From contig NZ_JAJOMX010000001.1 of assembly GCF_024699925.1 (NCBI RefSeq), forward strand, positions 930,001 to 994,000: a stretch of DNA of 64,000 nucleotides, read 5' to 3'. This stretch comes from Mesorhizobium sp. J428. GTDB taxonomy: Bacteria; Pseudomonadota; Alphaproteobacteria; Rhizobiales; Rhizobiaceae. A program made the position numbers and the translations under genes. The notes beneath the pieces were generated by a model. It ran no database searches and was not told the origin of the DNA. It saw only the letters and a list, made by a program, of their open reading frames with translations. Of the stretch, positions 1-64,000 are shown piece by piece; position 1 is the first letter of the stretch, and the number at the start of each line of letters is the position of its first letter.

Positions 1-353
1 ATGATGTCCTCGAAGGTGCTCAAGATCGACGAATACGGCTCCGCCGCGGTCATGTGATGGATGCGCACCGTCGAGATGAGCTGATCTTCGAGCCAGACGC
101 CGAAGCGGTAGCTGTTAGGCGTCTCGTCATACGCGTCGGTCGTGATGCCGTCCGCGGATTCGGGTACGAAGCCGTGTGCGCGATAGGCGCGATAGCGCAG
201 CCGGCAGATCGCCTCGAAGTCCTCGCCGCTGTCGCAGCGACGGTATTCGATGCGTTCGAGCATGGCCGAGACCTGCGCGACGAAGCCGGAAGGCTTCACG
301 TCCACTTCAAGCGACTGCGCCACAGCGCGCAGCGCTGTACCATCCGTAATCAT
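1..353 (-). CDS. FeeM-like N-acyl amino acid synthase / GNAT-fold protein (partial)
   Basis: The gene runs off the left edge of the window, so only about 117 N-terminal residues are visible. The region with ERIEYRRCDSGED, ICRLRYRAYRAHGFVP and ISTVRIHHMT resembles the N-acyl amino acid synthase FeeM / autoinducer-synthase-like acyltransferase fold of rhizobia, which transfers acyl groups from acyl carrier protein to amines. The ATG at 353 is the first start after an in-frame stop at 405-407 and has a GGGGAAG ribosome binding site. It lies downstream of the GGDEF-EAL gene on the same strand, separated by about 195 AT-richer bases. Family assignment is from memory of the sequence pattern; the acyl donor and acceptor are unknown. 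Confidence 0.5.
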   Translation of the reverse strand, partial: MITDGTALRAVAQSLEVDVKPSGFVAQVSAMLERIEYRRCDSGEDFEAICRLRYRAYRAHGFVPESADGITTDAYDETPNSYRFGVWLEDQLISTVRIHHMTAAEPYSSILSTFEDI

Positions 354-548
354 GCCGATCTTCCCCGAAATCCGCCGTACGAGGACGTTAGGAAAATCGA
401 CATCCTAGTAAAAGCCGAAAATGGTATTTCGTGCGTTTACCTATAGTTAACCTTAACGAACGGTAAATTTTCGCTAAATTTTAGCGTTTTTGGCTGAAGA
501 CGGCGGAATTTCGGGAGACAGGACGGCAATCGCGCCGCTCACTCCGCG

Positions 549-2867
549 CTAGGCGGAAAGGTGGTGCGAGGCGCGGCGGACAGCGTGGATGTCCTTCGCA
601 AAGGGCCAGGTCGTGGTCGACATGGTCTCGATGCCCGAGGCCGACAGGGCAGAGCCGAACAGGAAGCCCTGAACCAGGTCCGGCTTCACGTCGAGGGCGA
701 GCACCTTGAGCTGTTCGAACGTCTCCACGCCTTCGATCGTGACGGAAAGGCCGAGCGGGCGCGACAGGTTCACGACGCCGCGCAGCAGGTCGAGCGAACG
801 CTCGTTGCGGGTGATGTCCTCGATGAAGGACCGGTCGATCTTGACCTTGTCGAGCGGCAGCGTGTGCAGGTAGCTCAGGCTCGAATAGCCGGTGCCGAAG
901 TCGTCAAGCGCGATGCGGACGCCCAGCGCCTTCAGTTCCTCGAGGAGCACGCGCGTCGAAGACTTGTCGTCCAAAAGCGCCGTCTCCGTGACCTCGATCT
1001 CCATACGGTCGGGCGCGAGGCTTGCCTCCGTCAGCGCCTCCCTCACCAGCGCAACGATGTTTCTGCTGCGAAAATCCTTGGCGGACAGGTTGATCGAGAC
1101 GCGGATGTGTTCCGGCCACTTGGCGCATTCGGCGCTGGCGGCCTTAAGCATGAACTCGCTGATCGCCGAGATGATGCCCATTTCCTCGGCGAGCGGGATG
1201 AAGACGCCCGGAGAGACCGGTCCGATCTCCGGGTGGTCCCAGCGGCAGAGGGCCTCGCAGCTTGCGATGCGCATCGTGTCCATCGCCACGATCGGCTGGT
1301 AGACGACGCGCAGCAGCTTGTTCTCGACCGCGTGGCGAAGGTCCGCCTTCAGCACCTGGCGGTTGCGGAACTCCGCATCCATCGTCGCTTCGAAGACCTG
1401 CCAGCCGTTCTTGCCGAACTCCTTCGCCTTGTAGAGTGCGAGGTCCGCCTTGACGAACATTGAATCGACGTCGGTCTCGCTCACCTTCGCCAGCACGGCG
1501 CCGGCGCTCGCCTGTATCCGCAGCGAATGCCCCGCCACGTCGACCTCGCCCTGAAGCGCCTCGAAGATGCGCGAAAGCTCGAAGTGCAGCGCCTCTGTGC
1601 TCTCGACCTTGTCGAAATAGAGCATGAATTCGTCGCCGCCGAAGCGGCTGATCTTGACGTTCTCGCGGGCGAGCCCGGCGAGCTTCTGCGCCACGGAATA
1701 GATCATGCCGTCGCCGACCGGGTGGCCGAGCGTGTCGTTGATGTTCTTGAAGTCGTCGAGGTCGACGACGGCGAGCGCGCAATTCCGCTGCTGGTCGCCG
1801 CTGATGAGGTATTCCGCGACCATCTCGTGGAAATAGGCGCGGTTCGGCAGGCCGGTGAGGTTGTCGTAGCGCGCCATGTAGCGGATCTTTTCCTCCGCCT
1901 CGACGCGCGCCGTCACGTCCTCGAAGGTGATGACGCCGAGTTCGTCGCGGCCCTCGCGGGCCGAGAACTCGAAGTGCCGCCCGTTGGTGAAGTTCACCAG
2001 GAGCTTCCGGTCGCGGCCGTCGCGCAGTGCGCGGGCCAGCTGCGTCTCGACGTAATGCGAATCCCGCATCGACAGCAGCCCGCCGGCAACGCCGCGCATC
2101 AGCAGCGCCTTCAGCGTCCGGCCGAGCAGCTTGTCGGGCGAGGAGACCGAGAACAGGTCGGCTGCCTCGGCGTTCGCGACGGCGACGCGGCCCTCGCTGT
2201 CGAGCATCACCAGGCCGTGCGACATCGTGTTGAGCGCGCGGTCGAAGCGCAGCGCCAGCCCCTTCGCCTTCTTTTCCTCGCTGATGGCCGTGAACAGCAC
2301 CGTCCGCACTGTCCTGGCCATCTTGACGATGGTGAACATGAACGGGACGACGAGCAGGCCGAGCGCGAAGTGGTAGATGTCGCCCTTCAGCATGAAGCCG
2401 GCAGCGATCGGCACGATCACCGAAAGCGACAGGATCACCACCATCTTGCGGGAGCCGAAGTTGCGCCCCGCGATCGTCACCGTCATCGCGAGCACGAGCG
2501 ACATCCCGGCGAGTTCGCCGAAGAGGTCGGGCACAAGATAGAGGCAGACGAAGGTGAACAGGCCGACGGTCAGGCCCTGGATGGTGCCCGCCACGATGTA
2601 GTAGCGCTCCCATTCGAGAGCCGATTTGTAGGTCAGGATCTGCGAGGGGTCGACACGGCGTAGCGCATAGTAGCGGCCGACAGCAGCGGCCACCAGCATC
2701 AGGGTGAGGACGAGATAGATCGGCTGCTGCGTCTTCCAGAGAACGAGCGATCCGATCAGCCCCTGCGCGAACGCGCCGACGAGCAGGACATTCGTCTCGT
2801 CGAACAGCGACCTGACGAAGCCAATGTAGACGTCCTCTGAGATGTCGTCAGTTTTGTTTTTTTTCAT
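549..2867 (-). CDS. Membrane-anchored GGDEF-EAL cyclic-di-GMP turnover protein
   Basis: A 772-residue protein. About six hydrophobic segments in the first 190 residues are followed by a PAS-like region (about 205-320), a GGDEF domain with the motif RFGGDEF near residue 410, and an EAL domain with EAL near 538 and DDFGTGYSS further on. Both signature motifs are intact, so synthesis and hydrolysis of c-di-GMP are both possible; one activity may be regulatory only. I prefer the ATG at 2867 (Met-Lys-Lys-Asn-Lys) to a TTG at 2933, since the extra residues look non-conserved. Neither has a good ribosome binding site. The start region has an A8 run on the coding strand, which is prone to length change. 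Confidence 0.9.
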   Translation of the reverse strand: MKKNKTDDISEDVYIGFVRSLFDETNVLLVGAFAQGLIGSLVLWKTQQPIYLVLTLMLVAAAVGRYYALRRVDPSQILTYKSALEWERYYIVAGTIQGLTVGLFTFVCLYLVPDLFGELAGMSLVLAMTVTIAGRNFGSRKMVVILSLSVIVPIAAGFMLKGDIYHFALGLLVVPFMFTIVKMARTVRTVLFTAISEEKKAKGLALRFDRALNTMSHGLVMLDSEGRVAVANAEAADLFSVSSPDKLLGRTLKALLMRGVAGGLLSMRDSHYVETQLARALRDGRDRKLLVNFTNGRHFEFSAREGRDELGVITFEDVTARVEAEEKIRYMARYDNLTGLPNRAYFHEMVAEYLISGDQQRNCALAVVDLDDFKNINDTLGHPVGDGMIYSVAQKLAGLARENVKISRFGGDEFMLYFDKVESTEALHFELSRIFEALQGEVDVAGHSLRIQASAGAVLAKVSETDVDSMFVKADLALYKAKEFGKNGWQVFEATMDAEFRNRQVLKADLRHAVENKLLRVVYQPIVAMDTMRIASCEALCRWDHPEIGPVSPGVFIPLAEEMGIISAISEFMLKAASAECAKWPEHIRVSINLSAKDFRSRNIVALVREALTEASLAPDRMEIEVTETALLDDKSSTRVLLEELKALGVRIALDDFGTGYSSLSYLHTLPLDKVKIDRSFIEDITRNERSLDLLRGVVNLSRPLGLSVTIEGVETFEQLKVLALDVKPDLVQGFLFGSALSASGIETMSTTTWPFAKDIHAVRRASHHLSA

Positions 2868-2955
2868 CGACTGCGCGGCCGCGGAAGCTTCGCGGTTATG
2901 ACATGGCCGTCTTAAGAAAGCCTTAGACGACAATGCGGCGCAAGCCCGCAGACAT

Positions 2956-5900
2956 CTATTCCGCCGCCTGAAGGTTGGGCTCTACCGGCGGTGAGACGAG
3001 ACGGTCGACCAGCCGCGCCCGTTCGCCCCTCGCCTTTTCGACATTGCGCATCTTGACGTGACCGTAGCCGCGGATGAGGGCTGGGACCGATGCAAGCGCC
3101 ACGGCCGCGTCGACCGAAGGCGGCGAAAGGTGCTTCTCGATCAGGTCGAGGTCCGCCTCGTAGTCCGCGATCAGCCTGCGCTCCATCTTGCGCTCGGCAG
3201 TGTAGCCGAAGATGTCGAACGCGGTGCCGCGCAGCCCTTTGAACGCTGCAAGCACGCCGAACCCCTTCATCATCCACGGCCCGAAGGAGGATTTCCGTGG
3301 CAGGCCGTCCGCACCCTTGCGGCCGAGGATGGGCGGCGCGAGGTGGAATTCGAGCCGGTCGAAATCCTGGAACTGGGACGCAAGCTGCTTGCGGAAGGAG
3401 CCGTCGGTGTAGAGCCGGGCGACCTCGTATTCATCCTTGATCGCCATCAGCTTGAAGAGGTTGCGCGCGGCGGTCTCCGTCACGGCCGTCGACCCCGCGA
3501 CGGCGGCGGCTTCCGCCTTGCGCAGCCTATCGATGCGCTCGGCATAGCGCCGCGCATAGGCCGCGTTCTGATAGGCGGTCAGGAACTCGACCCGCTTCGC
3601 GACGATCTCGTCCAGCGTCTGCGCCAGCGGCGCGGCCACCGCACCCTGCACGGACTGAACGAGCTTGCGCACCGTCTCCGGATCGTGCGCGGCGCGGCGC
3701 CCCCAGCGGAACGCGGCAACGTTCATCTTCACCGCCTCACCGTTGAGCTCGATCGCCTTCTCGACCGCCTCCGCCGACACCGGCAGGCCGCCGTACTGAT
3801 AGGCGAAGCCGAGCATGAACATGTTCGCGCCGACCGAGTTGCCGAACAGCGTCGTGGCGCTGCGGGTAGCGTCGAAGAAATGCGCCTTGTCGTCGCCCAC
3901 CGCCTGCCGGATCGCCTTCTTCAGCCGCTCCGTCGGCAGCGAGAAGTCGGTCGAGCGCGTGAAATCGCCGGGCATCACCTCCGCCGTATTGGCGACGAAG
4001 AGCGTGCGGCCCTCGCGCGCCGAGGCGAGCACCTTCTTCGCGCCGGAGACCACCAGGTCGCAGCCCAGCACGAGGTCGGCCTTGCCGGCCGAGACGCGGA
4101 TGGCGCTGATGTCGTCCGGCGTCGGTGCGATGCGGACATGCGAGAACACCGCCCCGCCCTTCTGGGCAAGGCCGGCCATGTCGATCATGCCGCAGCCCTT
4201 GCCTTCCAGATGCGCCGCCATGCCGAGGATCGCACCGATCGTCACCACGCCAGTGCCGCCGATCCCGTCGACGACGCAGGCCCAGCCGCCCTGGCCGAGC
4301 GGGAAGAGCGCCGGCTCCGGCACGCCTGCCAGAGGATCCGATGCGCTCGCGACGCCTTCCGCCTTGCGCAGCTTCGCGCCGTGCACCGTCACGAAGGACG
4401 GGCAGAAGCCGTTGACGCAGGAGAAGTCCTTGTTGCAGCTCGACTGGTCGATGCGGCGCTTGCGGCCGAATTCGGTCTCGACCGGCTGCACAGAGACGCA
4501 ATTCGACTTCACGCCGCAGTCGCCGCAGCCCTCGCAGACCAGCTCGTTGATGATGACCCGCTTGTCCGGGTCCGGGAACGTGCCGCGCTTGCGGCGACGG
4601 CGCTTCTCGGCGGCGCAGGTCTGGTCGTAGAGCAGCACCGACACGCCCTTCACGTCTCGCAGCTCGCGCTGCACCGCATCGAGATCGTCGCGATGGCTGA
4701 AGCTGACGCCGGCGGGGAATTCGGCCTTGCCCGCATATTTGCCGGGCTCGTCGGTGACGACGGCGATCCGGTCGACGCCCTCCGCCCGCACCTGGCGGGC
4801 GATCATGTCGACGGTGAGATTGCCCTCATGCGGCTGGCCGCCGGTCATGGCGACGGCGTCGTTGTAGAGGATCTTGTAAGTGATGTTGGCCTTCGAGGCG
4901 AGCGCGAAGCGGACCGCGAGCGAGCCGGAATGGTTGTAGGTTCCGTCGCCGAGGTTCTGGAACATGTGCTCGCGCTTGGAGAATGGCGCCTGGCCGATCC
5001 ACTGCGCGCCCTCCCCGCCCATGGCGGTGAAGCCGACGGTCGAGCGGTCCATCCACAGCGCCATGAAATGGCAGCCGATGCCCGCGCCGGCGATCGAGCC
5101 CTCCGGTACCTTGGTCGAGGAATTGTGCGGGCAGCCCGAGCAAAAATAAGGCGTCCGGTTGGAGACGTCCTTGGTGTCGGCCAGCATGGCCTGGTACTGC
5201 TTGAGCTGCGCCACCCGCGCGGCGATCTCTTCCGAATGGCCGATCTTCTTCAGCACCCGCTCGCCGATGGCGATGGCGATGTCGTTGGGATCGAGCGCCC
5301 CCTTGGCCGGGAAGAGCCACTCTCCCCGCGCGTCCTTCTTGCCCTCGATCAGCGGCTGCATCGCGGTGCCGTAGAGGTTTTCCCGCATCTGCACTTCGAT
5401 CAGCGAGCGCTTCTCCTCGACCACCAGCACGGTCTCGAGGCCGCGGGCGAATTCCGAGATATGTTCGACGTCCAGCGGCCAGGGAGCGGCGACCTTGAAC
5501 AGCCTGAGACCGATCTGCGCCGCCCGCGCCTCGTCGATGCCGAGGTCGTCGAGCGCCTGGCGCACGTCGAGATAGGACTTGCCGACGGTGATGATGCCGA
5601 TCTTCGGCGCACTTCCGCCCGAATAGATGATCTTGTTCAGCCCGTTGGCACGGATGAATGCCGCCGCCGCCGCGCGCTTGTAGACGTGCAGCCGCTCCTC
5701 CTGGCCCATCTGGTCGAGCTCGTGGCGGATGCTGAGCCCGCCGGGCGGCAGGTCGATCTCGGGCAGCACGATGTTCAACCGGTCGAGCGACACGTCCACC
5801 GACGCGGTCGATTCGATATTGTCCTTGACGCATTTGATCGCCGTCCAGGTGCTGGAGAACCGGGACATGGCAAAGCCATAGAGGCCGTAGTCGATCAACT

Positions 5901-6435
5901 CCTGCACGCCGGCCGGATTGAGGATCGGCATCATCGTATCGACGAAGAGAAACTCGGTCGCATGCGCGTTCGTGGATGATTCGGCCGTGTGGTCGTCGCC
6001 CATCAGCGCCAGCACGCCGCCATTCTTCGAGGTGCCGGCGAGGTTGGCATGGCGGAACACGTCGCCCGAGCGGTCGACGCCCGGCCCTTTGCCGTACCAA
6101 ACGGAGAACACGCCGTCGTGCTTGCCTTCGCCGAGAAGCTCGGTCTGCTGCGAGCCCCAGACGGCGGTGGCGGCAAGCTCCTCGTTGAGACCGGGCTGGA
6201 AGACGATGCTGGAGGCTTCAAGCTGCTTCTTCGCGCGCCAGAATTGCTGGTCAAGGCCGCCGAGCGGCGAGCCGCGGTAGCCCGAGACGAAGCCTGCCGT
6301 GTCCAGCCCGAGGCGGCGATCGCGTTCGCGCTGCATAAGCAGCATCCTGACGATCGCCTGCGCGCCCGACAGAAAGATTCGTTCCTTGGAAAGGTCGAAC
6401 TTGTCTCCGAGCGTCACATCGTGAAGCGTCATCAA
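2956..6435 (-). CDS. iorAB: Indolepyruvate ferredoxin oxidoreductase, fused IorA-IorB type
   Basis: A 1159-residue protein of the large fused 2-oxoacid:ferredoxin oxidoreductase family, which oxidatively decarboxylates aryl pyruvates from aromatic amino acids to aryl-acetyl-CoA using thiamine diphosphate and iron-sulfur clusters. It begins with the pyrimidine-binding part (GYRGSPLGGLDQQFW), continues with a TPP-binding part (FCSGCPHNSSTKVP, GIGCHFMALWMD), then a cysteine-rich Fe-S stretch (CEGCGDCGVKSNC, SSCNKDFSCVNGFCPSF), and ends with the gamma-type domain (GIGGTGVVTIGAILG). Length fits the proteobacterial fused form. The start is ATG ATG at 6435. Upstream on the same strand is a lipoprotein gene 196 bases away; the GGDEF-EAL gene follows downstream. 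Confidence 0.92.
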   Translation of the reverse strand: MMTLHDVTLGDKFDLSKERIFLSGAQAIVRMLLMQRERDRRLGLDTAGFVSGYRGSPLGGLDQQFWRAKKQLEASSIVFQPGLNEELAATAVWGSQQTELLGEGKHDGVFSVWYGKGPGVDRSGDVFRHANLAGTSKNGGVLALMGDDHTAESSTNAHATEFLFVDTMMPILNPAGVQELIDYGLYGFAMSRFSSTWTAIKCVKDNIESTASVDVSLDRLNIVLPEIDLPPGGLSIRHELDQMGQEERLHVYKRAAAAAFIRANGLNKIIYSGGSAPKIGIITVGKSYLDVRQALDDLGIDEARAAQIGLRLFKVAAPWPLDVEHISEFARGLETVLVVEEKRSLIEVQMRENLYGTAMQPLIEGKKDARGEWLFPAKGALDPNDIAIAIGERVLKKIGHSEEIAARVAQLKQYQAMLADTKDVSNRTPYFCSGCPHNSSTKVPEGSIAGAGIGCHFMALWMDRSTVGFTAMGGEGAQWIGQAPFSKREHMFQNLGDGTYNHSGSLAVRFALASKANITYKILYNDAVAMTGGQPHEGNLTVDMIARQVRAEGVDRIAVVTDEPGKYAGKAEFPAGVSFSHRDDLDAVQRELRDVKGVSVLLYDQTCAAEKRRRRKRGTFPDPDKRVIINELVCEGCGDCGVKSNCVSVQPVETEFGRKRRIDQSSCNKDFSCVNGFCPSFVTVHGAKLRKAEGVASASDPLAGVPEPALFPLGQGGWACVVDGIGGTGVVTIGAILGMAAHLEGKGCGMIDMAGLAQKGGAVFSHVRIAPTPDDISAIRVSAGKADLVLGCDLVVSGAKKVLASAREGRTLFVANTAEVMPGDFTRSTDFSLPTERLKKAIRQAVGDDKAHFFDATRSATTLFGNSVGANMFMLGFAYQYGGLPVSAEAVEKAIELNGEAVKMNVAAFRWGRRAAHDPETVRKLVQSVQGAVAAPLAQTLDEIVAKRVEFLTAYQNAAYARRYAERIDRLRKAEAAAVAGSTAVTETAARNLFKLMAIKDEYEVARLYTDGSFRKQLASQFQDFDRLEFHLAPPILGRKGADGLPRKSSFGPWMMKGFGVLAAFKGLRGTAFDIFGYTAERKMERRLIADYEADLDLIEKHLSPPSVDAAVALASVPALIRGYGHVKMRNVEKARGERARLVDRLVSPPVEPNLQAAE

Positions 6436-6631
6436 CGATCTCCTGCGGACGGCTGGGTATCACCTGACCGCCCTCCGTGGAAGCAGTGTTTCTGTGGCAG
6501 TCGACAACGTCAAACGAAATCAACGCGATCCGCAAAAGAGCAATCGCCGCCACGCATGCGGCTATCCAACGAATATTTTATGTCGTCGGGATGATGGCAG
6601 GCGAAATTTCCTGAGCGGCGATCCGCAGGAA

Positions 6632-7150
6632 TCAACCCCGGCCGGGACAGCCCGCCTCGTTGGTGACGTCGAGCTTGCCGTCGGGACGGCCCTTCAACTC
6701 CGGATTCGGCGTATAGACCGGTCCGACGACGAGGGGGCGATCCGGCAGCACCTCCTGGTCCAGATTGGATGCGATCGTCGTCTCGATTTCCTGCCGCACG
6801 GCGCCGTCCGGTCCCTCGATGCGGATCGCGACCGCGTAGGGATGGTCCTTGCGCACGCAGCGCAGCGGCGGGCTTTCCAGCACCGCCTTGTCGAGCTTCG
6901 GCCAGATCCGCTGCCGTACCACGATCGGCTCGCCGCCGGCCGGATCCTCGAAGCTCGCCACCGCAGTCTGCCCGTCCTCCATCGGCCCCAGCGGCTTGAG
7001 CGTCACCAGATAGGTCGCCGTGGCGACGCGGTAGTTGAAGACGAACAGCTTGCCCGAGATTTCGAACAGCTTGCCGGGACGGCTCTCGTCACGGCATGCT
7101 CCGAGAGCCATCAGTGCGATGGCGACCGCCAAGACGAAAAATCTAGGCAT
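6632..7150 (-). CDS. Putative lipoprotein of unknown function
   Basis: A 172-residue protein with a type II signal peptide: Met-Pro-Arg, a hydrophobic core, and the lipobox ALGAC ending at Cys19. It should therefore be lipid-anchored in the envelope. The mature part is rich in beta-type segments and shows no family I recognise. The start overlaps the stop of the upstream CGNR regulator by 8 bases, so the two are almost certainly co-transcribed and translationally coupled. No enzyme motif is visible. Confidence 0.8.
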   Translation of the reverse strand: MPRFFVLAVAIALMALGACRDESRPGKLFEISGKLFVFNYRVATATYLVTLKPLGPMEDGQTAVASFEDPAGGEPIVVRQRIWPKLDKAVLESPPLRCVRKDHPYAVAIRIEGPDGAVRQEIETTIASNLDQEVLPDRPLVVGPVYTPNPELKGRPDGKLDVTNEAGCPGRG

Positions 7151-7754
7151 CGACCGTCCTTCCCTCGTCGTCGCGCCGGCGGCGGTAATGCCGCCGCGCC
7201 TTCTGCCGGTTTCCGCACACGGTCATGTCGCACCAGACACGGCTGCCGTTGCGGCTCCTGTCCAGGAACAGCCAGCCGCAATTGCCGCAAATGCGGATGC
7301 GCCGCTGCATCTCGGGAGCAAGCAGCGAGAGCGCCGAGACCGCCACGGCAGCCTCCAGCTCGATCGTCCCCTGCCCTGCTCTCAGGCCGGCCTGGCCGGC
7401 GGCGAACATCACCGGCGCGGCCTCGAGTGCGCGCGCGCACTGGTCGAGCAGCGGGGCCAGGCGCTCGGATCGGATGGCGCCGCTCACCGACGCGTCCCTG
7501 AACAGCGCATCCGTCGTCTCGCGCAGCGCGACCATCCGCGGCTTCGCGCCTGACGGATCGGAAACCACCAGCGTATTGCCGCCGATCTCTTCGGCGCGGA
7601 AGGCCGTCGCCGCCCTGGCGAAACGGACGATCTCGTCCGCCTGCTCGAATCTGTCGAACCTCCGGTCCGGATCGTCGCGCAGCACCACCGTGTTCGCCAC
7701 GTCGAGCGCAAGCACTTCGCCCGAGAACCGGTGTGGCGTCCAGATCGTTTCCAT
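7143..7754 (-). CDS. CGNR zinc-finger / ABATE-domain transcriptional regulator
   Basis: A 203-residue protein of the ABATE (N-terminal) plus CGNR zinc-finger (C-terminal) family. The C-terminal part carries RICGNCGWLFLDRSRNGSR and WCDMTVCGNRQKARRHYRRR, that is two CxxC-type pairs with the CGNR signature and a basic tail for DNA contact. Family members are believed to be stress- or ligand-responsive regulators. The gene is divergent from a LivH-type permease, and a clear inverted repeat lies 10-39 bases in front of its ATG. This suggests autoregulation and control of the permease. The lipoprotein gene overlaps its 3' end. Confidence 0.87.
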   Translation of the reverse strand: METIWTPHRFSGEVLALDVANTVVLRDDPDRRFDRFEQADEIVRFARAATAFRAEEIGGNTLVVSDPSGAKPRMVALRETTDALFRDASVSGAIRSERLAPLLDQCARALEAAPVMFAAGQAGLRAGQGTIELEAAVAVSALSLLAPEMQRRIRICGNCGWLFLDRSRNGSRVWCDMTVCGNRQKARRHYRRRRDDEGRTVDA

Positions 7755-7763
7755 GCGGAAAAT

Positions 7764-7793
7764 CTAACTTGTAAAATACATCTTGCAAGTTAG
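7764..7793. promoter_or_regulatory. Operator-like inverted repeat between CGNR regulator and LivH permease
   Basis: CTAACTTG and CAAGTTAG form perfect 8-base arms around a 14-base spacer, and the spacer side contains TGTA-AAA-TACA, a second nested palindrome. It lies in the 84-base divergent gap, immediately upstream of the CGNR gene and 46 bases before the permease ATG. The best candidate binder is the adjacent CGNR protein (inference). Confidence 0.65.
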
Positions 7794-7838
7794 TTTGTCA
7801 GGAAATGTTCCTCGCCGCGACAGGAAGCCTCTGTCGCC

Positions 7839-8765
7839 ATGGGTCCTGCGCCGACGCCGATGGCCTATTTCCTGCAGCAGATCCTGAACGGCGTGCACAT
7901 CGGCGCGATCTATGCCCTGCTCGCCTTCGGCTATGCGATGACCTACGGCGTCCTCAGGCGCGCAAACCTCGCGCACGGCGCGATCTTCGCCTTCGGCGGT
8001 CAGGTCGGCATCCTTGCCACGGTATTCGGCTGGAACGTGCTGTGGCTGACGCTTCCCGCCGCGCTGGGGCTGGGCGTTGTCCTCGCCTTTGCCTTTGCCG
8101 GCCTCGCCTCCCACCTGATTTCCCGCGCGGTACTCGAACCGCTGCGCGCCGGCAATCCGAACACGATCGTTGCCGCCACGCTCGCCGTCGCGATCGTGCT
8201 CATGGAACTCGGACGCCTGGCGATGGACAGCCGCGACCTCTGGCTGCCGCCGATCCTTGCCCGCACCGTCGTCTTCTGGCGCGACGGCGTGTTCCTGGTC
8301 ACGCTGACCGCGATCCAACTCGTCGACGTGGCGATCGTGATCCTCTCAATCGCGATCGCGGCGGTCTGGCTCTCCCGGTCGCGCTTCGGCCGCGGCTGGC
8401 GCGCGATCTGCGACGACCCGTTGGCGGCCGCCATGTGCGGCGTCGACGCACGCCGGACATTCCGCGCGACGGTCGTCGCCAGCGGCATGCTCGCGGCGCT
8501 GGCCGGTGTGCTGGCGGCGATCCATTTCGGCAATATCAGCTTCGACACCGGTCTCGTCTTCGGCCTGAAGGTGCTGTTCGTCGCGGCCCTCGGTCTCGGC
8601 GGCTCGCCGCTCGCCGCGGCATTCGGAGCGGCCGGCATCGGCATCGCGGAATCGCTGTGGACCGGCTATTTCGCCGGCGAGTGGCGCGACGCCGGCATCT
8701 TCTCCGCGCTCGTCCTGCTGCTGGTTCTCCGCTCGGCGGATCTCGCCCGCGACAGGAACGTCTGA
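7839..8765 (+). CDS. Branched-chain amino acid ABC transporter permease, LivH type (orphan)
   Basis: A 308-residue polytopic inner-membrane protein of the LivH/BPD_transp_2 family. LNGVHIGAIYALLAFGYAMT near the N-terminus and the conserved cytoplasmic loop FGRGWRAICDDPLAAAMCGV (the EAA-like contact to the ATPase) are diagnostic. About eight hydrophobic segments are visible. No LivM, ATPase or binding protein is adjacent, so it must borrow partners from elsewhere or act in a reduced system. AGGAAG precedes the ATG at 7839; an in-frame ATG at 7860 is an alternative. It is divergent from the CGNR regulator and probably under its control. Confidence 0.87.
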   Translation: MGPAPTPMAYFLQQILNGVHIGAIYALLAFGYAMTYGVLRRANLAHGAIFAFGGQVGILATVFGWNVLWLTLPAALGLGVVLAFAFAGLASHLISRAVLEPLRAGNPNTIVAATLAVAIVLMELGRLAMDSRDLWLPPILARTVVFWRDGVFLVTLTAIQLVDVAIVILSIAIAAVWLSRSRFGRGWRAICDDPLAAAMCGVDARRTFRATVVASGMLAALAGVLAAIHFGNISFDTGLVFGLKVLFVAALGLGGSPLAAAFGAAGIGIAESLWTGYFAGEWRDAGIFSALVLLLVLRSADLARDRNV

Positions 8766-8964
8766 GTTCCGCAGCGATATACGACCAAAGTCGCGGCGGA
8801 CTCGTAGTTTCACCATGCTGTCTCGCAGTGCACAAAAGTGTTAGGCACGGTTTCGGCAATGCGGCGATGCGAATCGGCGCTTGTTTCGTGTGCGTATTTT
8901 CGGCACTAGGAGACAGCGGCGGAGATCGCAAAGCGACACGACGCGTGACATGGGAGGAAGATTG

Positions 8965-9549
8965 ATGGCGGGGCTTCTGGCTCTCTCGCGCCTGATCGAC
9001 GGACTCAACGAATTCATCGGCAAATGGATATCGTGGGCGATTCTCGCCGCGGTCCTGATCAGTGCGATCAATGCGATTATCCGCAAGACGCTCAATACGT
9101 CTTCGAATGCCTGGCTGGAGATGCAGTGGTATCTCTACGGCGCTGCATTCTTGCTCGCAGCCGCTTACACGCTGAAGCAGAACGAGCATATCCGTATCGA
9201 CATCGTTTACGGCGCCTTTTCGCGCCGGGTCCAGCACTGGATCGACCTGCTCGGGCACGTCTTCTTCCTGATGCCCTTCGTGCTTTTGATGATCTACTAC
9301 TTCGTGCCCTACTTCCTACTGTCCTTCCGGTCCGGCGAGGTCTCCACGAATGCGGGCGGCCTGATCATCTGGCCGGCGAAGCTGCTGCTGCTGATCGGCT
9401 TTAGCCTGCTCGGCCTGCAGGGCATCTCGGAGATCATCAAGAAGATCGCCGTCATGCGAGGCGACATGGAGGACCCCAACCCCTTCATCTCGGCGCATGA
9501 GGCCGCCGAGCTCGAAGCCAAGGCGCTGGTCGAGGAGCTCAAGCAATGA
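8965..9549 (+). CDS. TRAP transporter small permease (DctQ-type)
   Basis: A 194-residue protein with four hydrophobic segments and the DctQ features WLEMQWYLYGAAFLLAAAYT and LKQNEHIRIDIVYG. It is the small membrane subunit that pairs with the large permease in Na+- or H+-driven uptake of organic acids. The start is ATG 8965, preceded by a strong GGGAGGAAG; longer in-frame extension upstream looks non-coding. Its stop overlaps the start of the large permease gene (ATGA), so they form one operon. Confidence 0.93.
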   Translation: MAGLLALSRLIDGLNEFIGKWISWAILAAVLISAINAIIRKTLNTSSNAWLEMQWYLYGAAFLLAAAYTLKQNEHIRIDIVYGAFSRRVQHWIDLLGHVFFLMPFVLLMIYYFVPYFLLSFRSGEVSTNAGGLIIWPAKLLLLIGFSLLGLQGISEIIKKIAVMRGDMEDPNPFISAHEAAELEAKALVEELKQ

Positions 9550-11348
9550 TGGAGTTCATCGCCCAGAACATGGCGCCGATCATGTTCTTCTCGCTCATCA
9601 TCTTCCTGCTCATCGGCTATCCCGTCGCCTTCGCGCTCGCCGCGAACGGCCTGCTCTTCTTCTTCATCGGCGTCGAGCTCGCGCCGCTGTCGAACGGTTC
9701 GATCAATCTGTCATGGCCGCTGCTCTACGCCTTGCCAGAGCGCTTCTACGGCGGCGTCATGGCCAACGAGACGCTGCTTGCGATCCCTTTCTTCACCTTC
9801 ATGGGCATCGTGCTGGAACGGTCCGGCATGGCGGAGGACCTGCTCGACACGATCGGCCAGCTCTTCGGCCCGATCCGCGGCGGCCTTGCCTACGCGGTCA
9901 TTTTCGTCGGCGCGCTTCTGGCGGCGACGACAGGCGTGGTGGCGGCGTCTGTCATCGCGATGGGCCTGATCTCGCTGCCGATCATGCTGCGCTACGGCTA
10001 TGATCGCAGGCTCGCCTCGGGTGTCATCGCGGCATCCGGCACACTGGCGCAGATCATCCCGCCCTCGCTCGTGCTGATCGTCCTCGCAGATCAGCTCGGC
10101 CGTTCCGTCGGCGACATGTACAAGGGTGCGTTGATTCCCGGCCTGATCCTGACCGGCATCTACATGGGCTACATCCTGTTGATGTCGATCATCCGGCCCA
10201 AGTCGATGCCGGCGCTGCCGCTGGAAGCCCGCACGCTCGGTTCGGGCATCACATCGCTCGCCGTCGCCCTGCTCGTCGCCTCGGTCATCGCCTACGGCGC
10301 CCATGTGTGGCTTTCCCCCACCCACGGCGACAACGCCGACATTCTCGGTGCCTGCGTGGGCATCATCCTCATCTACGTCGTCGCTATCGCCGACCGGTCG
10401 ATGAAGCTCGGCCTGATGTCGCGGCTCGCCCAGCAGGTCATCATCGTCCTGATCCCGCCGCTGGCGCTGATCTTCCTCGTGCTCGGCACCATCTTCCTCG
10501 GCATCGCGACGCCGACGGAAGGCGGCGCCATGGGCGCGGTCGGCGCGCTGATCATGGCCGCCGCCAAGGGCCGGCTGACCCTCGACGTGATCAAGCAGGC
10601 GCTCGCCTCGACAACCCGCCTGTCGGCCTTCGTGATGTTCATCCTGATCGGTGCGCGCGTCTTCTCGCTCACCTTCTACGGCGTCAACGGCCATATCTGG
10701 GTCGAGCACCTGCTCACCTCGCTGCCGGGCGGCGAAGTCGGGTTCCTGATCGCGGTGAACATCCTGGTGTTCCTGCTGGCGTTCTTCCTCGACTTCTTCG
10801 AGCTCGCCTTCATCATCGTGCCGCTGCTGGCCCCGGCCGCGACGGCGCTCGGCATCGACCTGATCTGGTTCGGCGTCCTGCTCGGCGTCAACATGCAGAC
10901 GAGCTTCATGCATCCGCCCTTCGGCTTCGCGCTGTTCTACCTCCGCTCGGTGGCGGCGCGCGCACCCTATCTCGACAAGGTCACCGGCCGGCAGATAGCG
11001 CCGGTCACGACCGGACAGATCTATTGGGGCGCGGTGCCGTTCGTCTGCATCCAGGTGATCATGGTGGCGATCGTCATCGCCTTCCCCGGCATGGTGATGC
11101 ACTACAAGGGCAGCGGTCCGGTCGTCGATCCGAACACGATCAAGATCGAAGTGCCCGGCTTCGGCGGCCAGGGCGGTGGCCTGGGCGCACCGGGAAGCCT
11201 CGGCCTGCCGCCGCTCGGCGGCTCGCAGCCGGCGCAGCCCGCACAGCCCTCCGGCAACGATCTCAGCCAGCCGCCGAGCTTCGGCGCGCCGGCGCAGCCT
11301 GCCCAGCCGGCGCCGTCGAACGACCTGTCCCAGCCGCCGAAGTTCTGA
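9546..11348 (+). CDS. TRAP transporter large permease (DctM-type) with Pro/Gln-rich C-terminal tail
   Basis: A 600-residue protein of the DctM/TRAP-T large-subunit family, the ion-coupled translocation channel. It is longer than the usual 430 or so residues, because it has an extra central stretch and a tail of about 70 residues rich in Gly, Pro, Gln and Ala. The tail contains a near-tandem repeat around NDLSQPP and GAPAQPAQPA. Family motifs such as AAATGVVAASVIAMG-like and ASGTLAQIIPPSLVLIVLAD are present. The long form with paired TakP-like binding proteins fits the mannitol/2-oxoacid branch of the family. A strong terminator follows directly. Confidence 0.92.
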   Translation: MMEFIAQNMAPIMFFSLIIFLLIGYPVAFALAANGLLFFFIGVELAPLSNGSINLSWPLLYALPERFYGGVMANETLLAIPFFTFMGIVLERSGMAEDLLDTIGQLFGPIRGGLAYAVIFVGALLAATTGVVAASVIAMGLISLPIMLRYGYDRRLASGVIAASGTLAQIIPPSLVLIVLADQLGRSVGDMYKGALIPGLILTGIYMGYILLMSIIRPKSMPALPLEARTLGSGITSLAVALLVASVIAYGAHVWLSPTHGDNADILGACVGIILIYVVAIADRSMKLGLMSRLAQQVIIVLIPPLALIFLVLGTIFLGIATPTEGGAMGAVGALIMAAAKGRLTLDVIKQALASTTRLSAFVMFILIGARVFSLTFYGVNGHIWVEHLLTSLPGGEVGFLIAVNILVFLLAFFLDFFELAFIIVPLLAPAATALGIDLIWFGVLLGVNMQTSFMHPPFGFALFYLRSVAARAPYLDKVTGRQIAPVTTGQIYWGAVPFVCIQVIMVAIVIAFPGMVMHYKGSGPVVDPNTIKIEVPGFGGQGGGLGAPGSLGLPPLGGSQPAQPAQPSGNDLSQPPSFGAPAQPAQPAPSNDLSQPPKF

Positions 11349-11374
11349 CGGCGGACGGAGCGGAAAACAAAGAT

Positions 11375-11406
11375 CCCGGGGCGTCGCCGCCCCGGGGTTT
11401 TCTTTT
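11375..11406. terminator. Bidirectional rho-independent terminator after dctM
   Basis: CCCGGGGCG and CGCCCCGGG pair around a TCGC loop and are followed on the plus strand by TTTTCTTTT. On the minus strand the hairpin is followed by a TTTG-TTTT stretch. It separates the convergent TRAP permease and binding-protein genes. Confidence 0.88.
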
Positions 11407-11423
11407 CGACCGGGAAATGTCGG

Positions 11424-12532
<1,109 letters not shown>

Positions 12533-12690
12533 TGAATATCCTCCCAGATGTGGATCCAACGGCTCCGGCAGGACATTCTGTAATAGGGAATTATGGTCGC
12601 CCCGCCCGACCGTTGGTCCAATCAATGCACGCTGGACCAATCAAGTAAAGACGGGTGAAAATACCCGACGCGCCACCCCGCTCCGGAAAC

Positions 12691-12720
12691 GAAAAACCCC
12701 GGAGCGTCGCCGCTCCGGGG
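12691..12720 (-). terminator. Rho-independent terminator of the intact TRAP binding-protein gene
   Basis: CCCCGGAGCG and CGCTCCGGGG form a 10-base stem with a four-base loop. On the minus strand it is followed by TTTTTC. It lies 22 bases beyond the stop of the intact binding-protein gene and upstream of the frameshifted paralogue, so the two are separate transcription units. Confidence 0.85.
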
Positions 12721-12742
12721 CCAATCAGGCAATACGGTCGGG

Positions 12743-13954
<1,212 letters not shown>

Positions 13955-14125
13955 CTAGGATTTCAGAGCCTTACGATATGACTACCGTATTTCTACCTTA
14001 GACTATGGTTTAAGATCGTCCAGATGCTTCCCCGGCCCGGCCGACGCCGGATGCATCCCGTGGATTTCGACCGCGGACAGGTGTAGGAAGCGGCCTTGAA
14101 CGTGACACTGCCAAATGCGGAACGC

Positions 14126-14905
14126 ATGCCCATGACACAGCCCCTCGTCGCCGTATCGACCGACGTCCGCCAGTTCGAAAACTACACCTGGCACGCCGCC
14201 CCGAAGCAGTATCTCGAAGCGGCGGTAGCGGGCGCGGGCGTCTTCCCCATCCTCGTCCCCTCCTTCGGCGACCGGCTCGATCTCGACGAACTGCTCGACC
14301 GCGTCGACGGGGTGATGATCACCGGCTCGAAATCCAACGTCTATCCCGGCCTCTACGGCGGCGATCCGAGCGAGGCCAACGGCCCCTACGACCACGACCG
14401 CGACGCCACCACTCTGCCGCTTATCCGCAGGGCGATCGAGCGCGGCGTGCCGCTGCTGGCGATCTGCCGCGGCATCCAGGAGCTGAACGTCGCGCTCGGC
14501 GGCACGCTGCACACCGAAGTCCAGGAGATCGAGGGCCGCATGGACCATCGCGCTCCGGTCAGCGACGACCAGGACGAGCGCTTCGCCATCCGCCAGCGCG
14601 TTTCCATCAAGCCCGGCACCTGCCTCGCCGGCATCTTCGGAGCGGGCGAGGTGCCGGTGAATTCCGTCCACCGGCAGGCGGTCGACCGCCTTGGCGAGCG
14701 TCTCCAGGTCGAGGCGGTCGCGGATGACGGCACGGTCGAGGCCGTTTCCGTGGTGGGTGCACCGGCCTTCGCGGTCGGCGTGCAGTGGCACCCCGAATAC
14801 TGGGTGAAATCCGACGACGCCTCGGCGAGGATATTCAAGGCCTTCGGCGATGCGGCCCGCGCCCACAGCGCGGCGCGGTCGGGACTGCGCGTCGCAGCGG
14901 AATAG
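14126..14905 (+). CDS. Gamma-glutamyl-gamma-aminobutyrate hydrolase family protein (peptidase C26)
   Basis: A class-I glutamine-amidotransferase-like hydrolase of about 259 residues, the family of PuuD gamma-glutamyl-GABA hydrolase in putrescine breakdown. The nucleophile elbow LAICRGIQELNVALGG carries the catalytic Cys, and GVQWHPEYW carries the catalytic His. VDGVMITGSKSNVYP is also family-typical. Start choice is uncertain: ATG 14126, ATG 14132 or TTG 14096 (the last has AGGAAG upstream). It is convergent with the 2-hydroxyacid dehydrogenase, with nine bases between stops. It should not be confused with the urate hydroxylase, also called PuuD, further along. Confidence 0.87.
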   Translation: MPMTQPLVAVSTDVRQFENYTWHAAPKQYLEAAVAGAGVFPILVPSFGDRLDLDELLDRVDGVMITGSKSNVYPGLYGGDPSEANGPYDHDRDATTLPLIRRAIERGVPLLAICRGIQELNVALGGTLHTEVQEIEGRMDHRAPVSDDQDERFAIRQRVSIKPGTCLAGIFGAGEVPVNSVHRQAVDRLGERLQVEAVADDGTVEAVSVVGAPAFAVGVQWHPEYWVKSDDASARIFKAFGDAARAHSAARSGLRVAAE

Positions 14906-14914
14906 AGCGCCGGT

Positions 14915-15901
14915 CTAGCGCGGCTTCCGAGCGCCCGGATTGACAGAAGCCGTTTCCGGCACGGGCGTCAGCGGTCTGCCCTCGGTGAACCACGAGACGA
15001 GGTTGTCGACCGCGAGGTCCGCCATCGCCGTGCGCGTGTGCACCGAGGCGGAACCGACATGCGGCAGCAGGCTGGCATTGGCGCTCTTGAGCAGCGCTTC
15101 CGGCACCTCCGGCTCGTTGCGGAACACGTCCAGCCCCGCGGCGAGGATCGTCCCGTCTGCGAGCGCTTGCGCCAGCGCGTCCTCGTCCACGGTCGAGCCG
15201 CGCCCGACATTGACGAACACGCCGTTCGGTCCCAGCGCTTCCAGCACCTTACGGTCCACCGCCTTCTCGGTCGAGGAGCCGCCCGGTGCGACCGAGATCA
15301 GCGTATCGACCGCGCCGGCGAGCTCGATGAGTGTCGGATACCATGTGTAGGCCACGCCTTCGACGGCGCGCCGGTTGTGATAGCCGACCGGCAGCCCGAA
15401 TGCCTCGATACGGCGGGCGATCGCAAGCCCGATCCGGCCCATGCCGAAGATGCCGACGCGGCGTCCGCGCAGCGTGCCGCGCGTCAGCGGATAATTGCCT
15501 TCCGACGCCCAGCGGCCGGCCCTCAGCCATGCCTCGGCCTTCGGCAGTTCGCGGACCGTATTGAGCAACAGCCCGATCGCCGTGTCCGCCACCTCTTCCG
15601 TCAGCACGTCCGGCGTGTTGGTCACCATTACGCCGACGGTGCCGGCATGCCGCGCGTCGACCGCGTCATATCCGACGCCGAAATTCGCGATGATCTCCAG
15701 ATTCGGCAAGGCGTCGATGAAGGCGGCGCTGATCGTCGTCATCGCCGACATGCCGCGCACCTTGTCGGCGATCTGCGGCGTTACCAGTCCGGGGTCGGCG
15801 GCGGGCAGCGCCACGAGTTCGAACTCCCTGCCGATTCGCGCCACCGCATGCGGGTGGAGCAAGTCGGGCACAAGCACCGCTATCTTGTTCGTCGATCCCA
15901 T
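14915..15901 (-). CDS. D-2-hydroxyacid dehydrogenase (glyoxylate/hydroxypyruvate reductase-like)
   Basis: A 328-residue NAD(P)-dependent dehydrogenase. The Rossmann motif is VGIFGMGRIGLAIARRI. The catalytic set is visible as Arg in FVNVGRGSTVDE, Glu in DVFRNEPEVP and His in LLPHVGSAS. The substrate is probably glyoxylate, hydroxypyruvate or a related 2-oxoacid, which would fit the glyoxylate-producing purine pathway elsewhere in the window (inference). A GTTTAAAC palindrome lies just upstream, resembling the site in front of the nearby LacI gene, so that regulator may control it. Confidence 0.9.
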   Translation of the reverse strand: MGSTNKIAVLVPDLLHPHAVARIGREFELVALPAADPGLVTPQIADKVRGMSAMTTISAAFIDALPNLEIIANFGVGYDAVDARHAGTVGVMVTNTPDVLTEEVADTAIGLLLNTVRELPKAEAWLRAGRWASEGNYPLTRGTLRGRRVGIFGMGRIGLAIARRIEAFGLPVGYHNRRAVEGVAYTWYPTLIELAGAVDTLISVAPGGSSTEKAVDRKVLEALGPNGVFVNVGRGSTVDEDALAQALADGTILAAGLDVFRNEPEVPEALLKSANASLLPHVGSASVHTRTAMADLAVDNLVSWFTEGRPLTPVPETASVNPGARKPR

Positions 15902-15918
15902 TAAGTCACCTCCGGCCG

Positions 15919-15930
15919 ACTGTTTAAACG
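15919..15930. promoter_or_regulatory. LacI-type operator candidate upstream of the 2-hydroxyacid dehydrogenase
   Basis: ACTGTTTAAACG contains the perfect palindrome GTTTAAAC and shares ACTGTTTAA with the reverse strand of the element at 17551-17563 in front of the lacI-like gene. It lies 18-29 bases before the dehydrogenase ATG. Confidence 0.5.
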
Positions 15931-16099
15931 ATGCGCAATCGCGTTTGAAGGTGCTCGCACCCGTTTGCGGAATGACGTTCCACCTCCGTCAGGAAAGACG
16001 GAACGCTTTCCTGGAAAGCGCATTGACCTGCAGATCGGACGATCCCCGTCCGAGCGAAACCAGCCATCACTGAGAGCTGACCAAAACCTGGAGGAAATC

Positions 16100-16450
16100 G
16101 TGAAATTCAAGACCGTTGCAGCCGCCACGGCGGCTTTCCTCATGCTTGCCGGAGCGTCCTTTGCCCAGCAGGCCCCGCAGGGCACTGCACCTACCGCGCA
16201 AGGCACCCCCGCCTTCGCTTCGGATGCCGAGAAAGCGATGTACGAGCAGAACATGAAGTCGATGAGCGGCTTCTTCACCGACCAAACCATGGGCACGCTC
16301 AAGCCCGATGCCGAAGTCAAGGCGACATTCGAAGCCATGGACGCCGACAGCCAGGCCGGTATGAAGTCCGCCTGCGAAAAGGCGATGTCCGATCGCGGCT
16401 CATACGGCACGGTGACGACGGCTCTCTGCCAGCAGGTTATGGTGATGTAG
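16100..16450 (+). CDS. Small secreted protein of unknown function
   Basis: A 116-residue protein starting with GTG 16100 after a strong GGAGGAAA. It has a signal peptide (MKFKTVAAATAAFLMLAGAS, cleavage near ASFAQ) and a mature part of about 93 residues rich in Met, Ala, Asp and Gln with two cysteines (SACEKAM, ALCQQVM) that could form a disulfide in the periplasm. I recognise no family. It stands between the divergent dehydrogenase and the convergent LacI gene. Confidence 0.75.
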   Translation: MKFKTVAAATAAFLMLAGASFAQQAPQGTAPTAQGTPAFASDAEKAMYEQNMKSMSGFFTDQTMGTLKPDAEVKATFEAMDADSQAGMKSACEKAMSDRGSYGTVTTALCQQVMVM

Positions 16451-16482
16451 TCCAGCCGATCTGGTTCGCAGCAGGATGTAAA

Positions 16483-16508
16483 GAGGGCGCGGAGCCATTC
16501 GCGCCCTC
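16483..16508. terminator. Possible shared terminator hairpin
   Basis: GAGGGCGCG and CGCGCCCTC form a perfect 9-base stem with an 8-base loop between the convergent secreted-protein and lacI-like genes. The T-run is weak on both sides (best on the minus strand), so its efficiency is uncertain. Confidence 0.6.
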
Positions 16509-17540
16509 TCAGCGTTGCGACGGCCGGCCTGTCGATTGCCTGACATGCAGCTCCGGCCGGATGAGGTCGGGCGTGACGGGCTCGTGATTGCCGCCGAGCC
16601 GGTCGAGAAGCGCGCGCGCCGCGCGGCGGCCGACCTCCCTCTGGCCGTTCCACACCGTCGTCAGCGCCGGCGTGGCGATCGCGGCCTCCTCGAGGTCGTC
16701 GTAGCCGGTGACGGAAATGTCGACGCCCGGAACCAGCCCCGCGCGCGCGATGCCGTTCATGAGGCCGATCGCGACCAGATCGTTCCAGCACACCGCCGCC
16801 GTCGGCTTGTCCTTCAGCGCCAGGAACTGTCCGGTTGCCTCGAAGCCGCCCTGTTTGGTGCGAGGGCCGGGAACGCGCCAGTCCGGCTTCACCTCCAGCC
16901 CGGCCTTCTCCATCGCCAGCACGTAGCCACGGTAGCGGTCGCGGCCCGTCGAGGTCTGGTCCGTGCCGCCGATCATCGCGATGCGGCGGTGGCCGAGCGA
17001 GATCAGGTGGTTGGTCGCGAGTCCGATGCCGTAGGCGTCGTCGCCGCGGAACACCGGCACGAGCGCCCCCTCGACCTGGCGCGCGATCAGCACGACGGGC
17101 AGGCCGTTCTCCTCCATCATCTCGATGTCTTCGCGCGGTGTGCCGATCGCGGGCGACATGATCACTCCGTCGGCGCCGAGCTGCAGCAGAGTGTCGATGA
17201 AGGTGCGCTGCTTCTCGAGCTGGTCGTAGTGGTTGGAGAGGATGAAGGTCTGGCCGCTGCGGTCGAGCTCGCTTTCGATCGAGCGCAGGATTTCGGCGAA
17301 GAACGGGTTCATGATGTCGTGCACGACCACCCCGACGATGCCCGAACGAGAGGTCCTCAGGCTGGCGGCGCGGCGGTTGTAGATATAGCCGATCGTCCGC
17401 GCATAATCCTTGATCCGGTCGCGCGTGGTGTCGGCGACCAGCGGACTATCCCGCAAAGCCAGCGACACGGTGGCGGTCGATACTCCAAGCGCATCCGCTA
17501 TGGTCGAAAGCTTGATTTTCTGCGCCAGCCCCCCCTCCAC
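16509..17540 (-). CDS. LacI family transcriptional regulator
   Basis: A 343-residue repressor. The N-terminal helix-turn-helix is IKLSTIADALGVSTATVSLA with the hinge YIYNRRAASLRTSRSGIVGV, followed by a periplasmic-binding-protein-like sensor (HDIMNPFFAEILRSIE, LGHRRIAMIGGTDQ, ISVTGYDDLEEAAIATPALT). Such proteins respond to sugars or small metabolites. The start is given as GTG 17540; a GGAGGGGG stretch lies inside the first codons, so translation might begin slightly later. A candidate operator lies 11 bases upstream and a related one precedes the 2-hydroxyacid dehydrogenase, suggesting autoregulation plus a local target. Confidence 0.9.
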   Translation of the reverse strand: MEGGLAQKIKLSTIADALGVSTATVSLALRDSPLVADTTRDRIKDYARTIGYIYNRRAASLRTSRSGIVGVVVHDIMNPFFAEILRSIESELDRSGQTFILSNHYDQLEKQRTFIDTLLQLGADGVIMSPAIGTPREDIEMMEENGLPVVLIARQVEGALVPVFRGDDAYGIGLATNHLISLGHRRIAMIGGTDQTSTGRDRYRGYVLAMEKAGLEVKPDWRVPGPRTKQGGFEATGQFLALKDKPTAAVCWNDLVAIGLMNGIARAGLVPGVDISVTGYDDLEEAAIATPALTTVWNGQREVGRRAARALLDRLGGNHEPVTPDLIRPELHVRQSTGRPSQR

Positions 17541-17550
17541 CGCCGGTGAG

Positions 17551-17563
17551 TTAAACAGTTTAA
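17551..17563. promoter_or_regulatory. LacI-type operator candidate upstream of the lacI-like gene
   Basis: TTAAAC-A-GTTTAA is a perfect odd-length inverted repeat in the 50-base gap between the DMT exporter stop and the regulator start. Its reverse strand shares ACTGTTTAA with the element at 15919-15930. Confidence 0.55.
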
Positions 17564-17590
17564 AGAAACTATGTCAGAGGAGCGTGGCGA

Positions 17591-18532
17591 TCAAAGCTTT
17601 TTTGCCAGATCGCTCGATTCCGAGTTCGGCTCGGTGACGCTGGCGAGGCGGAGCTCGCGCTCGCGGTGCACGATGTAGAGGCCGCTCGCGACAATGATGG
17701 CGGCCCCTATGACCGTGTATCGGTCAGGAATGTCGCCGAACAGGAGGTAGCCCCACAGCGTCGCCCAGATGATCTGCGCATAGGGATAGGGCGCGAGGCC
17801 CGAGACCTGCGCCCGCTTGTAGGCGTGGATGATCAGCCAGTGCCCTAGCCCGCCGAAGAAACCGAGCGAGATCAGGACGGCCCAATGCAGCAGGTCGGGC
17901 GGCACCGATCCGGCGAGCGGAAGGGCGGGCGACATGAACACCACAGGCGCGAGCGCCGAATAGAAGATCAGGCTCGCGGACGTCTCCGTCGCCGCCATCC
18001 GCCGCGTCATCAGCACGTAGAGCGAATAGGAGAGCATCGACAGCAGCGCATAGGCGTGGCCGAGCCCGAACGTGCCGAGACCCGGGCGAATCACGATCAC
18101 CATGCCGAAGAAGCCCACGCCGATCGCCACCCACCGGCGCCAGCCGGCCCATTCACCGAGCAGCGGGCCGGCCAGCGCGGTGATCACCATCGGGGCCAGG
18201 AAGTAGATCGCCATTGCGTCGGCAAGCGGAAGCGTCAACAGCGCCAGGAAGTTGAAGATGGTCGAGCCGAACAGGAACACGCCGCGCAGCACCTGCAGCG
18301 GCAGGCTCCTCACCCGGTACATCTCGCGGTTGCGCCATCCCTGGAAGAGGATCAGCACCAGAACGACATGGACGGCGAACCGCACCCAGACGACGAAGGA
18401 CGCCGACATGCCCGACAGAACGAGCCACTTCGCGCCGGCGTCGAGGAACGAGAACAGGATGCCCGAAGCGAGGATGAGCAGGATCGCCGCGACGGGCGTT
18501 GCCTGTTCTCTACGTGGGGAATCACTCGCCAA
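17591..18532 (-). CDS. DMT-superfamily EamA transporter
   Basis: A 313-residue inner-membrane protein with about ten hydrophobic segments in two EamA repeats (first: ILLILASGILFSFLDAGAKW; second: HAYALLSMLSYSLYVLMTRR). The family exports amino acids and other small metabolites; the substrate is not predictable. The start is TTG 18532 with no good ribosome binding site; no ATG is available near it. It precedes the LacI gene on the same strand. Confidence 0.87.
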   Translation of the reverse strand: MASDSPRREQATPVAAILLILASGILFSFLDAGAKWLVLSGMSASFVVWVRFAVHVVLVLILFQGWRNREMYRVRSLPLQVLRGVFLFGSTIFNFLALLTLPLADAMAIYFLAPMVITALAGPLLGEWAGWRRWVAIGVGFFGMVIVIRPGLGTFGLGHAYALLSMLSYSLYVLMTRRMAATETSASLIFYSALAPVVFMSPALPLAGSVPPDLLHWAVLISLGFFGGLGHWLIIHAYKRAQVSGLAPYPYAQIIWATLWGYLLFGDIPDRYTVIGAAIIVASGLYIVHRERELRLASVTEPNSESSDLAKKL

Positions 18533-18617
18533 GGGACAGACGCCGTAAAATGTTAGATTGAACGGCTCTTCATCCTTGATGCGCCGGCTGATCGCAAGTG
18601 CAAAAAAGCCGCGCCTG

Positions 18618-19091
18618 CTATTCCTCTTCGTCCGGCTCGTCGTCGTCTGCCACGACGCCGAGGCTCTGCGACAGGTTCGCCTCGATCCGGCTCAGCATCT
18701 TGGCGAAGGCCTTTACGTCCTTCTTGTCGAGACCGCGCATCGCCTGTTTCTCGGTCTTGCGGACCGACTTCTCGATCGACCTGATCGCGTCGGCGCCGCG
18801 CTCCGTGAGGAAGATATGCGCCTGCCGGGCGTCCGAATCGGAGGCGCGCTTTTCGAGGAAGCCCTGCGTCTGCAGGCGGTTGATCGTCTTGGTGATGGTG
18901 GGCGGGCGCACGCCGAGCCGAGCCGCCAGCTGTCCCGGCGTCTGGCCGCTCTCGATGCTGAGCGCCATCATGATCTGGTCCTGCCCGGCATAGAAGCCGT
19001 GCGCGAGCAGCCGCGAGGCGAGCACCGTGCGGGCCAGCCGCGAGGTGGACTGGAGTCTGGCCATCGTGGCGCCCTTGGCAGCTTTCGCCAT
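18618..19091 (-). CDS. MarR family transcriptional regulator
   Basis: A 157-residue winged-helix regulator. [20 protein letters not shown] is the recognition region and [19 protein letters not shown] is the wing typical of MarR proteins. The C-terminal end is acidic (DDDEPDEEE). ATG 19091 follows AGGAGCAGGGG; longer in-frame extension upstream is not family-like. It is divergent from the cobW-like gene across 244 bases, which contain a GCAATATTGC palindrome at 19204-19213 that could be its own or a metal-regulator site (speculative). Confidence 0.9.
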
Positions 19092-19335
19092 GTCGTCCCC
19101 TGCTCCTGGACCCGTTGCTGCCGCGGATTGTCGCGACGCGCCGGGAATGCGCAAGCCGTTTCTTTGCCGGCAACACGGCCGGTGCGCGGGAACATCTGGC
19201 AGAGCAATATTGCAGCGGAATGACAGCCGGCTGGCGGATGGGCGACACGCGCGCCTCGCTGGCGGCGGGGAGGTGCAATCGGCGTTGCGGCATCCTATAT
19301 GCATTTCGACCCTTCACCTTCCTGCGAGCAGACCC

Positions 19336-20365
19336 ATGGCAGACGCCCAGACCAGTGCCCAGATTCCCGTGACCGTGCTCACCGGCTATCTCGGGGCAGG
19401 CAAAACCACCCTCCTCAACCGCATCCTCTCCGAGAATCACGGCAAGCGGTACGCCGTTATCGTCAACGAGTTCGGCGAGATCGGCATCGACAACGACCTC
19501 ATCGTCGAGATCGGACGAGGAGATCTACGAGATGAACAATGGCTGCATCTGCTGCACCGTGCGCGGCGACCTGATCCGCACCGTCGAGGGCCTGATGCGC
19601 CGTCCGGGCCGCTTCGATGCGATCCTGGTCGAGACGACCGGCCTTGCCGACCCCGTCCCGGTTGCGCAGACCTTCTTCATGGACGACGACGTCCGCGCCA
19701 AGACCAAACTCGACGCGGTGGTGGCGCTTGTTGACGCCAAGCACCTGCCGCTGCGGCTCAAGGATTCGAAGGAAGCCGAGGACCAGATCGCCTTTGCCGA
19801 CGTGATCGTGCTCAACAAGACCGACCTCGTTAGCCCGGAGGAGCTGGCGAAGGTGGAAGGCCTGATCCGCGCCATCAATCCGACCGCCCGCATCCACAAG
19901 ACCAGCCGCTCGGCGGTGGAGCTGTCGGCCGTGCTCGACCGGGGCGCCTTCGACCTGAAGCGCGCGATCGAGAACGACCCGCATTTCCTTGATGTCGATG
20001 ATCACCATGATCATGACCATCACGACCACCACCATCATCACGACCATGGGCCGTCGGACATCCACGACGTGACGGTGAACTCGATCTCCCTGCGCGCCGG
20101 CGAGATGGACCCCAAGAAGTTCTTCCCATGGATCGAGAAGATCACCCAGGCGGAAGGGCCGAACATCCTGCGTCTCAAGGGTATCATTGCCCTGAAGGAC
20201 GACCCGGACCGCTATGTCGTGCAGGGCGTGCACATGATCATCGAGGGCGACCACCAGCGCCCGTGGAAGGAGGGCGAGAAGCACGAGAGCCGGCTGGTCT
20301 TCATCGGTCGCAACCTCGACGCCGAACGCCTGAAGCGCACCTTCGAGGCCTGTCAGGCGGCCTGA
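19336..20365 (+). pseudogene. CobW/COG0523 zinc-chaperone-type GTPase, frameshifted
   Basis: A metallochaperone GTPase. The P-loop is [18 protein letters not shown], followed by [16 protein letters not shown], the metal-binding [14 protein letters not shown], the guanine motif VLNKTDL, a His/Asp-rich run (positions 19996-20045) able to bind zinc, and a normal CobW C-terminal domain. One extra A near 19510 breaks the frame between IDNDLIVE and the CxCC motif; removing it gives [15 protein letters not shown] and a protein of about 342 residues. As read, the P-loop and the metal site are in different frames. An internal ATG at 19532 would start a 277-residue protein without a P-loop. Sequencing error or decay. 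It is followed by the Imm45-like and WD40 genes, one base and a few bases apart. Confidence 0.88.
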
Positions 20366-20366
20366 C

Positions 20367-20723
20367 GTGCCGCTGCTGACTGAACTGGAGGACGCGCGGC
20401 TCTATGCGGGCGATATGCTGCGCCTGCCGCACAGCTATGATCTCGGCCCGGGCTCCGGGCCGGTCGACCTTCTTGTGTTCGACCCGCGCGACGGGGAGGC
20501 AGGGCTCGGCCTGATCACCGCTTCGGGCTACAAGGCGGGGCTGGTGTTCTGCGTTCTTCCGAAGGACAGCACCCATTCCGGCGGCGCCGGTCTCAGCGCC
20601 AAATGGCTGATCCGCAATTGGGACCGGTGGATCACCTACACCTACCATCCCGAAACGCGGATTCCGGTTGAAAAGGCAGTCGTTCTGCGCAAGGACGCCC
20701 GCACGCTTCCCGAGGAACGCTGA
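20367..20723 (+). CDS. Imm45-like small protein
   Basis: A 118-residue soluble protein starting at GTG 20367, one base after the cobW stop. The pattern GDMLRLP...GLGLITASGYKAGLVFCVLPKDS...LSAKWLIRNWDRWI resembles the Imm45 immunity-protein family as I remember it; no toxin gene is adjacent. Here it sits inside a metal-chaperone operon, so an immunity role is doubtful and it may be a domesticated or housekeeping member. The family link needs a profile search. Confidence 0.55.
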   Translation: MPLLTELEDARLYAGDMLRLPHSYDLGPGSGPVDLLVFDPRDGEAGLGLITASGYKAGLVFCVLPKDSTHSGGAGLSAKWLIRNWDRWITYTYHPETRIPVEKAVVLRKDARTLPEER

Positions 20724-20729
20724 ACGGAC

Positions 20730-21704
20730 ATGCCCACAGTCGCCCCTTTCGATCTTTCCGGCCATTGCATCGCCGCCGCCTTCCTCGACGACATCCCGCA
20801 TTTCGCGTTGGCCGACGGGACGATCCACCGCCTCGACCACGGGGCGAAGTCCGTCCAGGCGCATGACGGCCTGCTCTCTGCCTCTGTGACCTGGGACGGC
20901 AAGGCGTTGGTGACGGGCGGCGAGGATGGCAAGGTCGTGCTGACGCGCCCCGACGGCACAGCCGAGACGCTGGCCGAAGTGCCGCGCAAGTGGATCACGT
21001 CGGTCGCGACCGGCCCGCAGGGTGCCGTCGCCTATGCCACGGGCCGCACGGCCTACGTCCGCTTCGCCGACGGAAGGACGAAATCCTTCGACCATCCGCG
21101 CTCGGTGGAAGGCATCGCCTTCTCGCCCAAGGGCATGCGCATCGCAGTCGCCCGCTACAACGGCGCGACGCTGCATTTCCCCGCTACCGACGGCAAGCCG
21201 GCCGAGCTCGAATGGGCCGGCGCCCACACCGGCGTCACCTTCTCGCCCGACGGCAATTTCCTTGTCACCACCATGCAGGAGAACGCCCTGCATGGCTGGA
21301 AGCTCGCCGACGGCCGCCACATGCGCATGACCGGCTATCCCGCCAAGGTGAAGAGCTGGTCCTGGAGCGTGAAGGGCAAGTGGCTCGCCAGCTCCGGCGC
21401 GCCGGCCGCGATCGTCTGGCCCTTTTCCGCAAAGGACGGGCCGATGGGCAAGGCGCCTGTGGAGCTCGGCACACGCGGAAATATGATGGTGACGGCCGTC
21501 GCCTGCCACCCCGGCGACGAGATCGTCGCCATCGGCTATGCCGACGGCATGATCCTCGCCGGCCGCATTGCCGACCAGAAGGAAGTGGTGCTGCGGCGTG
21601 GCGGCAAGAGCGCGATCACGTCGATGGCCTGGGATACGAAGGGCACGCGCCTCGCCTTCGGCTCGGAGGAAGGCGATTGCGGCGTGGTGGATATCACGGC
21701 GTGA
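20730..21704 (+). CDS. WD40-repeat beta-propeller protein
   Basis: A 324-residue protein made of degenerate WD40 blades: VTWDGKALVTGGEDGKVVLT, GIAFSPKGMRIAVARYNGAT, GVTFSPDGNFLVTTMQENAL and WDTKGTRLAFGSEEGDCGVV are the clearest of about six or seven. No signal peptide, so cytoplasmic. It probably acts as a scaffold. It follows the CobW GTPase and the Imm45-like gene in one tight operon, suggesting a joint role in metal handling (inference from context). Confidence 0.85.
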   Translation: MPTVAPFDLSGHCIAAAFLDDIPHFALADGTIHRLDHGAKSVQAHDGLLSASVTWDGKALVTGGEDGKVVLTRPDGTAETLAEVPRKWITSVATGPQGAVAYATGRTAYVRFADGRTKSFDHPRSVEGIAFSPKGMRIAVARYNGATLHFPATDGKPAELEWAGAHTGVTFSPDGNFLVTTMQENALHGWKLADGRHMRMTGYPAKVKSWSWSVKGKWLASSGAPAAIVWPFSAKDGPMGKAPVELGTRGNMMVTAVACHPGDEIVAIGYADGMILAGRIADQKEVVLRRGGKSAITSMAWDTKGTRLAFGSEEGDCGVVDITA

Positions 21705-21746
21705 GCCAATCACACCTTGGTGCCAGCAGAGAAACTATCCCCGCGT

Positions 21747-22052
21747 CTACTTGCATTTGAAAGTTGCGGATGTCTCGCGGCCATTCATTGCAAATATCGC
21801 CCTGAACCCATCCGCCTTCGGGCTGCTCACACGCAGTGCACCAGCGGTGCCGATCTTGTAGGCTGAAGGGTTAATTGGGCGAACCGAATAGCTCTGTCCA
21901 CCATAACTATATTTTGTGATCTTTCCGCCTTTTACGATCACCGTCATTCCACCGCCGGAACATGTTCCATCTGGCAACGTCGTTGCCATCGATTCCTGGC
22001 TGAAAAAAATAAGCGACAGTGTCGCCGCATAGACAAGCAGAGAATACTTCAT
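21747..22052 (-). CDS. Small secreted protein of unknown function
   Basis: A 101-residue protein with a signal peptide (MKYSLLVYAATLSLIFFS, cleavage near SMA) and a short mature part with two cysteines (GTCSGGGMTV and the C-terminal FKCK). The gene is clearly AT-richer than its neighbours. A fragment resembling the end of the upstream WD40 gene lies on its other side, so it may sit on an inserted segment. No family recognised. Confidence 0.65.
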   Translation of the reverse strand: MKYSLLVYAATLSLIFFSQESMATTLPDGTCSGGGMTVIVKGGKITKYSYGGQSYSVRPINPSAYKIGTAGALRVSSPKADGFRAIFAMNGRETSATFKCK

Positions 22053-22241
22053 AATTCGACCGCCTCACCCAGGAAATTCTGATTGGAAACTATCTCATCA
22101 CTCAGAAGCGAAAATCAAGGAATTTTCTGAAAGCATCTGGCGTAGGATATTCACAGTCACGCAGAACCGCAGTGAAATCGGTTGCGAGATTCATGAAATA
22201 GATGAGGTGAGGCCTGAGGAAATCCATCTCGCCAACGGCAA

Positions 22242-22276
22242 GGCGACTGCGGCTTGGTGGATATCACCGTCTGAGC
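22242..22276 (+). repeat. Degenerate copy of the WD40 gene 3' end
   Basis: These 35 bases match the last codons and stop of the WD40 gene (21672-21706) at 30 of 35 positions; both read as GDC-G-(V/L)-VDIT plus one residue and TGA. The 540-base segment between the two copies holds the AT-rich small secreted gene. Confidence 0.6.
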
Positions 22277-22277
22277 G

Positions 22278-22730
22278 CTATTCCACCATGCATTCGACCT
22301 TGTCGCTCGCAGTGTAGGTCTCGCCCTCGGGCGTTGCGTCGTTGACGCCGTCGAACACTGTCAGCTCGTAGCGCCCTCTCAGGCCTTCCTCGTCGCCCTT
22401 GGTCCGGATGACGATCTGGACATAGCCGTGCGGCTTGTCGCCCTCGCGTTCGCGGTAGATCACCAGATTGAGCTGGCCGTCCTCCGACCAGTACTGCGCC
22501 AGATGCGCGCCATTGAACTCCATCTGCCGCAGATCGGCCGCTACATCCTTCGATTTGATTTCGACAGAGCCGCGAAAATTGAACACCGGCGATCCCATGC
22601 CGCGCGTCATGCCGCTCTCGAACAGGAACTCGACCTTGCCGTCCTGGGCATCACAGCCGAACCCGCCGGATGCGGCCGCCCCAGATGTCAACGGGAGGAG
22701 GGACATCAGGGCGATCGTGATCCGGCGCAT
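22278..22730 (-). CDS. Secreted protein of unknown function
   Basis: A 150-residue protein starting at ATG 22730 after GGAGAAG, with a signal peptide (MRRITIALMSLLPLTSGAAA) and two cysteines in the mature part (GCDAQDG near the N-terminus, VECMVE at the end) that could pair. No family recognised. It is divergent from the aminotransferase gene. Confidence 0.7.
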   Translation of the reverse strand: MRRITIALMSLLPLTSGAAASGGFGCDAQDGKVEFLFESGMTRGMGSPVFNFRGSVEIKSKDVAADLRQMEFNGAHLAQYWSEDGQLNLVIYREREGDKPHGYVQIVIRTKGDEEGLRGRYELTVFDGVNDATPEGETYTASDKVECMVE

Positions 22731-22831
22731 CGGCTTCTCCAGAGTTTCCCGGGGCACGTCCCGGGCCGCTGTTGCGCCTTTTCCGGGCGGACGGTATCAG
22801 GAGTGTGTTGTTCGGGGGACGTGTGCGTAAC

Positions 22832-24208
22832 GTGAGCGGCAAGGGATCATCGGCGCTGGGCGGCGTGTCGCTCTCCCGCATCGACGCATTTCGCGAGCGC
22901 GAGGCGCGCGTCTATGCCAAGGCACGCCCAAGGTCGAAGAAGCGCTTTGCGGACGGCGCCGCCGGCTTCCTCGATGGCGTGCCGATGCACTGGATGCTCG
23001 ACTGGCCGATGCCGTTCCCGATAGTCGTCGAGAAAGCCTCGGGCGCGACGATCACGGACGTGGACGGCATCGAGCTCGACGACTTCTGCCTTGGCGACAC
23101 CGGCTCGATGTTCGGCCATTCGCCGCCCCCGGTCGCCCGCGCCATCCGCAGGCAGGCGCGGCGCGGGCTCACCTACATGCTGCCCTCCGAGGACGTGCTC
23201 GAGCTCGGCCACCTGCTGACGGCGATGTTCGGCCTGCCGCAATGGCAGATCGCCACCACCGCCTCCGACGCCAACCGCTTCGCGCTGCGCGTCGCACGTG
23301 CCGTCACCGGACGGGCGAAGATCCTCGTCTTCAACGGCTGCTACCATGGCGCAGTGGAAGAGACCTTCGTCAGGCTCGAGGACGGCAAGCCGGCCAACAA
23401 GCCCGGCCTCTCCGGCCAGTTCCGCGACCTGACCGAGGATACGAAGGTCATCGAATTCAACGATGTCGCGGCCCTCGAAGCCGCGCTCGCGCCGGGCGAC
23501 GTCGCCTGTGTCATCACCGAACCGGTGCTGACCAATTCCTGCATGGTGCTGCCCGATCCGGGCTATCACGCCGAACTGCGCCGCATCACCCGCGAGACCG
23601 GCACGCTGCTCCTCATCGACGAGACGCACACCATCTCCAGCGGCCTCGGCGGCTACACCCGCGTCCACGGCCTCGATCCCGACATCTTCGTGCTCGGCAA
23701 GCCGATTGCCGGCGGCGTGCCGGCAAGCGTCTGGGGCCTGTCGGCGGGCGTCGCCGAGCGCTACAGCGACTACACCCGGAAAAAGCCCTGGGGCTATTCC
23801 GGCATCGGCACCACACTCTCGGCCAATCCGCTGCAGTTCGCCTGCATGAAGGCGACACTGACCGAGGTCATGACCGCGAAGAACTACCGCCACATGGAGA
23901 AGCTCGCCGCGCGTCTGGCCGACGGCCTGTCGGATGCGATCGCGCAGGCGAAGCTGCCATGGCACGTCGCCCGCGTCGGCGCGCGCGTCGAGTTCATCTG
24001 CGCGCCCGGTCCCTTGCGCAACGGTGCCGAAGCAGAAGCCGCACATGCGCCGCCACTGGAAGCCGCAATCCATGTCGGCCTCGTCAACCGCGGCTGCCTG
24101 ATCGCACCGTTCCACAACATGATGCTGGTCTCGCCCGCGACGAAGAAGAAGCAGGTCGACCGGCTGGTGAAGGCATTCGGCGAGATTTGCCAGGAGTTGG
24201 CGGGGTGA
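22832..24208 (+). CDS. Class-III PLP aminotransferase (glutamate-1-semialdehyde aminomutase-like)
   Basis: A PLP enzyme of about 458 residues, fold type I class III. GCYHGAVEETFV, LLIDETHTISSGLGG and the lysine in DIFVLGKPIAGGVPASVWGL mark the cofactor site. The sequence is closer to glutamate-1-semialdehyde-aminomutase-like transaminases than to omega-amino acid:pyruvate transaminases. The true start is unclear: GTG 22832 has GGGGGA upstream; TTG 22772 would add 20 poorly conserved residues. It precedes the glutamine synthetase-like gene on the same strand, separated by a 153-base palindrome; together they may handle an amine or amino acid (inference). Confidence 0.85.
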   Translation: MSGKGSSALGGVSLSRIDAFREREARVYAKARPRSKKRFADGAAGFLDGVPMHWMLDWPMPFPIVVEKASGATITDVDGIELDDFCLGDTGSMFGHSPPPVARAIRRQARRGLTYMLPSEDVLELGHLLTAMFGLPQWQIATTASDANRFALRVARAVTGRAKILVFNGCYHGAVEETFVRLEDGKPANKPGLSGQFRDLTEDTKVIEFNDVAALEAALAPGDVACVITEPVLTNSCMVLPDPGYHAELRRITRETGTLLLIDETHTISSGLGGYTRVHGLDPDIFVLGKPIAGGVPASVWGLSAGVAERYSDYTRKKPWGYSGIGTTLSANPLQFACMKATLTEVMTAKNYRHMEKLAARLADGLSDAIAQAKLPWHVARVGARVEFICAPGPLRNGAEAEAAHAPPLEAAIHVGLVNRGCLIAPFHNMMLVSPATKKKQVDRLVKAFGEICQELAG

Positions 24209-24238
24209 GGGAATTGCGGGCGGCAGAGACAACGGACA

Positions 24239-24391
24239 CCCCCCTCTGGCCTGCCGGCCATCTCCCCCTCAAGGGGGGAGATTGCCTGTCACCGCGACCT
24301 TCGCCATTCTCCATAGACCTGGAAGGAACGGTGCCGCCGAAAATGCCAATCTCCCCCTTGAGGGGGAGATGGCCGGCAGGCCAGAGGGGGG
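24239..24391. repeat. Family A intergenic palindrome, copy 1
   Basis: A 153-base element with inverted arms of about 45 bases: it begins CCCCCCTCTGGCCTGCCGGC and ends with the complement, GCCGGCAGGCCAGAGGGGGG. Inner half-sites CTCCCCCTCAAGGGGGGAG and its partner give two further hairpins. It fills the gap between the aminotransferase and glutamine synthetase-like genes. No coding capacity. Confidence 0.92.
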
Positions 24392-24433
24392 TAAACTTCT
24401 GCAGACCGGACTATCCTTGGAGGCACGCCGTCC

Positions 24434-25823
24434 ATGACCTCCCCCCTCCGGCTCCACCCCCGCCGAAGCCCAGGCTTTCCTTGATGCCCATCCCGAGATC
24501 GAAGCCATCGACATCGTGCTGACCGATTCCAACGGCGTCGGCCGGGGCAAGATCGTCCGCCGGCATGAGCTGATGTCGCTCTACCGGGGCGGCCGGCACA
24601 TGCCGATCTCGGTGCTGGGCCTCGACATCACCGGCGAGGACGTGCACGAGACCGGCCTGATCTGGGATTCTGGCGACGAGGACCTGCGCGCCTGGCCGAT
24701 CCCCGGTACGCTGAAGCCGCTCCATGGCACCTCCCCTGCCCGCGCGCAGGTGCTGATGTCGATGCATCTGCTCGACGGCACGCCGATGACGTCCGACCCG
24801 CGCCATGCGCTGGCGGCACAGGTGGCGCGGCTGAACGCGATGGGGCTGAAGCCCGCCGGCGCCTTCGAACTCGAATTCTTCCTGCTCGCCAACGACCGCG
24901 ACGCAGACGGCCGCGTCCGCCCTGCTTCCGCCGTGCTCGACGGCCGCCGCTCGCCCAAGACCGAGGTTTATTCGGTCGACCACCTGCACGGCATGGAGCC
25001 GCTGTTCTCCGACATCTACGCCTCGGCGAAGGCGCAGGGAATCCCGGCCGAGACCGTCATCTCCGAATATGCGCCCGGCCAGTACGAGCTGACGCTCAAC
25101 TACCGCACCGACATCATGCAGGCGGCCGACGACCTGGTGATGCTGAAGCGCATCGTGCGCGCCGCCGCCCGCCGCCACGGCGTCACCGCCTGCTTCATGG
25201 CCAAGCCCATCGCCGACTATGCCGGCTCGGGCATGCACCTGCACGTCTCGATGCGCGACGAGGCGGGACAGAACGTCTTCACCGAGGCGGTCGGCGAGAA
25301 GTGGTCGCCGCGCCTGCTCCATGCGCTCGGCGGTCTGGCCGCGACGATGGCGGAATCGATGCTGGTCTTCGCCCCGCACGCCAACTCCTGGCGCCGCTTC
25401 GTCGCGCAGTCCTATGCGCCGGTCGCGCCGACCTGGGGCGTCAACAACCGCTCCGTCGCGCTGCGCGTGCCGGCCGGCGACGCGAAGAACCGCCGCATCG
25501 AGCACCGTCCCTCGGGGGTGGACGCCAACCCCTATCTCGTCGCCGCCACCGTGCTCGCCGGCATCGTGAAGGGCCTCGAGGAAAAGCTCGATCCCGGCCC
25601 GGAGGTCGAGGGCAACGGCTACCAGCAGGCCGCCGGCCACGCGCACAACATGCCGGCCGACTGGCGCGAAGCGATCATGCGGGCGAAGGCGTCGGCCTTC
25701 CTGGAGGACGCACTCGGCAAAGACATGCACCGCACCTTCACCGCGATCAAGGAAGCCGAGTATCTCCGCGTCGCCCGCACGGTGAGCGAACTCGACTACC
25801 ACCTCTATCTGCACGAGGTGTGA
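24434..25823 (+). CDS. Glutamine synthetase family protein (gamma-glutamyl-amine ligase-like), N-terminal frameshift
   Basis: A type-I glutamine synthetase fold enzyme of about 463 residues, of the branch that often glutamylates amines rather than making glutamine. GAFELEFFL, SEYAPGQYELTL, GSGMHLHVSM and NNRSVALRVP are catalytic-domain motifs. The likely start is ATG 24434 after GGAGG, but the run of five C at 24457-24461 puts it out of frame; with four C the start reads MTSPLRLHPAEAQAFLDAHP and joins the domain. As read, the first in-frame start is GTG 24516, which truncates the N-terminal beta-grasp domain. The upstream neighbour is a PLP aminotransferase. Confidence 0.87.
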
Positions 25824-25955
25824 AAAAAAACGCCGCTAAGTTGCGCTGGCGTCGCCGCGCAACGCGCCCCAGATTCGCTGACGTGCACGGAGAAGGCTGG
25901 CGATCTCCAAAAAATCGACGCGTATTAAAATTGTGAATAGCGCAGGCGCTTGTCG

Positions 25956-25970
25956 GAACATATCATGAAC
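25956..25970. promoter_or_regulatory. SOS (LexA) box of the DNA-repair pair
   Basis: GAAC-ATATCAT-GAAC matches the alphaproteobacterial LexA direct repeat GTTC-N7-GTTC read on the other strand, exact in both half-sites and spacing. It ends two bases before the ATG of the radical SAM gene, which has no other ribosome binding site, so LexA binding would block the start region directly. A TATTAAAAT stretch at 25923-25931 could be the -10. Confidence 0.75.
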
Positions 25971-25972
25971 AG

Positions 25973-27208
25973 ATGCCAGCGCCCACAGTTCGCGAAAAGC
26001 TCGCCATCCTCGCCGACGCCGCCAAATACGATGCCTCGTGCGCCTCGTCGGGCGCGGACAGGCGCGACTCGCTGAAATCGGGCGGCATCGGTTCCACCGA
26101 GGCCACCGGCATCTGCCATGCCTATGCGCCGGACGGCCGCTGCATCTCGCTGCTCAAGATCCTGCTCACCAACTTCTGCATCTACGACTGCGCCTACTGC
26201 ATCAACCGCTCGTCCTCGAACGTGAAGCGTGCCCGTTTTACAATCGACGACGTCGTTACCCTCACGCTCGACTTCTACCGCCGCAACTATATCGAAGGCC
26301 TATTCCTCTCCTCCGGCGTCATCCGCTCGCCGGACGAGACCATGGCCGAGATGGTCGAGGTTGGCCGGCGGCTGAGGCTCGACCATGCCTTCGCCGGCTA
26401 CATACACTTGAAGACCATTCCGGAAGCCTCGCAGGAACTCATCGAGCAGGCGGGGCTCTATGCCGACCGGCTGTCGATCAATGTCGAGCTTCCCACCGAC
26501 GAGGGCGTGCAGCGCCTGGCGCCTGAGAAGCGGCCGCAAACCATCCGCCGTTCGATGGCCGGCCTGCGCGAGAAGCTGGACGCGGCGGCCGAGCCGACAT
26601 TGCGCACGAAGCAAAGGCCGCGCTTCGCGCCGGGCGGGCAGTCGACGCAGATGATCGTCGGCGCCGACCCGACGCCGGACGCGACGATCCTGAAGACCAG
26701 CGCTCGGCTCTACGGCTCCTACCGTCTCCGTCGGGTGTATTACTCCGCCTTCAGCCCGATCCCCGATTCGTCCGCTGCGCTGCCGTCGATGAAGCCGCCG
26801 CTGATGCGCGAGCACCGCCTCTACCAGGCAGACTGGATGATGCGTTTCTACGGCTTCGAGGAGCGCGAGATCCTGGCCGGCCGGCCCGACGGCATGCTCG
26901 ATCTCGCCATCGATCCGAAGCTCGCCTGGGCGCTGGACCACCGCGCGATCTTCCCGGTCGACGTCAACCGCGCGCCGCGGGAACTGCTGCTGCGCGTGCC
27001 GGGCCTCGGCACCAAGGCGGTCAAGCGCATCCTCGCCTCGCGCATCCACCGCCGGCTGCGGCTGGAGGACGTCGGACGCGTCTGCCAGTCGATTGCAGCG
27101 GTTCGGCCCTTCATCGTCGCCGAAGGCTGGTCGCCCGGCGGAACGATCGATTCCGAACGCCTGCGCGAGGCGGTGGCGCCGAGGGCCAGACAATTGGAGC
27201 TGTTCTGA
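25973..27208 (+). CDS. Radical SAM protein, putative DNA modification/repair
   Basis: A 411-residue protein of the putative DNA modification/repair radical SAM family (TIGR03916 type). The iron-sulfur ligand motif is Cys-x3-Cys-x2-Cys in NFCIYDCAYCINRSSS. The C-terminal part has a helix-hairpin-helix signature, LLLRVPGLGTKAVKRIL, for DNA contact. The N-terminal AAKYDASCASSG is family-typical. The gene overlaps the next by TGATG, and in many genomes this family is paired with a DUF4130/uracil-DNA glycosylase, as here. The SOS box in front indicates damage induction. The chemistry it performs is not established. Confidence 0.9.
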   Translation: MPAPTVREKLAILADAAKYDASCASSGADRRDSLKSGGIGSTEATGICHAYAPDGRCISLLKILLTNFCIYDCAYCINRSSSNVKRARFTIDDVVTLTLDFYRRNYIEGLFLSSGVIRSPDETMAEMVEVGRRLRLDHAFAGYIHLKTIPEASQELIEQAGLYADRLSINVELPTDEGVQRLAPEKRPQTIRRSMAGLREKLDAAAEPTLRTKQRPRFAPGGQSTQMIVGADPTPDATILKTSARLYGSYRLRRVYYSAFSPIPDSSAALPSMKPPLMREHRLYQADWMMRFYGFEEREILAGRPDGMLDLAIDPKLAWALDHRAIFPVDVNRAPRELLLRVPGLGTKAVKRILASRIHRRLRLEDVGRVCQSIAAVRPFIVAEGWSPGGTIDSERLREAVAPRARQLELF

Positions 27209-28707
27209 TGGGAATGGTCGAGAAGCGCCCGCTCTCCGCGCACCATGCAATCCTGCTCGCGTCCCAGACCGATTTTTCCGGCTGGCGTGAAGCGGCGCGG
27301 GCGATGGCGCTGAATGGGGTCGACCCGGCGGATATTGCGTGGTCGGTGGAGGGCGAGGACACGGGGGACCTGTTCGCCGCACCGCCGGAGTCGACGCCGC
27401 TGCCGGCAATCCCGCCGGGCGCCGAACTCCGTGTCCCCCGTCGCTTCGTCGACCTCGCCGAGGCCGTGATCTGCCATTCCGACCCGGCCCGCTTCGGCTT
27501 CCTCTACCGCATCCTCTGCCGGCTCCAGCGTGAGCCGCATCTGCTCGACGTCGCCACTGATCCCGACGTGCGAAAGCTCGAGGAGATGGACAAATCCGTC
27601 CGCCGCGATATCCACAAGATGCGCGCCTTCGTCCGTTTCCGGCGCATCGCCGACGAAACCGGCGAGCGCTTCGTCGCATGGTTTGAGCCGGCGCATTTCA
27701 TCGTCGAGCGCAACGCACCCTTCTTCATGCGCCGGTTCACCGGCATGCGCTGGACGATCCTCACGCCCCATGCCACGGCCGACTGGGACGGCGAGCGGCT
27801 GGCGATCGGTCCTGGCGCCTCCAAGGCCGACGCGCCGGCCGAGGATGCAGCGGAGGAGCTGTGGCGCACCTATTTCCGCTCGATCTTCAACCCGACCCGG
27901 CTGAAGGTGAAGGCGATGACCGCCGAGATGCCGAAGAAATACTGGCGCAACCTTCCGGAGGCCTCGCTCATTCCTGACCTGATCGCTGGCGCGGAAAAGT
28001 CCGCCCGCGACATGATCGAGAGGATGCCCACCATGCCCGCCCCGCATCATGAGACGGTCCAGGCCAAACACTGGCGCAACCGGCCCGCGGAGACGCAGTC
28101 GGACGGGGCGGACGCGACGTCGATCGCCGAATTGAGGAAGGCCGCCACCGACTGCCGCCGCTGCCCGCTGTGGCGCAATGCCACGCAGACCGTGTTCGGC
28201 GAAGGCCCCGAGGACGCGCGCGTCGTCTTCGTCGGCGAGCAGCCGGGCGACCAGGAGGATATTGCGGGCAAGCCCTTCGTCGGCCCGGCCGGCCGGCTGT
28301 TCGACGCGATCATCGACGAGGCCGGCATCGATCGCGCGACGACCTACGTCACCAATGCGGTGAAGCACTTCAAGTTCGAGCCGCGCGGCAAGCGCCGCAT
28401 CCATTCCAGGCCGAACGCCGGCGAGGTGCAGGCCTGCCGCTGGTGGATCGAGCGGGAGCTGAAGCTGATCAGGCCGGATCTGGTCGTGGCGCTCGGTGCG
28501 ACCGCGGCGCAGTCCCTGCTCGGCAAGGCGGTGCCGATCACAAAGATGCGGGGTCAGACGGTGACGCGGGAGGACGGCCTGAAAGTATTCCTGACCGTCC
28601 ACCCGTCCTACCTGTTGCGCCTGCCGGACGATGCCAAGGCGGCGGAGCGGGAGCGGTTTCTCGACGACCTCAAGCGTGTGAGAACGCTGATGGACGACAC
28701 GCTGTAG
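27208..28707 (+). CDS. DUF4130 domain fused to UdgX-type uracil-DNA binding/glycosylase domain
   Basis: A 499-residue two-domain protein. Residues 1-270 or so correspond to the DUF4130 DNA-metabolism domain (ERFVAWFEPAHFIVE, RRFTGMRWTILTP, YFRSIFNPTRLK). Residues 300-495 are a family-4-like uracil-DNA glycosylase with GEQPGDQED, KPFVGPAGRLFD and VHPSYLLR. The insert RGKRRIHSRP is the loop of UdgX, whose His forms a covalent bond to the sugar after uracil release and so seals the abasic site. Translation is coupled to the radical SAM gene. Together they look like a SOS-induced repair pair. Confidence 0.9.
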   Translation: MGMVEKRPLSAHHAILLASQTDFSGWREAARAMALNGVDPADIAWSVEGEDTGDLFAAPPESTPLPAIPPGAELRVPRRFVDLAEAVICHSDPARFGFLYRILCRLQREPHLLDVATDPDVRKLEEMDKSVRRDIHKMRAFVRFRRIADETGERFVAWFEPAHFIVERNAPFFMRRFTGMRWTILTPHATADWDGERLAIGPGASKADAPAEDAAEELWRTYFRSIFNPTRLKVKAMTAEMPKKYWRNLPEASLIPDLIAGAEKSARDMIERMPTMPAPHHETVQAKHWRNRPAETQSDGADATSIAELRKAATDCRRCPLWRNATQTVFGEGPEDARVVFVGEQPGDQEDIAGKPFVGPAGRLFDAIIDEAGIDRATTYVTNAVKHFKFEPRGKRRIHSRPNAGEVQACRWWIERELKLIRPDLVVALGATAAQSLLGKAVPITKMRGQTVTREDGLKVFLTVHPSYLLRLPDDAKAAERERFLDDLKRVRTLMDDTL

Positions 28708-28781
28708 ATGGATGCCCGAAGGCGTTGACTCGATGCGACCTCGGCGGGCACCTTGCCGACGGCGCGAGAGGAAACCGTCGC

Positions 28782-29450
28782 ATGAGGCTCCATCAGGACA
28801 TATTCACCGAACCGGATGTCGACCCGGATACGCTCGTCAACCTCGGCCCGTTGCGGCTGCTGGCCGGCAGTTGGAAAGCGACGAAGGGTGTCGACCTCAA
28901 TCCCAAGGCCGATGGGCCCGAACGCGATGTCTATATCGAGCATGTTCATATGGACCCGATCGATCCCCAGACCAACGGACCGCAGCTGTTCTATGGCCTG
29001 CGCTATCACATCCATATCAACACCGCCGACGAAGATATCACTTTCCACGATCAGGTGGGCTACTGGCTTTGGGAGCCGGCGACCGGCCTCGTCATGCAGA
29101 CGATCGCGATCCCGCGCGGCCAGGTGGTTCTCGCATCCGGCCATGCAAAGCCGGACGACATGACGTTCACCGTGTCGGCCCAGCGTGGCCAGACCAATTA
29201 CGGTGTGTGCTCGACGGATTTTCTGGAGGCGAACTTCCGGACCGACAGTTACAGGATTGACGTCACGATTCATGGCGAAGATCGCTGGAGCTATGCGCAG
29301 CATTCCGTTCTTCGGGTCGGCGGCCAGCCCGACCCGTTCGATCATCACGACACCAACACGCTGATGCGCACGGGCAAGCCGAAGCGGAATCCGCTTGCGG
29401 TCATCATGGCAAGGAAGGCGGAAAAGAGCCGGGCGAGCGGAACTACCTGA
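28782..29450 (+). CDS. FABP-like heme-binding beta-barrel protein
   Basis: A 222-residue protein. The core LGPLRLLAGSWKATKGVDLN, LFYGLRYHIHI, FHDQVGYWLWEPATGLVMQT and TFTVSAQRGQTNYGVCST is typical of the fatty-acid-binding-protein-like / nitrobindin-related heme-binding beta-barrel (THAP4-like) family. The start is ATG 28782 after GAGAGGAAA. Ligand not certain from the sequence. Its stop overlaps the convergent glycerate kinase stop by 8 bases. Confidence 0.75.
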   Translation: MRLHQDIFTEPDVDPDTLVNLGPLRLLAGSWKATKGVDLNPKADGPERDVYIEHVHMDPIDPQTNGPQLFYGLRYHIHINTADEDITFHDQVGYWLWEPATGLVMQTIAIPRGQVVLASGHAKPDDMTFTVSAQRGQTNYGVCSTDFLEANFRTDSYRIDVTIHGEDRWSYAQHSVLRVGGQPDPFDHHDTNTLMRTGKPKRNPLAVIMARKAEKSRASGTT

Positions 29451-30711
29451 CGAGAGCCACCCTCAGGTCGTTCACGTTCGTCCCCGTCGGCCCCGGCTGG
29501 AACAGGTCGCCGAGGGCATCGAAGGCGCCCCAGCTGTCGTTCGCGTTGAGCAGCGCCTTGGCGTCGAGGCCTCTCGCCCGCAGCCGTGCGACACTGGTCG
29601 AATCCGCGAAGGCGCCGGCGTTCTGTTCCGAACCGTCGATGCCGTCCGTGTCGGCCGCGAAGGCGTGGACGCCGTCGATCCCGTCGATGCCCAGCGCCAG
29701 CGACAGCAGGAACTCCCCGTTGCGGCCGCCGCGCCCGCCCTTTCCGCGCAGCGTCACCGTCGTCTCGCCGCCGGATAGGATCGCGACCGGCTTGTGGAAG
29801 GGCCGGTCCCTCGTCGCCACCTCGCGCGCGATCGCCGCGTGCACCTTCGCCACTTCGCGCGCCTCGCCTTCCATCGCGTCGGAGAGGATGACGGCCTCCA
29901 GCCCGGCCCGGCGCGCGACCTCGGCCGCCGCCTCCAGTGACCTGGCGGCGGATGCGATCACACGCACCTCGTTGCGGGCAAAGCGCGGATCGTCCGGCAG
30001 CGGCGCATCCGCTGCCGGCGTGTTCAGGTGTCGCACCACCGCGCCGGGCAGGTCCATGCGGTATGCCTCGACGATCGCCAGCGCGTCCGCGCGCGTCGAG
30101 GCGTCCGGCACGGTCGGGCCGGAGGAGACGAGCGAGGGCTGGTCGCCGGGAATGTCGGAGACAATCAGCGACACGACCTTCGCCGGGAAGGCGGCAGCCG
30201 CAAGCCGTCCGCCCTTGATCGCCGAGACGTGCTTGCGCACCGTGTTCATCGCCGAGATCGGCGCGCCGGAGGCGAGCAGCGCGCGGTTGACCGCGATCTC
30301 GTCTTCCAGCGTCAGCTCTCCGGCTGGACAGGGCAGCAGCGCGGAGCCGCCGCCGGAGATCAGCGCTACGACGAGGTCGTCCTCGCCGAGCCCCCTCACC
30401 GTCTCGAACAGCCGTGCGGCGCCCGCGAGCCCCGCCGCGTCCGGCACCGGATGCGCGGCTTCCAAAACCTCGATGCGCTCGCACGGCGTGGCATAGCCGT
30501 AGCGCGTGACCACCAGCCCTGACAGCGGCCCGTCCCAGGCGCGCTCGAAGGCACGCGCCATCTGCGCCGAGCCCTTGCCCGCCCCGATCACCACCGTCTG
30601 CCCCTTGGGCCTCGCCGGCAGAACGTCCCGCATGATCCGTTCCGGATCGGCCGCCGCGACCGCTGCCTCGAACATGCCGGTGAACAGGCGCTTGGCGTCG
30701 AACGCACTCAT
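29443..30711 (-). CDS. Glycerate 2-kinase, MOFRL type
   Basis: A 422-residue kinase of the GckA/TtuD family, which phosphorylates D-glycerate to 2-phosphoglycerate. VVIGAGKGSAQMARAFE, LISGGGSALLP, SGAPISAMNTVRKHVSAIKG and the C-terminal MOFRL domain (ILSGGETTVTLRGKGGRGGR, FAADTDGIDGSE) are all present. ATG 30711 follows GGAGG and overlaps the stop of the hydroxypyruvate isomerase gene (ATGA). Together they convert hydroxypyruvate/tartronate semialdehyde products of glyoxylate toward glycolysis; the reductase for that step may be elsewhere. Confidence 0.93.
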   Translation of the reverse strand: MSAFDAKRLFTGMFEAAVAAADPERIMRDVLPARPKGQTVVIGAGKGSAQMARAFERAWDGPLSGLVVTRYGYATPCERIEVLEAAHPVPDAAGLAGAARLFETVRGLGEDDLVVALISGGGSALLPCPAGELTLEDEIAVNRALLASGAPISAMNTVRKHVSAIKGGRLAAAAFPAKVVSLIVSDIPGDQPSLVSSGPTVPDASTRADALAIVEAYRMDLPGAVVRHLNTPAADAPLPDDPRFARNEVRVIASAARSLEAAAEVARRAGLEAVILSDAMEGEAREVAKVHAAIAREVATRDRPFHKPVAILSGGETTVTLRGKGGRGGRNGEFLLSLALGIDGIDGVHAFAADTDGIDGSEQNAGAFADSTSVARLRARGLDAKALLNANDSWGAFDALGDLFQPGPTGTNVNDLRVALVR

Positions 30712-31496
30712 TTTGAACCTCCGAGCCACGACCGCGCCCAGCCGAGGCCGCTTTCTGTTCCGGCGGCCGGAAAATACTCGCAGCCGACGAAGCCGGCATA
30801 GCCGGACGCGTCGAGCGCGGCGAAGGCCGCCTGCCAGTCCAGCACGCCGACATCCGGCTCGTGCCGCCCCGGCCAGCCGGCCACCTGCACGTGGCGGATG
30901 CGCTCGGCGTGTTTCAGATAGAGCGAGACGAGATCGTCGCCGACGAAGCGGCGGTGGTACAGGTCATACTGAATGAACAGGTTTTCCTCGCCCGCTTCGT
31001 CGATCGCCTCGGCAGCCATGTCGAGCCCGGTCAGGAAATAGCCCGGGAAGGATTCGCGGCTGATCGGCTCGATCAGCACCTCAACGCCTGCCGTGCCGGC
31101 AAACTGCGCCGCATAGCGCAGGTTCGCGACATAGGTCCGCCACTGACGATCCTGGTCCTCGCCTTCCGCGGCAAGCCCGCTCAGCACATGCAGCTTCGAG
31201 ACGCCGAGTTCGAGCGCATAGTCGATCGCAAGTGCTGCGCCGTCGCGGAACTCGTCCTCGCGCCCCGGCTGCGCTGCGAGCCCGCGGTCGCCTGCCTCCC
31301 AGTCGCCGGCCGGCATGTTGAACAGCACCGGCTGCAGGCCGGTGTCACTCAGCCGGTCGCGGATGTCGGCGACGCCGAACGCATAGGGAAACTGGAACTC
31401 GACCGCCGTGAACCCGGCCTTCGCCGCTCGCTCGAACCGGTCGAGGAACGGCGCGTCGGTGAACAGCGTCGAGAGATTTGCGGCGAGACGCGGCAC
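30708..31496 (-). CDS. hyi: Hydroxypyruvate isomerase
   Basis: A 262-residue TIM-barrel isomerase that interconverts hydroxypyruvate and tartronate semialdehyde. MPRLAANLSTLFTD, the glutamate in VEVLIEPISRESFPGYFL, and FVGCEYFPAAGTESGLGW are characteristic. The gene is coupled to glycerate kinase downstream (overlap) and begins two bases after the stop of the UPF0303 gene upstream, forming a three-gene operon for glyoxylate assimilation. Glyoxylate carboligase, the usual partner, is not in the window. Confidence 0.93.
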   Translation of the reverse strand: MPRLAANLSTLFTDAPFLDRFERAAKAGFTAVEFQFPYAFGVADIRDRLSDTGLQPVLFNMPAGDWEAGDRGLAAQPGREDEFRDGAALAIDYALELGVSKLHVLSGLAAEGEDQDRQWRTYVANLRYAAQFAGTAGVEVLIEPISRESFPGYFLTGLDMAAEAIDEAGEENLFIQYDLYHRRFVGDDLVSLYLKHAERIRHVQVAGWPGRHEPDVGVLDWQAAFAALDASGYAGFVGCEYFPAAGTESGLGWARSWLGGSK

Positions 31497-31498
31497 GT

Positions 31499-31996
31499 TC
31501 AGGCCGGTCCAAGGGCAAGAGCCGCGCTATCGCTCCCCAGAAGTTCGCAGAGTGCCGCGACCACGGTGTCGTGATCGTCGCGCGACGGCAGCCCCGAGAC
31601 CGCCACCGCCCCGATCACGCCAGCAGCGTGCACCCGGATCGGAAAGGCGCCGCCAGCGAATATGTAGTCCGTAGCCGGCAGGCCGTGATGCGCGGCGATG
31701 ACCTGATCCTTTCCGCCCTGCTCAAGAAACAGCCGATAGCTCGGTTTCAGGAAGTGGCGCACCGCATTGATCTTACGCCGCGCCCAATCCTGGTTCGAGG
31801 CCCGTGACCCCGGCATCGCGGCATAGAACAGCGGCCGGTCCCATAGCCGGATGTCGATATTGATCGGAAGTGCGTCGCGCAGCGCGCGCTGTCGAAGCGC
31901 CATGCCGAGGTCGAACGCGGCTGCCTCGTCGAATACGGAGAAGACCAGCACACGCTCCTGCTCGATGATCTTCGCGATGTCGTCGGCTGCGGGCAT
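31499..31996 (-). CDS. UPF0303 / heme-degrading-domain-like protein
   Basis: A 165-residue protein of the UPF0303 group (GlcG/HbpS-like fold). Family features are VFDEAAAFDLGMALRQRA, FYAAMPGSRASNQDWARRK and GGAFPIRVHAAGVIGAVAVSGLPSRDDH. The start is ATG 31996 after GGAGG. The molecular function is not settled; relatives with this fold bind heme or small ligands. It is the first gene of the hyi-glycerate kinase operon. GlcG-like proteins often go with glycolate/glyoxylate genes, which fits. Confidence 0.82.
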   Translation of the reverse strand: MPAADDIAKIIEQERVLVFSVFDEAAAFDLGMALRQRALRDALPINIDIRLWDRPLFYAAMPGSRASNQDWARRKINAVRHFLKPSYRLFLEQGGKDQVIAAHHGLPATDYIFAGGAFPIRVHAAGVIGAVAVSGLPSRDDHDTVVAALCELLGSDSAALALGPA

Positions 31997-32036
31997 GGAT
32001 CCTCCTGACCTCGCATCGCGCGATTGAAGCGGCCGG

Positions 32037-32336
32037 TCAAGCCGCGTCGAGCGTCTCGATCGCATCGATCTCCTCGCGCAGCGACGCTGCCTCGACGGCG
32101 AGATCGTAAGAGGTCTGCATGTTCAGCCAAAAGTTCGGCGTCGTGCCGAAGAGCTTTGCGAGCCTCAGCGCCGTATCAGGCGTGACCGGCGTGCGTTCCG
32201 CGACGAGGCGTTCGATCCGCGTGCGCGGCACATGCAGCCGCTTGGCGACCGAATAGGGCTTCAATCCGAGCGGTGCCAGGAATTCCTCGCGCAGGACTTC
32301 GCCAGGATGGATGGGCGGTGTGAACGAAAGGGCCAT
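32037..32336 (-). CDS. higA: HigA-type antitoxin (XRE family)
   Basis: A 99-residue helix-turn-helix antitoxin of the VapI/HigA group: PPIHPGEVLREEFLAPLGL, SVAKRLHVPRTRIERLV and AKLFGTTPNFWLNMQTSYDL are family-typical. ATG 32336 follows AGGAGCG. It lies 10 bases after the HigB toxin stop, the usual toxin-first order of higBA. It should repress its own promoter through the two operators at 32645-32700. Confidence 0.92.
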   Translation of the reverse strand: MALSFTPPIHPGEVLREEFLAPLGLKPYSVAKRLHVPRTRIERLVAERTPVTPDTALRLAKLFGTTPNFWLNMQTSYDLAVEAASLREEIDAIETLDAA

Positions 32337-32346
32337 GTCTGCGCTC

Positions 32347-32627
32347 CTAGTGATAGTCGACGATTTCGACATCGTCCGCGCCGCCGTCGTTCCATCGGAA
32401 GCAGATGCGGAACTGGTCGTTGATGCGGATCGAATGCTGGCCGGTTCGATCGCCTTTCAATGCTTCAAGCCGATTACCCGGCGGTATCTCAGATCGTCCA
32501 ACACCTCGGCATTGTCGATCATGAAGAGCTTGCGGCGAGCGACCTGCAGCAGATCAGGGGGAAACCCCTTTGGCGCTCTTCCGGCAACGATCGCCTCGAT
32601 CCGTTTGTCCCGAACCGACCTGATCAC
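32347..32627 (-). pseudogene. higB: HigB-type toxin (RelE superfamily), frameshifted
   Basis: A HigB mRNA interferase reading frame. It starts at GTG 32627 after GGAGGGGC (VIRSVRDKRIEAIVAGRAPK, then [16 protein letters not shown]). One base is missing near 32487-32489; adding it gives the expected continuation ([15 protein letters not shown], then [17 protein letters not shown] and VEIVDYH) and a 93-residue toxin, exactly the family length. As read, the frame ends early at the tga of the wrong frame, and the RNase core is lost. This could be true toxin loss with a retained antitoxin, or a sequencing error. Confidence 0.85.
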
Positions 32628-32644
32628 AATCGCCCCTCCACGAA

Positions 32645-32700
32645 CGTATCATATCAAGATACGGAATGTTCCGCAAGAGATCGTATCATCGCAAGATACG
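32645..32700 (-). promoter_or_regulatory. higBA promoter with two HigA operators
   Basis: Two identical-arm palindromes, CGTATC-N7-GATACG, lie at 32645-32663 and 32682-32700, 37 bases centre to centre. On the minus strand TTGCGG (32671-32676) and TATGAT (32648-32653) are spaced by 17 bases and form a good sigma-70 promoter; one operator covers the -10. This is the classic layout for antitoxin autorepression. Confidence 0.82.
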
Positions 32701-32710
32701 AAGTTGGCCG

Positions 32711-34014
32711 TCAAACCTCCTTCGCCGCCCGCCCCGCGATATAGACCTGCTTCACGGCACGATCGTCGCCGAGCGTCTGCAGCAGAAACAGTTCCTCCGA
32801 CAGCGTGCTCACCGTCTCCATGCGCAGCGCCATGCCGGGCGTGGCGCGGGCGTCCAGCACCACGAGGTCTGCGTCCGTGCCCGCCTCCAGCGTGCCGGCG
32901 CGGTCGGCGATCGACAGCGATTCCGCATTGCCGCGCGTCAGCTGCCAGAAGCTCCTGAGCGGATCGAGCTTCTCGCCGTTGAGCGCGATCACCTTGTAGG
33001 CCTCGTCCATCGTGCGCAGCATCGAATAGTTGGTGCCGCCGCCGACATCCGTCGCCGTCGCGATCCTCAGCGGCTTCGCCCGCCGCCGGTAGCGCTGGTA
33101 ATCGAACAGGCCCGAGCCGAGGAACAGGTTCGAGGTCGGGCAGAACACCGCCACCGATCCGGCCTCAGACATTGCATCCGCCTCGCGCTCCGACAAATGG
33201 ATGCAGTGCCCGAGCAGCGTCTTCGAACCGAGCAGCCCGTAGCGGGCATAGACGTCGGTATAGTCCTGCGTCTCCGGGTAGAGTTCCTCCGTCCAGCGGA
33301 TCTCGGCATGGTTCTCGGAGAGATGCGTCTGGATGTGGCAGTCCGGATGCTCGCGCGCCAGCGCCTGCGCCATCTCCATCTGTTCGGGCGTCGAGGTGAT
33401 CGCGAAGCGTGGCGTGATCGCGTAGAGCTGACGGCCCTTGCCGTGCCATTCGGCGATCAGCGCCTTGGTGTCGTCGTAGCCGGACTGCGGCGTGTCGAGC
33501 ACGGCGTCGGGCGCGTGCCGGTCCATCATCACCTTGCCGGCGATGTTGAGCATGTTGCGCGAATGGCTCTCCTCGAAGAAAGCCTCCGCGCTTGCCTTGT
33601 GCACCGAGCAGTAGGCCGCGACCGTCGTCGTGCCCTGCCGCACCATCTCGTCGAGAAACAGCCGCGCGATGCGCCGGGCATGCTGCGCATCGGCAAACTT
33701 CGATTCCTCCGGAAACGTATAGGTGTTCAGCCAGTCCAGCAGCTCCGCGCCGTAAGAGGCGATGATCTGCATCTGCGGCACGTGCACATGGCCGTCGATG
33801 AAGCCGGGCAGGATCAGGTGCGGCCGGTGGTCGACGGTCTCGACTTCTAGACCCGCCTGCGCCTTCACTGCATCATAGGCCCCGCTCGCGACGATCTTCC
33901 CCTCGCGCACCAGCACCGCGCCGTCCTCGTCATAGGCATAGGCCGCATGATCGTCCGCCGCCTTGGGGGCGCGGAGGAAGGAGAGCGTGCGGCCGCGGAT
34001 GAGCAGGGAGGTCT
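32711..34014 (-). CDS. guaD: Guanine deaminase
   Basis: An amidohydrolase that converts guanine to xanthine. Zinc-site motifs are visible: FIDGHVHVPQ, THLSENHAEI, GHCIHLSE and TATDVGGGTNYSM. The homologous N-terminus extends to about 34012 (TSLLIRGRTLSFLRAPK), but that stretch has no normal start codon and is preceded by an in-frame TAG at 34013-34015. One missing T there would restore ATG-ACC-TCC. As read, the first standard start is GTG 33916, giving 401 residues without the N-terminal beta segment. First enzyme of the purine cluster, next to urate hydroxylase. Confidence 0.92.
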
Positions 34015-34033
34015 ACACGCGCAACGCTCGAAA

Positions 34034-35251
34034 TCACTTCCCCGCCCCCTCGAACCACGCCGTCAGCAGCGCACGCTCTTCCGGCGTCACTTCGGTCACA
34101 TTGCCAGGCGGCATGGCGTGGCTGCGGCCAGCCTGGAGGTAGATTTCCCTGGCGTGCTCGGCGATGTCGGCGTCGTTGTCGAGGATCACGCCCTTCGGTG
34201 CGCGGTAGAGCCCGTCCCAGGCAGGCTCGGCCGTGTGGCACATCGAGCAGCGGCTGATCACGGTGTCCTTCACGGCCGGGAAATGCGCCGAGGCGATGAA
34301 GGTTTCGGCAGCAGCCGACACCTTCTTCTCGCCCGTCAGCACCGCTGGCACGGTCGACAGCCACATGATGATGATGAACAGGATGGCAGACGCCGCCCAG
34401 GTCCAGTGCGGATTGCCCTTCCGCGCATGCACCGTGTTGAAATAGTGCCGGATCAGCACGCCGATGATGAAGATGATGGAGGCGATGACCCAGTTGAACT
34501 CGGTCGCAAACGCGAGCGGGTAGTGGTTGGAGAGCATCAGGAAGATGACGGGCAGCGTCAGGTAGTTGTTGTGCAGCGACCGGGTCTTGGCGATCTTGCC
34601 GTATTTCGGATCGGGCTTGCGGCCCGCGATCAGGTCGGCCACCACGATCTTCTGGTTGGGGATGATCACCAGCGCGACGTTGGCCGACATCACCGTCGCG
34701 GTGATGGCGCCAAGATGCAGGAAGGCGGCGCGGCCGGTGAAGAGCTGCGTGTAGCCCCACGCCATCGCCACCAGGAACACGTAGAGCACCAGCATGAGCG
34801 CCGTGTCGTTGTTGCCGAGCGGCGATTTGCAGAGCTGGTCGTAGAACAGCCAGGCCAGCGCCAGCGAGGCGAGCGAGATGAGGATCGCGACCGTCGGCGA
34901 CACGTCGAGCACGTTGCGGTCGATCAGGAACAGGTCGGCGCCGGCATAATAGACCACGCAGAGCATGGCGAAGCCCGACAGCCAGGTGGCGTAGCTCTCC
35001 CATTTGAACCAGGTTAGGTGCTCCGGCATCTCGGCCGGCGCGACCAGGTATTTCTGGATGTGGTAGAAGCCGCCGCCATGGACCTGCCACTCCTCGCCAT
35101 GTGCGCCCGCCGGCAGGCCGGGGCGCTGGCGCAGCCCGAGGTCCAGCGCGATGAAATAGAAGGACGAGCCGATCCAGGCGATGGCGGTGATGACGTGCAG
35201 CCAGCGCACGGCGAAGGAGAGCCAGTCCCAGAAAAGCGCGAGGTCCTGCAT
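34034..35251 (-). CDS. puuD: Urate hydroxylase PuuD with C-terminal cytochrome c domain
   Basis: A 405-residue inner-membrane protein with eight or so hydrophobic segments (first: DWLSFAVRWLHVITAIAWIG) and a C-terminal soluble domain carrying a heme-c motif, CSMCH, plus a distal Met in SHAMPPGN. This is the PuuD type of urate oxidase, which hydroxylates urate to 5-hydroxyisourate with electrons passed through the cytochrome domain. ATG 35251 is chosen because MQDLALFWDW matches family starts. Between guaD and a divergent LysR gene. UraH, encoded nearby, would take the product. Confidence 0.93.
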   Translation of the reverse strand: MQDLALFWDWLSFAVRWLHVITAIAWIGSSFYFIALDLGLRQRPGLPAGAHGEEWQVHGGGFYHIQKYLVAPAEMPEHLTWFKWESYATWLSGFAMLCVVYYAGADLFLIDRNVLDVSPTVAILISLASLALAWLFYDQLCKSPLGNNDTALMLVLYVFLVAMAWGYTQLFTGRAAFLHLGAITATVMSANVALVIIPNQKIVVADLIAGRKPDPKYGKIAKTRSLHNNYLTLPVIFLMLSNHYPLAFATEFNWVIASIIFIIGVLIRHYFNTVHARKGNPHWTWAASAILFIIIMWLSTVPAVLTGEKKVSAAAETFIASAHFPAVKDTVISRCSMCHTAEPAWDGLYRAPKGVILDNDADIAEHAREIYLQAGRSHAMPPGNVTEVTPEERALLTAWFEGAGK

Positions 35252-35390
35252 CGATCCGCCCCGTTTCGTCAGCCGGTTCACTGTAATTGCTGCGCTGCGA
35301 AGCGAAAGGGCCGGTGCGCCCGATGACTTTCAAAAAAATCTGGATAATCGACCCGCGATTGCCTAGGAAAGATGCAAAGCGGGGCAATTC

Positions 35391-36311
35391 ATGGCCTATC
35401 TCGACAACATCGCCGTCTTCGTCCGCGTCGTGGAACTGGAGAACCTCTCGGCCGCCGGCCGCGACATGCGCATCTCGCCCGCGGTGGCGTCGAACCGCAT
35501 CAAGGAGCTGGAAAAATATCTCGGCGTGCGGCTGTTCAACCGCACCACCCGCCAGCTCACCCCCACCGAACACGGCCGCGTGTTCTACGACGGCGCCAAG
35601 CGCGTGCTCGAGGCCGTCACCGAGGCCGAGGCCGCCGTCAGCGCCCTGTCGGGCCGGCCGCGCGGTACTATCCGCGTCACCGCGCCGCTCGGCCTTGGCC
35701 GCCGGCTCATCGCCTCCGGCATTCCCGAGTTCCGCCGCCGCTATCCCGAGATCGAAGTGAGGCTGCGGCTCTCGGACCACGACGTCGACATCATGAAGGA
35801 AGGCATCGACGTCGCCTTCAAGCTGGGCACGCTGGAGGATTCGAGCCTGAAGATGCGCGGCATCATGGAGTGCGAGCGCGTTCTGGTCGCTGCCCCCTCC
35901 TATCTGGAGGAACGCGGCGAGCCCAAGGCGCCCGACGAACTGGTCGATGCCGGCCACGACTGCCTGATGCTGCGCTATCCCGGCATCCGCGAGCATTTCT
36001 GGACGCTGAAGACGGCGTCGGGCTACCGCAAGTTCGATGTGCGCGGTCCCTACGATTCCGACGACGGCGACGTGCTCACCGGTTGGGCGCTCGCCGGCCA
36101 CGGCATCGTCAACAAGCCGCGCTTCGAGGTCGAGCCGTTCCTGCGCGACTGGCGGCTGAAGATCATCTTGCCTGACAATGCCCCTCCGCCGGTGCAGCTC
36201 GCCGCGGTCTATCCGCACCGCAATTTCCAGGACCAGAAGATCCGCCTGCTGCTCGACTTCATGGCCGAGCGCTGCCAGCGCCTGATCCGAGAGATCCTGA
36301 AAGGCAGCTGA
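35391..36311 (+). CDS. LysR family transcriptional regulator of purine cluster (likely)
   Basis: A 306-residue LysR regulator. The N-terminal winged helix is AYLDNIAVFVRVVELENLSA and RISPAVASNRIKELEKYLGV, followed by the effector-binding domain (PRGTIRVTAPLGLGRRLIA). It is divergent from puuD with 139 bases between starts. The gap holds GACTTTCAAAA, which is repeated exactly in the uraH/puuE divergent gap. A role as activator of urate breakdown genes is inferred from position. Confidence 0.9.
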   Translation: MAYLDNIAVFVRVVELENLSAAGRDMRISPAVASNRIKELEKYLGVRLFNRTTRQLTPTEHGRVFYDGAKRVLEAVTEAEAAVSALSGRPRGTIRVTAPLGLGRRLIASGIPEFRRRYPEIEVRLRLSDHDVDIMKEGIDVAFKLGTLEDSSLKMRGIMECERVLVAAPSYLEERGEPKAPDELVDAGHDCLMLRYPGIREHFWTLKTASGYRKFDVRGPYDSDDGDVLTGWALAGHGIVNKPRFEVEPFLRDWRLKIILPDNAPPPVQLAAVYPHRNFQDQKIRLLLDFMAERCQRLIREILKGS

Positions 36312-36315
36312 CACG

Positions 36316-36340
36316 AAAAAGGCCGCCGCGGCGGCCTTTT
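36316..36340. terminator. Bidirectional terminator after the LysR gene
   Basis: A-run, then GGCCGCCGCGGCGGCC (perfect self-complementary stem), then TTTT. It lies between the convergent LysR and membrane-protein genes and should stop transcription from both sides. Confidence 0.9.
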
Positions 36341-36359
36341 CCAGTTCCGTGCAAATCGC

Positions 36360-37253
36360 CTACCAGGGACGATACCAGCCCTCGACGACGGTCTGCTTGT
36401 CGCGATGGTTGCCGCCCATCGTCGCCGCGCCGTAGGACACGGCCGCACCAACCAGCAGCGAAGCGGCCGCCAGGAAGGCCGCCACGAGCGAGGCTCTCCT
36501 TGCCTGCTCGGCCGTCTCGCGCGCCTGGGCCTCGATCTCCCTCGCCTGCGCCACGGCCTGATCGATGCGCTGGCCGGCTTCTTCGGGCGAAATCCCGGCC
36601 CGCGCGGCGACCACCGAGGCAAGATAGTCGCGGTCGGCCGGATCGATCGTATCGCCGGTCGCGGCCGAGACGAGGATGCGGCCGACTGCCGCCCGGTCCG
36701 CATCGGACAGCGGTGCGGCATCCGGACGGCCGCGCAGGGTGCGATCGATGAGCAGGTCGGACGAATCGACGCTGTCGGCCACCGCAGCCGCGGTGTTGCC
36801 GGCCGCCGACGCCACAGCACCTGCGGTCTGCCCGGCGACATTGGCGGCGCCCATCAACCCGGAATAGGCGATCGCGCCCGCCACCAGCGTACCGAGCGCC
36901 CAGGTGACGAGGCCGTTCGAGCCGTCGCGGACGTCCGACTCATATTCGCTCGCATCGCCGATGCGCCGGCGCATGCGCCCGGTCAGATAGCCGCCGGCGA
37001 AGGAGGCGATCACCTGCACCCACAGGATCCAGAGACCGCCGACGACGGCGATCCAGAACAGCGACGCCGACTGACCTTCGCGCGCCGACGTCATCGACAG
37101 GCCGATCGCCGATCCGAAAGTGAGAAGAACCAGCGAGAGGGCGCTGGCGAGGACGACGCCGGCAAGGATCGCCGGCCAGTCGACATAGGATGTGCCGTCC
37201 GCCGGTCCTGTTTCCGAGACCACGACGGTGGCGGGGGCTTCGCTGATGGACAT
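36360..37253 (-). CDS. Membrane protein of unknown function
   Basis: A 297-residue protein with hydrophobic segments near residues 28-52, 65-90, 115-140 and 255-280 (ILAGVVLASALSLVLLTFGS, LFWIAVVGGLWILWVQVIAS, VTWALGTLVAGAIAYSG). Between the third and fourth is a soluble stretch rich in Ala and Asp, with a helical AQAREIEAQARETAEQARR segment. It resembles a rhizobial envelope protein of unknown role. A 24-residue membrane peptide gene lies just upstream in the same orientation. Confidence 0.75.
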   Translation of the reverse strand: MSISEAPATVVVSETGPADGTSYVDWPAILAGVVLASALSLVLLTFGSAIGLSMTSAREGQSASLFWIAVVGGLWILWVQVIASFAGGYLTGRMRRRIGDASEYESDVRDGSNGLVTWALGTLVAGAIAYSGLMGAANVAGQTAGAVASAAGNTAAAVADSVDSSDLLIDRTLRGRPDAAPLSDADRAAVGRILVSAATGDTIDPADRDYLASVVAARAGISPEEAGQRIDQAVAQAREIEAQARETAEQARRASLVAAFLAAASLLVGAAVSYGAATMGGNHRDKQTVVEGWYRPW

Positions 37254-37275
37254 GTCTTGTCTCCTGTTCTCGAGT

Positions 37276-37350
37276 TCAGCGCAGGCCGAGTGCGGACAGG
37301 ATGAACAGGATCACGACCACGAGGCCGACCAGATAGATGATGCCGTGCAT
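37276..37350 (-). CDS. 24-residue single-span membrane peptide
   Basis: A short reading frame starting at ATG 37350 after GGAGGGCCCAAC, a strong and well-spaced ribosome binding site. The product begins MHGIIYLVGLVVVILFILSA and ends LGLR; it is almost entirely one transmembrane helix. It lies 22 bases upstream of the 297-residue membrane protein, so the two may be co-expressed and interact. Such small peptides are often skipped by gene finders. Confidence 0.65.
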   Translation of the reverse strand: MHGIIYLVGLVVVILFILSALGLR

Positions 37351-37451
37351 GTTGGGCCCTCCAGTTGATTGCGGAGGAGTAACAATCGTGTGCTGACAAG
37401 GTTCCGCCACATTCGCGACATGCCCTGCGGCAGTCCCGCTCTCGGCCAAGG

Positions 37452-38306
37452 CTATGCCGCTGAGTTCCTGCTCAGCGCGGTCATGATCTCCGCGGCGGCC
37501 AGCGCGGCGATCACCGCCGGCCGCTTGTCGCGCACGCTGTCGCCGCCGATCGGGCAGACGAGGCGCGACAGGGCCGCCTCGTCGCCGCCGGCTTCCTTCA
37601 GATACCAGCTCCGGAACGTGGCGCGCTTGGTCTTCGAGCCGATCATGCCGACATAGGCCGCGTCGTCGCGCTTCAGCGCCTCGGCGACGATCAGGAAATC
37701 GAGCGCGTGGTCGTGCGTCAGCACCACGAAGGCGCTGCCGGGCCGCGCATCGCGCACCGCCTCTTCCGGCATCGGCGTCAAGAGCGTGTCGACGGCCGGC
37801 GGCATCCCGTCCAGCGCCTCGGCGCGGACGTCTGCGACAATCACCTTCACCGGCAATAGCGCGAAGGCCGCCGCGAGCGCATGGCCGACATGTCCGCCGC
37901 CGAAGAGCAAAATTCGCGGCAGCTTCGCCTCTTCGGCTTCCGCCTGCCGCAACAGCTCCGCGCGAATCCTGTCGTCCGCAACGCGGACCGACAGCTCGAC
38001 CCGCCCGCCGCAGCACTGTCCGATCTCCGGCCCGAGAGGGATCGAGAGGCGCTCTCTCGTCTCCCCGCCCGCAGGGCGAAGCTGCTCGAAGGGCGGAGCG
38101 ACGCCGGCCAGCATCTCCCGCGCGCGGTCGATCGCCATGAATTCGAGCTGGCCGCCGCCGATGGTCTCGAACGTCGCGTCCGGCGAGACCAGCATCCACG
38201 CCCCCTTCTCCCGCGGAGTGGAGCCCAGCGCTTCGACCACCTCGACCAGCGCGGCCTGCGGATGCGCGTCGAGGAAACGGGCGAGAGTGGCACGGGAGGC
38301 GGTCAT
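37452..38306 (-). CDS. xdhC: Xanthine dehydrogenase accessory protein XdhC
   Basis: A 284-residue maturation factor that inserts sulfurated molybdenum cofactor into xanthine dehydrogenase. VVEALGSTPREKGAWMLVS, GPEIGQCCGGRVELS (Mo-cofactor binding) and the Rossmann part ILLFGGGHVGHALAAAF are diagnostic. It follows xdhB on the same strand with a family A palindrome in the gap, so expression relative to xdhAB may be modulated by that element. Confidence 0.93.
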   Translation of the reverse strand: MTASRATLARFLDAHPQAALVEVVEALGSTPREKGAWMLVSPDATFETIGGGQLEFMAIDRAREMLAGVAPPFEQLRPAGGETRERLSIPLGPEIGQCCGGRVELSVRVADDRIRAELLRQAEAEEAKLPRILLFGGGHVGHALAAAFALLPVKVIVADVRAEALDGMPPAVDTLLTPMPEEAVRDARPGSAFVVLTHDHALDFLIVAEALKRDDAAYVGMIGSKTKRATFRSWYLKEAGGDEAALSRLVCPIGGDSVRDKRPAVIAALAAAEIMTALSRNSAA

Positions 38307-38351
38307 CGGCGGAACCGGTCGAATTGCCGGAGGCCATTGCGCCCCGTCACG

Positions 38352-38504
38352 CCCCCCTCTGGCCTGCCGGCCATCTCCCCCTCAAGGGGGGAGACTTGCT
38401 GTCGCGACTGCTTTCGCCAACCTCCAACGTTCGGATAGGGGCGCCGACACGGAAACTGCCGATCTCCCCCTTGAGGGGGAGATGGCCGGCAGGCCAGAGG
38501 GGGG
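38352..38504. repeat. Family A intergenic palindrome, copy 2
   Basis: Same length (153 bases) and same terminal arms as copy 1, starting CCCCCCTCTGGCCTGCCGGC. It separates xdhB from xdhC, which are co-directional, so it lies inside an operon and would form a long RNA hairpin in the transcript. Confidence 0.92.
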
Positions 38505-38552
38505 CGCGAAGGAACGCTGACATATCCGCACGATAGCGCCTCGGCGCCCTCG

Positions 38553-40896
38553 CTACATCCCCGCCTCGCGCCGCACCCGCTCCACCGCCATCAGCACGCG
38601 CTCCGGCGTGGCGGGCGCGTCGAGGCGGGGACAGATGCGATGATCGGCGACGCTGGCGACCGCGTCGGACAGCGCATGCAGCACCGACATGGCGAGCATG
38701 AAGGGCGGCTCGCCGACGGCCTTCGACTTGTGCACTGTCGGCTCGACATTCTCCGCCCAGTCGGCGAGCGCGACGTTGAAGATCTTCGGACGGTCCGAGG
38801 CGAGCGGGATCTTGTAGGTCGAGGGCGCATGCGTCCTGAGCCGGCCCTTCTCGTCCCACACCAGTTCCTCGGTCGTCAGCCAGCCCATGCCCTGGATGAA
38901 GCCGCCCTCGATCTGGCCGAGGTCGATCGCCCGGTTCAGTGACTTGCCGGTCTCGTGCAGGATGTCGGTGCGCTCGACGACATACTCGCCCGTCAGCGTG
39001 TCGATCGACACTTCCGAGCAGGAGGCGCCGTAGGAGAAGTAGTAGAAAGGCCGCCCCTGCCCCTTGTCGCGGTCCCAGTGGATCTTCGGCGTCTTGTAGA
39101 AGCCCGCAGCGGAAAGCTGCACCCGCGCCATATAGGCCTGCCGGATCAGGTCCGCGAAGGCGATCTCTTGGTTGCCGATCCGCACCCGGTTGGGCAGGAA
39201 AACGACCTGCTCCTTCGGCACGCCGTGCTTCTCGGCGGCGAAATCGATCAGCCGGTCCTTGATCTGCCGCGCCGCATTCTGCGCCGCCATGCCGTTGAGG
39301 TCCGTGCCCGAAGACGCTGCGGTCGCCGACGTGTTCGGCACCTTGCCGGTCGTTGTCGCGGTGATCTTCACCTGCTCGATGTCGATCTGGAACTCCTCTG
39401 CCACCACCTGAGCCACCTTGACGTAGAGCCCCTGCCCCATCTCGGTGCCGCCATGGTTCAGGTGCACCGAGCCGTCGGTGTAGACATGCACCAGCGCGCC
39501 GGCCTGGTTGTAAAAGGTCGCGGTGAACGAGATGCCGAACTTGACCGGCGTCAGCGCGATGCCGCGCTTGACGATCGGGCTGTTGGCGTTGAACGCCGCG
39601 ATCTCGCGCCGCCGCCGCTCATAGTCCGAACTCGCCTCCAGCTCGCCGACGATCCGCTCGAGGATGTTGTCCTCGACCGTCTGGTGGTAGGGCGTCACGT
39701 CACGCTCGCCCACGCCGTAGAAATTGATCTTGCGGATCTCCAGCGGGTCCTTGCCCAGCGCGAACGCCACCTCGTCGATGATGCGCTCGGCGCCGACCAT
39801 GCCCTGCGGTCCGCCGAAGCCGCGGAAGGCCGTGTTGGACACCGTATTGGTGTAGAGCGGCGCTGAGGTCGCCTTCACGGCCGGGTAGAAATAGGCGTTG
39901 TCGCAATGGAACAGCGCTCGGTCCGTCACCGGCCCCGACAGGTCGGAGGAGAATCCGCAGCGCGCCGCGTAGTGGAAGTCCGCGCCGAGGATGCGGCCCT
40001 CCTCATCGAAGCCCACCTCGTAGTCGATAAGAAAATCATGCCGCTTGCCGGTCGCGGTCATGTCGTCGTCGCGGTCGGGGCAGAATCTTCACCGCGCGGC
40101 CAAGCTTCTTCGCCGCCACGGCCGCGATCGCCGCGAATTGGTTGCCCTGCGTCTCCTTGCCGCCGAAGCCACCGCCCATGCGGCGGATCTCGATCGTCAC
40201 CGCATGCGAGGGCACGCCCAGCACATGCGCCACCATGTGCTGCACCTCGCTCGGATGCTGCGTCGAGGAGTAGACCGTCACGTCCTGATCCTCGCCGGGC
40301 ACCGCGAGCGCGATATGGCCTTCGAGATAGAAGTGCTCCTGGCCGCCGACCCTCATCTGGCCGCCGATCCGGCGTGGCGCGGCAGCGATCGCGCCCTCTG
40401 CATCGCCGCGCTCCAGCTTGAGCGGCGGCGTCACCATCTTGCCGTTCTTCCGGTCGGTCTCGCCGACATCGGTGAAGAAGGGCAGCTCTTCATACTCCAC
40501 CTTCGCCAGCCGGCAGGCGCGCCGCGCCTGCTCGCGCGTCTCGGCGATCACGGCGAAGATCGGCTGGCCGTAGAACTGGACGAGGCCGTCGGCGAGCACC
40601 GGCTCGTCGTGCCGGCCGGTCGGGCTGATGTCGTTGGAGGCCGGCATGTCCTTGCCGGTCAGCACCAGCCTGACGCCCGGCGCGGTGCGCACCGCGTCGA
40701 GATCCATCGACAGAACCTTTGCATGCGTCACGGTGGAGAGCCCCAGGCAGCCGTGCAGCAGGCCGGCCGGCTCCGGCATGTCGTCGATGTAGACCGCCGT
40801 GCCGGTGACGTGCTTGTGCGCGGAATCGTGCCGCCGGTCGGTGGCGACGCCGCCGGAAATCTTCTCGGCGCGAAGGTTCGGGGCGTGATGGGTCAT
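38553..40896 (-). pseudogene. xdhB: Xanthine dehydrogenase molybdopterin-binding subunit XdhB, frameshifted
   Basis: The large Mo-cofactor subunit that oxidises hypoxanthine and xanthine to urate. The start is ATG 40896 (SGGVATDRRHDSAHKHVTGT, and RRMGGGFGGKETQGNQFA). The catalytic Glu region GEPPFMLAMSVLHALS lies at the far end. One extra C in the run at 40077-40080 breaks the frame after GRAVKI; with three C it reads LPDRDDDMTATGKRHDF and gives a 780-residue protein. As read it splits into a 286-residue and a 502-residue frame. Since the whole purine operon is otherwise present, a sequencing error is the simpler explanation. Confidence 0.9.
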
Positions 40897-42366
40897 GCCG
40901 CGCGCTCCCGCGTAATGGTGATCCGCTTTTTCGTGCCGGTCGTCTCAAAATAGAAGCGCAGCAGCAGGTTCTTCGCCACGGTCATGCGTTGTCTCCGCTG
41001 AGGCGCGCATGTCGCTGAGCGGGGTGAAATCCTTCGGATACTCCGCCATCGCCGCCTCGACGGTCGCGACCGACCATTCCTGGCCGACAAGGGTCGCCTC
41101 GACCGCGCCCGCTCGCTTCGGCGTCGCCGCCATGCCGCCATAGGCGATGCGCGCCGACGTCACGCGCCCGCCCTCGACCTCGACATGGAACGCGCCGAGC
41201 GTCGCGGTAATGTCCTCGTCGCGACGCTTTGTGACCTTGTGCACGCCGAAATGCGCGCCGGCCTTCGGCAGCGGCACGTGCACCGCCTCGACGAACTCGC
41301 CCGCCTGCCGGTCCTGCTTGCCATAGGCGAGGAAGAAGGTTTCGAGCGGGATCGTCCGCCGCGCGCTGCCCTTGCGCAGCGTCAGCGTGGCGCCGAGTGC
41401 GATCAGCGGCGGCGGCGTATCGCCGATGGGCGAGCCGTTGGCGATGTTGCCGCCGATGGTGCCCATGTTGCGCACCTGATCACCGCCGATCCGGTCGATC
41501 AGCGGACCAAAGGCCGGAATGCGCGCCGCGAGCGCCTCGCGGGCCTCGGTATAGGTGACGCCGGCGCCGATCGTCAGCACGCCGTCCGCCTCCTCGATAC
41601 CCTTCAGGTCGTCGAGATGGCCGACGAAGACGACGGGCGTAATGTCGCGCATGAACTTGGTCACCCACAGGCCGACATCGGTCGAGCCAGCGACGATCCG
41701 CGCACCCGGTTCCGCATCGAGAACCTCGGCCAGGTCGTCTGCCGAGACCGGGATGACCAGCCGGTCCTTGCCCGATCCGATCTCGACGCGCGATCCGTCG
41801 CGCATCTCCCACAGCGCGTCGCTGATCCGGCCGCGCTCGGCGGCGAGCTCGCTATCGGCGGCGACGCCGTATTCCGAGATCGCCTTCGCCGCCTTCACGA
41901 TCGCGTCGTAGCCGGTGCAGCGGCAGAGATTGCCCTGCAGCGCCTTCTCGATCGCCGCCTCAGACGGCCACGGCTCGCGCATCCACAGGCCGTAGAGCGA
42001 CATCACGAAGCCGGGCGTGCAGAAGCCGCATTGCGAGCCTTGGAAGTCGACCATCGCCTGCTGGACGGGATGCAGCCGGCCGTTCTGGCCCTTCAGGTGC
42101 TCCACCGTGACCACATGGCAGCCGTCGAGGCTGGCAAGAAAGCGGATACAGGCATTGACGCTCTCGTAGACCAGCCCGTCGCCGGCCAGCCGCCCCACCA
42201 ACACCGTGCAGGCGCCGCAATCGCCTTCCGCACAACCTTCTTTGGTGCCGCGTAGCGACCGTCGCAGCCGCAGCCAGTCGAGCAGGGTTTCGTCGGGCCT
42301 GAGGTCTGCTATCTCGACCGTCTCGTCGTTCAGGAGGAAGCGGATCGTGGAGCGGATGGCTGGCAT
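40893..42366 (-). CDS. xdhA: Xanthine dehydrogenase small subunit XdhA ([2Fe-2S]/FAD), C-terminal frameshift
   Basis: The electron-transfer subunit. Two [2Fe-2S] sites appear (GCAEGDCGACTVLVG, and CGFCTPGFVMS plus NLCRCTGYDAIV), followed by the FAD domain (IVAGSTDVGLWVTK, GTIGGNIANGSPIGDTPPPL). One extra base in the TT at 40988-40989 shifts the last 30 or so residues; removing it gives RASAETRMTVAKNLLLRF and a stop at 40893 that overlaps the xdhB ATG (ATGA), the expected coupling. As read the frame ends at 40945 with 473 residues. First gene of xdhABC. Confidence 0.92.
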
Positions 42367-42372
42367 TGCGGA

Positions 42373-42738
42373 TCAGCTCCCCCTGTAGGTCGAATAGCCG
42401 TAGGGCGAGATGAGCAGCGGCACGTGATAGTGCGCCTCCTCGGCCATGCCGAAACGGATCGGCACCTGGTCGAGGAACAGCGGGTCAGGCAGGTCGGTTC
42501 CCTGCGCCCGCAGATAGTCCCCGGCGAGGAACACCAGCTCGTACTGCCCGGTCTTGAAATCCTTGCCGGCCAGCAGCGGCTCGTCGCAACGTCCGTCGGC
42601 ATTGGTCGTCACCGCCTTGATCTTCTTGTGCGAATTGCCGCTGACCCGGTAGAGCCAGATCTCCAGTCCGGCTGCCGGCTTGCCCGTCGCCGTGTCCAGC
42701 ACGTGGGTTGTCAGCTTTCCGCCGCTGCCTTGCGCCAT
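42373..42738 (-). CDS. uraH: 5-Hydroxyisourate hydrolase (transthyretin-like)
   Basis: A 121-residue HIUase that hydrolyses 5-hydroxyisourate, the PuuD product, to OHCU. LTTHVLDTATGKPAAGLEI carries the catalytic His, and the C-terminus ends in the YRGS signature. ATG 42738 follows AGGAACG; an upstream in-frame start adds non-conserved residues. It lies six bases before xdhA and leads the uraH-xdhABC transcription unit. Divergent from puuE-uraD. Confidence 0.94.
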   Translation of the reverse strand: MAQGSGGKLTTHVLDTATGKPAAGLEIWLYRVSGNSHKKIKAVTTNADGRCDEPLLAGKDFKTGQYELVFLAGDYLRAQGTDLPDPLFLDQVPIRFGMAEEAHYHVPLLISPYGYSTYRGS

Positions 42739-42840
42739 TCGTTCCTGCCTCTTGTCCAGGCACGGCATTCGCCGTGCCTGCGGATTGTGCGGCATTTCAA
42801 GGGAATGGATAAGCCCTGGCGCGGCGTGTGGCTACACAAA

Positions 42841-42851
42841 GACTTTCAAAA
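42841..42851. promoter_or_regulatory. Shared motif in the uraH / puuE-uraD divergent promoter
   Basis: GACTTTCAAAA occurs here and again, identical over 11 bases, at 35325-35335 between puuD and the LysR gene. Both gaps are divergent promoters of the same pathway, so it is a candidate site for the LysR regulator or another pathway regulator. Only two copies were seen; no further palindrome was convincing. Confidence 0.4.
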
Positions 42852-42925
42852 TTTTCGAGGGGTATCGCACTGATCCCCTTTGATAGTGTTGAATGGGGAG
42901 CAGTTGAACTCCCGGCAGGACATCG

Positions 42926-44371
42926 ATGACCGAACCAAGACGTTATGTGCGCGACATGCGCGGCTACGGGGCCAATCCGCCCGATCCGAAATGGCCCGGC
43001 GGCGCCCATGTCTGCGTCCAGTTCGTGCTGAACTACGAGGAAGGCGGCGAGAACTCGATCCTGCACGGTGACGCCGCCTCCGAGGCGTTCCTGTCCGAGA
43101 TCACCGGCGCCCAGCCCTGGCCCGGCATGCGCCACTGGAACATGGAATCGATCTACGAATACGGCGCGCGCGCCGGCTTCTGGCGGCTGCATCGGATGTT
43201 CACCGCGGCCGGCATCCCGCTGACGATCTACGGCGTCGCAACAGCGCTTGCGCGTTCGCCCGACCAAGTCGCGGCCATGCAGGCGGCCGGCTGGGAGATC
43301 GCCTCGCACGGCCTGAAATGGATCGACTACCGCGACACGCCCGAAGAGGTCGAGCGCGCGCATATGGAAGAGGCGATCCGCCTGCATGCCGAGGTGACCG
43401 GCGAGCGGCCGCGCGGCTGGTACACCGGCCGCACCTCGGTCAACACCGTGCGGCTTGCCGCGGCCGAGGGCGGTTTCGACTACGTGTCGGACACGATGGA
43501 CGACGACCTGCCCTACTGGCTCGACCATGACGGGCACGGCAACCCGATCCCGCCGCAGCTGATCCTGCCCTACACGCTCGACGCCAACGACATGCGCTTC
43601 GCGATCCAGGCGGGCTATGCCGAAGGTCAGCAGTTCTTCACCTACCTCAAGGACGCCTTCGACACCCATTACGCCGAAGGCCGCGCCGGCCGGCCGTCGA
43701 TGATGAACATCGGCCTGCACTGCCGCCTCGTCGGGCGTCCAGGCCGCGCGGCGGCACTGCAGCGCTTCATCGACTACGTCCAGTCCCACGACAATGTCTG
43801 GATCGCGCGCCGCACCGACATCGCCCGCCACTGGCGCGAGCATCACCCTTACCAGGCGGCGGCACTTCGCCCCTCGCGCATGAGCCGCGCGGATTTCGTC
43901 GCCCGCTTCGGCTCGATCTTCGAGCACTCGCCATGGGTCGCCGAGCGCGCCTTCGAGCTGGAGCTCGGCCCGGCGCACGATTCAGCCGGCGGCCTGCACA
44001 ACGCGCTCTGCCGCGCCTTCCGCTCGGCGAGCGAGGGCGAGCGGCTGGGCGTCCTCAAGGCCCATCCGGACCTCGCCGGCAAGCTCGCCGCCGCAAGGCG
44101 GCTGACGCCGGAATCGACCTCGGAACAGGCCTCCGCCGGCCTCGATGCGCTGACCGACGCAGAGCGCGAGACCTTCACGCAGCTGAACGCCGACTATGTC
44201 GCGAAGTTCGGCTTCCCCTTCATCATCGCGGTGCGCGACAACACCAGGGCTTCGATCCTCGAAGCCTTCGGCGCGCGCCTCGCCAACGACAGGGCGGGGG
44301 AATTCGCCGCAGCCTGCCGGCAGGTGGAACGCATCGCCTGGTACAGGCTGCGCGACCTGCTGCCGGCCTAG
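42926..44371 (+). CDS. Allantoinase PuuE fused to OHCU decarboxylase UraD
   Basis: A 481-residue bifunctional protein. Residues 1-310 are a cofactor-free allantoinase of the polysaccharide-deacetylase fold (FVLNYEEGGENSILHGD, WEIASHGLKWIDYR, IGLHCRLVGRPGRA). Residues 320-480 are 2-oxo-4-hydroxy-4-carboxy-5-ureidoimidazoline decarboxylase (ADFVARFGSIFEHSPWVAE, and LKAHPDLAGKLA with the catalytic His). The fused enzyme makes S-allantoin from OHCU and opens its ring to allantoate. ATG 42926 has CAGGAC in front. The next gene is 14 bases away. Confidence 0.94.
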   Translation: MTEPRRYVRDMRGYGANPPDPKWPGGAHVCVQFVLNYEEGGENSILHGDAASEAFLSEITGAQPWPGMRHWNMESIYEYGARAGFWRLHRMFTAAGIPLTIYGVATALARSPDQVAAMQAAGWEIASHGLKWIDYRDTPEEVERAHMEEAIRLHAEVTGERPRGWYTGRTSVNTVRLAAAEGGFDYVSDTMDDDLPYWLDHDGHGNPIPPQLILPYTLDANDMRFAIQAGYAEGQQFFTYLKDAFDTHYAEGRAGRPSMMNIGLHCRLVGRPGRAAALQRFIDYVQSHDNVWIARRTDIARHWREHHPYQAAALRPSRMSRADFVARFGSIFEHSPWVAERAFELELGPAHDSAGGLHNALCRAFRSASEGERLGVLKAHPDLAGKLAAARRLTPESTSEQASAGLDALTDAERETFTQLNADYVAKFGFPFIIAVRDNTRASILEAFGARLANDRAGEFAAACRQVERIAWYRLRDLLPA

Positions 44372-44385
44372 GAAGGACAATCAAG

Positions 44386-45216
44386 ATGGCCGGACCCCAA
44401 TATGTCGCCCCGCCCGGTGGCCATCCGCCGCAGACGGACCTGCTGACCGGCCGCGCGGTCTTCACCGAGGCCTATGCCTTCATCCCGCGCGGCGTGATGC
44501 GCGAGATCGTCACCTCCTACCTGCCGCACTGGCAGCGCACCATCGCCTGGATCATCGCGCGGCCGCTCTCCGGCTTCTCGGAGACCTTCACGCAGTATGT
44601 GATGGACGTCTCGCCCGGCGGCGGCAGCGACCGGCCCGAGCCGGATGCGGAAGCCGAGGGCGTCATCTTCCTGATGGACGGCGAGCTGATGGTCACCGTC
44701 GACGGCGCCGCGCACCGCATGCTCAAGGGCGGCTGGGCCTTCCTGCCGCCCGGCAGCCGCTGGACGCTGCGCAACACCGGCACCGGGCCGGCGAAATTCC
44801 ACTGGATCCGCAAGATCTACGAGAAGGTGGACGGCATCGACATGCCGCCGTTGCAGTTCTCCAACGACCAGGACGTAGTGCCGCTCTCCATGCCCGGCAC
44901 CGCTGGCAAATGGGCGACGACCCGCTTCGTCGACCCTGAGGATTTGCGCCATGACATGCACGTCAACATCGTCACCTTCGAGCCCGGCGCGATCATCCCC
45001 TTCATGGAGACCCACGTCATGGAGCACGGGCTCTACGTGCTGGAGGGCAAGGCGGTCTACAAGCTCAACCAGGACTGGGTGGAGGTGGAAGCCGGCGACT
45101 TCATGTGGCTGCGCGCCTTCTGCCCGCAGGCCTGCTACGCCGGCGGACCGGGGAAGTTCCGCTACCTGCTCTACAAGGACGTCAACCGGCACCCTAGGCT
45201 TGGGTTGAGGCGATAG
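44386..45216 (+). CDS. (S)-ureidoglycine aminohydrolase-like bicupin
   Basis: A 276-residue bicupin of the (S)-ureidoglycine aminohydrolase (AllE/YlbA) family, sometimes annotated as bifunctional with allantoicase. It releases ammonia from ureidoglycine to give ureidoglycolate. The second cupin carries the metal-site region IIPFMETHVMEHGLYVLEGK; the first has LMDGELMVTVDGAAHRMLKG. ATG 44386 follows GGAAGGAC. No allantoate amidohydrolase is present in the window, so the step before it must be encoded elsewhere or be done by this protein itself. Confidence 0.9.
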   Translation: MAGPQYVAPPGGHPPQTDLLTGRAVFTEAYAFIPRGVMREIVTSYLPHWQRTIAWIIARPLSGFSETFTQYVMDVSPGGGSDRPEPDAEAEGVIFLMDGELMVTVDGAAHRMLKGGWAFLPPGSRWTLRNTGTGPAKFHWIRKIYEKVDGIDMPPLQFSNDQDVVPLSMPGTAGKWATTRFVDPEDLRHDMHVNIVTFEPGAIIPFMETHVMEHGLYVLEGKAVYKLNQDWVEVEAGDFMWLRAFCPQACYAGGPGKFRYLLYKDVNRHPRLGLRR

Positions 45217-45232
45217 GTGCGGACGAAGACCA

Positions 45233-45385
45233 CCCCCCTCTGGCCTGCCGGCCATCTCCCCCTCAAGGGGGGAGATTTGCAGCTCCGGCGTATGCGCCCC
45301 CCCTGCAGCGTCGACGATTGGCAAAATCCGACGCGTCAGCCAATCTCCCCCTTGAGGGGGAGATGGCCGGCAGGCCAGAGGGGGG
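45233..45385. repeat. Family A intergenic palindrome, copy 3
   Basis: 153 bases, with the same arms as copies 1 and 2. It fills the whole gap between the bicupin gene and allA. The last bases of the element (GAGGGGGG) lie 6 bases before the allA GTG and appear to serve as its ribosome binding site. Confidence 0.92.
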
Positions 45386-45391
45386 TCGTTC

Positions 45392-45895
45392 GTGAAAACC
45401 CTCACCGCCTGCCCCCTGACCCGCGAAACCTTCGCTGCCTTCGGCGACGTGCTCGACATGGACTGGCCGAACCACTATCCGATCAATGCCGGCAAGTGCG
45501 AGCGCTACCACGACCTCGCCACCGCCGAAGCTGTCGGCACCGACGCGCGTGTCATCCTGTCGATCTTCCGCGCCACGCCCTACGCGTTTCCGCTCACCCT
45601 CGACATGATGGAGCGCCACCCTTTCGGCAGCCAGGCCTTCATGCCGCTCTCGCCGCGCCCCTTCCTCGTCGTGGTCGCGCATGACGCGGACGGCACTCCC
45701 GGCACCCCGCACGCCTTCGTCACCGCGCCCGGCCAGGGCGTGAACTATCCGCGCAACCTCTGGCATGCGGTGCTGACCCCCATCGGCGCGCCGCAGGATT
45801 TCCTCGTTGTCGACCGCGCGGGGAAGGAAAAGAACCTCGAAGAGCACCATTTCGCCGAACCCTGGACGATCACCCTGCCGGAGGGCCTCGCATGA
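45392..45895 (+). CDS. allA: Ureidoglycolate lyase
   Basis: A 167-residue ureidoglycolate lyase that splits ureidoglycolate into glyoxylate and urea. The family is recognised by LTRETFAAFGDVL, FRATPYAFPLTLDMMERHPF, GSQAFMPLSPRPFLVVVAHD and GVNYPRNLWHAVL. The start is GTG 45392, with the purine-rich end of the palindrome as its only Shine-Dalgarno. The stop overlaps the deaminase start (ATGA). The glyoxylate formed could feed the hyi/glycerate kinase operon. Confidence 0.93.
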   Translation: MKTLTACPLTRETFAAFGDVLDMDWPNHYPINAGKCERYHDLATAEAVGTDARVILSIFRATPYAFPLTLDMMERHPFGSQAFMPLSPRPFLVVVAHDADGTPGTPHAFVTAPGQGVNYPRNLWHAVLTPIGAPQDFLVVDRAGKEKNLEEHHFAEPWTITLPEGLA

Positions 45896-46485
45896 CCGAC
45901 ACCGCCTTGATCGAACGCCTGCTCGACGTCATGGAGCACGACATCGTTCCGAAGACCGCGGCGGGCGTCGCGGCGGGCAATAAGCTGTTCGGCGCCGCGA
46001 TCCTGCGCAAGGACGACCTGTCGGTGGTGATCGCCGAGACCAACAACGAGCTGGAAAACCCGCTCTGGCACGGCGAGGTCCATGCGCTGAAGCGCTTCTA
46101 CGAACTGCCGAAGGCCAGCCGGCCCGAGACGAAGGACTGCGTCTTCCTCGCCACCCACGAGCCCTGCTCGCTCTGCCTCTCCGCCATCACCTGGACCGGT
46201 TTCGACAATTTCTACTATTTCTTCAGCCACGAGGATTCGCGCGACGCCTTCGCCATTCCCCACGATTTGAAGATCCTGAAGGAGGTCTTCACGCTCGACC
46301 CCGGCGGCTACAACGCCACCAATGCCTTCTGGACCGGCCGTTCGCTGCGTCGGATGATCTCGGCCCTGCCCGAGCCCGACCGCACCCGCCTCTCCGCCCG
46401 CGCCGACACACTGGTCGGGACCTATGACCGCCTGTCGGCGACCTATCAGGCGCAGAAGCAGGACAACGACATTCCGTTGAATTGA
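45892..46485 (+). CDS. Nucleoside/nucleobase deaminase of the cytidine-deaminase fold
   Basis: A 197-residue zinc deaminase. The zinc and proton-shuttle residues are in WHGEVHALKRF (His, Glu) and THEPCSLCLSAITW (two Cys). It belongs to the CMP/dCMP deaminase superfamily; its substrate could be a purine base or nucleoside, or a ureide, given that it is translationally coupled to allA at the end of the purine operon. GuaD already covers guanine, so a different substrate is likely. Confidence 0.87.
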   Translation: MTDTALIERLLDVMEHDIVPKTAAGVAAGNKLFGAAILRKDDLSVVIAETNNELENPLWHGEVHALKRFYELPKASRPETKDCVFLATHEPCSLCLSAITWTGFDNFYYFFSHEDSRDAFAIPHDLKILKEVFTLDPGGYNATNAFWTGRSLRRMISALPEPDRTRLSARADTLVGTYDRLSATYQAQKQDNDIPLN

Positions 46486-46546
46486 GCGGCGATTGATGTC
46501 GCATCCGAGCCTTGCCTCGCGAGGCGGGGCATAGTCGGATGCGGTC

Positions 46547-48547
46547 ATGAAGACCGTCACTTCCTTTCCCCGCCGTGTCGTCGAATATCCCGACATCGGC
46601 ATCGTCATGCCCGACGGATGCCGGCTGTCGGCGCGCATCTGGATGCCGGAGGATGCTACAGAGAACCCGGTGCCGGCGATCCTCGAGCACCTGCCCTACC
46701 GCAAGCGCGACGGCACGACCGCGCGCGACGAACTCACCCACCCGTATTTCGCCGGCCACGGCTATGCCTCGATCCGTGTCGACATGCGCGGCAACGGCGA
46801 CTCCGACGGATTGATGGAGGACGAATATACCGCGCAGGAGTTGCAGGACGCCTGCGACGTTATCGCTTGGGCCGCCGCCCAGCCCTGGTGCAATGGCAAG
46901 GTCGGCATGATGGGCATCTCCTGGGGCGGCTTCAACGCGCTCCAGGTCGCGGCACTCCGCCCCCCCGCGCTCAAGGCGATCATCACCCTCTGCTCGACCG
47001 TCGACCGCTATGCCGACGACATCCACTATAAGGGCGGCTGCCTGCTCAACGAAAACCTCGGCTGGGCGGCCAACATGCTCTCTTATTCGTCGCGCCCGCC
47101 GGACCCCGCCCTCGTCGGCGCGCGGTGGCGCGAGATGTGGCTCAAGCGGCTGGAGAACATGCCCTTCCTCGCCAGGACCTGGTTCTCGCACCAGACCCGC
47201 GACGCTTACTGGAAGCACGGATCGGTCTGCGAGGACTATGCGGCGATCGAGGCGGCGGTGCTGTCGATCGGCGGCTGGCACGACGGCTATCGCAACACGA
47301 TGTCGCACCTGGTCGAGAATGTCTCCGCGCCGGTGAAGGGTATCGTCGGGCCGTGGATCCACAAATACCCGCATTTCGCCGCCCCCGGGCCGGCGATCGG
47401 CTTCCTGCAGGAGGCCCTGCGCTGGTGGGACCGCTGGCTCAAGGATATCGACACCGGCGTCGAGGACGATCCGGCCATGCGGCTGTGGCTGATGGACAGC
47501 GTGCGCCCCGCCTACTGGCATCCCGAACGTCCGGGCCGCTGGATCGCGGAGAGCCAATGGCCCTCGCCCGGCATCTCGACGCGCGCGCTGCACCTTGCAG
47601 CCTCGCGGCTCGCCGACGCGCCCTCCCCGTTCTTGCGCCTCGTCGCCTCGCCGCAGGATTGCGGCCTCGCCACCGGCGAGTATTTCCCGTTCAACTTCGG
47701 CCCGGAACTGCCGGGCGACCAGCGGCCCGACGATGCGCTGTCCGCCTGCTTCGATGGCGACGTTTTGGACGAAGCGCTGGACATCGTCGGGGCGCCGTCC
47801 GTCCGCCTTGCCTTCATACCGGACCGGCCGCAGGCGAACCTCTGCGTCCGCCTCTGCGACGTGCATCCCGACGGCGCCTCGGAACTGATCAGCTACGGCC
47901 TGCTCAACCTCACGCACCGTAATTCGCACGAGTTCCCGCAACCTCTCGTTCCCGGGGAACCGACCATCGCCACGGTCGTCCTCGACCAGTGCGCCTATCG
48001 CATTCCGGCGGGCCACCATCTGCGTGTTGCGATCTCGACGGCCTACTGGCCCGCCGTCTGGCCGTCGCCGGAGGCGGCATCGGTCGAGCTGACCGCCGGA
48101 GCGCTGGCGCTTCCGGTCCGTCCCACGGCCGCAGGCGACGAGTGGCATTTCGAGGCGCCGCAGGCCGCGCCGGCATGGCAGGTCGAGGAACTTCGGCCGC
48201 CGTCCTCCGAGCGCCGCATCGAGCGCGACCTGGAAACGGGGCTGGTGATGGTCGTCGTGGCGAACGACTTCGGCGAGGTGCGCGACCTTGACCACGGCCT
48301 CGTTACCGGCTCGCGGATGTCCGAGCGCTGGACGATCCGGCCCGACGACCCGCTGTCGGCGCGGGCGGAGATCTGGTGGGAGCAAACCCTGTCACGCGGC
48401 GACTGGTCGGTCCGCACCGAAGCCCGGTCGTCGATGCGGTCGGACGCCGAGAGCTTTTATCTCGCCGCCCGCCTGGAGGCGTGGGAAGGTTCGGATCGCC
48501 TGTTCGAGCGGGATTTCGCCGACACGGTGGCACGTCGGCACCTCTAG
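46547..48547 (+). CDS. CocE/NonD family alpha/beta hydrolase
   Basis: A 666-residue serine hydrolase of the X-Pro dipeptidyl-peptidase/cocaine esterase family. The nucleophile elbow is MMGISWGGFNALQ, the acid is likely in the region near SIGGWHDGYRNT, and the His is in GPWIHKYPH. The C-terminal jelly-roll domain follows (LRVAISTAYWPAVWPSPE). No signal peptide is seen, so it is cytoplasmic. It likely cleaves an ester or amide brought in by the ABC importer downstream (context inference). Confidence 0.88.
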   Translation: MKTVTSFPRRVVEYPDIGIVMPDGCRLSARIWMPEDATENPVPAILEHLPYRKRDGTTARDELTHPYFAGHGYASIRVDMRGNGDSDGLMEDEYTAQELQDACDVIAWAAAQPWCNGKVGMMGISWGGFNALQVAALRPPALKAIITLCSTVDRYADDIHYKGGCLLNENLGWAANMLSYSSRPPDPALVGARWREMWLKRLENMPFLARTWFSHQTRDAYWKHGSVCEDYAAIEAAVLSIGGWHDGYRNTMSHLVENVSAPVKGIVGPWIHKYPHFAAPGPAIGFLQEALRWWDRWLKDIDTGVEDDPAMRLWLMDSVRPAYWHPERPGRWIAESQWPSPGISTRALHLAASRLADAPSPFLRLVASPQDCGLATGEYFPFNFGPELPGDQRPDDALSACFDGDVLDEALDIVGAPSVRLAFIPDRPQANLCVRLCDVHPDGASELISYGLLNLTHRNSHEFPQPLVPGEPTIATVVLDQCAYRIPAGHHLRVAISTAYWPAVWPSPEAASVELTAGALALPVRPTAAGDEWHFEAPQAAPAWQVEELRPPSSERRIERDLETGLVMVVVANDFGEVRDLDHGLVTGSRMSERWTIRPDDPLSARAEIWWEQTLSRGDWSVRTEARSSMRSDAESFYLAARLEAWEGSDRLFERDFADTVARRHL

Positions 48548-48552
48548 CAATT

Positions 48553-48567
48553 GCCCCTGCGCGGGGC
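48553..48567 (+). terminator. Weak terminator hairpin after the CocE gene
   Basis: GCCCC and GGGGC form a short stem with a five-base loop, followed by GTTTGT. The T-run is poor, so read-through into the ABC operon is possible. The rest of the 160-base gap shows no other clear structure. Confidence 0.3.
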
Positions 48568-48707
48568 GTTTGTCCGCCTGCATTTATTTACGCCACGGAA
48601 TGTCGCATACGGCCTTGCGGCGTAAAACCATTCAGCGCCAATATCGGTGTCACAAAGAGGCCTTCTAATTGGCCCTGGGGCAACACAATCCGAGTGAGGA
48701 GCTTACC

Positions 48708-50294
48708 ATGTCCAATGAATTGGAATTCCTGAGCCGCTACGTCGTTGCAGGCCGCCTGAGCCGCCGAGACTTCCTCGGCCGAGCCGCGGCGCTCGGTGCA
48801 TCCGCCGCATTTGCCAACACCCTGCTCGGCAGCGCAGCGCGCGCCCAGGGCGCCGTCAAGGGCGGCATCCTCAAGGCCGGCCTGCAGGGCGGCGAGGCAA
48901 CCAACAGCCTCGACCCCGCATCCTTCCTCAGCCAGGTGCCGTTCTCCTTCGGCAAGTGCTGGGGCGAATATCTTGTCCGCCTGAACCGCGACGGCTCGCT
49001 CAAGAACCAGATCGCCGAGGAGATCGGCGCGTCCGACGACGCCAAGACCTGGACGATGAAGATCAAGCAGGGCGTCGAGTTCCACAACGGCAAGACGGTC
49101 ACCGCCGAAGACGTCGCGGCCACGATCACGCGCCACGCCGATGCCAACTCGAAGTCGGGCGCGCTTGGCATCCTGACCAACATCACCGGCGTCAAGGCAA
49201 GCGGCAACGAGGTGATCGTCGAACTGGCGAGCGCCGATGCCGACTTCCCTTACCTGATGGCCGACTACCACCTCATCATCCAGCCGAACGGCGGCAAGGA
49301 CAACCCGACCGAGGGCATCTCGGCCGGCCCGTACAAGGTCACCGTCAATGAGCCGGGCGTGCGCCAGGGCGGCGAGAAGTTCGCCAACTACCATGGCGGC
49401 GACGCCATGGGCCATGCCGACCAGATCGAGATCATCGTCATCAACGACGCCACCGCGCGCACCTCCGCGCTCCAGGGCGGCCAGGTGCACATGATCAACC
49501 GCGTCGAGCCCAAGATCGTCGAACTGATCAAGCGGGTGCCCGGCGTGACGATCCAGAACGTCTCCGGCCGCGGCCACTACGTGTTCATCATGCATTGCAA
49601 CACGGCGCCGTTCGACAACAACGACCTGCGCCTCGCGCTGAAATACGCCATGAATCGCGAGGAAATGCTCGAGAAGATCCTGTTCGGCTATGGCTCGGTC
49701 GGCAACGATTTCCCGATCAACGCCGCCTACCCGCTCTTCACCGAGCTGGAACAGCGCACCTATGATCCGGACAAGGCCAAGTTCCACTACCAGAAGTCCG
49801 GCCATTCCGGCCCGGTCCTGCTGCGCACCTCGGATGTCGCCTTCACTGGCGCGGTCGACGCGGCCCAGCTCTACCAGCAGTCCTGCGCGGCCGCCGGCAT
49901 CACGATCGAGGTGAAGCGCGAGCCGGGCGACGGTTACTGGTCGGAGGTCTGGAACAAGCAGCCCTTCTCCACTTCCTACTGGGGCGGGCGCTCGACGCAG
50001 GACCAGATGTACACCACCGCCTACTACTCGAAGGCCGACTGGAACGACACGCGCTTCTTCAACGAGAAGTTCGACCAGATGCTGCTGGCGGCGCGCAGCG
50101 AGCTCGACGAGGCCAAGCGCAAGCAGATGTATGCCGACATGGGAACGATCGTCCGCGACGAGGGCGGCCTGATCCTGCCGATGTTCAACGACTTCATCGA
50201 CGCGTCGGGCGGCAAGGCGGGCGGCTTCACGCCTCATCCGGCCGGCGAGATGATGGACGGCTACGCGTTGGCCGAATGCTGGGTCGCGGCTTAA
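48708..50294 (+). CDS. ABC transporter substrate-binding protein, family 5 (peptide/opine type), Tat-exported
   Basis: A 528-residue periplasmic receptor. The signal is twin-arginine, GRLSRRDFLGRAAALGAS with cleavage near ARAQG, not lipoprotein. SBP family 5 marks are WTMKIKQGVEFHNGKTVTAE and NDLRLALKYAMNREEM. The family binds oligopeptides, opines, sugars or heme; the ligand is unknown. ATG 48708 follows GAGGAG. It is the first gene of a complete importer (two permeases and a fused double ATPase). Confidence 0.92.
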   Translation: MSNELEFLSRYVVAGRLSRRDFLGRAAALGASAAFANTLLGSAARAQGAVKGGILKAGLQGGEATNSLDPASFLSQVPFSFGKCWGEYLVRLNRDGSLKNQIAEEIGASDDAKTWTMKIKQGVEFHNGKTVTAEDVAATITRHADANSKSGALGILTNITGVKASGNEVIVELASADADFPYLMADYHLIIQPNGGKDNPTEGISAGPYKVTVNEPGVRQGGEKFANYHGGDAMGHADQIEIIVINDATARTSALQGGQVHMINRVEPKIVELIKRVPGVTIQNVSGRGHYVFIMHCNTAPFDNNDLRLALKYAMNREEMLEKILFGYGSVGNDFPINAAYPLFTELEQRTYDPDKAKFHYQKSGHSGPVLLRTSDVAFTGAVDAAQLYQQSCAAAGITIEVKREPGDGYWSEVWNKQPFSTSYWGGRSTQDQMYTTAYYSKADWNDTRFFNEKFDQMLLAARSELDEAKRKQMYADMGTIVRDEGGLILPMFNDFIDASGGKAGGFTPHPAGEMMDGYALAECWVAA

Positions 50295-50307
50295 GCGGAT
50301 CAGGGCC

Positions 50308-51270
50308 GTGAGAGGCTCTCCGATCCTGAAGCTCATCGCCCAACGCGTGGCGATGGGCGTTCTCCTCCTCTTCGCGGTGTCGGCGCTCATCTTCGCCGGC
50401 ACCCAGATCCTGCCGGGTGATGTCGCCGCCTCGATCTTGGGCCAATCGGCGACGCCCACGGCGCTCGCCAACCTGCGCCAGGAGCTGGGCCTCAATGACC
50501 CGGCCTACATCCGCTATTTCCGCTGGCTGGGCGGCATCCTGACAGGTGATCTCGGCACTGCCCTGACCACCCGGCAGGATATCGCGACCACCTTGGGGCC
50601 GAGGTTGTGGAACACGCTGTTCCTTGCCTTCTGGACCGCGGTCGTCGCCATTCCTCTCGCGATCCTGCTTGGTCTGCTCGCCGTGCGCTACCGCAATGGG
50701 CCGGTCGACAAGGCCATCTCCGGTTTCGCGTTGGCATCCACCTCGCTGCCGGAGTTCTTCATCGGCTACCTGCTCATCTTCTTCTTCGCGGTGAAGCTGC
50801 AATGGTTCCCGTCGATATCCACGGTCTATGACGGCATGCCCTTCCTGGAAAAGCTGCGCGCCATCGTGCTGCCCGGCACCGCGCTGCTCCTCGTCGTCCT
50901 CGCCCACATGATGCGCATGACCCGTGCCGCGATCCTCAACGTCATGCAGTCGGCCTATGTGGAGACGGCCGAGCTGAAGGGGCTGTCGCAGCTGAACATC
51001 ATCCGCAAGCACGCGTTCCCGAACGCGATTGCGCCGATCGTCAACGTGGTAATGCTCAACCTCGCCTTCCTCGTCGTCGGCGTGGTCGTGGTCGAGGTCA
51101 TCTTCGTCTATCCGGGCATGGGGCAGTATCTGGTCGACCATGTGGCCAAACGCGACGTGCCGGTGGTCCAGGCCGTCGGCCTCATCTTCGCCGCCGTCTA
51201 CATCTCGCTCAACATCGTCGCGGACATAGCCTCGATCCTGGCAAATCCGCGCCTGCGGCATCCGAGGTGA
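50308..51270 (+). CDS. ABC transporter permease, DppB type
   Basis: A 320-residue inner-membrane protein with six hydrophobic segments. The N-terminal LIAQRVAMGVLLLFAVSALI and the EAA loop YVETAELKGLSQLNIIRKHA, which contacts the ATPase, are typical of DppB/OppB. The start is GTG 50308 with CAGGG in front. Its stop overlaps the next permease gene by 4 bases. Confidence 0.93.
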   Translation: MRGSPILKLIAQRVAMGVLLLFAVSALIFAGTQILPGDVAASILGQSATPTALANLRQELGLNDPAYIRYFRWLGGILTGDLGTALTTRQDIATTLGPRLWNTLFLAFWTAVVAIPLAILLGLLAVRYRNGPVDKAISGFALASTSLPEFFIGYLLIFFFAVKLQWFPSISTVYDGMPFLEKLRAIVLPGTALLLVVLAHMMRMTRAAILNVMQSAYVETAELKGLSQLNIIRKHAFPNAIAPIVNVVMLNLAFLVVGVVVVEVIFVYPGMGQYLVDHVAKRDVPVVQAVGLIFAAVYISLNIVADIASILANPRLRHPR

Positions 51271-52094
51271 CGGCCATGCTGAAGCGCATTCCCGTCAGCT
51301 CGCTCATCGGCCTCGTCCTGACGGCGCTGTTCCTCCTCGTCGCCGTCTTCGCGCCGTTCATCGCGCCCTATCCGACCGGCCAGATCGTCGGCGGCGTCTG
51401 GGAGCCGATGTCGTCGCAGTACTGGCTTGGCACCGACAATCTCGGCCGCGATCTCCTGTCGCGGATGATCTACGGCGCGCAGATCACCATCTTCATCTCG
51501 GTCGCCGCCACCGCCCTGTCCTTCACGATGGGCTCGGTGCTCGGTTTCGCCGCCGCCGTCATCGGCGGCTGGTTCGAGACGGTGATGTCGCGTCTCGTCG
51601 ACCTCCTGATGGCGATCCCGACGCTGATCTTCGGCCTCGTCATCCTCTCCGTCCTGCCGACGACCATCCCGGTCCTGATCATGGTCATGGGGGTGCTCGA
51701 CTCCACCCGCGTCTACCGGCTGTCGCGTGCGGTCGCCGCAGACATTAACGTCATGGATTTCGTCGAGGCGGCGAAACTGCGCGGTGAGGGCACGGGCTGG
51801 ATCATCTTCCGCGAGATCCTGCCCAACGCACTGTCGCCGCTCGTTTCCGAGCTCGGCCTTCGCTTCATCTATGCGGTGCTCTTCCTTTCCGCGCTGTCGT
51901 TCCTGGGCCTCGGCGTCCAGCCGCCCGAGGCCGACTGGGGCGGCATGGTCAAGGAGAACAAGGAAGGCATCGTCTTCGGCATTCCGGCAGCGCTGATCCC
52001 CGCGGCGGCGATCGCCGCGCTGGCGATCTCCGTCAACCTCGTCGCCGACTGGATCCTGAACCGGACGACGAGCCTCAAGGGAGGGCGCGGCTGA
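51267..52094 (+). CDS. ABC transporter permease, DppC type
   Basis: A 275-residue inner-membrane protein of the DppC/OppC family: WLGTDNLGRDLLSRMIYGAQ is the family hallmark, and FVEAAKLRGEGTGWIIFREI is the EAA loop. GTG 51267 overlaps the dppB-type stop; an ATG at 51276 is an alternative. Its stop overlaps the ATPase start (TGATG), so the importer is one tight operon. Confidence 0.93.
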   Translation: MTAMLKRIPVSSLIGLVLTALFLLVAVFAPFIAPYPTGQIVGGVWEPMSSQYWLGTDNLGRDLLSRMIYGAQITIFISVAATALSFTMGSVLGFAAAVIGGWFETVMSRLVDLLMAIPTLIFGLVILSVLPTTIPVLIMVMGVLDSTRVYRLSRAVAADINVMDFVEAAKLRGEGTGWIIFREILPNALSPLVSELGLRFIYAVLFLSALSFLGLGVQPPEADWGGMVKENKEGIVFGIPAALIPAAAIAALAISVNLVADWILNRTTSLKGGRG

Positions 52095-53782
52095 TGTCGA
52101 GCACCGTTCACCACGTCGACACCCCTCCACGTCCGAAGGCGGAAGACCTGCTGCTCGACATCCGCAACCTCAAGATCGAGGCGCGCGTCTATCCGCCGGG
52201 CGAGACACCGCGCGACGTGATCATCGTCGACGGCGTCTCGCTGACGTTGGCCCGCGGCAAGGTTCTCGGCCTGATCGGCGAATCCGGCGCCGGCAAATCC
52301 ACGATAGGTCTGTCCGCCATGGCCTACGGTCGCGGCGGCGTGCGCATCACCGGCGGCGAGGTCATCCTCAACGGCCGCGACATCCTCAAGGGCGGCAAGG
52401 AAGGCGTGCGCAAGCTGCGCGGCGCCGAGGTCTGCTATGTCGCGCAATCGGCGGCGGCAGCATTCAACCCCGCGCACCGCCTGATGGATCAGGTGGTGGA
52501 AGCGGCGATCCTCCATGGCTCGGCGACCCGCGCCGAGGCCGAGAAGCGGGCGAAGCAGCTCTTCCGCAAGCTGAGCCTGCCCAACCCGGACACGATCGGC
52601 GACCGCTATCCGCACCAGGTCTCGGGCGGCCAGCTGCAGCGCGTCATGACTGCAATGGCACTCTGCTCGGAGCCGGACCTGATCGTCTTCGACGAGCCGA
52701 CGACCGCGCTCGACGTCACGACCCAGATCGACGTGCTGGCGGCGATCAAGGACGCGATTCGCGACACCGGCGTCGCCGCGCTCTACATCACGCACGACCT
52801 CGCCGTGGTGGCGCAGGTGTCGGACGAGATCATGGTGCTGCGCCACGGCAAGCTGGTCGAATGGGGCGGCACGCGGCAGATCATCAAGGAGCCGCGGCAG
52901 GAATACACCAACGCGCTCGTCTCCGTGCACCACATCGAGCACAAGGAGAAAGCGCCGGGCACCACGCCGATCCTCTCGGTCAAGAACGTCACGGCCGCCT
53001 ATTCCGGCGGCATGGCCAAGGTGCTGAAGAACGTCAGCGTCGACATCTTCCCCGGCCAGACGCTCGCCGTCGTCGGCGAATCCGGCTCCGGCAAATCGAC
53101 GCTCGCCCGCGCAATCACCGGCCTCCTGCCGCCCGAGCAGGGGACGATCACCTTCGCCGGACGAACGCTGTCCAACGCGCTCAAGGACCGCACGCGCGAT
53201 GACCTGCGCGAGTTGCAGATGATCTATCAGATGGCCGACGTCGCCATGAACCCGCGCCAGACCGTCGGCACAATCATCGGCCGGCCGCTCGAATTCTACT
53301 TCGGCGTGAAAGGCCGCGAGCGCGACAAGCGCGTGGCCGAGCTTCTCGACAAGATCGAAATGGGCAAGGGCTTCGTCGACCGCTATCCGGCCGAGCTTTC
53401 CGGCGGCCAGAAGCAGCGCGTCTGCATTGCGCGTGCGCTCGCCGCCAAGCCGAAGCTGATCATCTGCGACGAGGTCACCTCCGCGCTCGACCCGCTGGTG
53501 GCACACGGCATCCTGGAACTGCTGCTCGACCTGCAGAAGGAGGAGGATGTCGCCTACCTGTTCATCACTCACGACCTTGCCACGGTGAAGTCGATCGCCG
53601 ATTCCATCGCCGTGATGTATCGCGGCGAGGTCGTGCGCTACGGACCAAAGAGCAAGGTGCTCACGCCCCCTTCGACGCCTACACCGACCTGCTGCTCTCC
53701 TCGGTTCCCGAGATGGAGCTCGGCTGGCTGGAGAAGGCGATCAAGGGTCGGCGGATGGAGAGCGCGGGGAACTGAGCGGTAG
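52094..53782 (+). CDS. Fused double ABC ATPase (DppD-DppF type), C-terminal frameshift
   Basis: Two nucleotide-binding domains in one chain. The first has Walker [10 protein letters not shown], signature [10 protein letters not shown] and Walker [13 protein letters not shown]; the second has [24 protein letters not shown] and [13 protein letters not shown]. The second Walker B ends in D-E, so both sites look active. In the run of five C at 53666-53670, one more C would restore [20 protein letters not shown] and a stop at 53773-53775 (560 residues). As read, the last 30 or so residues are replaced. This tail is outside the ATPase core, so the protein could still work either way. Confidence 0.9.
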
Positions 53783-53823
53783 GCACGTTGGCGGAGCGGG
53801 TGAATTCTGATAGGTTGCGGGCC

Positions 53824-54069
53824 ATGAACAAGCACACGACCCTGTCGCTGGACGACCACTCCGCCGAGTTTATCGAGCAGCAGATTGATGGTGGCAATTT
53901 TGCCTCGGCCAGTGAAGTCGTCGCGGCAGGCTTGAAGCTGCTGGAGGAGCGTCAGGCGAAGATCGAGGCTCTGAGGGCTGCGATCATCGAGGGGGAAGAG
54001 AGCGGTCCCTCGACGCCGTTCGATTTCGATGAGTTCATTGCCCGCAAGCGCCGCGAACGCGGTTTATGA
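53824..54069 (+). CDS. parD: ParD-type antitoxin
   Basis: An 81-residue ribbon-helix-helix antitoxin of the ParD/CC2985 family: TTLSLDDHSAEFIEQQI, then NFASASEVVAAGLKLLEERQ. The acidic C-terminal part (EGEESGPSTPFDFDEFI) would wrap the toxin. ATG 53824 is chosen by family alignment; a start at 53788 adds unrelated residues. It overlaps parE by ATGA. The pair interrupts the ABC/phosphoesterase gene group. Confidence 0.93.
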   Translation: MNKHTTLSLDDHSAEFIEQQIDGGNFASASEVVAAGLKLLEERQAKIEALRAAIIEGEESGPSTPFDFDEFIARKRRERGL

Positions 54070-54362
54070 ACAACTACATTCTGTCACCGGCCGCGCAGGC
54101 CGACATCGATAGGATCTGGGATTACACTGCCGACAACTGGGGCGCCGATCGGGCCGATCGTTATGTTCGCGAGATAAGACGCGCCTGCGCTTCGATTTCG
54201 GTGGATGGCCGGGAGGGCCGGAAGATCTTCGAGATAAAGGCGAATTATCGGAAGCTGTCGGTCGGTTCGCACTTTATCATCTTCCGTCTCGTCCACGGCC
54301 AAGTGGACGTGGTCCGCGTTCTCCATCAGCGGATGGACATCGCTTCGCACCTTGAGGATTAG
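54066..54362 (+). CDS. parE: ParE-type toxin
   Basis: A 98-residue RelE/ParE-fold toxin: YILSPAAQADIDRIWDYTAD, then RADRYVREIRRACASIS, and YRKLSVGSHFIIFRLVHGQV, with the family-type end VVRVLHQRMD. ParE toxins inhibit DNA gyrase. The reading frame is intact, unlike the HigB toxin elsewhere in the window. Coupled to parD. Confidence 0.93.
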   Translation: MNNYILSPAAQADIDRIWDYTADNWGADRADRYVREIRRACASISVDGREGRKIFEIKANYRKLSVGSHFIIFRLVHGQVDVVRVLHQRMDIASHLED

Positions 54363-54370
54363 CTTTATCA

Positions 54371-55207
54371 ATGCCCCTCTCCTCCAAGCTCCTCCTCATC
54401 ATCATCGACGGCGTACCGGAGCGGAACTTCCGCCGCTACTTCGGCAATCTCGAAGGCTGGGTGAAGAACGGCGACGCACGCGTCTGGAGGCTGCGCAGCA
54501 CGCTGCCGTCGATTTCCGGACCCTGCTATGCTTCGATCCACACCGGCGTGCCGCCGCAGGAGCATGGCATCCTGTCGAACGAGGCCCGCTTCCGCGTCTC
54601 CCAGCCCGACCTCTTCTCGGAGATCTCGAAGGCCGGCGGCAAGACGGGCGCCGTCACCCATTCCTACTGGTCGGAATTCTTCAACCGCTATCCGTTCGAT
54701 TTCGTCCGCGATCTCGAATATGACGAGCCGGACAGCCCGATCACCCACGGCCGCTTCCACACGATGACCGGCTATGGCCGCGACAACCAGATGACGCCGT
54801 CGGATGTTGACCTGTTCGCGACGCTGACTATGCTCACCGAGCGCTTCGGTATCGACTACGGTATCCTGCACACCTGCACACTGGACTCGATGGGCCATCG
54901 CTTCGGCCACGATTGCGTCGAGATGGACAATGCCTGCCTGCACATGGACGGCATGCTGGCCGCCTTCCTGCCGCGCTGGCTGAGGGACGGCTACGAGGTG
55001 ATCGTCACCGCCGACCACGGCCAGACCGACCGCGGCACGCATGGTGGCCACGAAGACCTGCAGCAGGACACGGCCTTCTACTATTTCGGGCAGGCCAAGG
55101 GGCCGAAGCCGGACACGCTGCTCGACCAGCTGGCGCTGGCGCCTTCCATCCTCAAGCGGCTGGGGGTGAAGATACCCGCGACGATGAAGGCGAAGCCCTT
55201 CTTCTGA
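54371..55207 (+). CDS. Alkaline-phosphatase-superfamily phosphodiesterase/pyrophosphatase
   Basis: A 278-residue protein of the type-I nucleotide pyrophosphatase/phosphodiesterase-like group. KLLLIIIDGVPERNFRRYFG holds the first metal Asp. LPSISGPCYASIHTGVPPQE holds the nucleophile region (Ser or Cys, where Thr is common). TADHGQTDRGTHGGHED holds the second metal site. No signal peptide, so cytoplasmic. It may cleave a phosphodiester imported by the ABC system upstream (inference). Confidence 0.85.
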   Translation: MPLSSKLLLIIIDGVPERNFRRYFGNLEGWVKNGDARVWRLRSTLPSISGPCYASIHTGVPPQEHGILSNEARFRVSQPDLFSEISKAGGKTGAVTHSYWSEFFNRYPFDFVRDLEYDEPDSPITHGRFHTMTGYGRDNQMTPSDVDLFATLTMLTERFGIDYGILHTCTLDSMGHRFGHDCVEMDNACLHMDGMLAAFLPRWLRDGYEVIVTADHGQTDRGTHGGHEDLQQDTAFYYFGQAKGPKPDTLLDQLALAPSILKRLGVKIPATMKAKPFF

Positions 55208-55224
55208 GACGAGAGGACAACGGC

Positions 55225-55611
55225 ATGGCACAGGCGACCTTTTCCGATGTCATGCTGCCGCAAGAGCCGAACCATCTCGCTCCGGATGGTTCGCAGGTTC
55301 GTGAACTCGCCCGGCTTGCCGGCGGCACGATGGCGCATTTCACCCTACCGCCCGGGGCCGTCTCCAAGGCGGTCAGGCACCGCACGGTCGAGGAGATCTG
55401 GTTCATCCTCTCCGGCCGCGGCCAGATGTGGCGGCGCAGCGGCCGCATGCACGAGATCGCCGATCTCGCGCCCGGCCTGTCGCTGACCATTCCCCTCGGC
55501 ACCAGCTTCCAGTTCCGCAACGACGGCGATGCGCCGCTGACCGCGGTCGCGATCACCATGCCGCCCTGGCCCGGCGCCGACGAGGCCGAGTTCATCGACG
55601 GGATCTGGTGA
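55225..55611 (+). CDS. Small cupin-domain protein
   Basis: A 128-residue single-domain cupin (HFTLPPGAVSKAVRHRTVEE, IWFILSGRGQMWRR, LTIPLGTSFQFRN). A metal could bind through the His/Glu of the first motif. Function unknown; such proteins isomerise or bind small sugars or act as sensors. ATG 55225 has GAGAGGAC upstream. It lies 17 bases after the phosphodiesterase-like gene in the same operon. Confidence 0.82.
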   Translation: MAQATFSDVMLPQEPNHLAPDGSQVRELARLAGGTMAHFTLPPGAVSKAVRHRTVEEIWFILSGRGQMWRRSGRMHEIADLAPGLSLTIPLGTSFQFRNDGDAPLTAVAITMPPWPGADEAEFIDGIW

Positions 55612-55614
55612 GGC

Positions 55615-56412
55615 TCAGGCGAAGTCGTAGGGCCCGGGAAAGGTCCCGATCGGCACCACATGCGTGACGAGGCCCGCCTCCGGCCGCCAGTGGTGCAGCA
55701 GCATTGCGGGCGGCTCGACGAACGAGGCTGGCTCCGCGTCCGGCCACGGCCGCAGGGCGATGCTCGTCGTCGTGCTGGGCGCCGTCATCAAGAGCGTGCC
55801 GCCGAAGCGCACCTGCATCATGCGGTGCACATGGCCGCACAGCACGCGCTCCACGGCCGGAAACCGCCGAACGATCGCCTCCAGCCGCGCCGCATTGAAG
55901 CAGCGATACGCGTCCAGATAGGGAACGCCGGTCTGAAGCGGCGGCTGGTGCAGCATGATGATCGTCGGCCGTTCCGGGTCAGCCTGCAGCACATCGACGA
56001 GCCATGCCGCGGCAGCGTCGTCGACGTCGCCATGATGCGCGCCGGGCACCGTCACGTCGAAGCCGATGATCCGCACCGGGCCGAACCCGTCGGCGACGAC
56101 GTGGAGCGGGCCTGAACGAGCCACCCATGGCCGGTCGCGGAAAGCCGCGCGAAACGCTTCCCGCTCGTCGTGATTGCCGGGGATCGCCAGCAGCGGCTTG
56201 CGGATCGTCGCCAGCAGCTCGAGCGCATGCGCATATTCGTCGCTCGATCCCGTGTCGACGAGGTCGCCACTCAGGATCACGAGGTCCGGCTCGGGCTGCA
56301 GTCCGTTGAGATGCCGGATCGCCGCCTCGAACATCGCGTTGGAATCGACCACGTCCTGATACAGCACGCCGCGCGGTTGCAGATGCGGGTCGGACAGATG
56401 GGCAATCAGCAT
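55615..56412 (-). CDS. Calcineurin-like phosphodiesterase (CpdA/GpdQ type)
   Basis: A 265-residue binuclear-metal phosphoesterase: LIAHLSDPHLQ, ILSGDLVDTGSSDEY, AIPGNHDEREAFR, IIMLHQPPLQ and VLCGHVHRMMQ are the five metal-site motifs. Relatives cleave cyclic AMP or glycerophosphodiesters. ATG 56412 matches family starts; the longer in-frame start at 56457 does not. It is convergent with the cupin gene, three bases apart, and with it and the phosphodiesterase-like enzyme suggests phosphodiester breakdown. Confidence 0.87.
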   Translation of the reverse strand: MLIAHLSDPHLQPRGVLYQDVVDSNAMFEAAIRHLNGLQPEPDLVILSGDLVDTGSSDEYAHALELLATIRKPLLAIPGNHDEREAFRAAFRDRPWVARSGPLHVVADGFGPVRIIGFDVTVPGAHHGDVDDAAAAWLVDVLQADPERPTIIMLHQPPLQTGVPYLDAYRCFNAARLEAIVRRFPAVERVLCGHVHRMMQVRFGGTLLMTAPSTTTSIALRPWPDAEPASFVEPPAMLLHHWRPEAGLVTHVVPIGTFPGPYDFA

Positions 56413-56535
56413 GAGGGCGAATCCGCAAGAGACGGGACATCGGAACGATCTCCTCACCCTTCGCTGCGAAAGGAAAGCAATTTCCGGACGAGCGGGGGTT
56501 TAAAGCACCCGGACGCTTCCTATATCGATGATTAT

Positions 56536-56549
56536 CGATTTATAAATCG
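56536..56549. promoter_or_regulatory. ArsR operator candidate
   Basis: CGATTTATAAATCG is a perfect 14-base palindrome in an AT-rich stretch that also contains ATCGATGATTATCGAT just upstream. It lies 24 bases before the arsR-like ATG and likely overlaps its promoter, as expected for autorepression. Confidence 0.65.
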
Positions 56550-56570
56550 GAAATTGTCGATCCTGGAAAA

Positions 56571-56864
56571 GTGATGGACCGCGACGCAATACTGAAGGCC
56601 CTTGCGCATCCGGCCCGCCGCGAAATGCTTGGCTGGCTGAAGGAGCCCGAGACGCACTTCCCCGACCAGAAGCACCCGCATTCGATGGGGGTATGTGCCA
56701 ACCAGTTCGAGCGCTGCGGCCTGTCGCAGTCTACTGTCTCCACCCACCTGTCCACCCTCGTCTCCGCAGGCCTGCTCACGCAGAGCAAGGTGGGCCAGTG
56801 GGTCTTCTATTCCCGCAACGAGGACACGATCGCGGCCTTCCGCGCCTCCCTCACCGACCTCTGA
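56571..56864 (+). CDS. ArsR family transcriptional regulator
   Basis: A 97-residue winged-helix repressor: DAILKALAHPARREMLGWLK, then NQFERCGLSQSTVSTHLSTL and LTQSKVGQWVFYSRNED. No ELCVCDL-type metal box is seen, so it probably senses an organic electrophile or redox state through its cysteines (VCANQFERCG). GTG 56571 and ATG 56574 are adjacent start options. It precedes the Old Yellow Enzyme gene by 24 bases and probably regulates it. Confidence 0.9.
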   Translation: MMDRDAILKALAHPARREMLGWLKEPETHFPDQKHPHSMGVCANQFERCGLSQSTVSTHLSTLVSAGLLTQSKVGQWVFYSRNEDTIAAFRASLTDL

Positions 56865-56887
56865 CCTCCCAGCAACAAGGACTGCCC

Positions 56888-58021
56888 ATGCCTACCCTCT
56901 ACGATCCGATCAAGCTCGGCGACATCACGCTGCCGAACCGCCTCGCCATGGCGCCGCTGACGCGCAACCGTTCGCCGAAGGCCGTGCCCGGCCCGCTCGG
57001 CGTCACCTATTACACGCAGCGCGCGTCCGCCGGCCTGCTGATCAGCGAAGGCACCGCGATCACCCAGCAGGGCCAGGGCTACGCGGACGTTCCCGGCCTC
57101 TACGGGCCGGAGCAGTTGGCCGGCTGGAAGAAGATCACCGATGCCGTCCACGCCGCCGGTGGGCACATCTTCACGCAGATCTGGCATGTCGGCCGCGTCT
57201 CGCACTCGTCCCTCCAGCCGAACGGCGGCCAGCCGGTGGCGCCCTCCGCGATCACGGCGAAGACCAAGACCTACATCATCCACGCCGATGGCAGCGGCGA
57301 GTTCGCGCCGACCTCCGAACCCCGCGCACTCGATCGTGCGGAGCTTGCCGGCATCGTCGACGACTACCGGCGCGCCGCCCGCGCGGCAGTAAAGGAGGCC
57401 GGCTTCGACGGCATCGAGATCCACGGCGCCAACGGCTACCTCATCGACCAGTTCCTGCGCTCCGGTACCAACCAGCGCACCGACGACTATGGCGGCTCGA
57501 TCGAAAACCGCGCCCGCCTGCTGTTCGAGGTAGTGGACGCGATCGTCGCCGAGATCGGCGGCGCCAAGACGGCGATCCGCATCTCGCCCGTGACGCCTGC
57601 CAACGACGCCTCCGACCCCGATCCACAGCCGCTCTTCGAGCATGTCGTGCGCGGCCTCGCCGCGCGCGGCCTCGCCTATGTCCACGTCATCGAGGGCGCC
57701 ACCGGCGGCGCGCGCGATTTCACCCAGGGCGACAAGCCCTTCGACTGGACAGCCCTGAAGGCCGCCTACCGCGATGCCGGCGGAACGGGCGTCTGGATGG
57801 TTAACAATGGCTACGACCGCGAGCTTGCTGAGGAAGCCGTCGCCAGCGGCCGCGCCGACATGGTGGCGTTCGGCCGGCTCTACATCGCCAATCCGGATCT
57901 CCTCGCTCGGTTCAAGGCCAGGGCTCCGCTTAACGAACCGCAGCGCGCAACCTTCTACGGCGGCGGCGCAGCAGGCTACACCGACTACCCCGCAGCCGAC
58001 CTCTCGGCCGTGGCGGCCTGA
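56888..58021 (+). CDS. Alkene reductase, Old Yellow Enzyme family
   Basis: A 377-residue FMN-dependent TIM-barrel reductase of the NemA/OYE group, which reduces activated alkenes and nitro compounds with NAD(P)H. LPNRLAMAPLTRNRSP, IWHVGRVSHSSLQPNG, EIHGANGYLIDQFLRSGTNQ and DDYGGSIENRARLLFEVVDA are classical. The start is ATG 56888 after CAAGGAC. Its pairing with the ArsR gene suggests an electrophile-inducible detoxification unit. Confidence 0.94.
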   Translation: MPTLYDPIKLGDITLPNRLAMAPLTRNRSPKAVPGPLGVTYYTQRASAGLLISEGTAITQQGQGYADVPGLYGPEQLAGWKKITDAVHAAGGHIFTQIWHVGRVSHSSLQPNGGQPVAPSAITAKTKTYIIHADGSGEFAPTSEPRALDRAELAGIVDDYRRAARAAVKEAGFDGIEIHGANGYLIDQFLRSGTNQRTDDYGGSIENRARLLFEVVDAIVAEIGGAKTAIRISPVTPANDASDPDPQPLFEHVVRGLAARGLAYVHVIEGATGGARDFTQGDKPFDWTALKAAYRDAGGTGVWMVNNGYDRELAEEAVASGRADMVAFGRLYIANPDLLARFKARAPLNEPQRATFYGGGAAGYTDYPAADLSAVAA

Positions 58022-58073
58022 CCTCGCAAGGCTGGACGGCGGTCACGCCGCCGTCGAGCAATCCCTACAACGC

Positions 58074-59054
58074 TCACGCCCGTCTCATCAGCGCCGGCGC
58101 CTTGCCGAACCCGGCCTTGAACGCCCGACTGAAGGCCGACGCGGAGGAGAAGCCCGTCCGGGCCGCGATGTCGGCCATCGGCTCCGCCGTATCGAGCACC
58201 AATCTCCGCGCCGCGTTGAGGCGCAGCCGCAGATAATAGGCGCCCGGCGTCTCGCCGATCGAGCGCGAGAACATCAGTTCGAGCGCCCGCGTCGACAGGC
58301 CCAACCGCTTTGCGATCGCAGCGACCGTCAGCGGCCGGTCGACATGGCTCTCCATCAGCCGGATCGCCTGCGCCAGCCGCGGGTCGTAGCCGTCGAGCCG
58401 GCCGAGCGAGACCAGCGGCTGCGCGTCGGTCGCCGCCCTCGCCTGGTCGTAGATGAACACCGAGGCGACATCGAGCGCCACCGCCATGCCGAGCCGGGAG
58501 CGCACCAGATGCAGCATCAGGTCGAAGGTCGGCGAGGCGCCGCCGGTGGTGAACACCGGCCCGTCGATCACGTAGCGGTCCGGCCGCACGTCGGTGTCCG
58601 GAAAACGCGCCGCAAAGTCCTCGAAATCCTCCCAGTGGGTCGTGGCCGCCCTCCCCTCGAGCAGGCCGCCGTGCCCGAGCAGCCAGCCGCCCGCCTCGAT
58701 GCCGCCCACGGCCCGCGCCGCCCGCCCAGCGCGCCGGAAGCCTGAGACCAGCGCGGCGGACGTCTCATGCCGCGTGCCGAACCCGCCGATGGCCATGAGC
58801 ACGTCCACCTTGGCCTGCGGATCGAACCGGCCGGACACCGCGACCGGCAGGCCGGCGGTCGTGACCGGCGGTTCGCCGTCGGCGGAGACAAGCGTCCAGT
58901 CGAACACCGTCCGACCGGCGATCCGGTTCGCGGCGCGCAGCGGATCGACCGCCGAGGCCACGCACATGATCGAGCAGCCGGAGAACACCAGCATCGTCAG
59001 CGTGAGCGGCGACTGATCAGTCGTGAAGATCGATGGCCTTTCGCTTTTCGGCAT
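58074..59054 (-). CDS. GlxA/CdhR-type AraC-family regulator of carnitine catabolism
   Basis: A 326-residue regulator with an N-terminal DJ-1/PfpI-like domain (TMLVFSGCSIMCVASAVDPL, MAIGGFGTR, GIEAGGWLLGHGGLLEG) and a C-terminal AraC double helix-turn-helix (LTVAAIAKRLGLSTRALELM, ADIAARTGFSSASAFSRAFK). This architecture is that of CdhR, which activates carnitine degradation genes. ATG 59054 is chosen because the longer open frame upstream is antisense to the BKACE gene. It is divergent from the carnitine genes across 111 bases. Confidence 0.9.
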   Translation of the reverse strand: MPKSERPSIFTTDQSPLTLTMLVFSGCSIMCVASAVDPLRAANRIAGRTVFDWTLVSADGEPPVTTAGLPVAVSGRFDPQAKVDVLMAIGGFGTRHETSAALVSGFRRAGRAARAVGGIEAGGWLLGHGGLLEGRAATTHWEDFEDFAARFPDTDVRPDRYVIDGPVFTTGGASPTFDLMLHLVRSRLGMAVALDVASVFIYDQARAATDAQPLVSLGRLDGYDPRLAQAIRLMESHVDRPLTVAAIAKRLGLSTRALELMFSRSIGETPGAYYLRLRLNAARRLVLDTAEPMADIAARTGFSSASAFSRAFKAGFGKAPALMRRA

Positions 59055-59165
59055 ACAGAATTCGTAAATCGTGAAGCGCCGAGGCGCAAGGCGGGGGAAG
59101 CTGCCTGCAGTCGAAGACAGGGTTTTCGTCCGGCGTCCGGACGGAACGCCACGGAGGAGATTGCC

Positions 59166-60092
59166 ATGCCGCTCGAAATGAACCGCGAGGTCTTCATCAC
59201 CTGCGCCGTCACAGGCTCGGGCGGCACGCAGGACCGCTCGCCGCACGTTCCCCGCTCGCCGAGAGAGATCGCCGACTCTGCCATCGCCGCGGCAAAGGCG
59301 GGCGCCGCGATCGTCCACTGCCATGTCCGCGATCCCGAGACCGGCAAGCCGCGCCGCGATGTGCACCTCTACCGCGAAGTCACCGAGCGCATTCGCGACG
59401 CCAATGTCGACGTGGTGCTGAACCTCACCGCCGGCATGGGCGGCGACATAGTATTCGGTAGCGTCGAGAAGCCGCTGCCGCTGAAGGAGGCCGGCACCGA
59501 CATGGGCGGCGCCACCGACCGCGTCGAGCATGTCCGCCAGTGCCTGCCCGAGATCTGCACGCTCGACTGCGGCACGATGAACTTCGCCGAGGCCGACTAC
59601 GTCATGACCAACACGCCCGGCATGCTGCGCGCCATGGGCGGCATGATGACGGCGATGGGCGTGAAGCCGGAGATCGAGGCCTTCGACACCGGCCATCTCT
59701 GGTTCGCGAAACAGCTCGTCGAGGAAGGCGTCCTGAAGCCGGACGCCCTGGTCCAGCTCTGCATGGGCGTGCCGTGGGGTGCACCGGACGACCTGAACAC
59801 CTTCATGGCCATGGTCAACAACGTGCCGAAGACCTGGACCTTCTCCGCCTTCTCGCTCGGCCGCAACCAGATGGCCTATGCGGCGGCTGCCGTGCTCACC
59901 GGCGGCAATGTCCGCGTCGGGCTGGAGGATAATCTCTGGCTCGACAAGGGCGTGCTCGCCACCAACGCACAGCTGGTCGAAAAGGCGGTGACGGTGATCG
60001 AGAACATGGGCGCGCGCGTCATCGGCCCGGAGGAAGTGCGCAAGAAGCTCAACCTGACCAAGCGCGCGCCGGTTTCGGCGAAGGCGGCTTAG
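59166..60092 (+). CDS. BKACE-family enzyme, 3-dehydrocarnitine cleavage (CdhC-like)
   Basis: A 308-residue member of the beta-keto acid cleavage (DUF849) family. AAIVHCHVRDPETGKP holds the two zinc His residues; VNLTAGMGGDIVF-like and GVPWGAPDDLNTFMAMVNNV follow the family pattern. In carnitine degraders CdhC converts 3-dehydrocarnitine and acetyl-CoA to betainyl-CoA and acetoacetate. The assignment rests on the L-carnitine dehydrogenase and CdhR-like neighbours. ATG 59166 follows GGAGGAG. Confidence 0.9.
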   Translation: MPLEMNREVFITCAVTGSGGTQDRSPHVPRSPREIADSAIAAAKAGAAIVHCHVRDPETGKPRRDVHLYREVTERIRDANVDVVLNLTAGMGGDIVFGSVEKPLPLKEAGTDMGGATDRVEHVRQCLPEICTLDCGTMNFAEADYVMTNTPGMLRAMGGMMTAMGVKPEIEAFDTGHLWFAKQLVEEGVLKPDALVQLCMGVPWGAPDDLNTFMAMVNNVPKTWTFSAFSLGRNQMAYAAAAVLTGGNVRVGLEDNLWLDKGVLATNAQLVEKAVTVIENMGARVIGPEEVRKKLNLTKRAPVSAKAA

Positions 60093-60107
60093 TGTTGCTG
60101 AACTTGC

Positions 60108-60236
60108 GCCCCCTCCACCGCCTTCGGCGGTCCCCCTCCCCGTAAACGGGGGAGGATATAGGCCGCGAACATCGCGACGGCCGATCCTCCCCTGCGGAGC
60201 GGGGAGGGGGACCACGCGAAGCGTGATGGAGGGGGC
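60108..60236. repeat. Family B intergenic palindrome
   Basis: A 129-base element with inverted ends: it starts GCCCCCTCCACCGCCTTCGG and ends GTGATGGAGGGGGC, and inside it CTCCCCGTAAACGGGGGAG and CCTCCCCTGCGGAGCGGGGA form local hairpins. It occupies the gap between the BKACE gene and L-carnitine dehydrogenase and ends 23 bases before the latter's ATG. Only one copy of this family is in the window. Confidence 0.87.
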
Positions 60237-60259
60237 ATCATGTTTGCGGGAGACATCGC

Positions 60260-61339
60260 ATGACAATCACCAAAGCAGCCTGCATCGGCGGCGGCGTCAT
60301 CGGCGCGGGTTGGGTTGCCCGCCTCGTGCTGAACGGCATCGACGTCGCGGTGTTCGACCCGGACCCCGAGGCCAAGCGCAAGGTCGACGAGGTGATGAAG
60401 GGCGCCCGCCGCGCCTACAGGCGCATGGCCACCGCCGGCCTGCCGAAGGAAGGCAAGATCACCTACGCCAGGACGATCGCCGAGGCGGTCGCCGACGCCG
60501 ACTTCATCCAGGAAAGCGTGCCGGAGCGGCTCGACCTCAAGCACAGGGTCCTGGCCGAGATCGACGCGCATGCGCCCTCCTCCGCGCTGGTCGGCTCGTC
60601 CACCTCCGGCATCAAGCCGACCGACATGCAGGTGGCGATGAAGAAGCATCCGGAGCGGCTGGTCGTCGGCCATCCGTTCAACCCGGTCTACCTGCTGCCG
60701 ATCGTCGAGATCGTCGGCGGCGAGCAGACCTGGCCCGAGGCGATCGAACTCGCCCGCGACTATTATGCTGGGATCGGCATGAAGCCGGTCGTCATCCGCA
60801 AGGAGATCGAGGCCTTCGTCGGCGACCGCCTGCTGGAAGCCATGTGGCGCGAGGCGCTGTGGCTGATCAAGGACGGCATCTGCACCGTCGAGGAACTGGA
60901 CGACATCATGCGCTACGGCTTCGGCCTGCGCTGGGCGCAGATGGGCATGTTCCAGGTCTACCGCATCGCCGGCGGCGAGGCCGGCATGCGCCACTTCATG
61001 GCCCAGTTCGGTCCCTGCCTGTCTTGGCCCTGGACCAAGCTGATGGACGTGCCGGAGTTCAACGACGAGCTGGTCGACCTGATCGCCTCGCAGTCCGACG
61101 ACCAGTCTTCGCAATGGTCGATCCGCGAGCTGGAGAAGATCCGCGACGAAAACCTGATCGGCATCATGGAGGCGCTCGCCAAGGCCGACAAGGGCAAGGG
61201 CTGGGGCGCCGGCGAGCTGCACAAGACCTATGTGAAGCAGCTCGGCAAGGGGGCCAAGGCGAAGGTGTCCAAGGCGGCGGAGAAGGCGAAAGCGACGAAG
61301 CCGAAGAAGGTCGAAGCCAAGAAAAAGAGGAAGGGCTGA
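60260..61339 (+). CDS. L-carnitine dehydrogenase with lysine/alanine-rich tail
   Basis: A 359-residue NAD-dependent dehydrogenase of the 3-hydroxyacyl-CoA dehydrogenase fold, oxidising L-carnitine to 3-dehydrocarnitine. The Rossmann motif is ACIGGGVIGAGWVARLVLNG; the catalytic part has VVGHPFNPVYLLPIVEIVGG. The last 35 or so residues are a Lys/Ala-rich tail (GKGAKAKVSKAAEKAKATKP). Some rhizobial homologues instead carry a fused betainyl-CoA thioesterase domain of about 150 residues; that domain is absent here and no separate thioesterase is seen in the window. ATG 60260 follows GCGGGAGAC. Confidence 0.92.
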   Translation: MTITKAACIGGGVIGAGWVARLVLNGIDVAVFDPDPEAKRKVDEVMKGARRAYRRMATAGLPKEGKITYARTIAEAVADADFIQESVPERLDLKHRVLAEIDAHAPSSALVGSSTSGIKPTDMQVAMKKHPERLVVGHPFNPVYLLPIVEIVGGEQTWPEAIELARDYYAGIGMKPVVIRKEIEAFVGDRLLEAMWREALWLIKDGICTVEELDDIMRYGFGLRWAQMGMFQVYRIAGGEAGMRHFMAQFGPCLSWPWTKLMDVPEFNDELVDLIASQSDDQSSQWSIRELEKIRDENLIGIMEALAKADKGKGWGAGELHKTYVKQLGKGAKAKVSKAAEKAKATKPKKVEAKKKRKG

Positions 61340-61356
61340 GTTGTGGTTATCCAACA

Positions 61357-61466
61357 CCCCCCTCTGGCCTGCCGGCCATCTCCCCCTCAATGGCGGAGAT
61401 TAATCGCGTCGCCGAAGCTGCCAATCTCCCCCTTGAGGGGGAGATGGCCGGCAGGCCAGAGGGGGG
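61357..61466. repeat. Family A intergenic palindrome, copy 4 (shortened)
   Basis: The same arms as copies 1-3 (starting CCCCCCTCTGGCCTGCCGGC and ending GCCAGAGGGGGG) but only 110 bases long, with most of the centre missing and a mutated left inner hairpin (CTCAATGGCGGAG). It lies between L-carnitine dehydrogenase and the acyl-CoA dehydrogenase gene. Confidence 0.9.
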
Positions 61467-61496
61467 TTCGTCGCACAAGGGACGGGAGTCACACCC

Positions 61497-62660
61497 ATGA
61501 ACTTCGGCCTCACCGACGAACAGAAGCTCATCGTCGAGACGACGCGGTCCTTCGTCGAGACCGAGCTCTATCCGCACGAGGCGGAGGTGGAGCGCACCGG
61601 CAAGCTGGAGATGGACCTGATCCGCGAGCTGCAGAAGAAGGCGATGGCCGCCGGCCTCTACGCCGCCAACATGCCGGCCGAGGTCGGTGGCGCGGGGCTC
61701 GATACGCTGTCCTGGCTGCTCTACGAGAAGGAGCTCGGCCGCGCCAACTACGCGCTACACTGGACCTGCGTCGCACGCCCCTCCAACATCCTGCTCGCCG
61801 GTACCGACGCGCAGAAGGAGAAATATCTCTATCCCTGCATCCGCGGCGAGACCTGGGACTGCCTCGCCATGACCGAGCCCGGCGCGGGCTCCGACCTGCG
61901 CGGCATGAAGGCGACCGCGCGCCAGGACGGCGACGACTGGGTGCTCAACGGAACCAAACATTTCATCAGCCACGCCGACATCGCCGGCTTCGCGATCGTC
62001 TTCATGGCCTCGGGCGAGGAAGACTCGCCGCGCGGCAAACGCAAGAAGATCACCGCCTTCTTCGTCGACAAGGGCACGCCCGGCTTCACCGTCCGCGACG
62101 GCTACCGCAACGTCTCGCACCGCGGCTACACCAATGCGATCCTCGAATTCGACGATTGCCGACTGCCCAGGGAGCAGATTTTGGGCGAGGTCCACAAGGG
62201 CTTCGAGGTGGCGAATTCCTGGCTCGGTGCCACCCGCCTGCAGGTCGCCTCCACCTGCCTCGGCCGCGCCGAACGCGCCCTGCAGCACGCCATCGAATAT
62301 GCCGCGCAGCGCGAACAGTTCGGCCAGCAGATCGGCAAGTTCCAGGGCGTCTCGTTCAAGCTCGCCGACATGGCGACCGAACTGAAGGCGGCGGAGCTTC
62401 TCACCCGCGAGGCCGGCTGGAAATACGACGCCGGCACCGTCACCGACGAGGACATGGCGATGGCCAAGCTCAAGGCGACGGAGGTGCTAGCCTTCATCGC
62501 CGACGAGGCGATCCAGATCCACGGCGGCATGGGCCTGATGGACGACCTGCCGCTGGAACGCATCTGGCGCGACGCCCGCGTCGAGCGCATCTGGGAGGGC
62601 ACGAGCGAGATCCAGAGGCATATCATCAGCCGTGCGCTGCTCAGGGCAGTGGGTGGATGA
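61497..62660 (+). CDS. Acyl-CoA dehydrogenase
   Basis: A 387-residue FAD enzyme: LAMTEPGAGSDLRGMKATAR, HRGYTNAILEFDDCRLP, QHAIEYAAQREQFGQ and the catalytic Glu in ERIWEGTSEIQRH (IWEGT for the usual YEGT). Its place after the carnitine dehydrogenase suggests a betainyl- or crotonobetainyl-type CoA substrate, as with CaiA (inference). GGGAGTCACACCC precedes the ATG. The catalytic residue and flavin contacts are complete. Confidence 0.92.
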   Translation: MNFGLTDEQKLIVETTRSFVETELYPHEAEVERTGKLEMDLIRELQKKAMAAGLYAANMPAEVGGAGLDTLSWLLYEKELGRANYALHWTCVARPSNILLAGTDAQKEKYLYPCIRGETWDCLAMTEPGAGSDLRGMKATARQDGDDWVLNGTKHFISHADIAGFAIVFMASGEEDSPRGKRKKITAFFVDKGTPGFTVRDGYRNVSHRGYTNAILEFDDCRLPREQILGEVHKGFEVANSWLGATRLQVASTCLGRAERALQHAIEYAAQREQFGQQIGKFQGVSFKLADMATELKAAELLTREAGWKYDAGTVTDEDMAMAKLKATEVLAFIADEAIQIHGGMGLMDDLPLERIWRDARVERIWEGTSEIQRHIISRALLRAVGG

Positions 62661-62678
62661 AGAGCTATGCAGCGCCCT

Positions 62679-62874
62679 GTCCTTCTCCCCTTGTGGGAGA
62701 AGGTGGCCGAACCGGAGCGTCAGCGAAGGTGAGGCCGGATAAGGGCTGCGTGGAGCGCGAGGGCGCAGGATTGATGCCAGTCGCGTCTCGCTCCAATGCG
62801 TCTCGCCCCGTCCAACACCCCTCATCCGTCTCGGCCTTCCGCCGATCCAGCTTCTCCCACAAGGGGAGAAGGAC
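62679..62874. repeat. Family C intergenic palindrome
   Basis: A 196-base element with perfect 24-base inverted ends; the left end starts GTCCTTCTCCCCTTGTGGGA and the right end is its complement. The inner part is not symmetric. It fills the gap between the acyl-CoA dehydrogenase and the DUF2161-type gene; its right end is 13 bases before that ATG. It resembles a well-known style of rhizobial intergenic repeat. No coding capacity. Confidence 0.9.
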
Positions 62875-62887
62875 TAGACCTTGCCCT

Positions 62888-63610
62888 ATGACCCGAATCC
62901 GCGAGACCGACCTCTATCTCCCCGTGAAGCGCCTGCTCGAAGCGCAAGGCTACACGGTCAAGGGCGAGGTCGGCGCCGTCGATGTCGTCGCGGTGCGCGA
63001 AGGCGACGAGCCGGTCATCGTCGAGTTGAAGGCCGGCTTCTCGCTCTCTCTGTTCCATCAGGCCATCGCTCGGCAGACGATCACCGATGCGGTCTACATC
63101 GCCGTGCCGCGCGGCACCGGGCGCGCCTCGATGACTGCGCTTGCCGACAACACGGCGCTCTGCCGACGGCTCGGCCTCGGCCTCGTCACGGTCCGCCTGT
63201 CCGACGGCTTCGTCGAGATCCACTGCGACCCGGCGCCCTACAGGCCGCGGCAGTCCAAGCCGCGCAAGACCCGACTGCTACGCGAATTCGCGAAGCTCGT
63301 CGGCGATCCCAACAGCGGTGGATCGACCCGCCGCAAACTTATCACCGCCTACCGCCAGGAAGCGCTCATGTGCCTGCGGATGCTGACCGAGCAGGGTCCG
63401 ACCAAGGCGTCGGAGATCGCGCGGCAGACCCGCATCGCGCATGCGCGGCGGCTGATGGCCGACAACCATTACGGCTGGTTCGAGCGCGTCGAGACGGGCA
63501 TCTACGCCCTCAGCCCCAAGGGCCTCACGGCGGCGGCCGACTACGCCGTCGAGATCGAAAAGCTCGTCTCCAGCCGAGTCCCTGACCCGGACGCCACGAT
63601 CGCCCCATGA
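62888..63610 (+). CDS. DUF2161-type PD-(D/E)XK-like protein
   Basis: A 240-residue protein. The N-terminal part (ETDLYLPVKRLLEAQGYTVK, VGAVDVVAVREG, PVIVELKAGFSLSLFHQAI) has the E...D...ExK pattern of a PD-(D/E)XK nuclease-like fold, typical of DUF2161. The C-terminal part has a winged-helix-like look (GPTKASEIARQTRIAHARRL). Function unknown; some relatives are called phosphodiesterases. ATG 62888 lies just after the family C palindrome; its stop overlaps the next gene (ATGA). Confidence 0.8.
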   Translation: MTRIRETDLYLPVKRLLEAQGYTVKGEVGAVDVVAVREGDEPVIVELKAGFSLSLFHQAIARQTITDAVYIAVPRGTGRASMTALADNTALCRRLGLGLVTVRLSDGFVEIHCDPAPYRPRQSKPRKTRLLREFAKLVGDPNSGGSTRRKLITAYRQEALMCLRMLTEQGPTKASEIARQTRIAHARRLMADNHYGWFERVETGIYALSPKGLTAAADYAVEIEKLVSSRVPDPDATIAP

Positions 63611-64000
63611 CCCGCCTCGAACGCCTGCTCCGCCCGAAATCCATCTGCGTCGTCGGCGGCGGCGGCTTCGGCACCAATGTCGTCAGGCAGACGCTGAAGA
63701 TGCGGTTCCCGGGCGAGCTCTGGGTCGTCCACCCGACCAAGGACACGGTCGAAGGTGTCACGGCCTACAAAACCATCGCCGATCTGCCCGGCGCGCCGGA
63801 TGCAGTCTTCATCGGCGTCAACCGTGGCCTCACCATCGACGTCATCCGTCAGCTGCGCGCCAGGGGCGCGGGCGGCGCGGTGTGTTTCGCGGCCGGCTTC
63901 CGCGAAACCGGCGACTACGATGCCGACGGCGAGCGTCTGCAGCGCGAACTGGTCGAGGCCGCCGGCGACATGCCGGTGATCGGGCCGAACTGCTACGGCC
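63607..64000 (+). CDS. NDP-forming acyl-CoA ligase, CoA-binding domain (partial)
   Basis: The gene runs off the right edge; 131 residues are visible. MTRLERLLRPKSICVVGGGG followed by FGTNVVRQTLKMRFPGELWV, then FIGVNRGLTIDVIRQLRARG and IGPNCYG, is the CoA-binding N-terminal domain of the ADP/GDP-forming acetate-CoA ligase family. With the acyl-CoA dehydrogenase and carnitine genes, it may activate a carnitine-derived acid (inference). Translation is coupled to the DUF2161-type gene through ATGA. Confidence 0.87.
   Translation, partial: MTRLERLLRPKSICVVGGGGFGTNVVRQTLKMRFPGELWVVHPTKDTVEGVTAYKTIADLPGAPDAVFIGVNRGLTIDVIRQLRARGAGGAVCFAAGFRETGDYDADGERLQRELVEAAGDMPVIGPNCYG

Follow-up and report, generated by a model that had tools for sequence, protein, structure and literature searches.

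A predicted SOS operon of Mesorhizobium sp. J428 that joins a radical SAM protein to DUF4130, with UdgX as a dispensable module

Introduction

What does a radical SAM enzyme do in an operon that appears to be released by DNA damage and whose second gene encodes DUF4130 fused to UdgX? The question was raised by two genes of Mesorhizobium sp. J428 that lie in a stretch of 64,000 nucleotides, referred to here as the window. An earlier note on this DNA had suggested that the radical SAM enzyme may resolve or follow UdgX-DNA adducts, or handle another modified base, under damage control. We took the following identities as given: TIGR03916 is defined as the partner of TIGR03915 or TIGR03914, COG4277 is the radical SAM protein of the operon, CC2333 is the SOS-regulated COG1573 protein of Caulobacter, and PDB entries 6ail, 6ajo, and 8iie are Mycobacterium smegmatis UdgX.

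The pairing and its SOS control are already known, the former from the NCBIfam families and the latter from the available part of PMC8565304. NCBIfam names the three families putative DNA modification/repair radical SAM protein (TIGR03916), putative DNA repair protein (TIGR03915), and UdgX family (TIGR03914). The available part of PMC8565304 describes a COG1573-COG4277 two-gene operon in Bacteroidetes SOS networks, cites earlier reports (its references 7 and 65) for Verrucomicrobia and Alphaproteobacteria (Caulobacter), and gives the alphaproteobacterial LexA motif as GAAC-N7-GAAC (GTTC-N7-GTTC). CC2333 is listed among four COG1573-family proteins of Caulobacter in the accessible text of PMC1839093, and DUF4130 is a predicted mutagenesis-related enzyme in that of PMC3765255. 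The physiological role of UdgX is described as largely unknown in the portion of PMC10359453 at hand. An SOS-regulated radical SAM protein is mentioned in the available part of PMC7739468, but we found no link between it and the TIGR03916 family. Our literature search found no paper treating UdgX together with a radical SAM protein and no reaction for the TIGR03916 family; likewise, nothing on the radical SAM/DUF4130 pair was found in PMC10776899, in the accessible part of PMC12907096, or in PMC13384398.

Results

The operon lies on the forward strand of the window. An exact GAAC-N7-GAAC sequence, GAACATATCATGAAC, was read directly at 25956..25970 and is predicted to be a LexA (SOS) box. It is separated by the dinucleotide AG (25971-25972) from the ATG at 25973 of the radical SAM gene (25973..27208), so that the 2-base distance claimed in the earlier note was confirmed, as was the coupling of the second gene through TGATG (27206..27210), in which the ATG of the second gene (27208) overlaps the stop codon of the first. 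The same overlap was present in 43 of 80 named alphaproteobacterial loci, the nearest of which were from Aminobacter, Aliihoeflea, and Mesorhizobium at 79-80% identity. When the 40 largest ORF clusters of these 80 loci were inspected by eye, no recurrent neighbor was found besides the two operon genes. The remaining ORFs common to the loci appeared, also by eye, to be lineage synteny or antisense frames.

The first gene encodes a protein of 411 amino acids that matched TIGR03916 (rSAM_link_UDG) with 559.2 bits against a cut-off of 343.5, the sole NCBIfam match at E 0.001. Its adjacent gene (27208-28707) carries TIGR03915 and TIGR03914, as is expected of a TIGR03916 partner. The radical SAM motif, CIYDCAYC (C69, C73, and C76), is encoded at 26177..26200. 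Upstream of it, at 26039..26143, is an N-terminal module of C23, C48, H49, and C57, all four of which were present in 177 of 177 aligned rows once the sister protein L102 (Gemmatirosa), which lacks them, was set aside. Three cysteines are thus invariant beyond the CxxxCxxC of the radical SAM motif, and we propose that the four residues may be ligands of an auxiliary Fe-S cluster. L102 was the only sister-family example among the matches listed, and the tie of the extra cysteines to DUF4130 therefore rests on one outgroup. The DNA-contacting HhH motif claimed in the earlier note held up in part: a C-terminal HhH-like motif is likely at residues 328-357 (26954..27043), where Pfam HHH_3 did match, but the match is weak, at 21.2 bits versus a gathering score of 27. 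No significant relative of the radical SAM protein was found by sequence among solved structures, and no spore-photoproduct-lyase chain was among the solved structures listed for it. Viral scans returned one radical SAM locus and none for the sister L102. Members of the family were also found in Bacteroidota and Bacillota records.

The second gene (27208..28707) encodes a fusion protein of 499 amino acids. Residues 19-252 (27262..27963) form the DUF4130 domain, which scored 224.9 bits against a cut-off of 112.25 for TIGR03915 and 136 bits for PF13566. The domain yielded a confident structural model (mean pLDDT 90). No relative with a solved structure was found for DUF4130 by sequence; the best profile hit was a ribosomal protein at E 0.23. 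Foldseek placed the model nearest to DHH/DHHA1 phosphoesterases, but not significantly (best E 0.045, none at 0.001). This superfamily includes RecJ, Cdc45, PAP phosphatase, and family II pyrophosphatase. The DHH motif is absent from the DUF4130 domain of the window, and the letters DHH occurred anywhere in only 8 of 120 rows. We regard the modeled likeness to the DHH/DHHA1 superfamily as a lead only.

Residues 254-491 of the fusion protein (27967..28680) form the UdgX domain, with 343.8 bits for TIGR03914 against a cut-off of 189.95. Residues 301-489 aligned with the solved UdgX structure 6ail at 189 bits. The UdgX motifs are all in place: GEQPG, with E344 and Q345 at 28237..28242; KRRIH, with the loop histidine H399 at 28402..28404; and HPSYLLR, which contains the HPS motif. 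H399 is the equivalent of H109 of M. smegmatis UdgX, whose role is given in the available part of PMC10359453. Of 211 UdgX rows, some being duplicates of one genome, 210 retain the loop histidine. The identification of this domain as UdgX, loop histidine included, was thereby borne out.

A loose GAAC-N7-GAAC merely occurring somewhere in the window is within chance (2 observed versus 1.45 expected; at least 2 in 45 of 100 shuffles). It is the position of the operon's box, its AT-rich spacer, and its conservation that make it significant. The loose motif occurred 176 times in the whole genome, compared to 64 times for a reversed control. The strict form GAACATANNNNGAAC (GAACATA-N4-GAAC) occurred at only 4 sites in the 5.88-Mb genome, with none for the reversed control. 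One is that of the radical SAM operon and another is at the start of dinB (L281; DNA polymerase IV, 732 bits); a third precedes ssb (L282) by 121 bases, and the fourth lies 18 bases away from a glyoxalase-like ORF (L280). The genome's own lexA carries a loose box, GAACACATATCGAAC, and no exact box was found in the locus of its own recA.

Both the pair and the box were found in related genomes, where the earlier note had proposed to look for them. In 77 of the 80 named alphaproteobacterial loci, the exact box lay before the radical SAM gene, between -300 and +40, and the three misses (L026, L030, and L041) each had a site with one mismatch. Elsewhere in these sequences, among which the window was counted, the background was 22 matches in 1.05 Mb, or 0.007 per 340 bases. 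A second alphaproteobacterial sample, taken from a genome search, had the exact box in 59 of 59 loci; G045 was left out of this sample due to its short contig, and the genome of the window was likewise excluded. The two samples may overlap, so their counts are not fully independent. Among 136 pooled boxes, 121 were forward and 15 reversed, and the spacer was 80% A+T. The offset of the box from the gene varied, as did its orientation, and this variability speaks for selection over passive inheritance.

Outside the Alphaproteobacteria, the GAAC-N7-GAAC box was found in 0 of 29 Pseudomonadota loci. At the same place, 24 of the 29 had a CTG-N10-CAG site that agreed with TACTGTATATATATACAGTA at 13 or more of 20 positions (15 or more in 22 loci), compared to a background of 0 of 558 windows. 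CTG-N10-CAG is presumably the beta/gamma LexA consensus. The five loci without it belong to G526, G253, and three f174 genomes. The lexA gene of the f174 genomes has a box of its own, TTAGTAGTAATACTACTAA, which was not found at the radical SAM promoter of these three genomes; another palindrome, TCTCATCCAATGAGA, is present at their radical SAM gene. In G526 the lexA-like match fell short of the cut-off, and the LexA match of G253 was only partial. The occurrence of unrelated operators at one and the same operon suggests that, when the LexA motif changed, SOS control either persisted or was gained anew. A chance origin of the box is ruled out by its conservation in alphaproteobacterial and other loci and by the genome count of the strict motif. 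The damage control predicted in the earlier note is strongly supported by two unrelated, conserved LexA-type motifs and, within the genome itself, by the strict site shared with dinB and ssb and the loose box of lexA.

We then asked how the three families co-occur. A census of 398 Pseudomonadota genomes with the three family profiles gave, in counts that depend on the cut-offs, 84 genomes over cut-off for TIGR03916, 87 for TIGR03915, and 78 for TIGR03914. DUF4130 was present in 84 of 84 radical SAM genomes; the two matches lay more than 250 bases apart in 8 of these. UdgX over cut-off was present in 63 of the 84 and absent in 21, and 15 of 78 UdgX genomes had no radical SAM match. In a quick tree built from the 84 radical SAM proteins, UdgX switched between present and absent at least 9 times (with G552 scored as without). 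In G552, one of the 21, the fused UdgX is degenerate, with AGQPG for GEQPG and no loop histidine; its radical SAM gene, DUF4130, and LexA-type box (18/20) are all intact. Of 83 UdgX matches over cut-off, 64 were fused or adjacent to DUF4130. Nineteen were not beside a DUF4130 over cut-off; three were set aside (G367, a piece at a contig edge; G491, a divergent DUF4130 fusion; and G250, a remnant), and 16 were kept as stand-alone. None of the 16 (0/16) had an SOS box near its start.

Among the 80 named loci, 16 had no UdgX in the available sequence (one of which was shortened by a contig end). Two named loci, L033 and L045, had no DUF4130 within 6 kb, and L107 had none in its sequence fragment. 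The Bacteroides ihuae control genome matched TIGR03916 and TIGR03915 and not TIGR03914, and Phocaeicola L098 had a DUF4130 protein of 255 amino acids with no UDG. A second control genome, that of Caulobacter vibrioides, a close relative of Caulobacter crescentus, matched all three families. These data show that the radical SAM-DUF4130 pairing is near-obligate, that UdgX is dispensable, and that SOS boxes follow the radical SAM-DUF4130 core.

Natural deletions were also informative. DUF4130 occurred without the radical SAM protein in three genomes, all of family f148, in which the radical SAM gene is gone and the SOS box is kept. G373 lost only the radical SAM gene and has an intact DUF4130-UdgX; G389 has a DUF4130 without its MP-[KR]YW segment and an intact UdgX; in G458, DUF4130 is truncated and no UdgX exceeds the cut-off. 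In G250 (family f1), only the box, the tail of DUF4130, and UdgX are left. A second, divergent DUF4130-UdgX, L264, has a LexA-type box and no adjacent radical SAM gene. After loss of the radical SAM gene, DUF4130 tends to decay and UdgX can persist, a pattern that is evidence against UdgX adducts as the radical SAM substrate. The lack of a radical SAM gene in G373 and beside L264 indicates that DUF4130 may at times be active alone.

Discussion

We consider it probable, with moderate confidence, that the operon encodes an SOS-induced, two-component radical SAM/DUF4130 DNA-lesion enzyme with an optional UdgX, in one LexA-repressed transcription unit. LexA would repress the two genes together, as the conserved boxes suggest, and DNA damage would release them. 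Within this enzyme, the radical SAM subunit would use a 5'-deoxyadenosyl radical to act on a nucleotide that is damaged or modified; it has the CxxxCxxC cluster, the conserved N-terminal cysteine module, and a possible DNA contact through the C-terminal HhH-like motif. Its obligate partner would be DUF4130, whose most likely role is to hold the DNA or to present the substrate. UdgX, repeatedly gained or lost, would be an optional module that attaches covalently to uracil or abasic sites and may either target the complex to such sites or shield them; the radical SAM enzyme would act on something other than UdgX. Counting against this model are the five non-alphaproteobacterial loci without the box, the recA without an exact box, G373 and L264, the loci L033, L045, and L107, and the weak HhH match. 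A bolder version, which we think unlikely, is that of a new SOS radical repair reaction in many bacteria, in which the radical SAM protein with an extra N-terminal three-cysteine Fe-S cluster and a degenerate RecJ/Cdc45-like DUF4130 that has lost DHH would act on a non-uracil lesion, with UdgX bolted on for uracil/abasic targeting.

Resolution of covalent UdgX-DNA adducts by the radical SAM enzyme, an idea raised in the earlier note, has in its favor the frequent fusion or adjacency of UdgX and DUF4130, the frequent translational coupling of the genes, and the near-complete retention of the loop histidine in rows that include some duplicates. However, a quarter of the radical SAM genomes (21/84) have no UdgX over cut-off, 15 of the 78 UdgX genomes have no radical SAM protein, none of the 16 stand-alone UdgX genes has a nearby box, and G389 has kept UdgX intact despite the loss of its radical SAM gene. 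In addition, the available part of PMC10359453 suggests that UdgX adducts are resolved via RecA-dependent pathways or proteases. The claim was not upheld: on the strength of genome distribution and the naturally degenerate UdgX of G552, beside an intact radical SAM gene, DUF4130, and box, we rejected adduct resolution as the main function and regard it as highly improbable. The other option of the earlier note, that the enzyme handles another modified base, stays a candidate. A base-excision system centered on the uracil-DNA glycosylase, with the radical SAM protein as an accessory, would agree with the available part of PMC8565304, which terms COG1573-COG4277 a putative UDG base excision repair system, and with the presence of UdgX in 63 of 84 radical SAM genomes. 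We find it distinctly unlikely. The glycosylase is the dispensable part in the census, Bacteroides ihuae has no TIGR03914, and Phocaeicola L098 has DUF4130 without a UDG. Moreover, some DUF4130-only proteins are named uracil-DNA glycosylase (for example, P0148 and P0181), although these could be fusion fragments. Our results suggest that, in groups without UdgX, the UDG-repair reading stems from annotation.

Direct reversal of a thymine-derived photolesion in the manner of spore photoproduct lyase, with DUF4130 recognizing the lesion, would fit SOS control but is, in our view, very unlikely. TIGR03916 was the only NCBIfam match at E 0.001, the solved structures listed included no spore-photoproduct-lyase chain, and three extra cysteines are invariant; these observations speak against it, but none of them is decisive. 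The least probable of the alternatives is a DNA-modification or defense operon that is SOS-regulated by happenstance. Its patchy occurrence (over cut-off in 10 of 190 class genomes) and its presence on 158 plasmid records would speak for it, whereas the unrelated LexA-type boxes in different lineages speak against it, as does the absence of any recurrent neighbor beyond lineage synteny when the 40 largest ORF clusters from the 80 named loci were judged by eye. PADLOC gave no match, and a defense system was rejected on that result.

Judged from its sequence, the operon is a genuine SOS operon of a known but uncharacterized type. Both proteins score over the curated cut-offs of the TIGR03916/TIGR03915/TIGR03914 set, and nothing structural differs from it. 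The same gene pair is under LexA-type control in the COG1573-COG4277 SOS operon of PMC8565304, whose available part presents it as a UDG repair system; here, in contrast, the constant partner is DUF4130, and the UDG part can be absent. The UdgX domain of the window shares GEQPG and KRRIH with M. smegmatis UdgX (PDB 6ail, 6ajo, and 8iie) but, unlike it, is fused behind DUF4130 and shares its operon with a radical SAM gene. New here are the separation of UdgX from the radical SAM-DUF4130 core at the genome level and the placement of the SOS boxes.

The radical SAM family is widespread (84 of 398 Pseudomonadota genomes) and tied to the SOS response. The DUF4130-only operons, and operons of the G552 type in which UdgX has no catalytic residues, are natural test variants for the core. 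The question thus shifts from UdgX adducts to the radical SAM-DUF4130 core.

Boxes and palindromes upstream of the radical SAM gene

A perfect palindrome, TCTCATCCAATGAGA, is present upstream of the radical SAM gene in three genomes of one family, f174 (loci L203, L204 and L208), where it occupies the place of the LexA box of other lineages. No copy of this palindrome was found at the lexA promoter of these three genomes. An additional, divergent DUF4130-UdgX fusion was observed in genome G491 (locus L264) with its own TACTGTATATCCATACAGTA box, and the sequence around this second fusion had no radical SAM match.

Plasmid and viral records

The radical SAM gene was found on 158 records of the plasmid collection, 58 of which were from Phaeobacter. 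Its sole match on a viral contig was L107, a fragment in which no DUF4130 was found and which is probably cellular DNA. An exact GAACGTATATCGAAC box lies upstream of the radical SAM gene there (upstream of 5001), and a hemerythrin-like ORF (6273-6782) follows the gene immediately. Another record, L106 (CAKLQH020000003.1), is labelled as Acinetobacter phage; it contains glyQ/glyS, shares its gene layout with an A. baumannii plasmid record, and is probably bacterial DNA.

Genes between the pair

Putative hemerythrin-like ORFs were also observed at L201, in the gap between the end of the radical SAM gene (2788) and the start of DUF4130 (5785), and in the same position at L206; the domain search covered the L107 ORF, which matched PF01814. 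Judged by eye, both gaps also hold a beta-helix-like and a cytochrome-like ORF. In genome G557 (L202), a cytidine/deoxycytidylate-deaminase-like gene (2779-3276; PF00383 match) splits the radical SAM gene from DUF4130-UdgX.

A strict SOS site in the Mesorhizobium genome

One strict SOS box (GAACATA-N4-GAAC) of the J428 genome lies 18 bases from a small glyoxalase/VOC-fold ORF (L280, 1679-2023; contig C1, about 3856000), which is perhaps an unlisted SOS gene.
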